Positions 1 to 64,000 of a stretch of 64,000 nucleotides of DNA are shown piece after piece. The position numbers and the translations under genes are program-made. The notes below the pieces were generated by a model. It was not told where the DNA came from and did not search any database. It worked only from the letters and a program-made list of their open reading frames with translations. Position 1 is the first letter of the stretch; each line of letters begins with the position of its first letter. Origin of the DNA: an uncultured Sphingomonadaceae bacterium (GTDB taxonomy: Bacteria; Pseudomonadota; Alphaproteobacteria; Sphingomonadales; Sphingomonadaceae); assembly GCA_947503245.1 (NCBI GenBank), contig CANNCV010000001.1, forward strand, positions 62,001 through 126,000, in the 5' to 3' direction.

Positions 1-463
1 CGTCCATACGCGAATATGCGGCAGACAGATTATAGCCATGCAGATCGACTGTCATATCAGGTGCGACCTGCCCTTTGGACAATCGCCGCTCCCAATGCCC
101 GTCCAAATTGCCAGTACGCTCGGTTTCGGGTTGCACATCATGGTTGAAAAAACTCGGCATGGGGGATCGCTCAGCATGGACACGCGCCGAACGCCGCTGA
201 TCAAGCATCATGGCAAATGCTTCTTTTGTTGCCGGAATCGCTGATGCTTTGTGCAAGGTTGCACTGCTAGCCATGATGTTCTGAACAGGCTTGGCAATTA
301 TGCCCTTATTCTTTGGCGGTGATACAAAATCTTGACCGTGTGGCGCATTATTGGTCGTGCGCTTTTTTGTCTCATAAGGGTTTTTGGCCTTAAGAGGCTC
401 GACCGCAGCGACCAGTTTTTGCCAAAGTGCCGCTTCCTCAGGGGATAGCGGGCGACCGCTCAT
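1..463 (-). CDS. Smr-domain protein (partial, runs off window start)
   Basis: Reverse translation from ATG at 463 gives MSGRPLSPEEAALWQKLVAAVEPL...MTVDLHGYNLSAAY, with the DLHG motif of Smr domains; ATGA overlap with the mltA stop. Confidence 0.8.
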   Translation of the reverse strand, partial: MSGRPLSPEEAALWQKLVAAVEPLKAKNPYETKKRTTNNAPHGQDFVSPPKNKGIIAKPVQNIMASSATLHKASAIPATKEAFAMMLDQRRSARVHAERSPMPSFFNHDVQPETERTGNLDGHWERRLSKGQVAPDMTVDLHGYNLSAAYSRMD

Positions 464-1884
464 CGATTGCCGGCAGAACGGCTTTGCTCCGCCTCGTTCT
501 TCAGACGAGCAAATGTCCCTTGCGGCACCAATATAACCGATTGGCCACGCGCAGCCATGCCGCCGGCAATGTTGCGGGCCCGCGTACCGGCGCCCCAAAA
601 TGTATCAAAGCGATTCGGGCCTTTGATGGCACCGCCCGTATCCTGCGCGACCCAAAGCCCAGCAGGCTCTTCGCGGTCCATAGCCAGAATGACAGGTGCG
701 CCCATGGTGACATAACGCGGATCAACGGCGACGCTATTATCCGCAGTCACTGGCCAGCCCAATGCGCCCAATGGCCCTGCGTCACTCAATTCCCGAAAGA
801 AAATATAGCTGGCATTGCGCCGCATCAAGGCGCGGCCTTCTTCCGGATTGGCCCGCAGCCAGCGAATAATGCCTTCTAGATCGGCCTGCCCAGGCTCCAA
901 ACGCCCTTCATCGCGCAGCACGCGGCCTATGCCCAGATAATCATGCCCGTTCTGACCATCATAGCCGATACGAATGATGCTGCCATCAGGCGCAATCAAC
1001 CGTCCCGAACCCTGAATTTGCAGAAAGAAAAACTCGATAGGGTCTGCCGCAAATGCGAGCTCTAAGCCGCGGCCATTTAATGCACCATCTTCTATGGCGG
1101 CACGATCAGCATAGCGTATCAGTCGACCATTTTCGACACGGCCACGGACGCGCTTGCCCTTCCACTCATCAGAAAATTGACCCAGATCGACTTCCACCAG
1201 ATCAGCAGGACGGCGATAGACAGGAATATTATAGTCCGCGCTTTTGCTTCGGCTACCCGCAATTTCAGGCTCAAAATATCCGGTAGCAAAGGCTTTGCCA
1301 TCGCCAATTTGCAAAGTTTCAAAATGGGTGGAGAAGAAAGCGCGCGCATCGCTTTCAAGCCAGGTCTTGCTCGAATCGCAGGCGCCCTTCCAATCCTGCT
1401 TCTGTGTCAGACCCGAACGATCATTACGATTAAGCAGGGACGGGCAGCTTGTGCGGAAAGCCAGCATCGCATTACGTGCATCATCCGCACTTAACCTATA
1501 GCCAAAGGGCACGGTATCAGAAATTAAGGTAATCGCTTGGCCAGTGGCATTTTCCTGCCCCGGATTAAGCGGTTCAATCCGATCACCATCTATCAGCAAA
1601 TCCTTAGGCTTGAGATCAGAATAACGCGGCGCCCCGCTCGATGCCACTATGCCAGCAGGCACTTGCTCTTGCGCAGAATTTTGATCGGAAACAGGCTGCT
1701 CGGCTGTTGGCGCCTCTAACCCTTGAACCCATTCTGATTCTTGCGGCTTATCAGAATTTGTGCGTTCAGCTCTGGTTGAGGCCGATCCTGTTGAGGCTTG
1801 CGCTGCAGGAGGGATTATCCCCGCACAGCCGACAAGCGAAAATAGCAATGCAGAGGATGCTGCCAGTGCGGCAAAGGATCGCAT
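460..1884 (-). CDS. mltA: Membrane-bound lytic murein transglycosylase A (MltA) lipoprotein
   Basis: ORF 460..1932; likely start MRSFAALAASSALLFSLVGCAG (lipobox) at 1884. MltA-like GYFEPEIAGS, FFLQIQGSGRL and VAQDTGGAIKGPNRFDTFWG motifs. Confidence 0.9.
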   Translation of the reverse strand: MRSFAALAASSALLFSLVGCAGIIPPAAQASTGSASTRAERTNSDKPQESEWVQGLEAPTAEQPVSDQNSAQEQVPAGIVASSGAPRYSDLKPKDLLIDGDRIEPLNPGQENATGQAITLISDTVPFGYRLSADDARNAMLAFRTSCPSLLNRNDRSGLTQKQDWKGACDSSKTWLESDARAFFSTHFETLQIGDGKAFATGYFEPEIAGSRSKSADYNIPVYRRPADLVEVDLGQFSDEWKGKRVRGRVENGRLIRYADRAAIEDGALNGRGLELAFAADPIEFFFLQIQGSGRLIAPDGSIIRIGYDGQNGHDYLGIGRVLRDEGRLEPGQADLEGIIRWLRANPEEGRALMRRNASYIFFRELSDAGPLGALGWPVTADNSVAVDPRYVTMGAPVILAMDREEPAGLWVAQDTGGAIKGPNRFDTFWGAGTRARNIAGGMAARGQSVILVPQGTFARLKNEAEQSRSAGNR

Positions 1885-1901
1885 CGTGTTGATGTCCCTA
1901 A

Positions 1902-2579
1902 TTACGCCTGATCGGTTTCGTCGAGCACCCAATCTGGCGTGGCGCTATCCAGATCACGCGAGAAGGTCCAGATATCATGTGTTTCCACCGCATCACTGAC
2001 CGAACCGGCGATTAGCTCACCATCCTTATCACGCACAACAGATGCGATATCTGCATCAAAGCGCATGGTGATGCGTGCGATCTTGCCTTGCAGTTCTGCA
2101 TCGGCAATTGCTGCACGCTCAATACGTACCAAGCGGTTGTCCAATGTCTCACCGCGCGCTTCACGCTGTTCAATCACCTCGACAAAACTGTCATAAACAT
2201 CATCATCGGTCAGGCTGCGCAGATCATCACGATTGCCGCTCCAAAAAGCTTCAAGGATCATGCCATAAGCGGCTTTGCCGCCAATGATGAACCGCACCGG
2301 GTCAAAAGACCGGTCCGCCGCAGCTATACGTTGCAACCCTTGTTCAGCAGCACGCTCTATGCCTGGGCTCATCGCGGTCACATTGTTGCCATCACCGCCC
2401 ATATTGTGCTGATCATCTGTTTCCTGCTGGCCGTTGCCTGTCGCCGTTTCAGGAATGGACCGGTCCATTCTGCCAGCCAGAGGGTCTTGCTCATGCCCTG
2501 TGCGTTTGCCCAATACCGAGTAAAGGCGCAGACCAAGAAAGGCGGCAACCATGGCGAGAATGATAATTGTCGGTGTCAC
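1902..2579 (-). CDS. Tim44/TimA-like domain protein, N-terminal membrane anchor
   Basis: ORF 1902..2648; probable GTG start at 2579 after GGAAG. Single N-terminal TM segment followed by a Tim44-like domain (FIIGGKAAYGMILEAFWSGNRDDLRSL). Confidence 0.8.
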   Translation of the reverse strand: MTPTIIILAMVAAFLGLRLYSVLGKRTGHEQDPLAGRMDRSIPETATGNGQQETDDQHNMGGDGNNVTAMSPGIERAAEQGLQRIAAADRSFDPVRFIIGGKAAYGMILEAFWSGNRDDLRSLTDDDVYDSFVEVIEQREARGETLDNRLVRIERAAIADAELQGKIARITMRFDADIASVVRDKDGELIAGSVSDAVETHDIWTFSRDLDSATPDWVLDETDQA

Positions 2580-2994
2580 TATATCTTCCAACTTATTGAT
2601 CCAAAAAATCTTAGCGTATCCATGCATATATACCGATGCATATAACATGGTCGGACGCTCAAAACAGGCTTATCCTATATGCGCTATGAATAACAGCTAA
2701 ACGTGCGCTGTCATCACTTACCCTTATAAAGTAGTTTCAAAACCGCATAATACAAATTTTTGCACCATGTTTTCCAACATAGCATATTGCCAAATGACAG
2801 AGCGAAAGCCGAATTTTAAACGAAATGCACAGCATCATTGCAGCAGCGATGCTTGCAAGCCTAGGAGCATACTGCTACGCGCGGCTCGATTTTAAGAATT
2901 TATCGGGCGAATGCTTTTCGCGGCTATAACCGGTGTAAAACCTTGTAGCAGTCCTGCACTCTCCCGCTAATGCGCGACGATAAGGAAGAATAAC

Positions 2995-3507
2995 ATGGCC
3001 GATGATGGCACCATCACATCTGAAAACGTAACAGCCAATGGCAGCGATACCGCTCCTGCAGTAGGTATTATCTCTCAATATATCAAAGATATGTCCGTAG
3101 AGAACCCCAATGCACCTGAATCCTATCAATGGGAGGGTGCGCCCAATATTGATGTGCAATTCAACATTGCCGTGCAGCAACTGGCGGATGACGCGCATGA
3201 AGTTGAGCTGAAAATCACTGTTAATGCTAAGAATGAAAAGGGCGCAATGTACCTTGTCGAGCTGGCCTATTGCGGCCTGATTGGCATGCGCAATATTCCA
3301 GAAGACCAGATTCGTCCATTTCTTTATTCAGAGGCTCCTCGGATTATCTTCCCATTTGCTCGCCGGATTTTGGCAGATGCAGTGCGCGATGCAGGTTTCC
3401 AGCCATTGATGCTGGAGCCGATTGATTTTAACGGACTGTATCTGCAACAACTGGCCGAGCATGAAGCACAGCAGGCACAAGGCGGTCCGCCAGCCGGCAA
3501 CGCTTAA
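2995..3507 (+). CDS. secB: Protein-export chaperone SecB
   Basis: IISQYIKDMSVENPNAPESYQW...LVELAYCGLIGMRNIPEDQIRPFLYSEAPRIIFPFARRI, characteristic of SecB. Confidence 0.95.
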   Translation: MADDGTITSENVTANGSDTAPAVGIISQYIKDMSVENPNAPESYQWEGAPNIDVQFNIAVQQLADDAHEVELKITVNAKNEKGAMYLVELAYCGLIGMRNIPEDQIRPFLYSEAPRIIFPFARRILADAVRDAGFQPLMLEPIDFNGLYLQQLAEHEAQQAQGGPPAGNA

Positions 3508-3527
3508 GACAGTTTTTTGGGTCCAGA

Positions 3528-5165
3528 ATGAACCTATTAAAAGCCACAGGAACAATAGGCGGTTTGACCATGGTCAGCCGCCTGTTTGGTTTTGTGCGTG
3601 ACATATTGATTGCCCGCATATTGGGCGCTGGACTGGCCGCAGACGCGTGGCAATTGGCGTTTCAAATGCCCAATATCTTTCGCCGTCTTTTTGCCGAAGG
3701 TGCATTTTCCATCGCCTTTGTGCCTTTGTTCAATGGCAAATTGGCCGAGGATGAGGCCAATGCAAAACCTGGCGATACCAGCCGCAAAACGAGTGCGGCC
3801 CAGAAATTTGCAACGGAAGTCCTGTCCATATTTGTACCGGTGCTGGTATTTTTCACCATCATCATGATGCTGGCCATGCCCTGGATCATCTGGCTGTTTG
3901 ATGATTTCGGCCAAGGTGGACGCAGCGGTGACTATAGCGTCACTTTGGCGCGCATTGCCTTCCCCTATTTGGCATTAATCAGCGTAACCACGTTATTTTC
4001 AGGCATTTTGAACTCGCTCAGCCGTTTTGCAGCAGCCGCTTTTGCGCCTGTACTGCTCAATATCTGCATGATTACAGCCTTGGTCTATTCGCTGATTGAA
4101 GATGGCGGCACTAATCCTCGGCAAACAGCCTATTATCTTGCCTTTGCGGTTGCGACCTCAGGCCTGTTGCAAATGCTGTGGCTATATTATTGGGCGCGGC
4201 GTGCAGGCTTTCGCTTCCCAATAAAGCTACCGCGACTAACGCAGGATGTTCGTGAGCTTGGTATGCTTATCCTGCCAGCGACATTCGGTGCAGGCATTTA
4301 CCAGATCAGCCGCGCCGTTGACCTGTTTTTCCTTGGCCAGTTGAGTGAAGGGTCGTTTTCGATCATGGCCTATGCTGATCGGCTGAACCAATTGCCGCTT
4401 GGCATTATCGGTATCGCTCTGGGTACGGCCATATTGCCAGCTCTTTCCCGCTTTATCGCCAAGGCTGATCATAAGGGCGCATCACATCTGCAAAGCAATG
4501 CGATTGAGCTGGCCATGTTGCTGACACTGCCAGCAAGCTTTGCTTTGTTCATACTGTCTTTCCCGCTGGTGGCAGCCTTTTTTGTCGGTGGTAATTTTAC
4601 GGTCGGCAATGCCACCATTGCAGGCGCTGTTTTATCGGCACTAGTGGTCGGTCTGCCAGCCTATGTTCTCATCAAGGTTTTGGTGCCAGGGTTTTTCGCT
4701 CGTAAAGACACGCGTACACCGGTCATTACTGCTGGCATATCATTGGTCATCAATATCATTTTGAACATTGTGCTGATCCCCATATTGGGCATTGCTGGTG
4801 TCGCGCTAGCCGGTGCAGTCAGCGCGTGGAGCAATACCATCATGCTCTACGCTATGCTGCACTATCGCACCCATTATCGCATTCCGATGACGTTGATTTT
4901 GCGCTTGCTGCGCATCACTCTTTCGGCCGCATTCATGGCCGGTGTCCTGCGCTTCATTCTGCCTTATGGCCTACCCTATTATACTGGCGACACTTTAGAG
5001 AGAGTGATCTCTATTGCTGCATTGGTGGTCATTGGCGGCATTGCCTATCTGCTTACTGCTCTGATAAGCGGGGCAATAAGCCGCGAAAGAATCGCAATAT
5101 TAATGAAAGGGCGCAGCGGCAGCGCCGATAACAGCCCAGAGCCATCACAGACAGGGAACGGATAA
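3528..5165 (+). CDS. murJ: Lipid II flippase MurJ/MviN
   Basis: 545 aa polytopic protein; [19 protein letters not shown] and [22 protein letters not shown] motifs. Confidence 0.93.
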
Positions 5166-5169
5166 ATTT

Positions 5170-6165
5170 ATGCGCGTAGTTTCAGGTATTCAGCCAACAG
5201 GCAATTTGCACCTTGGCAATTATCTGGGTGCGATCAAAAAATGGGTCGCGATGCAGGACCAGATGGAATGCCTCTTCTTTCTGGCAGATTTGCACGCCAT
5301 CACCGTTAATAATGATCCGGCTGAGCTAAGCGCCAACACCCGCGAAATGGCAGCGGCCCTGATCGCCAGCGGTGTGGACCCTGAAAAGGCCATATTGTTC
5401 AACCAAGCGCGTGTGCCCGGCCATGCCGAATTAGCATGGATATTGTTCTGCACCGCGCGCATTGGCTGGTTGAACCGCATGACGCAATTTAAGGAGAAAT
5501 CCGGTAAGAACCGTGAGGGCGCAAGCGTTGGCCTGTTTGCCTATCCCGTGCTTCAGGCTGCCGATGTGCTTATCTATGGTGCCACCCATGTGCCGGTTGG
5601 CGAGGACCAGAAGCAACATCTGGAACTGGCACGCGACATTGCGACCAAATTCAATGCAGATTTTGATGTGGATCTGTTCACATTGCCTGATCCAATCATC
5701 GAAGGACCGGCCACCCGCGTTATGAGCCTGCGCGACGGCGCAGCAAAAATGTCGAAATCGGACCCTAGTGATCTTAGTCGCGTCAATCTGACCGATGATG
5801 ATGACGTCATCACCAAAAAGATCAAAAAAGCAAAGACAGACCCAGAACCACTGCCTGACAATATGGCAGAATTGGAAACACGGCCGGAAGCGCTTAATCT
5901 GGTCAGCATCTTTGCTGCGTTGACCGACAGCACAACGGACAAAGTTCTAACGCAATTTGCCGGACAGGGTTTTGGCGCGTTCAAACCGGCCTTGGCAGAA
6001 TGCACGGTTGAAACATTGCGGCCCATCCGCACCCGCTTTATTGAGCTGAAAAATGACCATGACCAATTGGATGCCTTGCTGCAAAAAGGCGCAGAAAAGG
6101 CGAGAGCTATTGCTGCACCGACTTTGCAAGGTGCCTATGATGCGCTTGGATTGTTGACTGATTGA
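5170..6165 (+). CDS. trpS: Tryptophanyl-tRNA synthetase
   Basis: [21 protein letters not shown] and KMSKSDPSD motifs. Confidence 0.95.
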
Positions 6166-6316
6166 TAATTTCTATCGCCACGCTATACGATTCCAAAGCT
6201 TGCATATCGTGGTTATTCAACACATATTCAGATAGAACATTATAACACGTAATTATCGGGATTAGCGGCTCGCTCGATATACTCATTATGTTTGGCAATA
6301 TATTTTGCCCTAAATT

Positions 6317-7066
6317 TTGGCGAGCAAGGAGCTTAAAATGGCTATTAGTAAGAAAGCGGTATTTTCTCTAACGGCACCTGTGTTGATGCTAGGTCTCAGC
6401 GCATGTGCGACACCATTTAAGGCAGATGTTGCTCGGTTCCAGCAATTGCCGCCTACACAGGGGCAAAGCTTTTTCGTAACATCAAATGATCCTGAGCTTG
6501 CTCGCGGCATTGAATTTGCGCAATATGCACAGGCAGTAGAAGATGAAATGGCAGAACAGGGTTATGTTCCTGCCAACAGCCCGCAGGATGCGGATCTGAT
6601 TGTTAGCTTCGATTATGCTATTGATAATGGGCGCGAGCGCGTTCGTTCTAATGGTGGATTTGGTCGCTTTGGCGGCGGGTTTGGTCGCTTTGGCGGAGGC
6701 TTCGGCCGGTTTGGCGGCTTCCGTGGTGGATTTGGTCGCTTTGGTGGGTTCCGCCGTTTCCGTGGTGCCAGATTTGGCTTCGGTTTTCATGATCCGTTCA
6801 TCTTCGGTGGTGGTTTTGGCGGCGTACGCAGCTTTACCGTTTATACCAGCGAACTGGACCTTAAAATTGATCGTGTAGCAGACAATACCCGCCTGTTCGA
6901 AGGGCGTGCAGAAGCACAATCGCGCAGCAAAAACCTGACCTATATCGTTCCGAATTTGGTTGAAGCGATGTTTACGGAATTCCCCGGTAATTCTGGAGAG
7001 ACAGTGCGTATCTCCATTGCACCAGAGAAAAAGACGGTGAAAACGGTTCGCGCGGATCGCAACTAA
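6317..7066 (+). CDS. DUF4136-like lipoprotein with internal GGFGRFG repeats
   Basis: Lipobox LMLGLSACAT, DUF4136-like flanks, and a repetitive Gly/Phe/Arg segment. Confidence 0.7.
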   Translation: MASKELKMAISKKAVFSLTAPVLMLGLSACATPFKADVARFQQLPPTQGQSFFVTSNDPELARGIEFAQYAQAVEDEMAEQGYVPANSPQDADLIVSFDYAIDNGRERVRSNGGFGRFGGGFGRFGGGFGRFGGFRGGFGRFGGFRRFRGARFGFGFHDPFIFGGGFGGVRSFTVYTSELDLKIDRVADNTRLFEGRAEAQSRSKNLTYIVPNLVEAMFTEFPGNSGETVRISIAPEKKTVKTVRADRN

Positions 7067-7092
7067 AATTTTCACAGCACAGATTAACAAAG

Positions 7093-7118
7093 AACCGGGC
7101 CTTGCCGCCCGGTTTTTT
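7093..7118 (+). terminator. Rho-independent terminator
   Basis: ACCGGGC-cttgcc-GCCCGGT followed by TTTTT. Confidence 0.85.
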
Positions 7119-7174
7119 GTTGCCTAGCCTCTGCTAAAGAATATGCGCAAAGCATATCGGTATGGAGAGGCATA

Positions 7175-8317
7175 ATGGAAAACCCGTTCGATACGCCAGA
7201 GCGCGTAGCATTTCGTGAGACATGCCGGGAATTTATTGACAGAGAGATTCTCCCTTATGCTGATGCATGGGACGAGGCAGGTTCTATTCCATGGGGATTG
7301 CATGAAAAGGCCGGTGCGCTGGGCCTATTCGGATTTGGCATTGGTGAAGAATATGGCGGTCTAGGCTTTGATGATTGTTTCATGCGCGCAATCTGGGCAG
7401 AGGCTGCTGGCTCATGCGGTGCGACAGGTGTCGTGGCGGCACTGGGCGGACGAGCAATCTCCATTGGCCCGATAGATAAATTGGCATCAAAAGAGATTAA
7501 AGACCGCTGCCTGGCCGATATTATTGCTGGCCGGAAAGGCTCAAGCCTTGCCATTACCGAACCTGGTGGCGGGTCGGATGTTGCCGCGATGCAAACCACG
7601 GCCAAGCGTGACGGCAATCACTGGGTCATCAATGGCAGCAAAACATTCATCACCAGCGGCATGACATCGGACCATTTTGTCGTCGGTGCGCGTACCAGCG
7701 GAGACGGGCTCGAAGGTATCTCCCTTTTCTTTGTCGATGCGGATGCTGAGGGTTTCAGCCGCACTGAAATTACCAAGAAAATGGGTTGGTGGGCATCTGA
7801 TCAAGCGACATTATATTTTGACGATTGCCGCATACCCGCTGAAAATCTAATGGGCGCTGAAGATCATGGTTTTGGCCAGATCATGCACAATTTCAATTAT
7901 GAACGTCTGGGCATGATTGCCCAATGCGTTGGCATGATGAAAACCTGTCTGAACACATCAATAGAATGGGCCCAGCAGCGAAAAACTTTTGGTAAACCGC
8001 TCATCCGCCATCAGGTTATCCGTCATAAAATTGCCGATATGTCCGCACGCATTGATGCAACAGAAGCCTATTGTAACCAGATGTGCTGGCAGGCCAATAA
8101 TGGGCAAATGCCAGTGGCAGAAATCAGCAAAGGCAAGTTTTTTGCTACCAAAGGCCTAGAATTCTGTGCCTCCGAAGCAATGCAGATATTGGGCGGTGCC
8201 GGATATTTGCGCGGCAACCCGGTTGAGCGCATTTACCGCGAGGTAAAAGTTATGGCGATTGGTGGCGGGTCCGAAGAAATTATGCGCGATCTGGCTGTGC
8301 GACAAATGGGCTTATAG
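7175..8317 (+). CDS. Acyl-CoA dehydrogenase
   Basis: LAITEPGGGSDVAAMQTTA, QILGGAGYLRGNPVERIYREVKVMAIGGGSEEIMRDL motifs. Confidence 0.93.
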   Translation: MENPFDTPERVAFRETCREFIDREILPYADAWDEAGSIPWGLHEKAGALGLFGFGIGEEYGGLGFDDCFMRAIWAEAAGSCGATGVVAALGGRAISIGPIDKLASKEIKDRCLADIIAGRKGSSLAITEPGGGSDVAAMQTTAKRDGNHWVINGSKTFITSGMTSDHFVVGARTSGDGLEGISLFFVDADAEGFSRTEITKKMGWWASDQATLYFDDCRIPAENLMGAEDHGFGQIMHNFNYERLGMIAQCVGMMKTCLNTSIEWAQQRKTFGKPLIRHQVIRHKIADMSARIDATEAYCNQMCWQANNGQMPVAEISKGKFFATKGLEFCASEAMQILGGAGYLRGNPVERIYREVKVMAIGGGSEEIMRDLAVRQMGL

Positions 8318-8331
8318 GTTGTTCTGACGGC

Positions 8332-9240
8332 TCAGTCCTCGCTATCGGCGCCAGATAGCTGCGCCAAATAGGCCAGAACGGCATCAGAAATCACTCTAGG
8401 CCGCTCTGGCAACAATGCGTGTCCTGCTTTGCGGACAACCACCATTTCTACCCTGCCCTTACCATCGTCAACCAGCGCTTGCCCGGCATCTTCTGTTGGC
8501 GCGATAGTATCTTTGTCGCCCTGTATAACCAATATCGGTTTATTACCGCCCAGCCACCATTTTGCTGCATCGGTTAAACGCACCGCCTGCGCCTGCAATT
8601 GCGCCGTATCAATATGCCATCCACGCTGCCAATAATCGGGCACTGTGTTGCCATTGGCAAAAAATGCATAACGAATATCGCCAATACGCCGTGAAGCAAC
8701 ATTGAGAGGGTTGAAGCTCGCTTTCAATGCGCGGTCTGCCCTTGGCGGAATGGGCTGTTTGCCGCCTGCCGCAATCAAAATCAGCGCATCAACCTTATCG
8801 CCATAGCGCGTTGCAGTGGCACGTGCGACGCGGTTTCCAAATGCATGACCAATAATTACGGCGTTTTCGCTAGTGGCCAATTCTGCTTGCACAACAGTTG
8901 CGACATCATCTGCAAGATCAAACAATGTCATATCATCGTGCGGCAGTGCAGATTGACCAATGCCCGGCGGTTCAATGGCAATGGTCTTGTAACCATGGGA
9001 CATAAGGGTGGCAGCCAGTTCATTAAAGTCGCTGGCTTCGCGACCTGCACTGGGCAACAAAATGATGCTTTTGCCCCTGCCTTGGACAAAATAGGCGATG
9101 GTGCGGCCATCATCTTTGGTAAGTATTTTCTCTGTGCCATCCGTGACCCGCCCCCGCGCATTGGCATAGGGCAGAAACATATTGACCGCCGACATGACAC
9201 ATAAAGCCAATAATGCGGCCAATGTTATGGCCCATCGCAC
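8332..9240 (-). CDS. Alpha/beta hydrolase, N-terminal membrane anchor
   Basis: GHAFGNR nucleophile elbow; GDKDTIAPTED and AGHALLPERP; GTG start abutting the glpK stop. Confidence 0.8.
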   Translation of the reverse strand: MRWAITLAALLALCVMSAVNMFLPYANARGRVTDGTEKILTKDDGRTIAYFVQGRGKSIILLPSAGREASDFNELAATLMSHGYKTIAIEPPGIGQSALPHDDMTLFDLADDVATVVQAELATSENAVIIGHAFGNRVARATATRYGDKVDALILIAAGGKQPIPPRADRALKASFNPLNVASRRIGDIRYAFFANGNTVPDYWQRGWHIDTAQLQAQAVRLTDAAKWWLGGNKPILVIQGDKDTIAPTEDAGQALVDDGKGRVEMVVVRKAGHALLPERPRVISDAVLAYLAQLSGADSED

Positions 9241-10725
9241 TCAGCCAGCGCCTTGTGTTGATGTCAGCACCGAAGCAACTGCGCTGCGCCAACCCGCCAT
9301 GCGGGCATCGCGTGAAGCGCCATCCATTGCCGGTGTAAAGACCTGTCCACCAGCCCGCATTTGGGCAGCGCTGCCAAGATCAGGATATAAACCAGCACCT
9401 AAGGCCGCCAGCATGGCAGCGCCGAGCGCAGTGGTCTCGACAAATTGCGGACGATCGACCTCTATCGCCAAAATATCCGCTAGATCCTGGGACATCCAGC
9501 TATTGGCCACCATGCCACCATCAATGCGCAGCCTTTTCCAATCGGCCCCATCTGCTGCAAAAGCGAATTTAAGATCAGCTGTCTGATAAGACATTGCCTC
9601 CAATGCGGCGCGAACAATATGGGCCTTGGTCGCCGAGAAGCTGAGGCCTGAAATCGCCGCACGGGCATCTGCTTGCCAATAAGGTGCACCTAAACCTGAT
9701 AAAGCAGGGACGATATATACTCCGGCATTGTCCGCAACGGACTGCGCCAGTGCCTCGCTTTCATCCGCACTGACAATCATACCCAATTGGTCACGCAGCC
9801 ATTGCATAAGGCTACCCGCAACAAACACGGACCCTTCCAAAGCATAATGGCGCTCACCATCAATTTGCCATCCAATGGTGGACAATATGCGGTGCGCAGA
9901 GTGGCGGCGTTTCAGCCCCGTATAGCTTAGCACAAATGCTCCTGTGCCATAGGTCGCCTTGGTGTCGCCCTCTTCAAAACAGGCCTGCCCTATCGTTGCG
10001 GCCTGTTGATCGCCTGCCATGCCGCAAATGGCGATAGGCGCATCAAAAATACCTTCTGCTGTTTCAGCAAAACGGCCACTGCAATCAGTGATTTCTGGTA
10101 ATATCTCCATCGGCACGCCAAATAATGCGCATAATTCTGCATCCCATCGGCCATTATCAATGTCCATCAGGGCAGTGCGTGCTGCGTTACTGGCATCTGT
10201 AATATGCAGGCCGCCCGTTAGACGAAAGACCAGATAACTCTCCACCGTACCAACCGCCAAATTATCGCCAGCTTCGCGCAGCTGCGGCCAATGCTCCAGC
10301 GCCCAACCGATTTTGCTACCGGAAAAATAGGGATCGAGCAGCAAGCCTGTTCTCTGTTGCACAACCGTTTCGTGCCCTTCAGCCTTGAGATTATCGCAAA
10401 TAGAGGCTGTACGGCGGTCCTGCCAGACAATGGCCGGGCAGAGCGGTTCACCCGTTTGGCGATCCCAGAATATGATGGTCTCGCGCTGATTGGTGATGCC
10501 GATGGACGCGATATTCGCTCCACCTCCAGCTTTTTCAACCATCGCCCTTGTTGCTGCAAGACTATATTCCCAGATTTCCGATGCATCATGCTCGACCCGG
10601 CCAGGCTCCGGATAATTTTGAGTCAAAGCATGTTGCGCGCTGCCCAATTCCTGACCATCAGCGGCAAATAGCATTGCGCGCGTAGAGGTGGTGCCTTCAT
10701 CAATCACCAATATTTTTTCGGCCAT
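9241..10725 (-). CDS. glpK: Glycerol kinase
   Basis: VIDEGTTSTRAMLF, WQDRRTA, GMAGDQQAATIGQACFEEGDTKATYGTGAF motifs. Confidence 0.95.
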   Translation of the reverse strand: MAEKILVIDEGTTSTRAMLFAADGQELGSAQHALTQNYPEPGRVEHDASEIWEYSLAATRAMVEKAGGGANIASIGITNQRETIIFWDRQTGEPLCPAIVWQDRRTASICDNLKAEGHETVVQQRTGLLLDPYFSGSKIGWALEHWPQLREAGDNLAVGTVESYLVFRLTGGLHITDASNAARTALMDIDNGRWDAELCALFGVPMEILPEITDCSGRFAETAEGIFDAPIAICGMAGDQQAATIGQACFEEGDTKATYGTGAFVLSYTGLKRRHSAHRILSTIGWQIDGERHYALEGSVFVAGSLMQWLRDQLGMIVSADESEALAQSVADNAGVYIVPALSGLGAPYWQADARAAISGLSFSATKAHIVRAALEAMSYQTADLKFAFAADGADWKRLRIDGGMVANSWMSQDLADILAIEVDRPQFVETTALGAAMLAALGAGLYPDLGSAAQMRAGGQVFTPAMDGASRDARMAGWRSAVASVLTSTQGAG

Positions 10726-10923
10726 TATGTCCTCTTATCCATCATCCGGGCTATGGGTTCTTCACAAACTTCTCACCACCGTTTTACAGATGTGGCATGC
10801 AGGTCATTGACTGGCAAGCAGGATATTTGCGCTTTTGTCTGCCTTTTCTTCCGCCTTTACGGCGAAGCCATCTTAATCAAAATTAACACATTCTTTGCAC
10901 TCAATAGCTATGTACAAGCGGTT

Positions 10924-11451
10924 ATGTCTAAAGCCCCCCGCCTTTTGACCATATTGCTCGGCTTGCCTTTGTTGCTGACACCATTGCAGGCCAGCCCGCA
11001 ATGTCGGCTGTGCACAGCCGATGAACAGGCGCGTCAGCAGGAACGCTCTGAAGCATCGACGCCCCTACGGGTAGTGATTGAGGCCGACATAAAATTCAGC
11101 AGATTGGCATTAAACGGCTCATCCGGCGAAGCGCGGCTGGATGAAAATAGCGGCATTACCCGCACCGATGGCGGACTGATTAATTTGGGCGGACTTTCAC
11201 TAACGGGGTCTGCGCGTGTTACTGGTGAGCCTGGCCGTGCAGTGCGTATTGATTTGCCAGACCAAGTGCGCATGGTTAACCAAACTGGTGATCCAGCAGA
11301 ACTTACTAACCTTAGAACCAATTTGCCAGCTCATCCGCGTCTTAATCAGGATGGTGCATTGTCTTTCCGCTTTTCAGGCACTCTGCGCGTGAACAGCGCT
11401 AGTGGTGGAAATTACCGCGGACGCATCCCGATCACTGCCGAATATGAATGA
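10924..11451 (+). CDS. DUF4402-like secreted protein
   Basis: Signal peptide MSKAPRLLTILLGLPLLLTPLQA; beta-rich DUF4402-like C-terminus LSFRFSGTLRVNSASGGNYRGRIPITAEYE. Confidence 0.6.
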   Translation: MSKAPRLLTILLGLPLLLTPLQASPQCRLCTADEQARQQERSEASTPLRVVIEADIKFSRLALNGSSGEARLDENSGITRTDGGLINLGGLSLTGSARVTGEPGRAVRIDLPDQVRMVNQTGDPAELTNLRTNLPAHPRLNQDGALSFRFSGTLRVNSASGGNYRGRIPITAEYE

Positions 11452-11499
11452 GCTGAAGCGCAATTAGCAACTAAGCCGCTCCAACAAAGTTTCACTCTA

Positions 11500-12528
11500 T
11501 CAGCGCCGCTTGCTGCGCGCCGCATTAATGGCGATGGCTGTGCACTCCTGGGTTAGCAAACGGATTGCATCCTGGCTGCTCTGCATCATACGCCCATGCA
11601 AATCGATCAAACGTTCTGTCAGCCGCGCAACAGCTGCAGGGCGCCATCTTTGCAATTGCATTTGCACATTCGATTTTTCTTTGGGGAATATTCCTGCATA
11701 TTGGATAGCTTTATTATTGTCTTGGCCAGCGCGAATAGCTGTATGGATTTGCCCCAGCTTTGCCGCCCGTGCTTCCAATGCGCGAAGCAATAATATGGGC
11801 TGCAGACTGCCATCACTTAGCCGCGCCAACTGTGCGGGTAATTGCGCCATCTGACCTGACATGATGGCGTTGAGCGCTGGCGCAAGTGCATCCTCATCAG
11901 TCTCAGCAGCCAGTTGGGCCATAACGACATTATCGACCGTTTTGCGGCCGCCCGGCTCGGCATCCAGATAGAGCGCAATCTTCTCAACCTCAATGCCTGC
12001 CAATCGCCGGTCCAATCGCGTATATCGTGCAATCGACTCGGCTATCTCACGCGGCATGGCCAGTCCTTTTTCCTGCGCCATTGCCCGGATAGACTGCGCA
12101 ACGTGGCCTAATTCGGGTTGATAGCTGATACATCCCAAAGCATATTTGTCGCTCGCGACCAGCTTTGCCGTGGCAGACTTATCGGTAATACCGGACAGCT
12201 GTACAATGACAGGGTTTTCAACTTTTTCAGCTTCTAACAACATGGTAATCGCGGTCCTGCATTCCTCACCTTTACCCACGACAAATAATGTTCTTTTATC
12301 ACCAAATAGGGATAAGGATGCAGCTTCTTGTACCAGAGATGCTGGATCTTCTTTTAATTGCGCGCCGCTAATATCCACTTTCTCTGCATCTTTGCCCAGA
12401 TGCAAACGCGTCTTTTGCGCCAGAGCAGCACTATTTGCCTCATCCGCACCATAGAATAGAAACAATCTGATATCCGGGCCTGCTTTTGCCAAAGCCCCAT
12501 TAAATTGATCGGATTTGACTTTCGCCAT
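11500..12528 (-). CDS. holA: DNA polymerase III subunit delta
   Basis: LFLFYGADEAN, KRTLFVVGKG; located downstream of leuS-lptE. Confidence 0.88.
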   Translation of the reverse strand: MAKVKSDQFNGALAKAGPDIRLFLFYGADEANSAALAQKTRLHLGKDAEKVDISGAQLKEDPASLVQEAASLSLFGDKRTLFVVGKGEECRTAITMLLEAEKVENPVIVQLSGITDKSATAKLVASDKYALGCISYQPELGHVAQSIRAMAQEKGLAMPREIAESIARYTRLDRRLAGIEVEKIALYLDAEPGGRKTVDNVVMAQLAAETDEDALAPALNAIMSGQMAQLPAQLARLSDGSLQPILLLRALEARAAKLGQIHTAIRAGQDNNKAIQYAGIFPKEKSNVQMQLQRWRPAAVARLTERLIDLHGRMMQSSQDAIRLLTQECTAIAINAARSKRR

Positions 12529-12542
12529 AACCTCGCCAGCCC

Positions 12543-13034
12543 TTATTGTTCGCGGGCAAAAAGCGAAAGGCGCGTAACAATCTGGCTAGACACTTCGCGA
12601 GAGAGATTCTCCAGCGCGGTATTCTCTGCCGCAATGGTGGCATATTCACTGCTAACCACATCAATACCGGCATCGGAGCCGGCTGTAGCATCAAGCACAG
12701 TCTCACCAGTCGCAATATCAACCAGCTGATAGCGTGCGCGCAATGAGCGCCGTTCACGTGTGATAATGTCATTGGCAATAACGCCAAAGCCCTCAATCCG
12801 GTCATCCAGTCGAACCACAAGCCGATAGCGCGCAGCGTCACCAGAAACGGGCGCCAATTGATCGCTCAATTCATTGCGTACCAACCAACCCGCCTGACCC
12901 TCTATCGGATCAATCACAACCTGCCCCAATTGCTGGGCAACAACGCCCTGTGTACCGCCAGAATATAGCGGCTGTAAGCCACAGGCGGAAAGACTGGCCA
13001 TCATGGCCGTTATCAGGACAATGCGAATCATCAT
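12543..13034 (-). CDS. lptE: LPS-assembly lipoprotein LptE
   Basis: Lipobox [12 protein letters not shown]; position between leuS and holA; ATGA overlap with leuS. Confidence 0.85.
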
Positions 13035-15592
13035 ATTACAATATTGACCAACCTGTCTGGCACCACAATCACCTTGCGAATAGTTGCTCCGTCAATGAAA
13101 CGCTGCACCTTCTCACTGGCAAGTGCAAGGGCTTCTGTCTCATCTTTGGGCAATCCCTTGGCAATGGTCAGCGTGTCGCGCAGCTTACCTTTTACCTGAA
13201 TGGCGATGGTCACTTCATCATCAACCAGCCATTTCGCGTCCGCCACGGGCCATGCCGCATTGGCGATCAGCCCATCTGCATCCATCTCCATCTCCATCCA
13301 TGCCTCTTCGGCCAGATGCGGAGTCATTGGCGCAACCATCAACAGCAACGCACGAATCGCCGCATTGCGATCAATGGAAGATTGCGATTTTTCAATCGCT
13401 GTGGCCAGTGTGAAGATGCGTGCGACCGCTTTGTTAAACGCAAGAGCTTCAATATCCTCTGTCACACCGGCAATGGCTTTGTGCAGAGTGCGCAACAGAT
13501 CTTTATCCTGACCGGCTTCGCCTGCAGCGTCATTATCCAGCATTTGCGCGATGCGCCAAACGCGCTGCACCAATCGCCAACTGCCCTCAATACCTGCTTC
13601 AGACCACGGCAGATCGCGCTCTGGCGGGCTGTCTGACAGCATAAACCAGCGTACGGCATCTGCGCCATATTGATCAACAATCGGTTCAGGGTCGATGACA
13701 TTCTTCTTCGATTTCGACATTTTGATCACGCGGCCAACCTCAACCGGCTGACCATCGCTATTCAATATTGCGCCATCGGCACTGCGTGTCACATCATCGG
13801 GACCAAAGAAATCGGGTTTCAAACCCTCACCTTTGTCCCGGCTATATGTTTCATGCGTTACCATGCCTTGTGTGAACAGGCTGTCAAACGGCTCGGCAAC
13901 ATCCAACAGGCCGATATGCTTCAGCGCCCTTGTCCAAAAACGCGCATAGAGAAGATGCAAAATCGCATGCTCAATACCGCCAATATATTGCCCAACCGGC
14001 AGCCATTGCGCCACTTCTGCGGCATCAAATGGCTTGTCATCGGGCTGGCTGGCAAAGCGCAGAAAATACCAGCTGGAATCTGCAAATGTATCCAGCGTAT
14101 CAGTCTCTCGCCGCGCTGCCTTGCCGCATTGCGGGCAATCAACATCTTTCCATGTTGGGTGACGGTCGAGCGGATTGCCGGGCACATCAAAGCTGACATC
14201 CTCTGGCAGCGTCACCGGCAATTGGTCTTTGGGAACAGGCACCGCGCCGCAATCTTCACAATGGATGACAGGGATAGGCGTGCCCCAATAGCGTTGGCGT
14301 GAAACGCCCCAATCGCGCAGCCGCCATACGGTTGAGCCCTTGCCCCAGCCTTCGGACTCCGCACGGTCAATGACCGCTTTTTGCGCGTCCTGCACTGTCA
14401 TGCCGGTCAAAAATTCCGAATTTACGATGGTACCGGGGCCAGTATAAGCCTCATCGCCATCAAATTGTGCATCCGATGCGTCACCATCACTGACGACGCG
14501 CCGAACCGGCAGATCATATTTGCGGGCAAAGTCCAGATCACGCTGGTCATGCGCTGGCACGCCAAATACCGCGCCAGTGCCATAGCCCATCAGCACAAAA
14601 TTGGCGACATAGACGGGCAATTGCCAATTGGGGTCGAGCGGATGGACCGCTTTCAATCCAGTGTCAAAACCGCGTTTTTCCTGCGTTTCCACTTCCGCAG
14701 CTGCCGTGCCTGTGCGGCGGCACTCCTCTGCAAATGCGGCAAGCTCTGCATTATCTTGCGCCAAAGCCAGCGCCAAAGGATGATCTGCCGCAACGGCAAC
14801 AAAGCTGGCGCCATAAATTGTATCAGGCCGCGTTGAAAATACGTCGATATTCTGATGCTCGCCTGCTTTTTCAGCAAGCGTAAAACCGAAAGTCAGACCT
14901 TGTGATTTGCCAATCCAGTTTTCCTGCATGGTGCGGACTTTTTCTGGCCAGCCTTTCAGATCATCAAGACCGGACAGCAAGTCATCGGCAAATTGGGTTA
15001 TTTTCAAAAACCATTGGTTAAGCTTGCGCTTTTCCACCAAAGCGCCGGAACGCCAACCGCGGCCATCAATAACCTGTTCATTAGCCAATACCGTGTGATC
15101 TACCGGATCCCAGTTTACCGCACTTTCCTTACGATAAACCAGACCGGCCGCCAGCATGTCGAGGAATAAGGCTTGCTCATGGCCGTAATAATCCGGCTCA
15201 CATGTCGCCAGTTCACGGCTCCAGTCAAAAGCAAAGCCCAGCCGCTTTAGCTGACTGCGCATATTCGCAATGTTTTGGCGCGTCCATCCGCCGGGGTGCA
15301 CCCCCTTTTCCATCGCCGCATTTTCTGCCGGCATACCAAAAGCATCCCAGCCCATGGGGTGCAGCACTTCATTGCCGCGCATCCGTTCAAATCTGGCCAG
15401 CACATCGCCCATGGTGTAATTGCGCACATGGCCCATATGGATGCGCCCCGATGGATAGGGGAACATTTCCAATATATATTTTTTCGGTTTGTCGCTGTTG
15501 CTGTCCGCCTGGAATGTCGCTTCGGCATCCCACTTTTTTTGCCAGCGTGTATCCGCTGCCAGCGGATTGAAACGCTCTGTCCCTGCTGTCAT
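13031..15592 (-). CDS. leuS: Leucyl-tRNA synthetase
   Basis: [21 protein letters not shown] and [12 protein letters not shown] motifs. Confidence 0.97.
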
Positions 15593-15643
15593 CTTTTGCC
15601 CCGATATGGGTGTTCAACACATTGTGCGCGTGGTTAGCGCGGT

Positions 15644-16111
15644 TTAATTTACAATAGCCGTACGACGCAGATCGCGGGCACGCGTTAGAATAATCTGTTC
15701 CAGCTTTTGCACTGTTGCTGCCTTAACCGGCGCATCGACCCAACCGCCGCCTTGCGCTATCTGGCGCGATGCTGCAACGCGCAGCGCATCAGCACGCAAA
15801 TCCTGATCCAATATCGAAACCGTGATTTTTACACGCTCATTGGGATTATCTGGTGTCGCATACCAGTCCGTGACGATCACCCCGCCCGCACTATCTGCGG
15901 TAACCAATGGTGCAAAAGATACCGTATCCAATGAAGCGCGCCACAAAAAGCCATTAACGCCAATCTGCGTAATCCGTGTTTCCACAACATCGGCTTTGGG
16001 TTTATCACCGCCGCCACATGCCGCCAGAAATACAGACACGGTGCCGATCATGAGTGCGGTTTTTGCTTTGCTGATATTGTTTTTTAAAGATCCGGCTACT
16101 GACAACGACAT
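15644..16111 (-). CDS. DUF3576-like lipoprotein
   Basis: Lipobox VFLAACGGG; IGVNGFLWRASLDTVSFAPLVTADSAGGVIVTDWY as in DUF3576 proteins adjacent to leuS. Confidence 0.8.
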   Translation of the reverse strand: MSLSVAGSLKNNISKAKTALMIGTVSVFLAACGGGDKPKADVVETRITQIGVNGFLWRASLDTVSFAPLVTADSAGGVIVTDWYATPDNPNERVKITVSILDQDLRADALRVAASRQIAQGGGWVDAPVKAATVQKLEQIILTRARDLRRTAIVN

Positions 16112-16561
16112 GGACCTGACTCCTGCATATATGTTGGCCATAAGAGCATAAGGCCAACTGGCCCCGAAACATTCTTATGGCGAAATTCATTTCGGCACTT
16201 TCGCACGGCTTTTAGATAGGGTTGGCCGGTACAGCAAGTGCAATGCGTCACACCGTCCACCAAATGCTCCCTTTCCAGCGCAAAAATCACCATATCGGGC
16301 CTGACTATAATATGAATATGAGCCAGAATGCCGCTATCAGCATAAATTCCGCTCTTCTCTTTGGTTCATTCACCAATGGCTAATATTGATTTTGGCATAT
16401 TCTGCCCAAGGTGAGATTATCAGCATTGGCAACAATGTTGCGCAATTCTGCGTCAAATATGTGTGACAATTGCAACAATACGTAACGAAAAGGGATAAGT
16501 AACGATTCAGTCAGTGCAATCGAACCATATATGATCTAATGATGATGCAAGGAGTAGGTTA

Positions 16562-17296
16562 ATGGCAGGAAAGATGAGGACAGCCTTGATGGCAGGTTCG
16601 CTCGTTACGGGCGTACTCATTGTCGTGCCTTCCGTCAGCCTTGCATCAGATATTGACCTTGATGAGAAAACATTTTCTCTCAACCTCAGTGGAAATCTGG
16701 TTCCTTTCACACCTGCGGTAATTAACGGCGAAAATAACGACGTTGTTAAGCTGAGTGAGCTGAAAGTTAATCCGGCTTTTCAATTTACCCCTGCTGATGA
16801 AGATGGTCGCGGTACACGTGCTGTGACTGTTACGGCGCGCTTGTCCGATGAAAAAGCGAGCGCGATCAATATTCGTGAAGCTATTGTGAAACCTGGCGCT
16901 GGTTCCAGAGAGCCAGTACAAATCACTCCAACAACCTATCGCTTGGGCGTTGCCAAAGGATGGCAATCTTTCGCGCTGCCGAAGACAGTGCGCAATATTG
17001 ATGTTCCAGAGCTGGGTTCTCTGGGCGCAGCTCCGTCAGCTGAGAGCAACAATAAGCCAAGCCGCTTTAGCCCGAGCATTGAACTTGATTCTACACCGCA
17101 AGTCGGCAGCACGCCGCGTACTTTTGGCGGAGAAACAAGCTATTCGGTTCAAGTCGGCGGCAGCTATAGCCTGAGCAAAAATCTGGATGTGACGGCTGGT
17201 GTCCGCTTGCGCGATGAGCGTGATCGCCTGGCACCACTGACCAACAAACAGAATGATAGTCAGGCTGTTTATGTGGGCACACAAATCCGTTTCTAA
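16562..17296 (+). CDS. Hypothetical secreted protein with outer-membrane beta-strand-like C-terminus
   Basis: Signal peptide-like N-terminus; C-terminus of alternating strands ending in VGTQIRF; SD AAGGAGTAGG before the ATG. Confidence 0.6.
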   Translation: MAGKMRTALMAGSLVTGVLIVVPSVSLASDIDLDEKTFSLNLSGNLVPFTPAVINGENNDVVKLSELKVNPAFQFTPADEDGRGTRAVTVTARLSDEKASAINIREAIVKPGAGSREPVQITPTTYRLGVAKGWQSFALPKTVRNIDVPELGSLGAAPSAESNNKPSRFSPSIELDSTPQVGSTPRTFGGETSYSVQVGGSYSLSKNLDVTAGVRLRDERDRLAPLTNKQNDSQAVYVGTQIRF

Positions 17297-17312
17297 ACGG
17301 CGCCTACCCTTT

Positions 17313-17864
17313 TCATTGTTGTTCTCTGGCCTTTGATAATCCGTCAATCGCTCCCCAACCATGGCAGAAATGCTCTATTTGCGCGAAGTTATCATGTGTC
17401 ACGCCGCCCAATGCGCAGACCGGCATATGGGCATGGCGACTAAGCATAGCAAAACGCACTGCCCCTAAAGCTCGCGCATCTTCATGCGTACGTGTAGCGA
17501 AAACAGGGGAGCAAAAGGCCAAATCAGCGCGCAAGCTGTTCGCTTGCCGAATCTCTGTCAAATTATGCACTGCCGCCAATCGCGTAAGTTTAGGGCCGAT
17601 TGCTCGCCCTTTCGCCAAAGCAGATGGTGACCCGTACACGCCATCCGCACCAAGACGAGTGGCAATAGAGGCATCGCCTGACCAGACACATTGCAGGGCC
17701 CTGTGCCCATATGCATTTTTTAGCTGTGTAAAGAGCCGCTGCCTCTCCGCTTGCGGTAAGTGATAGTGACGGAAAACAATGCCGGATAAAGGCGGCAAGG
17801 CAAGAATATCGCGCTCCAGCCGATGCTCGGTCCGCTTATCAGTGAAGAGCCAGATACGCGGCAT
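17313..17864 (-). CDS. Thiamine-phosphate synthase/TenI-like protein
   Basis: MPRIWLFTDKRTEHR start; AVHNLTEIRQAN, FCSPVFATRTHEDARALG, VCALGGVTHDNF in a ThiE-like arrangement. Confidence 0.7.
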   Translation of the reverse strand: MPRIWLFTDKRTEHRLERDILALPPLSGIVFRHYHLPQAERQRLFTQLKNAYGHRALQCVWSGDASIATRLGADGVYGSPSALAKGRAIGPKLTRLAAVHNLTEIRQANSLRADLAFCSPVFATRTHEDARALGAVRFAMLSRHAHMPVCALGGVTHDNFAQIEHFCHGWGAIDGLSKAREQQ

Positions 17865-17930
17865 AAATATATTATGCTTATGCAAACTGGGTATCTGGTC
17901 ATCAAACATTTGCCTGCTATAGGGCAGAAA

Positions 17931-18629
17931 ATGAGCGATGAAAATAAAGATACAGATGTGGCAGCCACCGAGACTGGCAATGTTTTAAGCACGGTGCATG
18001 ACCATATTGCAAAACAGGCTAAACTGGCAGGGCGCAATGTTGACGACATCACCCTTATAGCCGTTAGCAAAACACGATCTGCTGACCAAATATCCCCTTT
18101 AATTAATAGCGGCCACCGTCATTTTGGCGAGAACCGCGTTCAAGAGGCCGCGGAAAAATGGCCGACGCTGCGCACATCGCATGATGATATTGTGCTGCAT
18201 ATGATCGGCCAGTTACAATCCAACAAGGCCGCGGACGCTGTGGCTCTGTTTGACATGATTCATTCGGTCGATCGCCTGTCTTTGATCAAGGCATTGGGCA
18301 AGGCCATGGCTGAGCAAGAGCGTTATATCGATTGCTTGTTACAAGTGAATATTGGCGATGAAGAGCAAAAGGGCGGCTGCGCCATTGATGATATTCAAGC
18401 TCTGTTAGATGCAGCAGATGCGCATAAAGTGCCGATTATCGGCCTTATGTGTATCCCTCCTGCTGGCCAAGAAGCTGCGCCGCATTTCGCTTTACTGGAT
18501 AAGCTGGCGAGCGAGAAAGGACTGGCTGAACGCTCAATGGGTATGTCCAGCGATTATGGCGTCGCTGTTACTTTGGGCGCGACATATGTTCGTGTCGGCA
18601 GTGCTTTATTCGGGCCGCGTGAAGGATAA
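17931..18629 (+). CDS. YggS-family PLP homeostasis protein
   Basis: LIAVSKTRSADQI, HFGENRVQEA, MIGQLQSNK, GMSSDYGVAVTLGATYVRVGSALFG motifs. Confidence 0.92.
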   Translation: MSDENKDTDVAATETGNVLSTVHDHIAKQAKLAGRNVDDITLIAVSKTRSADQISPLINSGHRHFGENRVQEAAEKWPTLRTSHDDIVLHMIGQLQSNKAADAVALFDMIHSVDRLSLIKALGKAMAEQERYIDCLLQVNIGDEEQKGGCAIDDIQALLDAADAHKVPIIGLMCIPPAGQEAAPHFALLDKLASEKGLAERSMGMSSDYGVAVTLGATYVRVGSALFGPREG

Positions 18630-18663
18630 GACAGACGGCACATTATGTGCCGCTTGCGACAGG

Positions 18664-20535
18664 TCAGTCTGTATCTGACCCGTGCTTTTCTGATCCGCCT
18701 TTATCGACCTTATCGTCATCCACCTGATCCTTCCGGGCCGCTTTAATCTCTTCAGGGCAGACCGGGCGCACAAAACTGATAATCGCATCGCCATTCTCAA
18801 TGATCGGCCGCGCTTGTGCCGAGAATAGCAGCAACCGGTTGTCCGGCTTAAGTAAGGCAACTGCTTCCTCGTCTTCGTTCAGATTGGCACGAAAATCTTC
18901 ATAGGTGAATTTTTCGGTCAACCGTGTCTTACTAAACACCCAGCCTTCATTAGCGCGGTCGATCAACTGGCTGTAAACGGTCTCACTTTCCAGCAGCACG
19001 CGCCCGCGCTTTGCACCTGGGCTATTTTTTTCAACCGCCATCGCGGTCATTTGATCATAGCCAAATTCCGGGCCTAGGTCAGAGCTAAGCAGCTGATTAT
19101 AGCTTTCATTATCGGTTGAGATAATCATATGCTGAAACTGCCCAAGGTCGATTTTGTCGTCCAGCGCCTCCTCCAATATATCACCGCGATATGTTTCCAG
19201 CGATAATTTGCGTGCACCGCGCAGCGCAAAGCGGCTGGTATCTGCTACCATGACGGGCAGCTCAAGCGATTTGAGAAAAGCCGCAAATTCAATAGTCCAG
19301 CGATTCGCCCCGACCAATATGATGCCTTCACCCTTGCCTTCATCAATACCCAGCCGTGCAGCAACCCATTTGGCCGAAAATCCGTGCGCAAATATGGTGA
19401 CAATCACAACCGCGAAGCTGAGCGGTACCAAAGCCTCTGCATCAGCATAACCGCTCTTTATCAAGCGGCTGGCGAACAGGCCGGTAATGGCGACCGCAAC
19501 AATGCCGCGTGGCGCAATCCAAGCAATGAACAAACGCTCGCGCCAAGGCACGGAGCTAAGCAGCAGGCTGATCAACACCGTAACCGGGCGAACCACAAAG
19601 AGCAGCAACAATAAGAAGAGGATGAACTGTATCTGGAACTTCTGGACCGTATCCCAATCCAATTGCGCAGACAGCAATACAAAAACGCCAGAGATAAGCA
19701 GCACGGACAAATCTTCTTTAAACCGGTGCAGTGCGCGGCTGGAGTAAACATGGCGGTTGGCCATGACGACGCCCATTATAGTGACAGTAATCAGGCCGGT
19801 TTCGTGCATGATCAGATCAGAAACGACAAAGCCCAATATGACGCTGATCAGCAATATTGGTGCTTTCAGATATTCGGGCACATAGCCGCGCGGGAAAAGC
19901 CATGTCAGGCCATAACCCAGTGCCGCACCCATAATGCCAGCAAGGAAGCTGGCGCCGAGCACATCGAAAGTGACATTGGCGACCGAGCCGTCACCTTCAT
20001 GAATAATATAGGCGTAAATAGCGACCGCGAGCAAAGCACCAATAGGGTCGTTAACAATGCCTTCCCATTTCAGGATATCCCGCACTCGGTTGCCAACCCG
20101 CAATGTTCTGAGCATTGGGCCGATAACCGTTGGCCCGGTGACCACCAAAATACCGCCAAACAGCGCCGAAACAGGCAGCGATAAGCCAGCGCCATAATGC
20201 GCCGCTGCGGTGCCCAAAGCCCAACCAACCGGCACGCCGATAAAAACCAGTCGCAAAACCGCGCTACCCGCATGGCGCAAATCGCGGAAATTCAGACTCA
20301 ACCCGCCTTCAAAAAGGATGACAGCAACAGCCAGCTTAACAATAGGCTCCAGCAACGCACCAAAATCATTTTCAGGGTCAATAAGGCCAAATACCGGACC
20401 AGCCAGAACACCGACAATCAGCATCAAGGCAATGGCAGGCCTGCCTGTGCGCCATGCCACCCATTGCGCACCTATGCCCAGAAGGCCGATTAAAGCGATC
20501 TTGACCATCAAAGAGTCGAAAAGCGTAGCGTGCAT
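18664..20535 (-). CDS. Cation:proton antiporter (CPA1 type) with C-terminal regulatory domain
   Basis: Multiple TM segments, GGILVVTGPTVIGPML, WEGIVNDPIGALLA; C-terminal nucleotide-binding-like domain. Confidence 0.88.
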   Translation of the reverse strand: MHATLFDSLMVKIALIGLLGIGAQWVAWRTGRPAIALMLIVGVLAGPVFGLIDPENDFGALLEPIVKLAVAVILFEGGLSLNFRDLRHAGSAVLRLVFIGVPVGWALGTAAAHYGAGLSLPVSALFGGILVVTGPTVIGPMLRTLRVGNRVRDILKWEGIVNDPIGALLAVAIYAYIIHEGDGSVANVTFDVLGASFLAGIMGAALGYGLTWLFPRGYVPEYLKAPILLISVILGFVVSDLIMHETGLITVTIMGVVMANRHVYSSRALHRFKEDLSVLLISGVFVLLSAQLDWDTVQKFQIQFILFLLLLLFVVRPVTVLISLLLSSVPWRERLFIAWIAPRGIVAVAITGLFASRLIKSGYADAEALVPLSFAVVIVTIFAHGFSAKWVAARLGIDEGKGEGIILVGANRWTIEFAAFLKSLELPVMVADTSRFALRGARKLSLETYRGDILEEALDDKIDLGQFQHMIISTDNESYNQLLSSDLGPEFGYDQMTAMAVEKNSPGAKRGRVLLESETVYSQLIDRANEGWVFSKTRLTEKFTYEDFRANLNEDEEAVALLKPDNRLLLFSAQARPIIENGDAIISFVRPVCPEEIKAARKDQVDDDKVDKGGSEKHGSDTD

Positions 20536-20617
20536 ATGATTAGAACCTTTTTGATGCCATCAGCAGAGCGGCAGTCTGGCTTAAAGCAACAATATGCAGT
20601 CTTTGCCAGCCCTATCC

Positions 20618-21898
20618 TTATATCACTTCAATGCAGCGTTCTATCATGTTATAAATATGGTCCAATTGCTCATCCGTGATACAATAAGGCGGCAAAATAT
20701 AGACAGTGTTGCCAAGCGGCCGCAACATAATGCCATTTTCGATAAAGAAAGCATTGAGCGTTGGCCCCAATGTTGAGAGATAGCCGCCACCCTTATCTTC
20801 ATCGTCAGATGTGGCGCTGTCAGGCATAACAATTTCCATCGCCAGAATAGACCCTTGCTGACGGATATTGGTTATATGCTCACAATCAGCAAAATACTGA
20901 GCAGCCTCACTGTGCCGCGCGGCAATATGGTCAATACGCTGCTGCACAGGTTCATCGCGCCAAATCGCCAAATTGGCATTCATCGCTGCACAGGCCATGG
21001 GGTTGGCGGTGTAGCTGCTGGAGTGGAAGAACATTTTTGCTTTATCAGCCGAAAGATGCGCATCATAAAAACGCTGCTGACATGCTGTTACGGCCAGTGG
21101 CAAGGCACCGCTGGTAATGCCTTTTGACAGGCAGATAATATCAGGCACAAAATCCGCTTGCTGAAAGGCAAACATGCTGCCCGTGCGGCCCCAACCGGTC
21201 ATAACCTCATCGACAATGAACGGCACGTCATGGGCTGCGCAAATGGCATACATGGCCGATAGAGTATCCGCATTGTACATCAGCATTCCGCCAGCACCCA
21301 GCACCAGCGGCTCGACGATAAAGGCAGCAGGCTTATGTGCAGCATCTGCGCAATGGCGTTCCAGCGTGTCCAGCGTCACGTGCTCCCTGCCCTGTGACGG
21401 AAAGTCTATTGTGGCGACATCGAATAATAATGGCTCAAACGGCGTGTTGAAGATCGTGCGCTCACCCACCGACATGGTGCCAAACGTATCGCCATGATAG
21501 CTATGTTCCATCACCACGATACGCTCGCGCGGCGTGCCCAGATTATGCCACATGCCCATCGCCATTTTCAGCGCCACCTCAACCGAAGTGGAGCCGGAAT
21601 CAGAAAAGAAGATATGTGATAATTGCTCTGGCAAGACATCGCGCATACCGCGTGCGGCCTGCAATGCTGGCGGATGCGTCCAGCCGGCAAAGATAATCTG
21701 ATCCAATTGCGCCGCTTGATCCGCAATGGCCCTCGCAATTTTGGGGTGCGCATGGCCATGGGTATTGACCCACCAGCTTGAAATACCGTCAATCAGCTCA
21801 CGCCCATCAGCAAGCCGCAATATCGCGCCATCCCCTGACACCACTTCGGGGATAGGCTCGTTTAGACCATGCTGGGTAAAAGGGTGCCAAATATCCAT
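20618..21898 (-). CDS. bioA: Adenosylmethionine-8-amino-7-oxononanoate aminotransferase
   Basis: WHPFTQHGLNEP, DGISSWWVNTHGHAHP; adjacent to bioD. Confidence 0.94.
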   Translation of the reverse strand: MDIWHPFTQHGLNEPIPEVVSGDGAILRLADGRELIDGISSWWVNTHGHAHPKIARAIADQAAQLDQIIFAGWTHPPALQAARGMRDVLPEQLSHIFFSDSGSTSVEVALKMAMGMWHNLGTPRERIVVMEHSYHGDTFGTMSVGERTIFNTPFEPLLFDVATIDFPSQGREHVTLDTLERHCADAAHKPAAFIVEPLVLGAGGMLMYNADTLSAMYAICAAHDVPFIVDEVMTGWGRTGSMFAFQQADFVPDIICLSKGITSGALPLAVTACQQRFYDAHLSADKAKMFFHSSSYTANPMACAAMNANLAIWRDEPVQQRIDHIAARHSEAAQYFADCEHITNIRQQGSILAMEIVMPDSATSDDEDKGGGYLSTLGPTLNAFFIENGIMLRPLGNTVYILPPYCITDEQLDHIYNMIERCIEVI

Positions 21899-21900
21899 AG

Positions 21901-22536
21901 CTAGAGTGTAAAGTCCTCTTTTTTGAAATGTGCCGCAAATTGCGTCGCCAGATTTTGCGGCTCTAGCGGATCAAGCCTTGGCAAGCGACCAAGATGCGGC
22001 ACATCGCCCATATTGCAAATAATGTCTTCACTGCTCGGCATAGCATCGCCTGTAAAGGCAATACCATGGATTGGCACCTGCCGCGCCCGCAATGCCTCTA
22101 TGGTCAGTAAGCTGTGATTGATGGTGCCAAGGCTGGTGCTGGCAACAATGATGGTGGGCAACGACCAGCGGGCCATAAGATCAGCATAGGTCACGTCATG
22201 ATTAATCGGTACCAAGGCACCGCCCGCACCTTCAATAACCAATGGGCCATCAACCTGCGGCACGCTCAGCGCGTCAATATCAATATGCACCCCTTCCATA
22301 TCAGCGCTATGATGCGGTGATGCAGGCAGTTTTAATCGCCAGGCCTCTGGCAAAATAAAGGCATCGTCCACGCCTGATAGACGCGCAACCCGCTCACAAT
22401 CGGTCCCGCCATCTGTTCCGGCCTGAACCGGCTTCCAATAATAGGCGCGCAAAAATTGCACCAGACCAGCGCAAAAAACTGTCTTACCGATATCGGTGTC
22501 TGTACCTGTGACCATGAAGGTTGGAAATTTGCTCAT
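21901..22536 (-). CDS. bioD: Dethiobiotin synthetase
   Basis: VTGTDTDIGKTVFCAGL, YWKPVQAGTDGGTD, VIEGAGGALVPI. Confidence 0.94.
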   Translation of the reverse strand: MSKFPTFMVTGTDTDIGKTVFCAGLVQFLRAYYWKPVQAGTDGGTDCERVARLSGVDDAFILPEAWRLKLPASPHHSADMEGVHIDIDALSVPQVDGPLVIEGAGGALVPINHDVTYADLMARWSLPTIIVASTSLGTINHSLLTIEALRARQVPIHGIAFTGDAMPSSEDIICNMGDVPHLGRLPRLDPLEPQNLATQFAAHFKKEDFTL

Positions 22537-22547
22537 GATATCACCGC

Positions 22548-23777
22548 TTATATAAAATCTAAAAGGTCATCAATGTTATCGGCCAGACGGATAATATCGC
22601 CTTTCTCCACATTATTGGTTATCACAATCCGCAAACGTGATGTCCCCTTTGGCACGGTCGGCGGACGGATGCCACGCACATCAAAACCCTGTTTCTGCAA
22701 ATAAGCTGCAGCCTGCATTGTGCGGTCATTATCGCCCATGATCACGGGGAAGATGGGCGTATGCGGGTCGGGTTTTTTGCAATAGGGTTTCAAATGATGC
22801 ACGGCCAGACTGATACGCTGTTCCAAATTGGCCTGCAATTGGGGTGTGCTGGCTACCAGCGAAATAGCGGCCTGCGCCAGACTGGCCATAAAGGGCGATG
22901 GAGCCGTGGAAAATATGAAGCTGCGCGCGCGATTGACCATGAAATCGCGCAGCACAGATGACATGCCCAATAGCGCACCTTCCACGCCAAAGGCTTTCCC
23001 CAAAGTGCGCAAGACGATCACATTTTCATCATGCACCGGATCATCATGCACGGAATCATCATGCGCTGCGCCCACATATCGCCGATCCGCGATCAGATAA
23101 TCCGCCAGCCCGCGCCCCTCTTCGCCAAATGTGCCGCCGCCATGTGCATCATCAATCAGCAGAAAAGCCTCATGTTCATCTGCCAATTTCTTCAGTTCTG
23201 CCAGCGGCGCAATATCACCGTCCATACTGTATAGGCTTTCCACGGCCAGCCATATGCGCCCTGTCCCGCCCTTTGCGCGGTAATTGGCAATCGCATCGGC
23301 AAAGGCCGCAACATCATTATGCGCCGCGCTGATATGGTCAGCGCGTGTAAGGCGCAATCCCTCATGCGTGCTGGCATGGATCAGCGCATCATGAATGATT
23401 ATGTCACCGCGTTGCGGCAAGGTTGCCAGCACCGCACTGTTTGCGGCAAAGCCGCTGCCGAAATAGAGCATTGCCTGATGCCCAAAATGCTTTGCGGCAA
23501 ATTCCTCTAATGCTGCATGGGCATCATGATTGCCGCGCAGCAATCGCGAACCACCCGAACCCAGCGCGACACCTGTTTCCAAAACCGTCCGCGCCGCATC
23601 GCGCAGAACATCGCTGCCCGCCAAACCCAGATAATCATTGGAAGAAAAATCTATGCCATTCAGCGTACTAAGCTGACGCTCTCGCCCCTCACCTGCCAGA
23701 GCAAGTAGGTGCTGCTGATAGACTTTTTCCAGAGAATCTGGCGCAGAAATATTAGAGGAAAGAGACGGGGAAACCAT
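22548..23777 (-). CDS. bioF: 8-amino-7-oxononanoate synthase
   Basis: FSSNDYLGLAG, GSGGSRLLRGNHDAHAALEE, DDAHGGGTFGEEGRG; start at 23777 preceded by GGAAGAGA. Confidence 0.92.
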   Translation of the reverse strand: MVSPSLSSNISAPDSLEKVYQQHLLALAGEGRERQLSTLNGIDFSSNDYLGLAGSDVLRDAARTVLETGVALGSGGSRLLRGNHDAHAALEEFAAKHFGHQAMLYFGSGFAANSAVLATLPQRGDIIIHDALIHASTHEGLRLTRADHISAAHNDVAAFADAIANYRAKGGTGRIWLAVESLYSMDGDIAPLAELKKLADEHEAFLLIDDAHGGGTFGEEGRGLADYLIADRRYVGAAHDDSVHDDPVHDENVIVLRTLGKAFGVEGALLGMSSVLRDFMVNRARSFIFSTAPSPFMASLAQAAISLVASTPQLQANLEQRISLAVHHLKPYCKKPDPHTPIFPVIMGDNDRTMQAAAYLQKQGFDVRGIRPPTVPKGTSRLRIVITNNVEKGDIIRLADNIDDLLDFI

Positions 23778-23907
23778 GCGCGATCTCTTCCGCGAGATTG
23801 GCGATGATGTCAAATCAGATAAGCCCGTTTCGCTGATAAACACTGTCTATCAGCTAAGAGGTTCAGCTTTTCCAGCGCCTAGCGATCAACAACAGCGCCG
23901 CACAAAG

Positions 23908-25089
23908 CTAGCCATGTTCGGCAAGGAATTTTTTAATATTGCGCGCTGCTTGGCGAATACGCTGTTCATTCTCAACCAAGGCAAGGCGCACATAGCCTTC
24001 GCCCTCTTCGCCAAAGCCTGTGCCAGGGGCCACCGCCACTTGCGCCTTGGACAATAGCTGCTTGGCAAACTCCATCGACCCTGCCTCGCGGAATTGTTCA
24101 GGAATGGGGGCCCATGCGAACATGCTGGCCGCTGGTGGCGGAATATCCCATCCGGCACGGCCAAAGCTTTCCACCATCACATCACGGCGCGATTTATAGA
24201 GTTGGCGATTGGCCTCTATATTGTCTTGTGGCCCGTTAAGCGCCGCCGTTGCCGCAACTTGGATGGGCGTGAACGCACCATAATCCAGATAGGATTTTAC
24301 CCGCGTCAACGCGCTTATCAATTGCTGGTTGCCCACTGCAAAGCCCATGCGCCAACCAGCCATGGAATATGTTTTCGACATAGAGGTAAATTCAACCGCA
24401 ACATCTTTTGCGCCTGGCACTTGCAAGATCGATGGCGTTGGCTCACCGTCAAAATATATCTCCGCATAAGCCAGATCAGATATCACCCACAATCCATGCT
24501 CGCGCGCGAAATCAACCACCTTTGCGTAGAAATCCAGATCGGCAACATAGGCTGTCGGGTTAGACGGATAGCCCATGACCAGCACTTTGGGCTTGGGCAC
24601 GCTATACGCCATGGAATAGCGCAACCGGTCAAAAAAGTCTGGGCCGGGCGCAGCGGGGATTGAGCGAATGGCAGCCCCGGCTATGATGAACCCGAATGTG
24701 TGAATGGGGTAGCTAGGGTTAGGCGCTAGCACGACATCGCCCGGCGCGGTGATCGCTTGCGCCAGATTCGCGAGACCCTCTTTAGAACCAAGCGTGACGA
24801 CAACTTCGCTATCAGGGTCGACATCAACCCCAAAGCGCCGCTGATAATAGGCCGATTGCGCCTTGCGTAGACCCTTTATCCCCCGTGAGGCAGAATAGCG
24901 ATGTGCATTAGGATCATTCGCCACTTCGGCCAATTTATCAATGATATGCTTTGCCGGCGCTCCATCAGGATTGCCCATGCCAAGATCAATAATATCCTCG
25001 CCGCGCGCCCGCGCATCTGCCTTCATCGCATTGACTTCGGCAAAGACATAAGGTGGCAGTCGGCGGATACGATAAAATTCTTCGGTCAT
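23908..25089 (-). CDS. PLP-dependent aminotransferase (alanine/LL-DAP aminotransferase-like)
   Basis: DLGMGNPDGAPAKHIIDKL, PNPSYPIHTFGFIIAGA, SMSKTYSMAGWRMGF. Confidence 0.9.
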   Translation of the reverse strand: MTEEFYRIRRLPPYVFAEVNAMKADARARGEDIIDLGMGNPDGAPAKHIIDKLAEVANDPNAHRYSASRGIKGLRKAQSAYYQRRFGVDVDPDSEVVVTLGSKEGLANLAQAITAPGDVVLAPNPSYPIHTFGFIIAGAAIRSIPAAPGPDFFDRLRYSMAYSVPKPKVLVMGYPSNPTAYVADLDFYAKVVDFAREHGLWVISDLAYAEIYFDGEPTPSILQVPGAKDVAVEFTSMSKTYSMAGWRMGFAVGNQQLISALTRVKSYLDYGAFTPIQVAATAALNGPQDNIEANRQLYKSRRDVMVESFGRAGWDIPPPAASMFAWAPIPEQFREAGSMEFAKQLLSKAQVAVAPGTGFGEEGEGYVRLALVENEQRIRQAARNIKKFLAEHG

Positions 25090-25264
25090 GGCTCTTCAGT
25101 TGCTGGCTGTTTGATCACTATCCCAATGGCGCAGCAGACCAGATATGTCGAGCATTTTGGTAGCGCAAAGCAGCACAATGACTTATTTATGTCCGCAAAT
25201 GCTGTTACACTCAGATTCAGAATCCCAATTGCCATAAATTCTTGCTGCACCGGAACGCGCCATA

Positions 25265-27097
25265 ATGTCCAACGATATACCCGATAATCCATTTGCAAAC
25301 TTTGCTGCCTTTGGCGCTGGTTTCGATATGTCGCAATTTGACCCGGCCAAAATGGCGAGCGGTACATTGCCCGGCATGGAGGATGTTCAGCAATGGATGA
25401 GCGTCATGCAGCAAGCCCAGGCGATGATGACCGAGCATATGTCACAATTGGCCCAGAGCGATGACAATATGCTGAGCAAATTGTGGAACCCGCAATATTG
25501 GCAAGAGCAAATGGCGCGTTTCGATAAAGGCGGCCTGCACAATATGATGCAACAGCAAAATGCGCTGTGGCAGCAGGGCATGGAATATTGGCAGGCTATG
25601 CTGACGGGCAAAACTCCGGAAACCACAAAATCAGACAGGCGCTTTCAAGCGGCAGAGTGGCAAGAACAAATGGCATTTGCCGCTCTGCAGCAAAATTATC
25701 TGCTTATGTCTGATCATCTGCTGAAATTAACCGATGGCATGGAGGGGCTGGAACCAAGTGCCAAAGCCAAATTGACATTCGCCATGCAGAATATGGTTGA
25801 TGCCATGAGCCCCGCCAATTTTGCGCTGACAAACCCGCAAGTCATTCAAAAGACGGTGGAGACAAAAGGTCAGAATCTGCTCAAAGGTCTGGAGCATATG
25901 CTGGCCGATATCCGCAAAGGGCAAATGACCCATACGGACCCGAATGCGTTTGAGCTAGGCCGCAACATTGCCGTCACTCCGGGCAAGGTCGTGCATGAAA
26001 CCGCGCTATATCAACTGATTCAATACGAGCCGGCAACCAAAAAGGTTGATAGCATACCCTTGGTCATCTTTCCGCCATGGATAAACCGTTTCTATATTCT
26101 CGACCTCAATGAGAAGAAAAGCTTCGTCAAATGGGCCGTCGACCAAGGCATTACCGTGTTCATCGTATCGTGGAAGTCAGCTGACGAAACCCTGCGCGAT
26201 ATTATCTGGGACGATTATGTCATGAGCCAGATTGACGCCATGACAACGATACGTGACGCACTGGACGTGCCGCATGTTAACGCCATTGGCTATTGCGTAT
26301 CAGGCACGACATTGGCGGCAACACTTGCTCTGCTGGAAGCACGCGGTGAGAGCGATCTGGTCGGTAGTGCCACATTCTTTACTGCCCAGGTTGATTTTGC
26401 CGATGCGGGTGAGCTTCAGCATTTTATTGATGACGACCAACTGGCAATGATTGACCATTTGTCAGCCGAAACGGGGTATCTTGATGGTCGCTATATGGCG
26501 CTGACATTCAATATGCTGCGCGGGCGTGATCTGATCTGGAATTATGTCGTTAACAATTATCTGCTGGGTCAGGAATACCCGCCCTTTGATCTGCTCCACT
26601 GGAATGGCGATACAACCAACCTGCCCGCAAAATGGCATCGCGCCTATTTGATAGACCTTTATCGTGACAATAAACTGGTCCAACCAGGGGCCATCACCAT
26701 TGATGGTACAGCAATTGATCTGCGCAAGATACAAACACCCTGCTTTATTCAGGCCGGCATTGATGACCATATTGCTCCAGCGCCAAGCGTGTGGAAATTG
26801 ATGCACCATCTCAGCGGCCCGAAGGAATTCATGTTGGCGGGATCAGGGCATATTGCTGGTGTCGTTAACCCGCCAAAGGCCAAAAAATACCAATATTGGA
26901 CACGGCCAGAAGGTGCAGAGACGCTCGATGACTTTAAGCAAAAGGCACAGGAGCATCCCGGCAGCTGGTGGCCCTATTGGCGCGAATGGATCGGCCAGCA
27001 TGGTGGAAAGAAGGTTGCAGCAACCGGCGCACGCCTTCCCGGCAATGGCACATTGCCAGCCATTGAGGATGCGCCCGGGCGATATGTGAAGCAGTAA
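25265..27097 (+). CDS. phaC: Class I poly(3-hydroxyalkanoate) synthase
   Basis: IPLVIFPPWINRFYILDLNEKKSFVKW, NAIGYCVSGTTLAATLA lipase-like box, SGHIAGVVNPP. Confidence 0.95.
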   Translation: MSNDIPDNPFANFAAFGAGFDMSQFDPAKMASGTLPGMEDVQQWMSVMQQAQAMMTEHMSQLAQSDDNMLSKLWNPQYWQEQMARFDKGGLHNMMQQQNALWQQGMEYWQAMLTGKTPETTKSDRRFQAAEWQEQMAFAALQQNYLLMSDHLLKLTDGMEGLEPSAKAKLTFAMQNMVDAMSPANFALTNPQVIQKTVETKGQNLLKGLEHMLADIRKGQMTHTDPNAFELGRNIAVTPGKVVHETALYQLIQYEPATKKVDSIPLVIFPPWINRFYILDLNEKKSFVKWAVDQGITVFIVSWKSADETLRDIIWDDYVMSQIDAMTTIRDALDVPHVNAIGYCVSGTTLAATLALLEARGESDLVGSATFFTAQVDFADAGELQHFIDDDQLAMIDHLSAETGYLDGRYMALTFNMLRGRDLIWNYVVNNYLLGQEYPPFDLLHWNGDTTNLPAKWHRAYLIDLYRDNKLVQPGAITIDGTAIDLRKIQTPCFIQAGIDDHIAPAPSVWKLMHHLSGPKEFMLAGSGHIAGVVNPPKAKKYQYWTRPEGAETLDDFKQKAQEHPGSWWPYWREWIGQHGGKKVAATGARLPGNGTLPAIEDAPGRYVKQ

Positions 27098-27161
27098 GTT
27101 ATAAAGCATTGATACGGTCAGGCGTTTATTCTCATTGCCGCATAGATATTTACCAGCGCTT

Positions 27162-27223
27162 TTGTGCGCTGCACAATTTTTCCTTGACGAAAGGAAAATG
27201 AATCACTATTGTGCAGTGCAACA
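27162..27223. promoter_or_regulatory. Two operator-like TGC/GCA boxes around a candidate promoter (-35 TTGACG 27184-27189, -10 TATTGT 27207-27212)
   Basis: TTGTGCgctGCACAA at 27162-27176; TTGTGCagtGCAACA at 27209-27223; 17 bp -35/-10 spacer. Confidence 0.5.
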
Positions 27224-27246
27224 TGAACGATAAGGTAAACACAATC

Positions 27247-28065
27247 ATGGCTGACAATGCTAAGATTATCACTGATGACGCTGCCGCAAAAGATGCGGAA
27301 AAGGCATTTGCTGAAGCGTCAGCAAAATCTGCTCCCGCTAAAAAAGCGGTGATCGCAAAAAAACCAGCGACCAAGAAAGCCGCTGTTGCAAAAGCTGCTG
27401 CTAAGACTGTTGCCAAACCAGCAGTGAAAACAGCTGCAAAGGCAAGCACGTCAAAAGCTGCTGTCGCGAAAAAGACCACAGCACCAAAAACTGCTGCGAA
27501 GAAAACTGTCGCTAAGAAAACCACCGCAACCAAAACAGCAGCCGCCAAAAAGGCCCCTGCACGCAAAACCGTGTCTAAAGCTGCTAATGTTAAGAAGGAA
27601 AACATCATGAACAAAGCAACTGAAACCGTTAAAGAAACAACCGAAACTATGACAGCACGTGCCAAAGAATTGTTTGGCAATATGTCTGCACAAGCCAAAA
27701 CGGCTTACGAAAAAGGCACCGAGTATGTTTCTCAGGCCAATGAATTCAACAAAGCCAATATCGAAGCGCTTGTTGCTTCAGGCAAAATCGCTGCCAAAGG
27801 TGCTCAAGATATGGGCCAAACCTATGCAACAGATTTGCGCAGCAATTTCGAAGAAACCACTGCAACTTTGAAGCAGTTTGCTGCTGTTAAATCACCAACA
27901 GAATTCTTCCAGCTGCAAGCTGTAACAGTGCGCAAAGCATTCGACACTGGTGTTGCACAAACATCCAAAAACACTGAACAGTTCATCAAAATTGCTGGTG
28001 AAGTTGTTCAGCCCATTTCCAACCGCGTCAGCGAGACAATGGAAACATTCAAAAAAGCTGCCTAA
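27247..28065 (+). CDS. Phasin with N-terminal Lys/Ala-rich histone-H1-like tail
   Basis: MADNAKIITDD... then AKKAVIAKKPATKKAAVAKAAAKT repeats, then phasin domain KELFGNMSAQAKTAYEKGTEYVSQANEF...; directly downstream of phaC. Confidence 0.85.
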   Translation: MADNAKIITDDAAAKDAEKAFAEASAKSAPAKKAVIAKKPATKKAAVAKAAAKTVAKPAVKTAAKASTSKAAVAKKTTAPKTAAKKTVAKKTTATKTAAAKKAPARKTVSKAANVKKENIMNKATETVKETTETMTARAKELFGNMSAQAKTAYEKGTEYVSQANEFNKANIEALVASGKIAAKGAQDMGQTYATDLRSNFEETTATLKQFAAVKSPTEFFQLQAVTVRKAFDTGVAQTSKNTEQFIKIAGEVVQPISNRVSETMETFKKAA

Positions 28066-28100
28066 GACAGTTTTACGAGATTAAGTCTCTCGAAAAAAAA

Positions 28101-28129
28101 GGGCTGTACCGTAAGGTGCAGCCCTTTTT
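28101..28129 (+). terminator. Rho-independent terminator
   Basis: GGGCTGTACC-gtaa-GGTGCAGCCC-TTTTT. Confidence 0.92.
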
Positions 28130-28245
28130 GTTGCTCAAAGCTTACAACGTTCTGACAGCAATATTAAGAGGGGATTGCAGCACTTTGTAATAATCTGCAT
28201 AGCGCACCCTTGCACACCAACAATAAGATACGATATTCTGAATCT

Positions 28246-28683
28246 ATGTCTGAATCAGCAAACCCCATTATCGCTTCATCCGTTGGCTCTCCCGCAATAG
28301 CCGTGCGGGCACAATTTTTTAAGTCGCAGCCATGCACTGCGCCAATATCTGCCAGTGATGACGATAATGACCAAGGCGATGATGGTGATAGCGAAATTGG
28401 AGTAGCGACAAAAACGCGCACCAAACCAAAAAAGCCCAGCCAATATAAAGTCTTGCTGCTCAATGATGATTACACACCGATGGAATTTGTCGTTGCCGTG
28501 CTCAAACGCTTTTTCGGTATGAATATGGAAGAAGCAACCCGCGTTATGCTGCATGTCCACCAAAAAGGCGTCGGCGTTTGCGGTATCTTTACTTATGAAG
28601 TGGCCGAAACCAAGGTAACACAGGTAATGGACGCAGCACGTGAAAACCAGCATCCGCTGCAATGCACATTGGAAAAAATCTGA
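28246..28683 (+). CDS. clpS: ClpS adaptor with extended acidic N-terminus
   Basis: [57 protein letters not shown]. Confidence 0.93.
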
Positions 28684-28801
28684 TAATTTGCGCCTTGCTA
28701 CCGCGCGGACCGAAAATACAAGGCACATTGAACATTGGTCATTGCAGCCATTTTTGCCTTCTATACTTGCGTAACAGATAATCCGCGCTAAACGATTTGG
28801 C

Positions 28802-30082
28802 ATGGATAAAATTGTAATTAACGGTGGCAAAACGCTTTCGGGCGATCTCCCAATCTCAGGCGCGAAAAATTCAGCGCTTACCCTTTTACCCTGCGCTTTG
28901 TTGACTGACGAGCCTGTGACTCTGCGCAACCTGCCGCGATTGGCAGATGTGGACAGTTTTGGGCATTTGCTCAACCAGATGGGCGTATCCACGACCATTG
29001 AAGGCGCCAGACCAGAAGATTTTGGCCGAGTGATGACCTTGCGTGCGGGCCGTATCACGGCGACCGTCGCTCCTTATGATATTGTGCGCAAAATGCGCGC
29101 CTCCATTTTGGTATTAGGGCCATTATTGGCCCGTGCTGGTGAAGCAACTGTTTCCCTGCCTGGCGGCTGCGCTATTGGTAACCGTCCGATTGACCTTCAC
29201 CTCAAAGCGTTGGAAGCCTTTGGTGCAGAAATCGAAATTGCATCAGGTTATGTCCGTGCAAGTGCACCAAAATCAGGATTGCCCGGAGGCGAATATACCT
29301 TCCCCGTAGTGTCCGTTGGCGCGACAGAAAATGCCATTATGGGCGCAGTATTGGCCAATGGTCAGTGTATATTGAACAATGCCGCGCGTGAGCCGGAAAT
29401 TGTTGATCTGTGCAAATTACTGATCGCCATGGGCGCAGATATTGAAGGTGTCGGCACCAGCAAATTGGTCATTACCGGCAAAGACAGACTACATGGCGCA
29501 ACATATCGTGTCATGGCTGATCGTATTGAAGCCGGAAGCTATGCCTGTGCAGCGGCGATAACAGGCGGCACATTGAATTTGCTCGGTGCCAAAATTTCTG
29601 AAATGGAAGCGACTGTTGCCGCCCTGCGCGAAGCCGGCGTACTAATCGAGGAAAATGCCAAAGGTGTGCATGTTAACGCCAGTCAGGGCCTTAAGCCTCT
29701 CACGCTATCCACCGCACCATTTCCCGGCTTTGCCACCGATATGCAGGCCCAGTTTATGGCAATGCTGTGCCGTGCAGACGGGGCCAGTGTACTGACCGAA
29801 ACCATCTTCGAAAACCGCTATATGCACGTCCCGGAATTGAGCCGTATGGGCGCGGATATTGAGGTTAAAGGCCGCACTGCAGTGGTGCGCGGTATATCAG
29901 ATTTGACCGGTGCTCCCGTAATGGCGACCGATTTACGGGCCAGCATGTCGCTTATCCTCGCGGGATTGGCGGCGAATGGCACAACCGAAGTCAACCGCGT
30001 CTATCATCTCGATCGCGGCTATGAACGGCTGGAAGAAAAACTTCAGGCAGTGGGTGCCAATATTGAGCGCGTTGGCGACTAA
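28802..30082 (+). CDS. murA: UDP-N-acetylglucosamine 1-carboxyvinyltransferase
   Basis: [34 protein letters not shown]. Confidence 0.96.
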
Positions 30083-30085
30083 CGC

Positions 30086-30793
30086 TTAATCAGCACTCAC
30101 ATTCGCAACATTATATTTGAAGGCCTCTTCCACGGATAGGCAATAGCGTGTGGACGGGTCTTCTTCATTTTTGACCGCTTGCTGACGGTACATAACCTCT
30201 GACAGCAATTTGCGCGATACGCCCATACGGATCAGAAAATCATTATCTTCTGTGGCCAGCAATGCGCTTTCCTGCTCAATTTCACCGATGAGTTCGATGG
30301 TAGTATCGGTGCCCAGCGCAACACTTTCATCAATAACATCGCGGTCACCAGTAAGCGTGAACATATGCACCATGAAGTTGCCACCATCTTCAATAATGCG
30401 TGCCTTGCCGCCCATGAAAACAAAATTGCACGCACTGAAACAGGACCAGCCTTTGGGAATGCGCGTGATAACCAGACCCAATTCTTTGCGAATAATCAGT
30501 CCGGCCGCATTGCCCGCCCGCGCATTGCCGCCAGGCGAGCGCAGCCAAATTTCGGCAATATCAGGATTTTTTTTGATGACCGCCCGCAGACGGTCGGGCA
30601 ATTCGGCATCAATAACGCCTTCAGCGAGCAGAATTTTCTCGTCATAGATTTCCTGCACATTGAGCGTCATCTTCTGACCAGCCGCCCAATCAGGCTGTAA
30701 AGGGCATGTCGGATTCTCAGGGTCTTTTGCTGCGCTATTGCCCAAAAGGGCGAAAGCCGCAGCGCATGCCATTACAGATTTCCAGATCGCCAT
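30086..30793 (-). CDS. Predicted periplasmic protein with ClpP/crotonase-like fold (COG3904-like)
   Basis: Signal peptide; EIWLRSPGGNARAGNAAGLIIRKELGLVITRIPKGWSCFSACNFVFMGG. Confidence 0.6.
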   Translation of the reverse strand: MAIWKSVMACAAAFALLGNSAAKDPENPTCPLQPDWAAGQKMTLNVQEIYDEKILLAEGVIDAELPDRLRAVIKKNPDIAEIWLRSPGGNARAGNAAGLIIRKELGLVITRIPKGWSCFSACNFVFMGGKARIIEDGGNFMVHMFTLTGDRDVIDESVALGTDTTIELIGEIEQESALLATEDNDFLIRMGVSRKLLSEVMYRQQAVKNEEDPSTRYCLSVEEAFKYNVANVSAD

Positions 30794-30926
30794 AATATCC
30801 TCTTGCTCACATTAGTCGTAGCATAATCATGCATGGCCGTCAGGACAAGTAATGTAACGCATGGGCATCATTCTAAATTTGCCAGCTAGAGATTTAGATC
30901 CTAAGGTCATTTATAAGGGGAACGAA

Positions 30927-31958
30927 ATGAAATTACACTATTTCATCATGACAATGCTTTTGGGAATGAGCATTTCGTCCCAGACGGCTTTAGCGCAAGA
31001 GCGTAATTTGCAAGGCGATGTGATGGTTGTGCCCGTCCTCCCCGATGCGCCCATATTGTCAACCGATGACTATCCTGAATGCCGTGAAGATTGGCAAAAG
31101 ATAGAAGCACCTTTTGAACGTGCCAATGATATTAACCGATGCACGGAGTTGCTGGACAGATTTTATGATGGAAAGCTGTTGCCATTTGCTGATCAGATGA
31201 TTGCCCACCAAACAGAATTGTCACGGCTTTACAGTGAAGAAGTGGCCGGAAACCCGACATTGACGCCAGCCGTACATGACGATTTCTATGCACGGATGCG
31301 CGCAGAATTCAGCAAATCAGAACCAAATGGTGAATATATGTCTGACTATCAGGCCGCTGTTGCTCGCTATGGCGCTGACCGCGAATATCTGCAGGACCGT
31401 TTCTGCTTCAACACTGGTTGCAATGGCTATCCCGTACCCGAATACACACCGCCAGAGCCAGTGCAGATTGCCGCCAATGATGACGATGGCAATAAGAAAG
31501 ACAAATCCAAAAAGAGCAAAAAGTCCAAGAAAAAGAAGACCGCTAACAAAGGGTGTGGCAGAGCCCGAAAGCGCGGTGGATTTTTGGGTAGCGTGCTTGG
31601 CGGCGTTGCCGGACAAGCCGCAGGGCTTGACGGTATTGGTAGTTTATTGGCCGCTGGCGTTGGCGGAATATTGGTTGGGGAAATTGCCTGTCAACTGACC
31701 AAGGAGGAACAGGAAGAAGCGGTTAAAGCAACAAAAAAGGTCACTGAGGCCGAGGCTGTAGGCGCGACCGCTGAATGGAAAAGCCCTAGCAGAGAAGGCG
31801 TTTCGGGGTCTTCAACCGTAACGGCTTTGGCATCGCGCCCCAATGGCCGCAAATGCATGACCATCACGGACATTGCGATTATTGATGGTGAAGAAACCCG
31901 GATTGAAAAGCAAATGTGCAAAAGCCGTGGCGACAAGGCCTATGTTCTAGAAGCCTGA
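30927..31958 (+). CDS. Secreted hypothetical with Lys-rich linker, glycine-zipper segment and C-terminal domain
   Basis: SD AAGGGGA before ATG 30927; signal peptide MKLHYFIMTMLLGMSISSQTALAQ; KKSKKSKKKKTANKG; GGFLGSVLGGVAGQAAGLDGIGSLLAAGVGGILVG. Confidence 0.6.
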   Translation: MKLHYFIMTMLLGMSISSQTALAQERNLQGDVMVVPVLPDAPILSTDDYPECREDWQKIEAPFERANDINRCTELLDRFYDGKLLPFADQMIAHQTELSRLYSEEVAGNPTLTPAVHDDFYARMRAEFSKSEPNGEYMSDYQAAVARYGADREYLQDRFCFNTGCNGYPVPEYTPPEPVQIAANDDDGNKKDKSKKSKKSKKKKTANKGCGRARKRGGFLGSVLGGVAGQAAGLDGIGSLLAAGVGGILVGEIACQLTKEEQEEAVKATKKVTEAEAVGATAEWKSPSREGVSGSSTVTALASRPNGRKCMTITDIAIIDGEETRIEKQMCKSRGDKAYVLEA

Positions 31959-31970
31959 TATAGCGTTGCT

Positions 31971-32711
31971 TTAGAGGCTTTTGCGCATCGCAAAGCGGCG
32001 CAGTTTTTGTGGGCCATGAGGACTTGCCATCTCCACTTGTTCTTCATGCAGGACAGCGAACCCCATGGCGGCAAAAGCAGGCTGTGCCATGAGACTGGCA
32101 TGGGTTTCCAGCCTATGTTTTCCTTGAGCACGCGCTTCATCTTCAATCTGTTCATATAAAGCGCGAAACAGGCCGCTCCCTCGTGCAGGTCCGGCAATAT
32201 ATGCAAAGTCGACATAAGCATGACCCGCCTTTTCAAGTTGCTCCAGACTCATAAAGCCTAGCGCTTCGTCCCCATCCGTCTCTGCCAGCAAAACATTTTG
32301 CTTGGCCAAACGATCATTCCAGACAGGACCGGATCGCGGCTCAGGCATCCATGCTATGCGTTCATCTTCGCTATAAGGACTGGGCAATGCATGAACAGCA
32401 TCAAACATCAATTGACCCAAACGGGTATAATCCGCTTCTCCATTGGCCCAGCGAAATGTAACCTCGGCTTGTGCATTCTGTTGCAACTGTGCCGCCAGCC
32501 ATAAACGGACCGCACTGGCCAGACCGGGCGGCGTATCGCTCTGCATCCGCTCCAGATCAATTTGCGCCACCAGAGCATTGATAGGTATTTGCCGCGTCGC
32601 TGCTTCTGTCTTTAGCCAGTCCCAAAAGACAGGCTCAAGACTGATAGACGTGGCGTGGCCAGCAATTGTAATCGAGCGTTTTACCGGAGGGTGATAATAG
32701 GGTTGGGCCAT
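31971..32711 (-). CDS. Ribbon-helix-helix (RHH_4-like) / GNAT acetyltransferase fusion
   Basis: N-terminus RSITIAGHATSISLEPVFWDWLKTEAATRQIPINALVAQIDLER...NLASAVRLW-type; C-terminus GNAT-like YIAGPARGSGLFRALYEQIEDEARAQGKHRLETHA. Confidence 0.7.
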   Translation of the reverse strand: MAQPYYHPPVKRSITIAGHATSISLEPVFWDWLKTEAATRQIPINALVAQIDLERMQSDTPPGLASAVRLWLAAQLQQNAQAEVTFRWANGEADYTRLGQLMFDAVHALPSPYSEDERIAWMPEPRSGPVWNDRLAKQNVLLAETDGDEALGFMSLEQLEKAGHAYVDFAYIAGPARGSGLFRALYEQIEDEARAQGKHRLETHASLMAQPAFAAMGFAVLHEEQVEMASPHGPQKLRRFAMRKSL

Positions 32712-32768
32712 AGTGACAGCCTATGCGGCAAGCAGATGCAAAAGCCAATAAGCTGCGCGCAATCCGAT

Positions 32769-33491
32769 TCAATACATATGCATGCCGCCATTTATCGACA
32801 ATGTAGAGCCAGTGATCCAACCGGCATTGTCGCTGGTCAGAAACTCTACGCCGCGCGCAATCTCACCTGGCTCGCCCAAGCGGCCCATAGGGATTTGCGC
32901 GACAATCTTTTCCATCACGGTGTCGGGAATGGTGGCCAGCATATCGGTAGCAATATAGCCTGGCGCGATAGCATTTGCGGTGACGCCATAGCGGGCACCT
33001 TCTGCCGCGAGGCTTTTGGTGAAGCCATGGATACCCGATTTGGCCGCAGCATAATTAACCTGACCAATTTGCCCGCTTTGACCATTGACCGAGCCGACAT
33101 TGACAATCCGTCCCCATCCACGTTCCCGCATTTTTGGAAAGGCAGCTTTGGCCATAGAGAAACAACCGGAAAGATCGACGCGCAATACCTCTTCCCATTG
33201 CTCATATGTCATTTTCATCAATGTCGCATCACGCGTGATACCGGCATTATTTACCAAGATGTCCACTTCGCCATGATCGGTGGCGATTTTGGCAACAGCA
33301 TCCTGACATTGCTCATGGTCACCAACATCCCATTTCTGGGTCGCAATGCCGGTCCGTTCGGTAAAGTCCTGAGCAGCAGCATCATTGCCGCCATAGCTGG
33401 CTATCACGGTGCGGCCATGCTCTTTCAAGCGAACACATATTGCTTCACCAATACCGCGTGTTCCGCCGGTGACGATTGCTATTCTGCCCAT
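32769..33491 (-). CDS. phaB: Acetoacetyl-CoA reductase (SDR family)
   Basis: VTGGTRGIGEAIC, NNAGITRD, GRIVNVGSVNGQSGQIGQVNYAAAKSGIHGFTKSLA. Confidence 0.88.
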   Translation of the reverse strand: MGRIAIVTGGTRGIGEAICVRLKEHGRTVIASYGGNDAAAQDFTERTGIATQKWDVGDHEQCQDAVAKIATDHGEVDILVNNAGITRDATLMKMTYEQWEEVLRVDLSGCFSMAKAAFPKMRERGWGRIVNVGSVNGQSGQIGQVNYAAAKSGIHGFTKSLAAEGARYGVTANAIAPGYIATDMLATIPDTVMEKIVAQIPMGRLGEPGEIARGVEFLTSDNAGWITGSTLSINGGMHMY

Positions 33492-33613
33492 ATCTTGCTC
33501 CTGATGTCCGCAATATTTTCGTGTAAAAGCAAGGTCTAGAGTGATGATATAGTTGGGGCAAGATGACGCGAACGGGAGGTGAAGTCATTCACTGCTGGTC
33601 ATGCAATAGACAA

Positions 33614-33639
33614 CAAAAAAGCGGGGCCGAAGCCCCGCT
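33614..33639 (-). terminator. Rho-independent terminator of the protease gene
   Basis: Minus strand AGCGGGGC-ttcg-GCCCCGCT-TTTTT. Confidence 0.93.
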
Positions 33640-33670
33640 CAATATCTGTCCCGATTATGGGAGATTATGT

Positions 33671-35230
33671 TTAGTTGCTATCGCGCAGACGTACCGGCAC
33701 GAAAATCTCCGGCTTACCGCGTGCACGCACTTTAATGACTTTCAACAATATTGCGCCGCGTCCCTCACTCGTCGCTTGTTGTACAATCTTTTCGAGATCG
33801 TCAGGCGAAGTAACAGGCTGGCCATTGGCCATGACAATGACTTCACCGCGCGCCAGAGACTTTCTGGCGGCATCGCTATTGCGGTCAACAGCAGCAATAA
33901 TCACGCCTTTTTGATCAGCTTCAAGACCCACTTGCTCAGCAATGGCTGGAGTCAGGTCTTGCACAGCAATACCAAGAGCTTGTTGTGCTGCAACTTCATC
34001 CTGCTCTGGATCTTCCTCTTCGAAGTTCTGTTCTGATTGCCCAAAGGCTGCGGCCATGGCGTCAGGTGCAGGGCGTTTCTCAACCACTGCTTGAACCGTT
34101 TGGCGTTTGCCATTGCGGACCAGTTCAATCGGGATTTTTGAGCCTGGCTTCACATTGGCTACAATGAAAGACAATGTTTGCTCAGGCGTGACAGCCTTGC
34201 CATCGACAGTGATAACAACATCACCGGCCCGAATACCTGCTTTTGCAGCCGGGCCATCATCCTGAACAAGACCGATAAATTCACCACGGTTTTTGGGTAG
34301 GCCAAGCGATTCAGCAAGATCATCATCGAGCGGCCGAATCTGAACACCAAGGAAGCCGCGCTCAATTTCTTCACCGTTTATAAGAGAAGTAACGATCGGA
34401 TTGGCCACCTCCGATGGGATAGCAAAACCAATACCAACACTGCCGCCATTGGGCGATATGATAGCGGTATTAATACCGATAACATTGCCGTTCAGATCAA
34501 ACATCGGACCGCCGGAATTGCCGCGGTTAATGGATGCATCAGTCTGGATATAACGATCAAAAGCACCGCCAGTGCCTACGCCGCCCGGGCCAACATTACG
34601 GTACAATGCGGACACGATGCCCGAAGTTACCGTTCCGCCCAAGCCCAATGGGTTGCCGATAGCGATAATCCAGTCACCCACACGAGCTTTGGTTGAATCG
34701 CCAAATTGTACGAATGGGAACGCTTCGCCGCGTTGAATTTTCAATACCGCCAGATCGGAGTCCGGATCGCGGCCAACCAATTCAGCCTCATATTCCTTGC
34801 CATCCGGCATGGTTACTGTGATCGATTCAATCGTCGCATTGCGACCTTCAGCGGAAACAACATGGTTGTTGGTAACGACATAGCCATCCGCTGAAATAAT
34901 GAAACCAGAACCGAGAGACTGGGCAGGGCGGGTTGTTTCGCCCTGGCTGCCTCGTCCACGACGGTTACCGAAAAGGTCGCCAAAGGGGGAGCCAGCAAAC
35001 GGGTTATTGCGGACCCGCACACGCTGTTTGGTTGAGATATTGACCACAGCCGGTTGCAGCTGTTCGGTCAGATCCGCAAAACTCATTGGCGCACCAGCGC
35101 GCGGTGCGGCAGCTGTCACTACCCGTTGATCATTTTGTGCAACCTGCGCACCGACGGTCTGACCAGTACTCAGCGCAACAGCGCTCCCGGCGACCAATAA
35201 AGCAGCAGTTACTCCATAAGCATAACGCAC
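33671..35230 (-). CDS. Do-family serine endopeptidase (DegP/HtrA-like)
   Basis: GSGFIISADGYVVTNNHVV, DSDLAVLKIQ, NRGNSGGPMF; two PDZ-like regions. Confidence 0.93.
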   Translation of the reverse strand: MRYAYGVTAALLVAGSAVALSTGQTVGAQVAQNDQRVVTAAAPRAGAPMSFADLTEQLQPAVVNISTKQRVRVRNNPFAGSPFGDLFGNRRGRGSQGETTRPAQSLGSGFIISADGYVVTNNHVVSAEGRNATIESITVTMPDGKEYEAELVGRDPDSDLAVLKIQRGEAFPFVQFGDSTKARVGDWIIAIGNPLGLGGTVTSGIVSALYRNVGPGGVGTGGAFDRYIQTDASINRGNSGGPMFDLNGNVIGINTAIISPNGGSVGIGFAIPSEVANPIVTSLINGEEIERGFLGVQIRPLDDDLAESLGLPKNRGEFIGLVQDDGPAAKAGIRAGDVVITVDGKAVTPEQTLSFIVANVKPGSKIPIELVRNGKRQTVQAVVEKRPAPDAMAAAFGQSEQNFEEEDPEQDEVAAQQALGIAVQDLTPAIAEQVGLEADQKGVIIAAVDRNSDAARKSLARGEVIVMANGQPVTSPDDLEKIVQQATSEGRGAILLKVIKVRARGKPEIFVPVRLRDSN

Positions 35231-35397
35231 GTATAATTCCTCTCTTTGGTCCTTGATATAAGGGCCGTTATCGTCATCTGTCTTTTGGTCAGGACTGGCT
35301 TAACACCAATTGAACGACCACAAATGTTTTTGTCATTCTTCATATGACAATAGGCAATATATTGCGGCCATTCACGTTCCTGACATTTGCGCCCAGC

Positions 35398-36243
35398 TTA
35401 GCGCCGCCCGCGGAATTGGCGCAGATATTCACTATTGGGTGACAGCACGATTGACGAATCGCCCTTACCGTTGATGAATGTTTGTTGATAGCTTTCCATG
35501 GCGCGGTAGAAATCATAAAATTCCGGATCTTTGCCATAGCTTTCCGCATAAATTCTGGCCGATTCGGCTTCTGCTTGACCGCGAATAATTTGTGCTTCGC
35601 GCGTACCGGCAGCGCGAATTGCAGTCGCTTCCTGTTGTCGCTCAGAGCGCATACGCGAGAAAGCCGAGTCGAGCGGTGTGCCTTCAGGTAAATCTGCGCG
35701 TTTGATACGCACATCGATAATTTCCGCGCCATATTTCTTAGCCTGAACATTCAAAGCAGTCTGGATATTTTCCATAATCTGACCACGCTCAGGGCTGAGC
35801 AACTGCGCGAAAGACCGCTTACCAAGCTCGTTACGCAATGATGAACCTAAAATGGTGCGCAATTGGCCCTGCAAAGCCTCTTCGGTGCGTATTGACCGGA
35901 ACATTTGCAGCGGGTCCGTAATCCGGAACCTCGCAAAAGCGTCAACCTGCAAACGCAGTTTGTCCGTGGAGAGGACTTCCTGACGTTCCATCTCAATATT
36001 CAGAACCTGCTTATTGATATATTGAATTTGCTCAATAAACGGAATCCGCCAAGCAAGACCAGCACCAGTCTGACCGAATACCTCATTCGGTTTGTAGACA
36101 TTGATTTTCCGTTGTGGCTGACCATAGCGCAGAATCAAGGCCTGCTCTGTTTCAGGTACGATAGACACTGAAAGGCTGGTCAATATTGCGGCAAAAATTA
36201 GGACAATGCCGATGACAACAGGGTTACCGAAACGCGTTCCCAT
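35398..36243 (-). CDS. hflC: Protease modulator HflC
   Basis: SPFH/band-7 domain; start overlaps the end of hflK. Confidence 0.92.
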   Translation of the reverse strand: MGTRFGNPVVIGIVLIFAAILTSLSVSIVPETEQALILRYGQPQRKINVYKPNEVFGQTGAGLAWRIPFIEQIQYINKQVLNIEMERQEVLSTDKLRLQVDAFARFRITDPLQMFRSIRTEEALQGQLRTILGSSLRNELGKRSFAQLLSPERGQIMENIQTALNVQAKKYGAEIIDVRIKRADLPEGTPLDSAFSRMRSERQQEATAIRAAGTREAQIIRGQAEAESARIYAESYGKDPEFYDFYRAMESYQQTFINGKGDSSIVLSPNSEYLRQFRGRR

Positions 36244-37364
36244 TATTGCTCTCCCTGACCAGTTGATGGTTGCGTGGGTGCTGGCACCGTTGGTTGAGCA
36301 ATGTTGTCAGCGCGTCGGCGTAATTCAGGCAGAGGCAGATAAGGCGTGACATTACCAGCTTCGACAATTGTCTTATCTACTTTACCCAGTACCGCCTCCA
36401 GCGTTTCATAATAGAGGCGCTGGCGCGTGACTTCAGGCGCCAGACGATATTGCTCATAAACCTGATCAAAACGTGAAGTTTCGCCTTTCGCACGTTCAAT
36501 CAAACGGCTGGCATAGGCACGCGCATCGTTTTTCGATGTCTCAGCTTGTTGCTGGGCAACGTTAACCTGCTTAAATGCTTCATTGACCTCTTTTGGCGGA
36601 TCGGATTGACGGATAGTAATACCCTGAATTAAAACGCCAGCGCGGTAATCATCCAATATTTCCTGCATGCGTTGACGCACCTGTGCCTCAATATCGGTAC
36701 GTGCCGGACCAATCGCATCGTCCAGCGAGAAATTGGCAATGACAGCACGCATCGAACTTTCGGCCGTCGCCTCTACTGCTCCATCAGGGCCCTCTAGTTG
36801 AAAGAGATACAGCTCAGGGTCGCGCACTGACCAGCGGACCTCATAGGCCATATCGATAATATTTTGGTCGCTCGTCAAAACAAAATTGCCGTCATTGGCG
36901 CTTGCCGTGCCGATCGATGTTTCGCGAATAGCCTGTGTGTCGACTTTTTCCATGGTTTCGAAAGGCATTGGCAGGGTCCAGTTAATGCCCGGGCCAACGG
37001 TGCGCGAATAGGAACCAAGAAACTTGACGACGCCCTGCTCTTGCGGACCCAGTCGCCATATGCTGGTCGATAATATCCAAAAAATGGCAATGCCAATCAG
37101 GGCCAGTGGAATGAACTTCTTGCTATCCGGCATTTTGGGCATGCCTGTCATGCCGCCACCGCCGCCATTAGGGCCACCCCCGCCAGAGCGGTTACGGAAT
37201 AAATCCTCTACCGTGCCCTTTTTGCCAGAGCCATTGCTGCTGCCAGAAGGTTGCCATGGATTATTGGGCCCGCCAGAGCCGCCTTTGGTCGGACCATCGC
37301 CCCAAGGACTGCCCGAAGCCATGAATGAACCGAATTGCGAAAATATCTTGGAAAAACTTGCCAT
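36243..37364 (-). CDS. hflK: FtsH protease activity modulator HflK
   Basis: Gly-rich N-terminus, GPQEQGVVKFLGSYSRTVGPGINWTLPMPFE. Confidence 0.92.
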   Translation of the reverse strand: MASFSKIFSQFGSFMASGSPWGDGPTKGGSGGPNNPWQPSGSSNGSGKKGTVEDLFRNRSGGGGPNGGGGGMTGMPKMPDSKKFIPLALIGIAIFWILSTSIWRLGPQEQGVVKFLGSYSRTVGPGINWTLPMPFETMEKVDTQAIRETSIGTASANDGNFVLTSDQNIIDMAYEVRWSVRDPELYLFQLEGPDGAVEATAESSMRAVIANFSLDDAIGPARTDIEAQVRQRMQEILDDYRAGVLIQGITIRQSDPPKEVNEAFKQVNVAQQQAETSKNDARAYASRLIERAKGETSRFDQVYEQYRLAPEVTRQRLYYETLEAVLGKVDKTIVEAGNVTPYLPLPELRRRADNIAQPTVPAPTQPSTGQGEQ

Positions 37365-37493
37365 ATTCTCTTTATAGGTAACCCATGTTCAGAAAAATAG
37401 TGTCTTTGCGCATCTAGACCATGTTATGCGGCAAAATAATGATATTATTCGACCGACTGCACCTGCATCACTGCCCCTTGTTTCCCTATATAA

Positions 37494-38528
37494 GTGAAAG
37501 AGTTACCCCGAAAAATGCCGACAGCTGAAGCGCTTGAAAAAATCTTGGAAACAATTGCAGGTTCTCGCCATTCGGGATTACGGATCGATGAAGGTGATGT
37601 TTCACTCGTTCTGGATGTCAGCGGCTTGTCGCAATTGGAACGCGATAAGATGGACATCGCCATCAAACAGGCATTGCGTCAGCAAGGCGGCGCACAAACA
37701 GTAAAAATCGCAATGACCGCTGAAAAAGTGAAACGGCGGCTCATTGCTGTGGGAAGTGGCAAAGGCGGCGTTGGCAAATCAACCGTTTCCACCAATTTGG
37801 CCATCGCCCTTATGCAGGCAGGGCACAAAACCGGAATGGTCGATGCCGATATTTACGGACCATCCCAGACTCATTTGCTGGATTGCCCCGAGACCAAGCC
37901 GGAAATTCACGATAAGAAATTGGTGCCGATAACCACACCATCAGGCATAAAATTGCTTTCTATGGGGCAGTTGATTGAGCAAGGCCGCGCTATTGCGTGG
38001 CGTGGCCCCATGGCAGGTAAGGCCTTGGCGCAACTGATTGATGCCGATTGGGGCGATGTTACCGATCTTGTTATTGATCTGCCGCCAGGTACGGGCGATG
38101 TGCAAATGTCTTTGATGCAGCAGTTTAAACCTGATGGCGCAGTGATCGTGTCTACACCGCAGGATCTGGCGCTGATTGATGCAACACGGGCCATAAACCT
38201 GTTCGATCAGGGCAGCATACCGATTATCGGTTTGATCGAGAATATGGCGGGCTATATCTGCCCCAATTGTGGAGAGATTAGCGACCCCTTTGGCGCAGGC
38301 GGGGCAGAAGCCGCGGCCCAACAGATGAACCTGCCCTTTTTGGGCCGCATCCCGCTCGACATTGCCATTCGCCAGACCAGTGATGCTGGCACGCCTATAG
38401 CCGCTATTGATTGTCCGCAAGCCGCGGCTTTTCGTGCGATCGCGGCCAAAACCGTTGTCAGACTCGATGATATCGCCAAAGCGCCACCTCCGGCTCCCGC
38501 TCACACTCCAGCGGCAGATGCGCAATAA
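37494..38528 (+). CDS. Mrp/NBP35 Fe-S carrier ATPase
   Basis: GSGKGGVGKSTVSTNLAIAL deviant Walker A, CPNCGE. Confidence 0.92.
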   Translation: MKELPRKMPTAEALEKILETIAGSRHSGLRIDEGDVSLVLDVSGLSQLERDKMDIAIKQALRQQGGAQTVKIAMTAEKVKRRLIAVGSGKGGVGKSTVSTNLAIALMQAGHKTGMVDADIYGPSQTHLLDCPETKPEIHDKKLVPITTPSGIKLLSMGQLIEQGRAIAWRGPMAGKALAQLIDADWGDVTDLVIDLPPGTGDVQMSLMQQFKPDGAVIVSTPQDLALIDATRAINLFDQGSIPIIGLIENMAGYICPNCGEISDPFGAGGAEAAAQQMNLPFLGRIPLDIAIRQTSDAGTPIAAIDCPQAAAFRAIAAKTVVRLDDIAKAPPPAPAHTPAADAQ

Positions 38529-38532
38529 ATCA

Positions 38533-40803
38533 ATGACAGGCATATCCCGCAGAACAGTTTTGATAACAGGTGCCGTAGGCGCAGGGCTGGTCGTGGGTTG
38601 GTCCTTATTGCCCACCGAATTTGATAACCCCGTCCGCGCTGCACCGGATGATATTCTTTTCAACACCTATGTGCGGCTAACAGCCAGTGGTAGCATTACA
38701 ATCTCCATTCCAGTGCTCGACTTTGGTCTGGGTGAATCCACCTTGCTCGCCCAAATTATTGCGCAGGAAATGGGCGCAGATTGGCGCACTATTGCCATTG
38801 AGCCAGCTACGCCCAGCCCAGTTTACGCAAATATGACGCTGCTAAAACGTTGGGCACCAATAATTGCCCCACAAGATACCGGCACAGCAATTGCGCAAAG
38901 CGACCTTTTACTACAGCGTTATGCTGACCAGACACCCTTTATGATCAGCGGCGAAGCATCCACACTGGCCAGCTATTATCAACCCTGCCGCGATGCTGGT
39001 GCAGGGGTGCGCATCTTGCTTGCCAGTGCAGCAGCAGAGCGTTGGGGTATCGATTGGGAGCAATGCACGGTCGCCAATAATTTTGTATCCTTTGACGATA
39101 AACAACTTTCCTTCGCGCAATTGGCGCAAGAGGCAGCGACGCAAACTCTACCCGATATCTTACCGCTCAATCCCGATGGCCCCGGCGAACCAGAATTGCG
39201 AAATGATGCGTTGCAGGCATTGGATAATGGCGTGCGCACCAACTATCCGCGGCTTGATCTGCCCGCCAAAGTCGATGGCTCAGCCAATTTTGCTGCTGAT
39301 ATTCGCTTGCCGGAAATGCTCTACGCCGCCACTCGGCAAGGGCCACTGGGCAATAGCCGAGTCAAAACATTTAATCGCGACGCCGCGATGCAGGTAAATG
39401 CCGTTGTCGATGCTATTCAAAAGGATGATTTTGTGGCCGTGTTGGCGACAAATTGGTGGGCCGCCAATCAGGGACTAACCGCTAGCCGCCCTGAATTTAT
39501 CAGCATTGGGCGGCTGGCCGATAGTGACACAATGCAGCAAACTCTGGAAAATGCTGTGCGGGGCGGCCAGGGCTATAGGCTGGAATCGGTTGGTAATGTG
39601 GGCGATGCTCTAACACAGGACGGCGTTTTTATAGGCCAGTACCGCGTCGCAGCGGCTCAACATTGCACTATTGAAACCCAGTCGGCAACAGCCCGCTTTG
39701 CAGATGGCAGAGCGGAAATCTGGTATGCTGCGCAAGCACCATCCCAAACGCAGAGTGCAGTGGCAGAGGCTTTGGGTATTCCAGCCAAAAATGTCACGAT
39801 TTACCCCATGCCTTCATCAGGAGGTTGCGGCAAAGCGCTCGACCATCGCCCTGCCATTCAGGCGGCATTGCTGGCGCAGGAGACGCAGCGACCGGTGCAA
39901 CTTTGCTGGTCTCGCGGCGAGGAACAGGTGCAAAACCTGCCACGCCCACCAGCATATCTGGAATTGGCAGCCGCAACCCGTCAGGATGGTTCTATCACCG
40001 CGATGCACCACAAAATTGCCACACCCGCTTCGGGTCGTCAGACAATGCGCCGCTTGTTCGATGGCGATAGCCCCGCCCAAGCACGCGTTGAAACCACGGG
40101 CAGCTATGACCGCCATATGGTCGCAGGCGCCATGGCACCCTATGCCATAGCCAATATCAGCATAGACCATCATCCGGCCGATATTGCATTGCCAACCGGC
40201 ATGATGCGCGCCGATAGTGAAACGCTGAATTGTTTTGCCCGTGAATGTTTCATTGATGAATTGGCAATAAATGCTGCGCGTGAGCCTTTATCCTATCGGG
40301 TGCAGATGCTTGGCAAGACACCGCGACTGGTTGCCTGTCTATCACAGGCTGCAACCATGGCCGGATGGGATGGCGGCAGCAGAAATAGCGGGCAAGGCAT
40401 TGCCTGCCACTCAATGCACGGCGCAATGATCGCGATTATTGCCAATGCCCGGCGCCGCGATGACGGTGTTCGCGTCACACGGTTGAGCGCTGCGGTCGAT
40501 ATTGGTCAGGTCATCAACCCTGATATTTGTCTGCAACAGATTGAAAGCGGCATAGTTTATGGCATTGCCAATGCTCTGGGCGGCAGCAGCGAGTATGAAG
40601 GCGGACTGACCAATGGTCGGCATTTGCGCGATTATAATCTGCCCGTTTTGGCAGATATGCCTGAAATGGAAATATTTCTGATGCGCAGCAATAGTGCCGC
40701 AAGAGACGCTGATACGATAGGAATACCGGCGGTTGCGCCTGCCATTGCCAATGCCCTATTTTCGGCTACTGGCTTTCGCTTTCGCCAATTGCCATTGATT
40801 TGA
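38533..40803 (+). CDS. Xanthine dehydrogenase-family molybdopterin-binding subunit (isoquinoline 1-oxidoreductase beta-like)
   Basis: Twin-Arg/anchor-like MTGISRRTVLITGAVGAGLVVGWSLL; SSGGCGKALDHRPAIQAALLAQETQRPVQLCWSRGEE; C-terminal VDIGQVINPDICLQQIESGIVYGIANAL. Confidence 0.85.
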   Translation: MTGISRRTVLITGAVGAGLVVGWSLLPTEFDNPVRAAPDDILFNTYVRLTASGSITISIPVLDFGLGESTLLAQIIAQEMGADWRTIAIEPATPSPVYANMTLLKRWAPIIAPQDTGTAIAQSDLLLQRYADQTPFMISGEASTLASYYQPCRDAGAGVRILLASAAAERWGIDWEQCTVANNFVSFDDKQLSFAQLAQEAATQTLPDILPLNPDGPGEPELRNDALQALDNGVRTNYPRLDLPAKVDGSANFAADIRLPEMLYAATRQGPLGNSRVKTFNRDAAMQVNAVVDAIQKDDFVAVLATNWWAANQGLTASRPEFISIGRLADSDTMQQTLENAVRGGQGYRLESVGNVGDALTQDGVFIGQYRVAAAQHCTIETQSATARFADGRAEIWYAAQAPSQTQSAVAEALGIPAKNVTIYPMPSSGGCGKALDHRPAIQAALLAQETQRPVQLCWSRGEEQVQNLPRPPAYLELAAATRQDGSITAMHHKIATPASGRQTMRRLFDGDSPAQARVETTGSYDRHMVAGAMAPYAIANISIDHHPADIALPTGMMRADSETLNCFARECFIDELAINAAREPLSYRVQMLGKTPRLVACLSQAATMAGWDGGSRNSGQGIACHSMHGAMIAIIANARRRDDGVRVTRLSAAVDIGQVINPDICLQQIESGIVYGIANALGGSSEYEGGLTNGRHLRDYNLPVLADMPEMEIFLMRSNSAARDADTIGIPAVAPAIANALFSATGFRFRQLPLI

Positions 40804-40856
40804 CGTTTCGGCGCATTAACTCTGCCAATATTCACTGGAACGTGTAAGGACGCCTG

Positions 40857-41939
40857 ATGGCCGAAGATATTGACATTCCGTCTTATGCCAATGTGCCGCG
40901 TCCTGATGGCCATCCCGCCGCGCCTGTTGGAAAGATTGGTGTGCTGCTGGTCAATCTTGGCACGCCAGAAGCGCCCGAAGTCGGCCCGATCAAAACCTAT
41001 CTGCGCGAATTTCTGTCGGACCGCCGCGTCGTGGAACTGCCCGCGATTATTTGGCAACCCGTTCTGCGCGGGCTTATCCTCAATACCCGCCCGCCCAAAA
41101 CGGCTATTGCCTATGGCAAAATCTGGCTGGATGATGGTTCGCCGTTGATGGTTTATACACGCGGCCTTGCGCAGCAATTACACACGCAATTCGCTGAAGC
41201 TGGCATGGACCATGTGCATGTCGATTTTGCCATGCGCTATGGTAACCCCAATATTCCCGATAAATTGCAGGCGATGAAAGATGCCGGATGTGACCGCATA
41301 TTGGTGGCTTCACTCTATCCGCAATATTCCGGCGCCACCACGGGCACTGCCAATGATAAGGTGTTTGAGACATTACAGGGCCTGAGATGGCAACCTGCGC
41401 TGCGCATCATGCCCCCTTATCATGATGACCCGCTTTACATTGCAGCATTGGCCAAGATGTTAGAACAACAAATTGCTGGTCTGGATTTCAAACCCGATGC
41501 CGTAATTGCCAGCTTTCATGGCATGCCGCTCAAAACCTTGCATGATGGCGACCCCTATCATTGCCATTGTCGCAAAACAGCGCGTTTATTGTCTGAGCAT
41601 ATGGCCGATTTTCTGTCCGCCAATACCAATGGCGAAGCAGGCAATGAGCTGATTGTTTCCTTCCAATCGCGATTTGGCCGCGCCAAATGGCTGGAACCAG
41701 CCACTGATGAAACGCTGGAAACCCTGCCCGGCAAGGGCATTAAAAAAGTAGCGATCTTTGCGCCTGGCTTTGCTGTCGATTGTGTTGAAACGCTGGAAGA
41801 ATTGGCGATTGAAGGCAAGGAAGAGTTTATGGAAGCTGGCGGTGAGCAATTTGCCTATCTGCCTTGCCTGAATGTTGACCCTATTGCCGATGATATGATG
41901 CTGGCGCTGGTACGCCGCGAACTGGGCGGATGGATATAA
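40857..41939 (+). CDS. hemH: Ferrochelatase
   Basis: GVLLVNLGTPEAPEVGPIKTYLREFLSDRRVVELP; SFHGMPLKTLHDGDPYHCHCRKT. Confidence 0.95.
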   Translation: MAEDIDIPSYANVPRPDGHPAAPVGKIGVLLVNLGTPEAPEVGPIKTYLREFLSDRRVVELPAIIWQPVLRGLILNTRPPKTAIAYGKIWLDDGSPLMVYTRGLAQQLHTQFAEAGMDHVHVDFAMRYGNPNIPDKLQAMKDAGCDRILVASLYPQYSGATTGTANDKVFETLQGLRWQPALRIMPPYHDDPLYIAALAKMLEQQIAGLDFKPDAVIASFHGMPLKTLHDGDPYHCHCRKTARLLSEHMADFLSANTNGEAGNELIVSFQSRFGRAKWLEPATDETLETLPGKGIKKVAIFAPGFAVDCVETLEELAIEGKEEFMEAGGEQFAYLPCLNVDPIADDMMLALVRRELGGWI

Positions 41940-42031
41940 ATCATCCGCATTTGCCGGGTAAAATCTTGCCATTGGCTTGACCCGATGCGCGCAAACGCAC
42001 AATCTGCGCAGCGATATATAGCAATTACGCA

Positions 42032-43615
42032 ATGGGGACCAAAATGGCTGATATTTTTCTGGGATTGGGCGGCGGAGAAAACCAGACCCTCAATATGGGG
42101 CGCGCTAATCGCCACGGTCTGATCGCAGGGGCAACCGGCACGGGTAAGACGGTCACTTTGCAAGGTCTTGCAGAGAGTTTTTCCGCGCAAGGCGTGCCAG
42201 TATTTGTCGCTGATGTGAAAGGTGATTTGTCAGGCATTTCCATGCAGGGTTCGTCCGACTTCAAACATGCGGACAAGCTGGAAGCACGCGCCAAAGAGCT
42301 GGGCATGGATGATTATGCCTATAGTGATAACCCCGCAATTTTTTGGGATCTTTATGGCGAGCAAGGCCACCCTATCCGCACCACCATCACCGAAATGGGG
42401 CCATTGCTGCTGGCGCGGTTAATGGATTTGAACGATACGCAGGAAGGCGTTTTGAACATCGTTTTCCGCTTTGCCGATGAACAGGGGCTGTTGCTGCTTA
42501 ACCTCGACGATCTGCAATCCATGCTGGCCTATACGGCAGAAAATGCCAAAGAATTGTCCGCCAAATATGGCAATGTTTCCAAAGCCAGTGTGGGCGCAAT
42601 CCAGCGGCAATTGCTGCAATTGGACAGTCAGGGCGCAGGCCAGTTTTTTGGCGAACCAGCATTGGAAATTGATGATTTCATTCAGTGCGATGAAAATGGC
42701 CGCGGCTATATCAATGTGCTAGCGGCTGACAAATTGATGCGCAGCCCGAAGCTTTACGCCACTTTCCTGCTCTGGCTGCTGGCGGAATTGTTTGAAACAC
42801 TGCCCGAAGTGGGTGATCCGGAAAAACCGAAACTGGTTTTCTTTTTTGATGAAGCGCATTTGCTGTTTGATGATGCGCCCAAAGCGCTGGAGGATAAGAT
42901 TGAGCAAGTTGTCCGCTTGATCCGGTCAAAAGGTGTTGGCGTATTTTTTGTGACGCAAAACCCTATTGACATCCCTGAAAAAGTGGCCGGACAATTGGGC
43001 AATCGCGTGCAGCATGCTCTGCGTGCTTTCACCCCGCGTGACAAAAAGGCGATCAAGGCCGCGGCCGATACCTTCCGCATCAACCCTGATCTGGATGTTG
43101 AGGAAGCGATTACCGAATTGCGGGTGGGTGAGGCTCTGGTTTCCACATTGATGGAAGATGGCGCGCCCAGCGTCGTGCAGCGCACATTGATCAAGCCGCC
43201 CCGTTCGCGGCTTGGCCCTGTCAGCAAGAAAGAACGCGCCATCATCCGCTCCATATCGCCTGTTGAAGGCAAATATGATGAGGAAATAGACCGCGAGTCC
43301 GCGGAAGAAATATTGCTGCAAAAAGCCACCGACGCCACTGAAACAGCCGAAGAAGTAGCCGAAAAAGGCGAAAAAGAAGTGGGCAAGCGCTCGCGCAAAA
43401 CCACCTCTATCTGGAGCAAGGCCATGAAACGTGCCGGACGTGCAGCGGCTGGTTCTGCCGCAGGTGCCGCAGCGGCTGCTGTTCTGGGCAAAAAGTCACG
43501 CGCCAATCCTGCACGGACCGCAGCTACATCGGCCGTTGGCTCAATCGTGACCGATCTGGCCGGACCGATTGCCGGACGTTTTGTCCGCAACCTTATTGGC
43601 GGCCTGATGCGATAA
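42032..43615 (+). CDS. HerA-like helicase/ATPase (DUF853 type)
   Basis: [76 protein letters not shown]. Confidence 0.9.
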
Positions 43616-43616
43616 T

Positions 43617-45059
43617 ATGGATAGGCCGCCGCACCATCAGGACCAGCCCATAGGTGCAGGAGAGATAGAGGCTATAAAGGTGGCCACGCCAGATTATAGA
43701 ACTTCACAGGCGCGCTATTCGCGTGTCGCTATGCTGCTGCACTGGCTGATTGCAGCGGCATTGGCTTTTCAAATGGGGCTTGGCGGGCGGCTCGAAGAAT
43801 TAAAGCCGGACAATGGCCTGTTCGCGGCCACACAATTGCACAAATCCATCGGTATTATGATTTTGCTGTTATCGCTTATGCGTCTGTGCTGGCGCTGGTT
43901 CAAACCGCCACCACCCGCATTGCCGGACAGCCGCCAAAACCATTTTTTGTCCAAGGCAGTTCATATCGGTCTGTACGCCTTTATGATTGGCGCGCCGCTT
44001 TCCGGTTGGCTGTTGGTGTCCACCTCCAAGCTGGGCATTGATACCTATATATTCAGCACATTATATTGGCCGCATATTCCCTTTGTTGGCGGGCTGGAAA
44101 CATCTGCCAAGGCAGCATTAAATGGCATGGCCGGAGCGGCACATCATTATCTTGGGTGGATGGGTTTGGCGCTTTTCTTGCTGCATGTTGCCGGGGCGTT
44201 GCGCCATCAGTTCCTGAAAGGCGAACCTTTATTGGCGCGGATATGGCCGAGCAGATGGGGCGTGAGCAAGATGACCGGCACTATGCTGATTATCGCTGCT
44301 TTTGCTATTATGTTCAGCCTGTCCGGCATCGCGCAGCAACTTTATGGCAGCGCGCAGGAAGAACCGGTGGCCAGTGCGCCAGATGCGCCGCCGGCAAATG
44401 CTGACCAGCTGGCCCAGGCAGCAGATATAGATAGCAGTGACCCAATAAGTGACGATGAACAGACTGAGCAACCTGACTCGGTTGAAACAGACAATGAAGA
44501 CCAGCCAGACGATGCGGACAATGGTGATCAAAGTGCTGAGCCTGACAATAAGGATATTAAGCCTGACCCTGCAATTGCCCATGATTGGCAGATTATAGAG
44601 CGCGCGCCCATTGCTTTTAGCTTTGCATGGAATGGCGAAACGGTGCGTGGCAGTTTTGCCGATTGGCAGGCCGATATCCGCTTTGGCGCAGACGCATTGG
44701 CGCAATCACGCATAGATGTGCGGGTAAATCTGGCCTCCGGCGTGACTGGCAACCCGCAAATTGATGATGCTTTGCCCGGCGCTGACTTTTTTGCCGCCGC
44801 GCTAAACCCGCAAGCACGCTTTGTGTCGAGCGATATACGCAGCACAGGCGGTGACAATTATGAAGCGCGCGGAACATTGACACTCAAAGGTATTAGCCAG
44901 CCGACAGTGCTGCGCTTTTCACTCGCGCTATCCGGTAATCAAGCCGTAGCCAAAGGCAATGCAAGCATAGACCGCAATGCGCACAAAGTGGGCGAAGGCA
45001 GCTACGGAGACATTTCCGATAGGGTTGCGGTCAGCTTTCAACTGACCGCTAAGCATTAG
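43617..45059 (+). CDS. Cytochrome b561 - YceI domain fusion
   Basis: N-terminal 4-TM b561-like domain with conserved His (LLHWLIAAALAFQ, LHKSIGIMI, HHYLGWMGLALFLLHVAGALRHQF); acidic linker; C-terminal YceI-like DWQADIRFGADALAQSRIDVRVNLASG. Confidence 0.85.
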   Translation: MDRPPHHQDQPIGAGEIEAIKVATPDYRTSQARYSRVAMLLHWLIAAALAFQMGLGGRLEELKPDNGLFAATQLHKSIGIMILLLSLMRLCWRWFKPPPPALPDSRQNHFLSKAVHIGLYAFMIGAPLSGWLLVSTSKLGIDTYIFSTLYWPHIPFVGGLETSAKAALNGMAGAAHHYLGWMGLALFLLHVAGALRHQFLKGEPLLARIWPSRWGVSKMTGTMLIIAAFAIMFSLSGIAQQLYGSAQEEPVASAPDAPPANADQLAQAADIDSSDPISDDEQTEQPDSVETDNEDQPDDADNGDQSAEPDNKDIKPDPAIAHDWQIIERAPIAFSFAWNGETVRGSFADWQADIRFGADALAQSRIDVRVNLASGVTGNPQIDDALPGADFFAAALNPQARFVSSDIRSTGGDNYEARGTLTLKGISQPTVLRFSLALSGNQAVAKGNASIDRNAHKVGEGSYGDISDRVAVSFQLTAKH

Positions 45060-45166
45060 GTCCCCTGCCCCGCCATGCGGTAAAGCGTAAGAGAAGTACG
45101 CCATAGAGCGATAGCAACCATGCTGAGAGCAAAGGCCAGTAACATGGGCCATGTTCGGCTGATCAC
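45056..45166 (-). CDS. Putative single-TM microprotein overlapping the end of the DksA/TraR gene
   Basis: GTGA overlap with upstream stop; translation (M)ISRTWPMLLAFALSMVAIALWRTSLTLYRMAGQGT, 36 aa. Confidence 0.4.
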   Translation of the reverse strand: MISRTWPMLLAFALSMVAIALWRTSLTLYRMAGQGT

Positions 45167-45510
45167 GGGGCGCAACCCACACATAGATGCGCCATCGGGT
45201 CAACCTCCAACCGCTTTGACGCGATCGCCTCCCCGCATTGCGCGCACCAGCCATAATCATCTTCATCAATGCGTTGCAGTGCTGCATCAATACGCGCCAG
45301 ATCATATGCGCGGCGGCGTGCCTCTGCTTCAGCCATTTGTTGCTGCTGCATCGCGTCCATACGACTCAAACGCCCGACACTTTGTTGATCCAATGTCACA
45401 GGCGCGCTCCATTGTGCATTATCCCTTTGTTGCTCACGCAAGGATTTCTGTTGATCGAGCAGCATGTCGCGAAACGCCGCAATTTGGTCTTTGGTCAGAC
45501 CGTCATCCAT
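45163..45510 (-). CDS. TraR/DksA C4 zinc-finger family protein
   Basis: RIDAALQRIDEDDYGWCAQCGEAIASKRLEVDPMAHLCVGCAP. Confidence 0.88.
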   Translation of the reverse strand: MDDGLTKDQIAAFRDMLLDQQKSLREQQRDNAQWSAPVTLDQQSVGRLSRMDAMQQQQMAEAEARRRAYDLARIDAALQRIDEDDYGWCAQCGEAIASKRLEVDPMAHLCVGCAP

Positions 45511-45537
45511 AAAATATGCCGACAACCACATTCTTAC

Positions 45538-46893
45538 CTAATCAGCTTGCGCGCCTTTGGGGGCCAACAAATCAAGCACGGCCACGGTCATGGCTTCTGT
45601 ACCCAATGTAACCGATTCACGCGGAGCAATTTTAAACAAGGGGGAATGATGTGATGGTACTGCCGGTCCACCAGCAGCCTCTGCATCAAAATCAGCTTGC
45701 GGTGTTCCTCCAACGGAAAAATACATGCCGGGTACGTCGCTATTTGGCATCACAAAATATGCGAAATCCTCCGCACCCATGCTCTGCTGCTGCCCATCAG
45801 TGATCAATGTCTGAGTACCGAAATGCCGTGTAAACTCTCCGGTTAAACGCTCCGTTAGTTCTGCATCATTTATGGTGACAGGGGTAGACTGAAAACCAAC
45901 CTCAACCTTGGGCAACATATCCTCTGGCATACCATTGAGACGCCCCACATTTTCAGCAATACGTTTAATGCCGCTCAACAGTTTTTCGCGTACAGCATTG
46001 TCATTCGACCGGACGGTCAATTGCATTTCAGCGCGATCAGAAATGATATTGTGCTTAAAACCAGAATGGAATGCACCAACGGTCACAACGCCCGGGGATA
46101 GGGGCGAAATTTCACGCGCAACTAATGTTTGCAATGCCATGATGATCTCTGCGCCCATGACAATGGGGTCTTTACCTCTGTGCGGCGCGGCGCCATGAGC
46201 ACCAACACCATAAACAGTAATGTTCACAGAATCCGAAGAAGAGGCAAACAGACCAGAGCGTATATCGATTTTGCCTGTTGGCACTTGCGATGACACATGA
46301 AAAGCCAATGCATAGTCCGGCTTGGGGAAACGCTCATAAAGACCATCATCCAGCATCGCTTTGGCACCGTTGATTTTTTCTTCGGCCGGTTGAGCGATAA
46401 ACACAATTGTCCCGCTCCACTGATTTTTTAATGATGCCAGCCTGCGCGCTGTACCAATCAAAGAAGTAATATGCACATCATGACCGCATGCATGCATGAC
46501 AGGTTTTTCCACGCCATCGACATCGACCTGTGTTGCTGATGAAGCATAGGAAAGACCGCTGGCCTCCGCGACTGGCAACCCGTCCATATCCGCACGCACA
46601 AGTACCGTCGGCCCAGGGCCATTACGCATAATGCCCACTACGCCTGTCTGGCCGATCTGCTCGGTCACCTCAACGCCGACAGCACGCAATTGCGCTGCGA
46701 TGATCTTCGCGGTGCGGTTTTCTTTGAAAGACAATTCAGGGTTTTGATGAAAGTCTATATAAAGCGCTTCCAAAACCGCATCATAATCTTCTGAAACCGC
46801 TTTACCGATATCGGTTTGCGCAAAGGAAGGGGATGCTACACCCAAAAGAAAAGCTGTGGACCCTGCCAAAACTGCACGAAACGCCAATGCCAT
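45538..46893 (-). CDS. M20-family amidohydrolase, secreted
   Basis: Signal peptide; VLVRADMDGLPV, MHACGHDVHITSLIGTARRL, QQSMGAEDFAYF. Confidence 0.92.
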   Translation of the reverse strand: MALAFRAVLAGSTAFLLGVASPSFAQTDIGKAVSEDYDAVLEALYIDFHQNPELSFKENRTAKIIAAQLRAVGVEVTEQIGQTGVVGIMRNGPGPTVLVRADMDGLPVAEASGLSYASSATQVDVDGVEKPVMHACGHDVHITSLIGTARRLASLKNQWSGTIVFIAQPAEEKINGAKAMLDDGLYERFPKPDYALAFHVSSQVPTGKIDIRSGLFASSSDSVNITVYGVGAHGAAPHRGKDPIVMGAEIIMALQTLVAREISPLSPGVVTVGAFHSGFKHNIISDRAEMQLTVRSNDNAVREKLLSGIKRIAENVGRLNGMPEDMLPKVEVGFQSTPVTINDAELTERLTGEFTRHFGTQTLITDGQQQSMGAEDFAYFVMPNSDVPGMYFSVGGTPQADFDAEAAGGPAVPSHHSPLFKIAPRESVTLGTEAMTVAVLDLLAPKGAQAD

Positions 46894-46932
46894 GATATTA
46901 CCCCTATTCCCATTTCTCTTAAGGGCAGCGTA

Positions 46933-48060
46933 TCACGGGCAGGAATGAAGGCAAGACCCCACTTGATGACCTTCTGCAACCATTGTCACAATATTGACGC
47001 GCACCTCTCCTGTTTCACGGTTGGCCCATAAGCCAGCACGCAACCCATAGGCATCACCAGCATGACCAATCCAACCGCCCGGTTGTACCTCAAGCCCCAA
47101 AGCCCATTGATAGAGGTCGTTCGCGCTATCACTATCCACAATATTGGGCGCGCTTGACCATTGCACTGTTTGCATTTCCTGCCATAGCGCAGGCGTTAGA
47201 AAATTCTGATCATCCTTGACGAGCAATTTGCCAATAACCAGCAATTCCTCCGCCGATATTCTTAAGCCACCTTGCGGAGAGAAGCTCGAACCATTTTTGC
47301 CCAGTTGATATATGGACACATCGCATTGTCCGTCGCTGGCCGGCACAAAAGCGCATTCGCTTTCTCCCTCAGTCAATGCACCATCCTTGGCCAAATCGCC
47401 ATTAGGCCGCAATAAGATAATGGCATTCTCTCGCTCTACTCTCGAACAACCGTTCCAGTTAAAACAGGCCTTTAATTCCAGCGGAGCAAAGACTTCTGAC
47501 TGCATAATCTTGTCAAAGCGCTGCCCAGTCGCCCGCTCCATAATGGCTGCGATTATAGGAGAGGCTATATTGGCATAGGAAAAATGCCCACTGCCCGGCG
47601 CATTATCAGCTAGCCACGCGTCTTTCTGCATAACCAACTGCCGTAATTCACCATCCAGTGGCAAATAATAGCCAGCGGCATCACTCAAACCGGCAGTATG
47701 GGATAAGAGCATACGCAGAGTGACCGGCCTATCAGGAAAAACAGGATGGCGTAGACTCCAACCGAGATAATCACCAACATCTGCATCAAGATCAAGAACG
47801 TCACGATCAGCCAGCCGCATAACGCCCAATGCCGTCACCAATTTGGAGATTGATGCGATACGTACGGGCATATCGCTTGTTACGGCGCGATCTTTCTTGC
47901 CTGCATCGCCGCTGACCAGCGCAACATTCGGTTTATCAGCAATGTACCTAAGCTCGATACTCACTGGCTCTGGCACATCGCCATCGTTTGCTGACGTGTT
48001 ACTATGATGCGCTGCTGCCGGACCGGCAAAAGCCAGACCGGCCAGCAGCCATAAACGCAT
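46933..48060 (-). CDS. Beta-lactamase-related serine hydrolase
   Basis: VRIASISKLVTALGVMRL (SxxK), FSYANIASPIIAAIMERATGQ (YxN). Confidence 0.88.
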   Translation of the reverse strand: MRLWLLAGLAFAGPAAAHHSNTSANDGDVPEPVSIELRYIADKPNVALVSGDAGKKDRAVTSDMPVRIASISKLVTALGVMRLADRDVLDLDADVGDYLGWSLRHPVFPDRPVTLRMLLSHTAGLSDAAGYYLPLDGELRQLVMQKDAWLADNAPGSGHFSYANIASPIIAAIMERATGQRFDKIMQSEVFAPLELKACFNWNGCSRVERENAIILLRPNGDLAKDGALTEGESECAFVPASDGQCDVSIYQLGKNGSSFSPQGGLRISAEELLVIGKLLVKDDQNFLTPALWQEMQTVQWSSAPNIVDSDSANDLYQWALGLEVQPGGWIGHAGDAYGLRAGLWANRETGEVRVNIVTMVAEGHQVGSCLHSCP

Positions 48061-48098
48061 AGTGCAAATTTTGCGAAGAGCGTTCAACACATTCGCGA

Positions 48099-48479
48099 TC
48101 AGCCAAAGTTCATTTTGCAGGCGCAGATTTTGTTGCCTTCTGGGTCACGGAAATACGCACCGTAAAAGACATTCTCCAAGCGCCAGCCTGGTTCGCCCTC
48201 ATCACTGCCACCTGCTGCCATTGCTTTTGCGTAAAGCGCATCGACTTCTTCCGTCGTTTCAAAGCGCAGTGCGACCATGACACCATTGCCGGTTGTCGCC
48301 GGCTTTTCATCATAAGGCAGGCCAACCACCAGCATAGGTTCATCTGCACTTTTGCCAAAAAACTGGCCGCCACGTGGGGTTTTGAACAACGGTTTTACTT
48401 CGCTGCCTTCAAACAACTTGCTGTAAAAGGCGATGCCTTCTTCAAGATTGTTGGTGCCGACCATAGTATATGCGATCAT
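48099..48479 (-). CDS. VOC (glyoxalase/bleomycin-resistance fold) protein
   Basis: [25 protein letters not shown]...[26 protein letters not shown] before 48479. Confidence 0.88.
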
Positions 48480-48636
48480 AGGGATGCCTTTCATTTTCTT
48501 TATACAATATCAGGCGAATCATCGCCTGAACGCCATGCCTTTATACCGTGGTGATCAGGATTTGCATGTGCAGATCGCATATGTGAATTGTGCATCGGCA
48601 ATTGCGGTTGACAGTCACAGATGCCATATCGGCAGC

Positions 48637-50817
<2,181 letters not shown>

Positions 50818-50848
50818 TTTGCACAATTAGCCTATTGCTATTTGCCCA

Positions 50849-52306
50849 TTGCCTCTCAATACTTCCCCAATGAGGGATATATTTACTGAATTATGGAACG
50901 ACTTTTCAAAGTTGCAACACGCACTAAGATTTAGACTACGAATATGGCTGCGTGTGCGATGGTTGTTCTTTAGACAAAAGTGGAAGCAATTGAATTGGCG
51001 CAACATATTGGCCTGCCTGCCGCGCCCGTTAATCGTTCTGTTCGTCTTTGCTATCATGCCCTATATTGGATGGCTATTGGGCATTGACTGGTCGGCATTG
51101 TCCAGCCGCATTGAAAATGTGGTTGAGGGCGAAAACGAACAATTAAGCTGGCAAACTGTTTTGATCATTATCGGCGCACCTGTGGCGTTCATCCTATGGG
51201 CATTTCGTGACCGCAATGCGCAGCAAAATCTGGAGAATCAGCGCAAGGATATTAACCTGAAAGAATTTCAGGAAATCCAGATGCGTGCAGCGGGCGCGAT
51301 GGATGAGAAGCTGCCCGAAAAGGCGCGTGAAACATTACAAATTGCTGCCATTCATCAGCTGCGCCCATTTTTGCGCGGTGAATATGGCGCAAGCTTTCGT
51401 CGGCCAGCATGGGAATTGCTCAAGGCGCGTCTGGAAACAAGCCATAATATGGCCTGTAAGACTAGCGGTAAGAGCTATGCTGAAATAGCGGATATGGCGA
51501 ACAGAGGCGCAATAGAGCGTCCACCCGAACCAGATGCCAAAGTAATAGGGCCTATAGATGTTGAGGACTTGAGAGAAATCATCCAAGGCATTCGCCCGTC
51601 TCCTATTAGCTTGGCTGAACGGTCGCTAATTGCCGAAGAGACGGCTTTCATATTACGCTCGGACCTTACACTGCAAAAAACCATGTTTGATTGTGTGAAT
51701 TTGCGGGCCGCTCTGTTATGCGGTCTAGAACTGCAATTTGCCAGCCTTATCGATGCAGATTTAACAAACGCGCATCTAGAAAATGCTAAACTTGGATCAG
51801 CAAATTTACTCAATGCGATGTTGCGTAATACTCACCTTGAAGGAGCAGACCTATACAATGCAAATCTAATGGGTGCGATCCTGAACAACGCGCATCTTGA
51901 AGGAGCAGAGCTAAGCAGGGCAAATCTCACTAATGCTTACCTATATTACACGCACTTGGAAGGTGCGGACCTTAACCAAGCTTGGATGGAAAATGCAAGA
52001 TTAGTTAAGGCCCATATGCAGGGCGCGAATTTGAGAGTCACCCATCTGGAGGGTGCAGACCTTCGTGGTGCAAATCTGCAGGGTGCCAGCCTAGATGGGG
52101 CCAATCTTAAGGGCGCAAATCTAAGTGGGGTCACTTGGGATAACCGAACACAACTGACTGCCACAATTTGCGATAATGCCACTATCTTCGCTGATAATTG
52201 GGACCAATTGTCCGCCGAAGAGAAGAACGCAGCCCGTCAGCCATGGATTGATCGCGGGATGGTTCATATGAACAAATTAACAGGGCCCAACCCCGCTAGC
52301 CCCTAA
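50849..52306 (+). CDS. Membrane-anchored pentapeptide-repeat protein
   Basis: Two hydrophobic segments (LIVLFVFAIMPYIGWLLGI, TVLIIIGAPVAFILWAF) followed by A(D/N)LxxAxL repeats. Confidence 0.88.
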   Translation: MPLNTSPMRDIFTELWNDFSKLQHALRFRLRIWLRVRWLFFRQKWKQLNWRNILACLPRPLIVLFVFAIMPYIGWLLGIDWSALSSRIENVVEGENEQLSWQTVLIIIGAPVAFILWAFRDRNAQQNLENQRKDINLKEFQEIQMRAAGAMDEKLPEKARETLQIAAIHQLRPFLRGEYGASFRRPAWELLKARLETSHNMACKTSGKSYAEIADMANRGAIERPPEPDAKVIGPIDVEDLREIIQGIRPSPISLAERSLIAEETAFILRSDLTLQKTMFDCVNLRAALLCGLELQFASLIDADLTNAHLENAKLGSANLLNAMLRNTHLEGADLYNANLMGAILNNAHLEGAELSRANLTNAYLYYTHLEGADLNQAWMENARLVKAHMQGANLRVTHLEGADLRGANLQGASLDGANLKGANLSGVTWDNRTQLTATICDNATIFADNWDQLSAEEKNAARQPWIDRGMVHMNKLTGPNPASP

Positions 52307-52310
52307 CCCC

Positions 52311-52448
52311 CTATTTATTATCCTCTGCGGCATCGCCGATAGCATCACCGGCGGATTCTATATCGCGCCCTACGCCTTCTATGGTGTTGCAGGCGGATAG
52401 CAGCAACAGGCTGATAAGTGCGGTGCCGATGGCGGGGATATGTCGCAT
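52311..52448 (-). CDS. Entericidin A/B-like small lipoprotein (absent from ORF track)
   Basis: Translation MRHIPAIGTALISLLLLSACNTIEGVGRDIESAGDAIGDAAEDNK; lipobox plus entericidin core; SD AGAGGAA. Confidence 0.85.
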   Translation of the reverse strand: MRHIPAIGTALISLLLLSACNTIEGVGRDIESAGDAIGDAAEDNK

Positions 52449-52628
52449 GGGGATATTCCTCTAATCTTAAATATGTGTCTGTTTGTACAACTAGCACAGC
52501 ATATTTGCCATGCTAAGCATGATTCGTTTGGCAGTGATACCATATGAATTTTGCGCGGCGCTGAACGATCAACATATGTGCGCATTTACGCAGATTATAA
52601 TCTTGCAAAGACGCAGCACAATATAGAA

Positions 52629-52655
52629 GAAAATAGACTAGAAACATCTATTTTC
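52629..52655. repeat. Perfect inverted repeat/hairpin (9-9-9)
   Basis: GAAAATAGA-ctagaaaca-TCTATTTTC. Confidence 0.6.
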
Positions 52656-52754
52656 ATAACAATACACTACTTTACAATATATTACATGTACTTCTGTTTA
52701 CGTTCATAAAATCACTGTTACATGCATGGCTATCGCACGGCCACCCCTAGAAAT

Positions 52755-52982
52755 AGGCCGTTCGCGACATGCTGCCATTTGGGTAGCAAAAGGTCATGCG
52801 CCGATGTGGCGCGGCCTTTTGAGAGACTTAGAACTGTTCCTCTGCAGGGCCCTTGGGTCGCACCAACCTGCGAGGAAAAGGCGGTGGTGTGCCGAAAGGC
52901 GCCGTACCGAGGTACGCCATATCTTGGGGTATGGGCCATCGCCAACTTCTTTGCGCAGCCATTATCTTTACAGATATGGCCT
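52755..52982. repeat. Multi-hairpin intergenic element, possible MITE/REP-like repeat or structured RNA
   Basis: Three nested/serial hairpins (52787-52821, 52903-52916, 52958-52980) bounded by AATAGGCC ... GGCCTGATT. Confidence 0.4.
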
Positions 52983-53048
52983 GATTGAACGCTGGCATAG
53001 AGCAGCATGTTGATGCATAAAGACTCGATGCAAGACACCAATAGCCCC

Positions 53049-53288
53049 ATGACATTCGGCCAATATTTGCGGTGCCGCGAAACGGTAAGCCGGGCGATAA
53101 AGGTGAGCGCCATTGTCGGCACGATATTGATCGCCATCAATCAAGGGGACGGGATTATCGCGGGCAGTTGGCCGCCCTTATGGAAAATCATCCTGACCTA
53201 TTTGGTGCCCTATAGTGTCTCATCCTATTCAACAGCGGCATTGCTGCTCGACCAGCAAAGATCAGCAGGAAAGATACATCAGGTTTAA
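53049..53288 (+). CDS. NrtS-like nitrate/nitrite transporter (small two-TM protein)
   Basis: AIKVSAIVGTILIAINQGDGIIAGSWPPLWKIILTYLVPYSVSSYSTA. Confidence 0.75.
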   Translation: MTFGQYLRCRETVSRAIKVSAIVGTILIAINQGDGIIAGSWPPLWKIILTYLVPYSVSSYSTAALLLDQQRSAGKIHQV

Positions 53289-53311
53289 GGCTGAGGTTTT
53301 GGCTTTGCGTC

Positions 53312-53938
53312 TTAGCTGGCATATTTGACGGAGCAACCATAGGGCCGGCTACGTTTCACCGAAACGGCTTTGCCTGACGCAATCTCATTCAATGCACCGG
53401 TCACATGGTTGCGCGCTTTTTTAATGTCATCCACTCTGGCAGAGGGGATGCTGTCAATGCCGCCCTGGTAGACCAATATACCCTTGGCATTGATGATATA
53501 CATGTGCGGCGTAGTGCGCGCGGCATAAAGTTTGCCGACCTTACCCGTGCGGTCAAACAGATAATGGGAAGAACGCGCCTTTTGCTGGGCAACCAATGCG
53601 CGGGCCTGTTTGGCGGTGATGTCGCCCTGCTTACCCTTGGCACCGGAATTGATGGTCAGCCAGACCACGCCCTGTTTGCGCGCTGCGGCCTGTGTGCGCT
53701 GCATATTGCCGCTATCATAATGTTTCTGCACAAAGGGGCAGCCCGGATTATGCCATTCCAGAACGACCGTTTTGCCTCGAAACTGACTAAGCGAAACAGA
53801 TTTGCCATTAGCATCTGTCAGCGTAAAATTGGCCGCTTGCTGGCCCGTTTTCTGCGCAGCGACCAGCGGAACAGAAAAACCGGTTGCGACAATGGCACTG
53901 GCCCCCAAGGCCAAGGCAACAGCAAATTTGCGGCTCAT
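53312..53938 (-). CDS. Thioredoxin-family redoxin (AhpC/TSA-like), secreted
   Basis: FTLTDANGKSVSLSQFRGKTVVLEWHNPGCPFVQKHYDSGNM; signal peptide. Confidence 0.88.
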   Translation of the reverse strand: MSRKFAVALALGASAIVATGFSVPLVAAQKTGQQAANFTLTDANGKSVSLSQFRGKTVVLEWHNPGCPFVQKHYDSGNMQRTQAAARKQGVVWLTINSGAKGKQGDITAKQARALVAQQKARSSHYLFDRTGKVGKLYAARTTPHMYIINAKGILVYQGGIDSIPSARVDDIKKARNHVTGALNEIASGKAVSVKRSRPYGCSVKYAS

Positions 53939-53975
53939 ATTCTTATTCCTTTTTCATTGCTCACAGGGCGCTGGT

Positions 53976-56129
53976 TCAGGACACCAGAGCGGTGAGCGTA
54001 TCAACGGTAAGCACTTGCGGCAATATCTGTGGTTCGCCGCCCGGCGCATAATAGACATAGAGCGGCACACCAGAACGGCCATGTTCTTCCAGATAGCGGG
54101 TAATCTCTGCATCTTGGCGCGTCCAATCGCCTTTTAACACAGTCACATCAGCGGCGGCAAAAGCATCAGCAGTGGCCGTACGTTGCAGAGCAGTGGCTTC
54201 ATTGGCCTTACAGGTAATGCACCAATCAGCGGTGAAATAGGCAAAAACTGGTCTGCCGTCACTGCGCAGGCTTGCCAATGTGTCATAAGAAAAGGGTTCA
54301 CTGGCCAGGGTTTCGTTTGAAGATACCCCGACACTGCCAGAGACTGCGCCGCCCAGTGGCAGCAACAACAGCGCCGCCAGAGCAGCCGCAAATGCCGGAG
54401 CAACGGGTAGCCAGCTGCGCACTGAACCGCCACGCTGGCGCACGCCATACCACCAGAGGAAGAGCGCAAAGCTGAGCGCCCCAGCCAATGCCAACAGCAA
54501 GCCATCATTGCCGATTTGCTGCCCCAAGAGCCAGATCAGCGCGAGCACTGAGAAGAACATGGGCACGGCCATAATCTTGCGGAATTTGTCCATCCACGCG
54601 CCGGGCTTTGGCATCATTTTACGTAAAGCGGGGATGAAGCCGAGCAACAGGAACGGCAAAGCAAGACCGAGACCCAGACCAACAAAAATCAACAGGCCCG
54701 CAGCGGGCGGCAACAATATTGCCGCCCCCATGGCCCCTGCCATAAATGGCGCGCTGCACGGTGTCGCGACCAAAGCCGCCAAAGCACCTGTCCAAAAAGC
54801 ACCTTGCGCGCCGCCCTTATTGGCCAGATCATTGCCGACAGAGACAGTGCCAAATTCAAACAATCCGGCAAGATTAAGCGCAATGCCGGTAAACAGAATG
54901 AGCAGCACGAAAATGATGCGCGGGTCTTGCAATTGAAAGCCCCAGCCTATTTCTGCGCCCAAAGCCCTTAAGCCCAGCATGGCGCCGCCCAATAGCAGGC
55001 AGAAAAGAATGATGCCCGCGGTATAAGCTAAGGCATCGCGGCGAGCTTCAGAGGCAGCGCCGCCCGCCTTAGCAAGGCTGATGGCTTTCAGGCTAAGTAT
55101 CGGAAAGACACAAGGGAAGATGTTGAGCAACAATCCGCCAAGCACTGCGCCGCCAAAAGCAATGAAAAATATTGTCAGGCTACTTTCACCCAAAGCCAGA
55201 TCAGCGCCGCCCTTACCATTCCCCAAAATGTCGCTGGCACCATCGGCAAAACCTGCAAATGCAGCTTCGCCGGCATCTTTGGCAGTCAGGCTTAACCCGC
55301 GATGCTCACCAATGCGCAACACGCCTTGCATAACGCCCTCACCCGCACCATAAGCGCCGGTTTCAATAATCAACATATCGTCGCCGCGCATCAGTTTTTG
55401 CGGGGCGCTATAGTCTATAATGCCGTCTGTTTCGGAGAAGAAGTAAACATCTTCCAATTCTACCGAATTCGGCAATGGAATGGCGATACGGACAGTCTCG
55501 CCACTGACTGAATATTGCGCTTCACTGCCCAAAGGCGCGGGCAGATTGCCGCGCCAGGCATCGAACCGGCCTTTGCGCGCATCATCAATAGCGCCATCGC
55601 CGACGGTAAGGGTGAAATTCAGCGTCTGGTTTTCCGGAACGCAAACTTCATCCGTACAGGCCAGCCATTCGGCCTTTACAGACAATGGCAAAACTGTTCC
55701 CGGCGCCAGATCTTCGGACAATGTTACAGGCAATAGCAACGCATATTCGCCTTCATAAACATAGTTCATGATACCAGCGATAATCAATGTCTCCGGCACG
55801 GGGTAGCGCAGCTCTCCAACCGAAACGCCTTCAGGAACCGTCCAGTCCAAAGTGGTTGGAATACCCGCATCGCCCGGGTTGATCCAATAGCCATGCCATG
55901 TTGGCTTTGGCGTCATTAACAAAGCGAGATTGACCGTTTCACCAGCTTTGGGTGTATCGCTTTCTGCCACAAACCGCGCATTGATATTGGGTTCTACACC
56001 GCCAAAGCCACCAACTTGCGCAGTGGCAGAAGCAAAAGGTGCTATCGCCAGCATGGCGATCACCGCCCAAATAACAGCCTTTATCTGGCCAGAAAGAAGG
56101 CGAAATCTTGCAGTCGGGAAATCAGTCAT
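53976..56129 (-). CDS. DsbD-family thiol:disulfide interchange protein
   Basis: N-terminal DsbD-alpha-like region, polytopic core, C-terminal thioredoxin FAYFTADWCITCKANE. Confidence 0.9.
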   Translation of the reverse strand: MTDFPTARFRLLSGQIKAVIWAVIAMLAIAPFASATAQVGGFGGVEPNINARFVAESDTPKAGETVNLALLMTPKPTWHGYWINPGDAGIPTTLDWTVPEGVSVGELRYPVPETLIIAGIMNYVYEGEYALLLPVTLSEDLAPGTVLPLSVKAEWLACTDEVCVPENQTLNFTLTVGDGAIDDARKGRFDAWRGNLPAPLGSEAQYSVSGETVRIAIPLPNSVELEDVYFFSETDGIIDYSAPQKLMRGDDMLIIETGAYGAGEGVMQGVLRIGEHRGLSLTAKDAGEAAFAGFADGASDILGNGKGGADLALGESSLTIFFIAFGGAVLGGLLLNIFPCVFPILSLKAISLAKAGGAASEARRDALAYTAGIILFCLLLGGAMLGLRALGAEIGWGFQLQDPRIIFVLLILFTGIALNLAGLFEFGTVSVGNDLANKGGAQGAFWTGALAALVATPCSAPFMAGAMGAAILLPPAAGLLIFVGLGLGLALPFLLLGFIPALRKMMPKPGAWMDKFRKIMAVPMFFSVLALIWLLGQQIGNDGLLLALAGALSFALFLWWYGVRQRGGSVRSWLPVAPAFAAALAALLLLPLGGAVSGSVGVSSNETLASEPFSYDTLASLRSDGRPVFAYFTADWCITCKANEATALQRTATADAFAAADVTVLKGDWTRQDAEITRYLEEHGRSGVPLYVYYAPGGEPQILPQVLTVDTLTALVS

Positions 56130-56327
56130 GAACAGCTATATAATCCATTGGTCCAGCGCTACAAAGCAGCAAAATGCCCAATATGGGAATATCATGCGCT
56201 TTGCTAGGCGATGCTTGCATCAAAACTGCCGCAATATTAGCGGCATATATTCTGTCATTCAGACAAATGGAGTATTTGGTTACACAGCCGTGTTGAAATC
56301 CAAGCCGAACATTGCGGCGGCAAACAT

Positions 56328-57281
56328 TTAGCGTGTTTCGTATCGCTTCAATCGCGGATCGAGTTTATTGTTGCTGATATTGAGCCGATCAGGCGACCAA
56401 TTGGCGACAAACACTGTATTACGCTCTACATTAGGGGCGATACGCGCATCATTATTGGTGATGGTTAGGCCTTCAGAAGTCCATGTATCGCGTTCTGCCC
56501 GGACGGCGATCAAAGCGCTGTAATTTTCCTTATTGCGCCCTTGCACGAAAACATTGCCAGCGATCAGGCCCGTCGCGCCATCGGGAAGGTCAATCATATA
56601 GTTGGTGGCTGTGCCTTTGGTGTCGTCAAAGCTGTTTTGCGTCAGCTCAACATTGGGCGCACGCGATTTGACATAATGGCCGCCAGTGCCTTTTTCAAAA
56701 CGGCTGCGGGTTACCTTTAATGACGCCAATTTGTTGATATAGATGCTGTGCGCGCACCCTTTTGCACCGCCGCAACGGCCAAGGCCGGTAAATGTGCTCT
56801 TATCGATAGTCAGTGATGCGGTAGGGTCATTAGCGGTCAAAATACCCTGCTGCGAATTGCGGAACCAGCTATTGGTGACCGTCAGACTGCCGCGCTCTTG
56901 GCGAATGCCTGCCCCGTTAAGATCGGTCACGGCCATATTCTCAAAGATCAGGCCATGCACCTCTGCCCCTTTGGCGCGCATAACAATCGCGGCCTTGCCT
57001 TCACAAATACCACCATCAAATACCACACTGCCGGGCTGCGCGGCCTGATAAATCACATAGCCCGCCGTTTGCACAGCACATTCAGTATAGCGCCCCGGCC
57101 CGATCAAGATCGTCCCACGATCAGCACGAATCTTGTCTACTGCGGCTTGCAGGCTGCGGAATTGCTGACCGGTTTCCGCAATGGTAAATCCGCGCTGGTC
57201 AGACTGTGCCTGGGTCGCCACGAAAGGCGTCACGGCAAGAGCTGTAATAGCAAGAAGCGAAGTAACAAATTTGGCACGCAT
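56328..57281 (-). CDS. Secreted right-handed parallel beta-helix protein
   Basis: Signal peptide; RSLQAAVDKIRADRGTILIGPGRYTECAVQ and serial beta-helix rungs. Confidence 0.75.
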   Translation of the reverse strand: MRAKFVTSLLAITALAVTPFVATQAQSDQRGFTIAETGQQFRSLQAAVDKIRADRGTILIGPGRYTECAVQTAGYVIYQAAQPGSVVFDGGICEGKAAIVMRAKGAEVHGLIFENMAVTDLNGAGIRQERGSLTVTNSWFRNSQQGILTANDPTASLTIDKSTFTGLGRCGGAKGCAHSIYINKLASLKVTRSRFEKGTGGHYVKSRAPNVELTQNSFDDTKGTATNYMIDLPDGATGLIAGNVFVQGRNKENYSALIAVRAERDTWTSEGLTITNNDARIAPNVERNTVFVANWSPDRLNISNNKLDPRLKRYETR

Positions 57282-57411
57282 GATAAAATTGCTCCAAGCA
57301 ATATATGAGGATTGATGGTGAGAATATCCCATCATAACGCGATAGACCAGCCCCAACAGCCTACTGTGCCAATTGGGTGCAATATCAAGCGCTAATATTA
57401 AACCGTCAGGG

Positions 57412-60042
57412 TTAATCCAAATTCGGTCTTAGCCAGCGTTTTGCTGTGTCCAGATCAACGCCGCGCCGCGCCGCATAGTCGGTCAACTGGTCTTCACCTA
57501 TACGGGCAACACCAAAATATTCTGACTGATCATGCCCAAAATAAAAGCCGGAAACCGCTGCTGTCGGTAACATGGCGAAGCTCTCCGTGAGAGTGATGCC
57601 GGTATTATCTGTTGCTTTTAGCAGATCGAACAGTGCCGGTTTTTGGCTGTGGTCAGGGCATGCAGGATAGCCAGGCGCTGGGCGAATACCGCGATATTGC
57701 TCTTTAATCAGCGCTTCATTGGTCAGCTGCTCATCGGGCGCATAACCCCAAAGTTCACAACGCACATGCTGGTGCAGCCGTTCGGCAAAGGCTTCGGCCA
57801 GACGGTCGGCAAGCGCTTTTAGCAAAATATCCGAATAATCATCATGGTCCGCTTTAAACCGCGCCAGATGCTCCTCAATCCCATGACCAGCAGTGACAGC
57901 AAAGCCGCCAATCCAATCCCCCGCCGGATCAATAAAGTCGGCAAGGCACATATTGGCGCGGCCTTCCCGCTTGGCGATCTGCTGGCGCAAAAACGGCATG
58001 CGTACAGTGCCTTCGTCCGCATCAATCAGCACATCATCGCCATCACGGCGACATGGCCAAAGAGCGGCAACCCCTTTTGCGGTCAGCCATTTTTCATCGA
58101 TGATCCGGTCGAGCATCTTTTGCGCGTCATCAAACAGATTGCGTGCACTGGGGCCGACAACACTGTCCTGCAATATTGCTGGATAATTGCCCGCCAATTC
58201 CCAACTGCGGAAAAATGGCGTCCAGTCGATAGTCTCGCGCAAATCGGCCAGATCCCAATCGTCAAAGACATGCAGGCCGGGCTGCTTTGGTGCAGATGCC
58301 TTGCCAGACATATCAGCCGCAAAGCCATTGGCGCGCGCTTTTTCCAGCGGTACCAGCTCTGTTTTGCCGCGCCCTGCCCTTTTGGTGCGGACATCCTCAT
58401 ACTCAGCGGCAGTGCGCTCGACAAAGGCCTCTGCCTGTGTTTCGCTGACCAAGGTTGAGGCAACACCAACTGCGCGGCTGGCATCCAGCACATGCACAAT
58501 CGGGCCATTATAGGCTGGGGAAATACGTAGCGCGGTATGCACTTTTGATGTTGTGGCGCCGCCAATGAGCAGCGGCATCGTCATATCAGCGCGCTGCATT
58601 TCCTCTGCAACCGTGACCATCTCATCAAGCGATGGCGTAATCAGGCCCGACAGGCCGATCATATCCGCATCATTCTCATTCGCGGCTTTCAAAATATCCT
58701 GCCACGGCACCATGACACCCAGATCAACAACCTCAAAGCCGTTACATTGCAGCACGACGCCGACGATATTTTTGCCAATATCGTGCACATCACCTTTGAC
58801 TGTGGCCATGATGATCTTGCCCTTGCCACGTGCGCCCTCTTCTTTTTCCGCCTCAATATAGGGGAAGAGGTGCGCCACAGCTTTTTTCATCACGCGCGCA
58901 GATTTGACCACTTGCGGCAGAAACATTTTGCCTGAGCCAAACAGATCACCCACGACATTCATGCCATCCATCAACGGGCCTTCAATCACTTCGATAGGGC
59001 GACCGTCACGCTGTTTCACCGCAAGACGCATTTCCTCTGTGTCATCGACAATATGGGCATCAATACCTTTGACCAGTGCATGCTCCAGACGTTTGGCCAC
59101 ATCATAGCCGCGCCATTCCGCCGCCGCTTTTTCCGCAACCGCATCGGTACCACGAAATTTCTCTGCCAGCGCGATCAATATCTCGGTCGCATCACCGCCA
59201 GACTTGGGTTCGCGGTCAAGCACGACATCTTCACAGGCATCGCGCAATTCCGGGTCAATATCGTCATAAATATCCAGCTGCCCTGCATTCACAATCGCCA
59301 TATCCAAACCAGCGGGAATAGCATGATAGAGAAACACGCTATGCATGGCGCGGCGCACAGGCTCATTGCCGCGAAAGCTGAATGACAGGTTGGACAGTCC
59401 ACCGGAAAAATGCACATGCGGGCAGCGCGCGCGGATTTCTGCAACAGCCTCAATAAAATCCAACCCATAGCGGCGATGCTCATCAATACCGGTGGCAACC
59501 GCAAAGACATTGGGGTCAAAAATAATATCTTCAGGCGGGAAGCCGATACCGGTGAGCAGCTTATAAGCGCGGCAACAAATCTCTATCTTGCGCTCTTTGG
59601 TGTCAGCCTGTCCTGTTTCATCAAAGGCCATCACCACAACCGCAGCGCCATAGGCCATGCATTTGCGCGCATGAGCCAGAAACTCCGCCTCACCCTCTTT
59701 CATGCTGATCGAATTGACAATCGGCTTACCCGACACGCATTTCAATCCAGCCTCAATCACTGACCATTTGGAACTGTCGATCATCACCGGGACACGGGCA
59801 ATATCTGGCTCAGCGGCGATCAGTTTCAAAAAGCGCGTCATTGCGACTTCTGCATCCAGCAGGCCTTCATCCATATTGACGTCAATAATCTGTGCGCCAT
59901 TTTCAACCTGCTGACGAGCGACCTCAACTGCTGCATCATAATCATCATTCATGATCAGCTTTTTAAACCGCGCAGAGCCAGTGACATTGGTGCGCTCACC
60001 AATGTTGACAAATTGAGTGGAACTGTTTTGGGTTTGGCTCAT
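57412..60042 (-). CDS. metH: Methionine synthase C-terminal part (pterin-, cobalamin-binding and activation domains)
   Basis: [62 protein letters not shown]-type activation domain. Confidence 0.93.
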
Positions 60043-60131
60043 GGCAACTTTTCTGTTCGTCATGCTGAAATATGGTCAGCTTGCATTTTGTTCTTCGGTT
60101 TAGTCCCTAGGCAATCGGGATAAAGGCATGC

Positions 60132-61196
60132 TCACGCCGCCATAGTGAAGGGTTCCAGACCAGACAGGCGAGTCTGCACAGGCAGGTCAGGGATCACCCG
60201 CGGCGCAGCATCTTTCACAGCCCTTGCAATCGCAGCAATATGCCCGGGCGTCGTACCGCAGCACCCACCAACAATATTGACCAGACCGCCCTGCAACCAC
60301 TCACCGATCAATGCCGCCGTCTGTTCGGGCAATTCGTCATATTCGCCCAAATCATTGGGCAGCCCGGCATTGGGATATGCCATCACCAAAGTATCGGACT
60401 GGCTTGCCAAAGCGGCCAGATGCGGGCGCAGCAAATCTGCACCAAAGGAGCAATTCAGCCCGATCGTCAAAGGTTTGACATGGCGTATAGCATGCCAAAA
60501 GGCCTCAACAGTGTGGCCAGACAAATTGCGCCCTGCCATATCGGTTATCGTCATGGAGATCATCAATGGCACATCGCGGCCTGCGGCCTCAGCGGCCTGC
60601 TGCGCCGCCATGGCAGCCGATTTGGCGTTGAGCGTATCAAAAATTGTTTCAATGACGATAAAGTCGACACCGCCCTCAATCAACGCATCGCATTGCTGAC
60701 GATAGACAGCGACCATCTGGTCAAAGTCAACTTCGCGAAAACCAGGATCATTAACGTCAGGCGATAGCGACAATGTCTTGTTGGTCGGGCCAACTGCCCC
60801 TGCAACAAAGCGCCTCTTGCCATCTTGTGCGGTTTTGCGGTCACAGACGCGCCGTGCCAGCCGCGCCGACTCCCTATTAATATCATCCACCAGATGCTCG
60901 GCATTATAATCGGCCTGGCTGATACTGTTGGCGCTAAAAGTATTGGTTTCAATAATGTCCGAACCAGCATCCAGATAGTCGCTATGGATCTGTTCCAATA
61001 TATCAGGCCGTGTCAGCGCCAATATGTCATTATTGCCTTTTTGGTCTGCCGTTACCTCTAACCCTCCGCGATAATCCGCTTCCTGCAAATTGGCATTTTG
61101 TATTGCCGTGCCATAGCCGCCATCAAATATCATGATGCGCTTTGCGGTTTCTGCTTGCAGATATTCGCGTGCGCTCAGCGCTGCATCATTGCTCAT
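60132..61196 (-). CDS. metH: Methionine synthase N-terminal homocysteine-binding part
   Basis: IMIFDGGYGTAIQ, ETNTF, GGCCGTTPGHIAAIARAV, LSGLEPFTMAA at the end. Confidence 0.92.
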   Translation of the reverse strand: MSNDAALSAREYLQAETAKRIMIFDGGYGTAIQNANLQEADYRGGLEVTADQKGNNDILALTRPDILEQIHSDYLDAGSDIIETNTFSANSISQADYNAEHLVDDINRESARLARRVCDRKTAQDGKRRFVAGAVGPTNKTLSLSPDVNDPGFREVDFDQMVAVYRQQCDALIEGGVDFIVIETIFDTLNAKSAAMAAQQAAEAAGRDVPLMISMTITDMAGRNLSGHTVEAFWHAIRHVKPLTIGLNCSFGADLLRPHLAALASQSDTLVMAYPNAGLPNDLGEYDELPEQTAALIGEWLQGGLVNIVGGCCGTTPGHIAAIARAVKDAAPRVIPDLPVQTRLSGLEPFTMAA

Positions 61197-62158
61197 TCCG
61201 CAGCCTCCGTCAGTGCCATTTTTTGGGCGCGAATGCCCAGCAAATGACAGATGGCGAAGCTGAGCTCCGCACGATTGAGCGTATAAAAATGGAAATGGCG
61301 AACGCCGCCCGCATACAGCCTGCGACACATTTCGGCAGCCACTGTCGCCGCAACCAGTTTTCGCGTCTCAGGGTGATCATCCAGCCCTTCAAACAGATCA
61401 TCCATCCATTGCGGAATTTGCGCGCCGCACATGCCAGCAAATTTACGGGTTTGCGCAACATTAGAAACTGGCAATATGCCCGGCGTGATCTCGCCGGTTA
61501 TGCCTGCTGCATCTGCGGCATCACGAAAGCGGAAATAAGCATCGGGTGAGAAAAAGAATTGTGTGATGGCCCGTGTCGCACCGGCATCCAGCTTGCGCTT
61601 CAAATTGTCCAGATCGGTTTGCGGGCAGTTGGCGTCAGGATGCGTTTCAGGATACGCCGCCACCGAAATTTCAAACGGCGCAATCTCTTTGAGGCCCTTC
61701 ACCAGATCAGCCGCACTGGCATAGCCTTCAGGGTGCGGTTCAAATGCTGCGCCTATTTTGGGCGGATCACCACGTAGCGCAACGATATGGCGCACACCCG
61801 CTTCCCAATATTGCTCCGCCACTTCGCGGATCTCTGCCTTGCTGGCCTCTACACAGGTTAAATGCGCCGCTGCGGGCACATTGGTTTCTTTAATGATCCG
61901 CGCCACTGTTGCATGGGTGCGCTCACGCGTTGAGCCACCTGCGCCATAGGTAACCGATACAAAACGCGGGTTCATTGGCGCCAAAGTGGTTAGACTGTCC
62001 CACAATGTTGCTTCCATCTTTTCAGACTTTGGCGGGAAAAACTCAAAAGAGATTTCTGCATCACCAGCCAGCCCCGCAAATAGCGGCGTGTCCAAAGCCA
62101 TACGTGCTTCGTGCATTTCTTGCAGGGACAGATTTTTTGCAGACTGAGTCATAGCCAT
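61193..62158 (-). CDS. metF: Methylenetetrahydrofolate reductase
   Basis: ISFEFFPPKSEKMEATLW, VSVTYGAGGSTRERTHATV, HFHFYTLNRAELSFAIC. Confidence 0.94.
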   Translation of the reverse strand: MAMTQSAKNLSLQEMHEARMALDTPLFAGLAGDAEISFEFFPPKSEKMEATLWDSLTTLAPMNPRFVSVTYGAGGSTRERTHATVARIIKETNVPAAAHLTCVEASKAEIREVAEQYWEAGVRHIVALRGDPPKIGAAFEPHPEGYASAADLVKGLKEIAPFEISVAAYPETHPDANCPQTDLDNLKRKLDAGATRAITQFFFSPDAYFRFRDAADAAGITGEITPGILPVSNVAQTRKFAGMCGAQIPQWMDDLFEGLDDHPETRKLVAATVAAEMCRRLYAGGVRHFHFYTLNRAELSFAICHLLGIRAQKMALTEAAE

Positions 62159-62172
62159 ATTCCGGGCATATT

Positions 62173-63210
62173 TTACGCCTTTTGTTGCTTTTTAGGGGAT
62201 GATTGTTTGTTGCGACTACCGGGTCGCGGAGATATTGTTCCGGCAATCGGTGATGATTGTAATTGGCCCAGCCATATTTTGATGGTCAGTGGTTCACCTT
62301 GCAGCGCCTCGCTGTCCACCAGTGTCATGCCGGCAGAGGCCATGGCATTATGGATTTGATGATCAGAAAAACCGAGGCGAACATGCGCATCGCGATCGCG
62401 CAATTCTTCCAGATTATGTGAAGCGAAATCGATAATCGCCAGCAATCCACCTGGTTTCAAAACACGCGCCGCTTCTAACAAAACCGCTTCGGGCAGATCT
62501 GCAAAATGCAGAACCTGATGCATGATCACATTGTCAAAGCGGTCATCAGCCAAAGGCAGAGCATAAAAGTCACCTTGCACCAGATCAATATTATCCGGAC
62601 CCAAAGCATCCAGCTTTGCACGGGCCAATCGCAACATTTCAGGGCTATTATCAACCGCAGTCACATGTTGCGCTCGCTCGGCAAACAGCTCGACAATGCG
62701 CCCCGTGCCGGTTCCCACATCCAAAAGCTGACCAATATCAGCGCTGGCCAAAACGTCACGCAGCAACGCTTCCACCATTTCTTCCGGCTGGTGTAATGAG
62801 CGTATCGCGTCCCATTGTTCGGCATGGCTGGCAAAATATTCTGCGGCACGCTCTGCCCGCTGCGCCCTTATCGCGGCCAATTTGGCAAGATCAGCCTGTA
62901 TCTGGCTTGCCAGAGCATGATCAAGAAAATCACCATCTGCCAATATTTGCCGCAAAGCCTGTTCGCGTGATCGGGAAGGAGCACTTGCATTGCCGCTCAA
63001 TGCCAGCCGCAAAAATACCCAGCTGCCTTCCTTGCGACGTTCAGCAAGGCCAGCTTCAACCAATATGCGTGCATGGCGCGATACTCTTGGCTGGCTCTGC
63101 TCTAGCACCAGCGCCAATTCACCAACCGCCAAATCCATATGCTGCAGCAACAATATGATGCGCAGACGCGTCTCATCAGCAAGAGCACGGAAGGTGGTTA
63201 AAAGGTCCAT
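62173..63210 (-). CDS. sahR: ArsR-family regulator fused to SAM-methyltransferase-like domain (SahR type)
   Basis: N-terminal ArsR wHTH (LADETRLRIILLLQHMDLAVGELALVLEQSQPRVSRHARIL) plus methyltransferase motif I LLDVGTGTGRIVELFAE; heads the metF-metH operon. Confidence 0.82.
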   Translation of the reverse strand: MDLLTTFRALADETRLRIILLLQHMDLAVGELALVLEQSQPRVSRHARILVEAGLAERRKEGSWVFLRLALSGNASAPSRSREQALRQILADGDFLDHALASQIQADLAKLAAIRAQRAERAAEYFASHAEQWDAIRSLHQPEEMVEALLRDVLASADIGQLLDVGTGTGRIVELFAERAQHVTAVDNSPEMLRLARAKLDALGPDNIDLVQGDFYALPLADDRFDNVIMHQVLHFADLPEAVLLEAARVLKPGGLLAIIDFASHNLEELRDRDAHVRLGFSDHQIHNAMASAGMTLVDSEALQGEPLTIKIWLGQLQSSPIAGTISPRPGSRNKQSSPKKQQKA

Positions 63211-63217
63211 GAAAAAT

Positions 63218-63246
63218 CATATAAAGAAATCTTTATATCCGGTCAA
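63218..63246 (-). promoter_or_regulatory. Predicted sahR promoter with SahR-like palindromic operator
   Basis: ATATAAAGA-aa-TCTTTATAT at 63219-63238; minus-strand -35 TTGACC (63241-63246), 17 bp spacer, -10 TATATG (63218-63223). Confidence 0.75.
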
Positions 63247-63331
63247 TGCAATTGCTTTGTCGTTTGCGCTGTTGCAGCCAAACACCATAAGCGATAATGC
63301 CGAAAGCGACAAAAATCGAAAAGGATCGACC

Positions 63332-63616
63332 ATGCGCATTTTGTACTCACTGTTCATTCCAGCTCTGGCTCTGACACTGTCTGCTTGCGGCGGCAGCGAT
63401 ATTTCTGAGACAACAGCCTCCGAAACCAATGCTGAAGACACAATGCAGGCCGCAGAAGAAGGCGGCGCTATGCTTCCTGAAGGTGCGGGAGGGGCAATGG
63501 CACCAAGTGCAGAAGGTCTGGAAGGCGGCGATGACTCTGATGCATCGGCAATAGACAAATCTGTAGAGGATGCTTTGGCAGAGGCAGAGCGCGAAGCAGA
63601 TGCCATTGCCGAGTAA
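63332..63616 (+). CDS. Small acidic lipoprotein
   Basis: MRILYSLFIPALALTLSACGG lipobox followed by an acidic low-complexity region. Confidence 0.65.
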   Translation: MRILYSLFIPALALTLSACGGSDISETTASETNAEDTMQAAEEGGAMLPEGAGGAMAPSAEGLEGGDDSDASAIDKSVEDALAEAEREADAIAE

Positions 63617-63836
63617 ACATATTTTAAGCCGTATCGGGCCTGTCTTTGCGTCGGCAAGCATATTCATGCTGCTTGCCGGCTGCAATTCTTCAACCGATAA
63701 TGATGGGCCCGTTGGCGTAACGGCGGAAGAAGCGCAAATGTTAGACGATGCCGCAGAAATGCTAGACGAACGGCAAGCCGATTTTGATAAGGCGCTTTCT
63801 CAACAGCCCGATGCAAAACCGGCAGCTGAACAATAA
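63600..63836 (+). CDS. Small lipoprotein
   Basis: MPLPSKHILSRIGPVFASASIFMLLAGCNSS lipobox; overlaps the preceding gene by 17 nt. Confidence 0.6.
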   Translation: MPLPSKHILSRIGPVFASASIFMLLAGCNSSTDNDGPVGVTAEEAQMLDDAAEMLDERQADFDKALSQQPDAKPAAEQ

Positions 63837-63869
63837 GAAGCGTTAGACGTCTGCCTCAATACGCAAAAA

Positions 63870-64000
63870 TCACCGTCCGTGATTATCAGCCACGGCGCGG
63901 CTTACGCGCTGCATAAGGGTCATACGCTGTGGAATTGATGCAGTGGTATCACCCAACATCACGACAACCGCATAGCGCGTTCCGTCTGGCGCAGTCATGA
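63870..64000 (-). CDS. C-terminal fragment of a protein, possibly serine hydrolase/beta-lactamase-like (partial)
   Basis: Reverse frame ...TAPDGTRYAVVVMLGDTTASIPQRMTLMQRVSRAVADNHGR*. Confidence 0.35.
   Translation of the reverse strand, partial: MTAPDGTRYAVVVMLGDTTASIPQRMTLMQRVSRAVADNHGR

Follow-up and report, generated by a model that had tools for sequence, protein, structure and literature searches.

The sahR operon and its promoter

Within the window (the whole 64,000-nt stretch of DNA analysed here) lies sahR (62173..63210, minus strand), which encodes a 345-aa protein assigned by Pfam and NCBIfam an ArsR-type winged helix joined to a class I methyltransferase-like domain. The N-terminal winged helix occupies residues 5–70 (Pfam HTH_5, 2.5e-10; NCBIfam HTH_metalloreg, above cut-off) and the methyltransferase-like domain residues about 145–290 (Methyltransf_11, 1.7e-26). 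In an alignment of 58 sequences, 95% or more keep the QSQPRxSRH recognition segment, the DxGxGxGR SAM/SAH motif and D187. A search of the PDB with SahR returned separate methyltransferase and ArsR matches only.

sahR is the first gene of the operon sahR-metF-metH1-metH2, all on one strand. The second gene, metF (61193..62158, minus strand; NCBIfam PRK09432 above cut-off, synteny), encodes methylenetetrahydrofolate reductase and is followed by metH1 (60132..61196, minus strand; partial NCBIfam metH match, sequence and synteny) and metH2 (57412..60063, minus strand; NCBIfam TIGR02082 above cut-off), which encode the N-terminal and C-terminal parts of methionine synthase. Relatives open to examination show the four genes in this order, except for distantly related ones and loci with flanks that break off early; the split of methionine synthase into two genes (57412–61196, minus strand) is likewise found in relatives. 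The ATG of metH1 at 61196 overlaps the metF stop codon and is preceded by GGAGG. We considered a rule in which the repressor has a weak translation start and the enzymes strong ones, but it was only partly borne out, because the Shine-Dalgarno sequence of metF is weak and metH2 has none. Divergent from sahR are two adjacent short plus-strand ORFs (63332–63616 and 63570–63836, overlapping as listed) with lipoprotein-like signal sequences (LSACGG and LAGCNS) and acidic tails.

Immediately 5′ of sahR is a 20-bp palindrome, ATATAAAGA-AA-TCTTTATAT (63219..63238), a candidate SahR operator whose arms are fully symmetric, with asymmetry confined to the central AA. Read along the minus strand, a −35 element (TTGACC, 63246–63241) is followed by 17 nt, a −10 element (TATATG, 63223–63218), the 7 nt ATTTTTC (63217–63211) and the sahR ATG (63210–63208), such that 36 nt separate the first T of the −35 from the ATG and the ATG lies 8 nt past the palindrome. 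The −35-like hexamer beside the palindrome and the promoter geometry are both kept in family orthologues, and TATATG itself is just a fair −10. Most of the promoter spacer is taken up by the palindrome, whose final five bases supply the TATAT of the −10, so that the operator overlaps the promoter. No Shine-Dalgarno pairing is predicted 5′ of the sahR ATG (+0.6 kcal/mol). An in-frame TGA (63219–63217) stands three codons (nine nt) 5′ of the ATG and therefore rules out a longer SahR N-terminus. From the promoter geometry, transcription is predicted to start at the A of the ATG or 1 nt before it (63210..63211, minus strand). Direct reading thus confirmed to the base an earlier note on this DNA, which had described a perfect 9-2-9 palindrome between TTGACC and TATATG that overlaps the −10, and 7 nt from the −10 to an ATG lacking a Shine-Dalgarno sequence. 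The palindrome is the one perfect 9-2-9 inverted repeat in the window, for which first-order Markov simulations give a chance expectation of 0.27; its significance therefore comes from its conservation and not from its rarity.

The palindrome in the genome and among orthologues

When the whole genome was scanned, matches to the palindrome within 3 mismatches were found at three positions only: at sahR (0 mismatches), 90 nt upstream of ahcY (1 mismatch) and 33 nt upstream of metK (2 mismatches). With metF and metH inside the sahR operon, these predicted sites cover a SAM-cycle regulon, and the three-site set matches the published core SahR regulon. The recurrence at ahcY and metK, which the earlier note had put forward as a check, was thus found at both genes and nowhere else beyond sahR. 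Its match of the operator to SahR also held, in that the site fits the published 20-bp SahR palindrome and Pseudomonas relatives (32–33% identity) carry a related ATATC...GATAT palindrome that fits the published gamma-proteobacterial ATC-N10-GAT. Of 61 genomes sampled from the order, 57 contained one or more sites with 3 mismatches or fewer.

We then scored 120 sahR loci of the family Sphingomonadaceae over 281 nt around each start, counting the palindrome as present when 14 or more of the 18 specified positions agreed. By this measure it lies upstream of sahR in 116 of the 120 sampled orthologues, and it was also seen in other families of the order and in Methylocystis and Hyphomicrobium relatives, consistent with the conservation expected from the earlier note. 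A strict pattern for the fused layout was found in 33 of 151 family genomes and in 0 controls, the former being a lower bound because no mismatch was allowed. The two nearest genomes, which belong to the same genus, are laid out in the same way, their ATG standing 10 nt after the palindrome. Across 109 family members only the −35 region and the palindrome are conserved; the DNA upstream of the −35 region is at background, its information content not exceeding about 0.2 bit per position. Some loci carry additional repeats: one (L180 in genome G085) has tandem palindromes before sahR, the second with an adjoining TTGACC and near the ATG, and in seven (L212, L219, L225, L226, L230, L241 and L252) a further half-site repeat, which contains TTATA, lies after the palindrome and before the ATG, mostly at loci whose palindrome has a right arm ending in TATGT.

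Position of the sahR start codon

The start codon lies 5–15 nt after the palindrome in 108 of the 116 family members (median about 10) and within 17 nt in 109. In the 108 cases in which the −35 is recognisable, its first T stands 34–40 nt before the A of the ATG in 95%, most often 36 nt before it. At a canonical promoter the +1 position lies about 35–36 nt beyond the corresponding T, and leaders of about 0–5 nt are therefore expected. In addition, the closer the −35 is to the palindrome, the farther the ATG is from it (rho −0.44, p 2e-6, kinship ignored), a pattern that would arise if the polymerase, rather than the operator, fixed the place of the ATG. An SD-like motif is present in 2 of 108 orthologues (counts that ignore kinship) and ATG is the start codon in 104 of 108; these start codons were picked by rule, and for 59 of 109 the upstream sequence offers no other in-frame start. 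In about a third of the family TTGC replaces TTGAC, often with a spacer to TATAT of about 15 bp, and the −10 in these members may lie 1–2 nt further on.

Seven of the 116 depart from this layout, the best palindrome and the chosen ATG being 26–166 nt apart. Three of them (G085, G104 and G175) also show a palindrome or an ATG that lies closer; the other four (G168, G084, G080 and G157) show neither. In G080 and G157 (loci L258 and L261, from one genus) the palindrome is 166 nt upstream of sahR and not beside the start codon; to judge from their sequences, the compact layout there was lost or never formed.

The other targets and sahR outside the family served as controls. In up to 30 family genomes, the operator lies 59–106 nt upstream of ahcY, where 20 of 21 genes have a Shine-Dalgarno sequence; for metK its upstream distance varies between 8 and 78 nt. 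Outside the family, where start codons were again taken by rule, the palindrome is mostly further upstream of sahR (23–47 nt in Hyphomicrobium, 27–83 nt in several families of the order), often with a Shine-Dalgarno sequence. A close start therefore characterises sahR of this family; it is not a general property of the operator or of these genomes. A transcript beginning at or next to the ATG, as the earlier note had proposed, is well supported by this comparison, both by the conserved promoter-to-ATG distance and by the count of 2 in 108 for SD-like motifs, and we infer a leaderless start. Our literature searches found no leaderless start-site mapping with Sphingomonas and no published mapped 5′ end for any sphingomonad sahR.

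One alternative accepts the SahR operator and regulon and places the promoter further upstream, so that the palindrome would be transcribed and the ATG used from a leadered message without a Shine-Dalgarno sequence. Our start site comes from promoter geometry and not from a mapped 5′ end, and about half of the leaderless units of Zymomonas also have a leadered upstream start (PMC7566282). However, the sequence upstream of the −35 region is unconserved in the 109 family members despite conservation of the −35 beside the palindrome, the position of the ATG follows the −35, and a search of the 64-kb window found no Rfam elements, on which ground a riboswitch or structured leader was rejected. We consider a leadered transcript improbable. 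Another alternative is a miscalled translation start, with the true start downstream behind a normal leader; both the earlier note and the ORF caller took the first ATG after a stop. Nevertheless, the in-frame TGA sets a 5′ limit, and a start at the next Met (residue 25) would delete the first helices of the DNA-binding domain, in which A9, R15, L16, R17 and L21 are kept in at least 95% of the 58 aligned sequences; alignments with orthologues begin at residue 1–7. The in-frame TGA and the conserved N-terminus led us to reject this possibility, to which we give the least credence of all.

A different objection is that a palindrome by itself does not name its binder, particularly at an AT-rich site, where look-alikes are commoner: it could serve a different regulator as operator, or belong to a terminator or structured RNA, with the ArsR-methyltransferase gene nearby only incidentally. 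Against another regulator are the restriction of genomic sites to sahR, ahcY and metK and the fit to the published SahR palindrome and, in Pseudomonas relatives, to ATC-N10-GAT. The distribution of SahR itself points the same way. No SahR match at E ≤ 1e-30 was found in 16 of 151 family genomes, G019, G030, G068 and G082 among them. Of the SahR-less genomes checked, most (including G019, G068, G075 and G082) are also without a clear ahcY site, the exception being G081, a fragmented assembly of 380 contigs. For a terminator or structured RNA, there is neither a G+C-rich stem nor an Rfam match. Another regulator or a chance palindrome was rejected on the three-site regulon and the orthologue survey, and we regard this whole class of explanations as very unlikely. 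Taken alone, the assignment of the 20-bp palindrome as the SahR operator is nearly certain in our judgement.

Proposed regulation and comparison with known systems

Our main reading, to which we assign a probability of about 0.82, combines these elements into an autoregulated, leaderless SahR promoter of sahR-metF-metH1-metH2. A SahR dimer on the 20-bp palindrome, covering the spacer and the −10, would keep RNA polymerase off the promoter. Rising S-adenosylhomocysteine would bind the methyltransferase-like domain, SahR would leave the DNA, and methionine-cycle genes would be expressed at the sahR operon, ahcY and metK. The transcript would start at or within about 1–3 nt of the AUG, and sahR would be translated without a Shine-Dalgarno sequence; a start at or near the AUG is most likely because the start codon is 8 nt beyond the palindrome. 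S-adenosylhomocysteine as the ligand, repression and autoregulation are taken from published work on SahR; occlusion as the mode of repression and the start site to the nucleotide are our own deductions, and a low yield of the repressor would follow by analogy with acuR. More speculatively, Sphingomonadaceae may have fixed a compact SahR unit that packs −35, operator, −10 and start codon into about 40 bp, following loss of the sahR leader in an ancestor of the family. The leaderless start would then hold repressor yield below that of the enzymes and tie its synthesis to the ribosome's leaderless initiation route, making repressor supply a matter of design; we put this forward tentatively, as possible but doubtful.

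A leaderless metabolic repressor common to most of the genera sampled would be a natural experiment on why regulators lose their leaders, for which leadered sahR orthologues in sister families provide a comparison group. The leaderless reading of sahR also predicts transcription starts that can be checked in alphaproteobacterial 5′-end datasets.

The regulator, operator and regulon are those of a known system, published for lineages that include the Sphingomonadales. In the parts available, the study of the SahR regulon of Proteobacteria by Leyn et al. 2014 (PMC4239095) reports SahR regulons in all 7 Sphingomonadales genomes examined, SahR having first been shown in Desulfovibrio alaskensis. 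The system described there shares with ours an ArsR-family regulator, a 20-bp palindrome, autoregulation and the core targets sahR, ahcY, metF, metH/metH2 and metK; the available main text makes no mention of leaderless transcripts. Autoregulation is further supported in Ensifer aridi, in which sahR expression is highest in a sahR deletion (PMC8877191). As described in the same parts of PMC4239095, SamR of Xanthomonadales is a SahR-like ArsR regulator of methionine genes that, as here, lies beside metH1/metH2, but it differs in a 24-bp motif with ATC-N10-GAT and a regulon without ahcY.

The available portion of a start-site study of Zymomonas reports 119 leaderless transcripts at a cut-off of 5 nt (PMC7566282), and such transcripts are therefore not rare in alphaproteobacteria; sahR is not mentioned in the available main text. 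SahR regulons are thus on record, but to the extent covered by these main texts the promoter anatomy of sahR is not set out, and its leaderless variant has apparently not been described previously. Lambda cI and Tn1721 tetR (as cited in PMC3017554) resemble our reading of sahR in being repressors made from leaderless messages, but they are unrelated proteins, belong to mobile elements and have other operator layouts. The closest precedent is the leaderless operon acuR-acuI-dddL of Rhodobacter sphaeroides (PMC3017554), which shares with the sahR operon a repressor gene placed before the pathway enzymes, an inverted-repeat operator over the promoter, the lack of a Shine-Dalgarno sequence, a promoter no more than about 36 bp away from the ATG and a layout kept in relatives. 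AcuR differs in being a TetR-family repressor with acrylate as inducer (PMC3017554). Its AUG start was proved by 5′-RACE and its lower translation relative to the downstream genes was established with lacZ fusions (PMC3017554), whereas for sahR the start is deduced from geometry and a lower yield would hold by analogy only.
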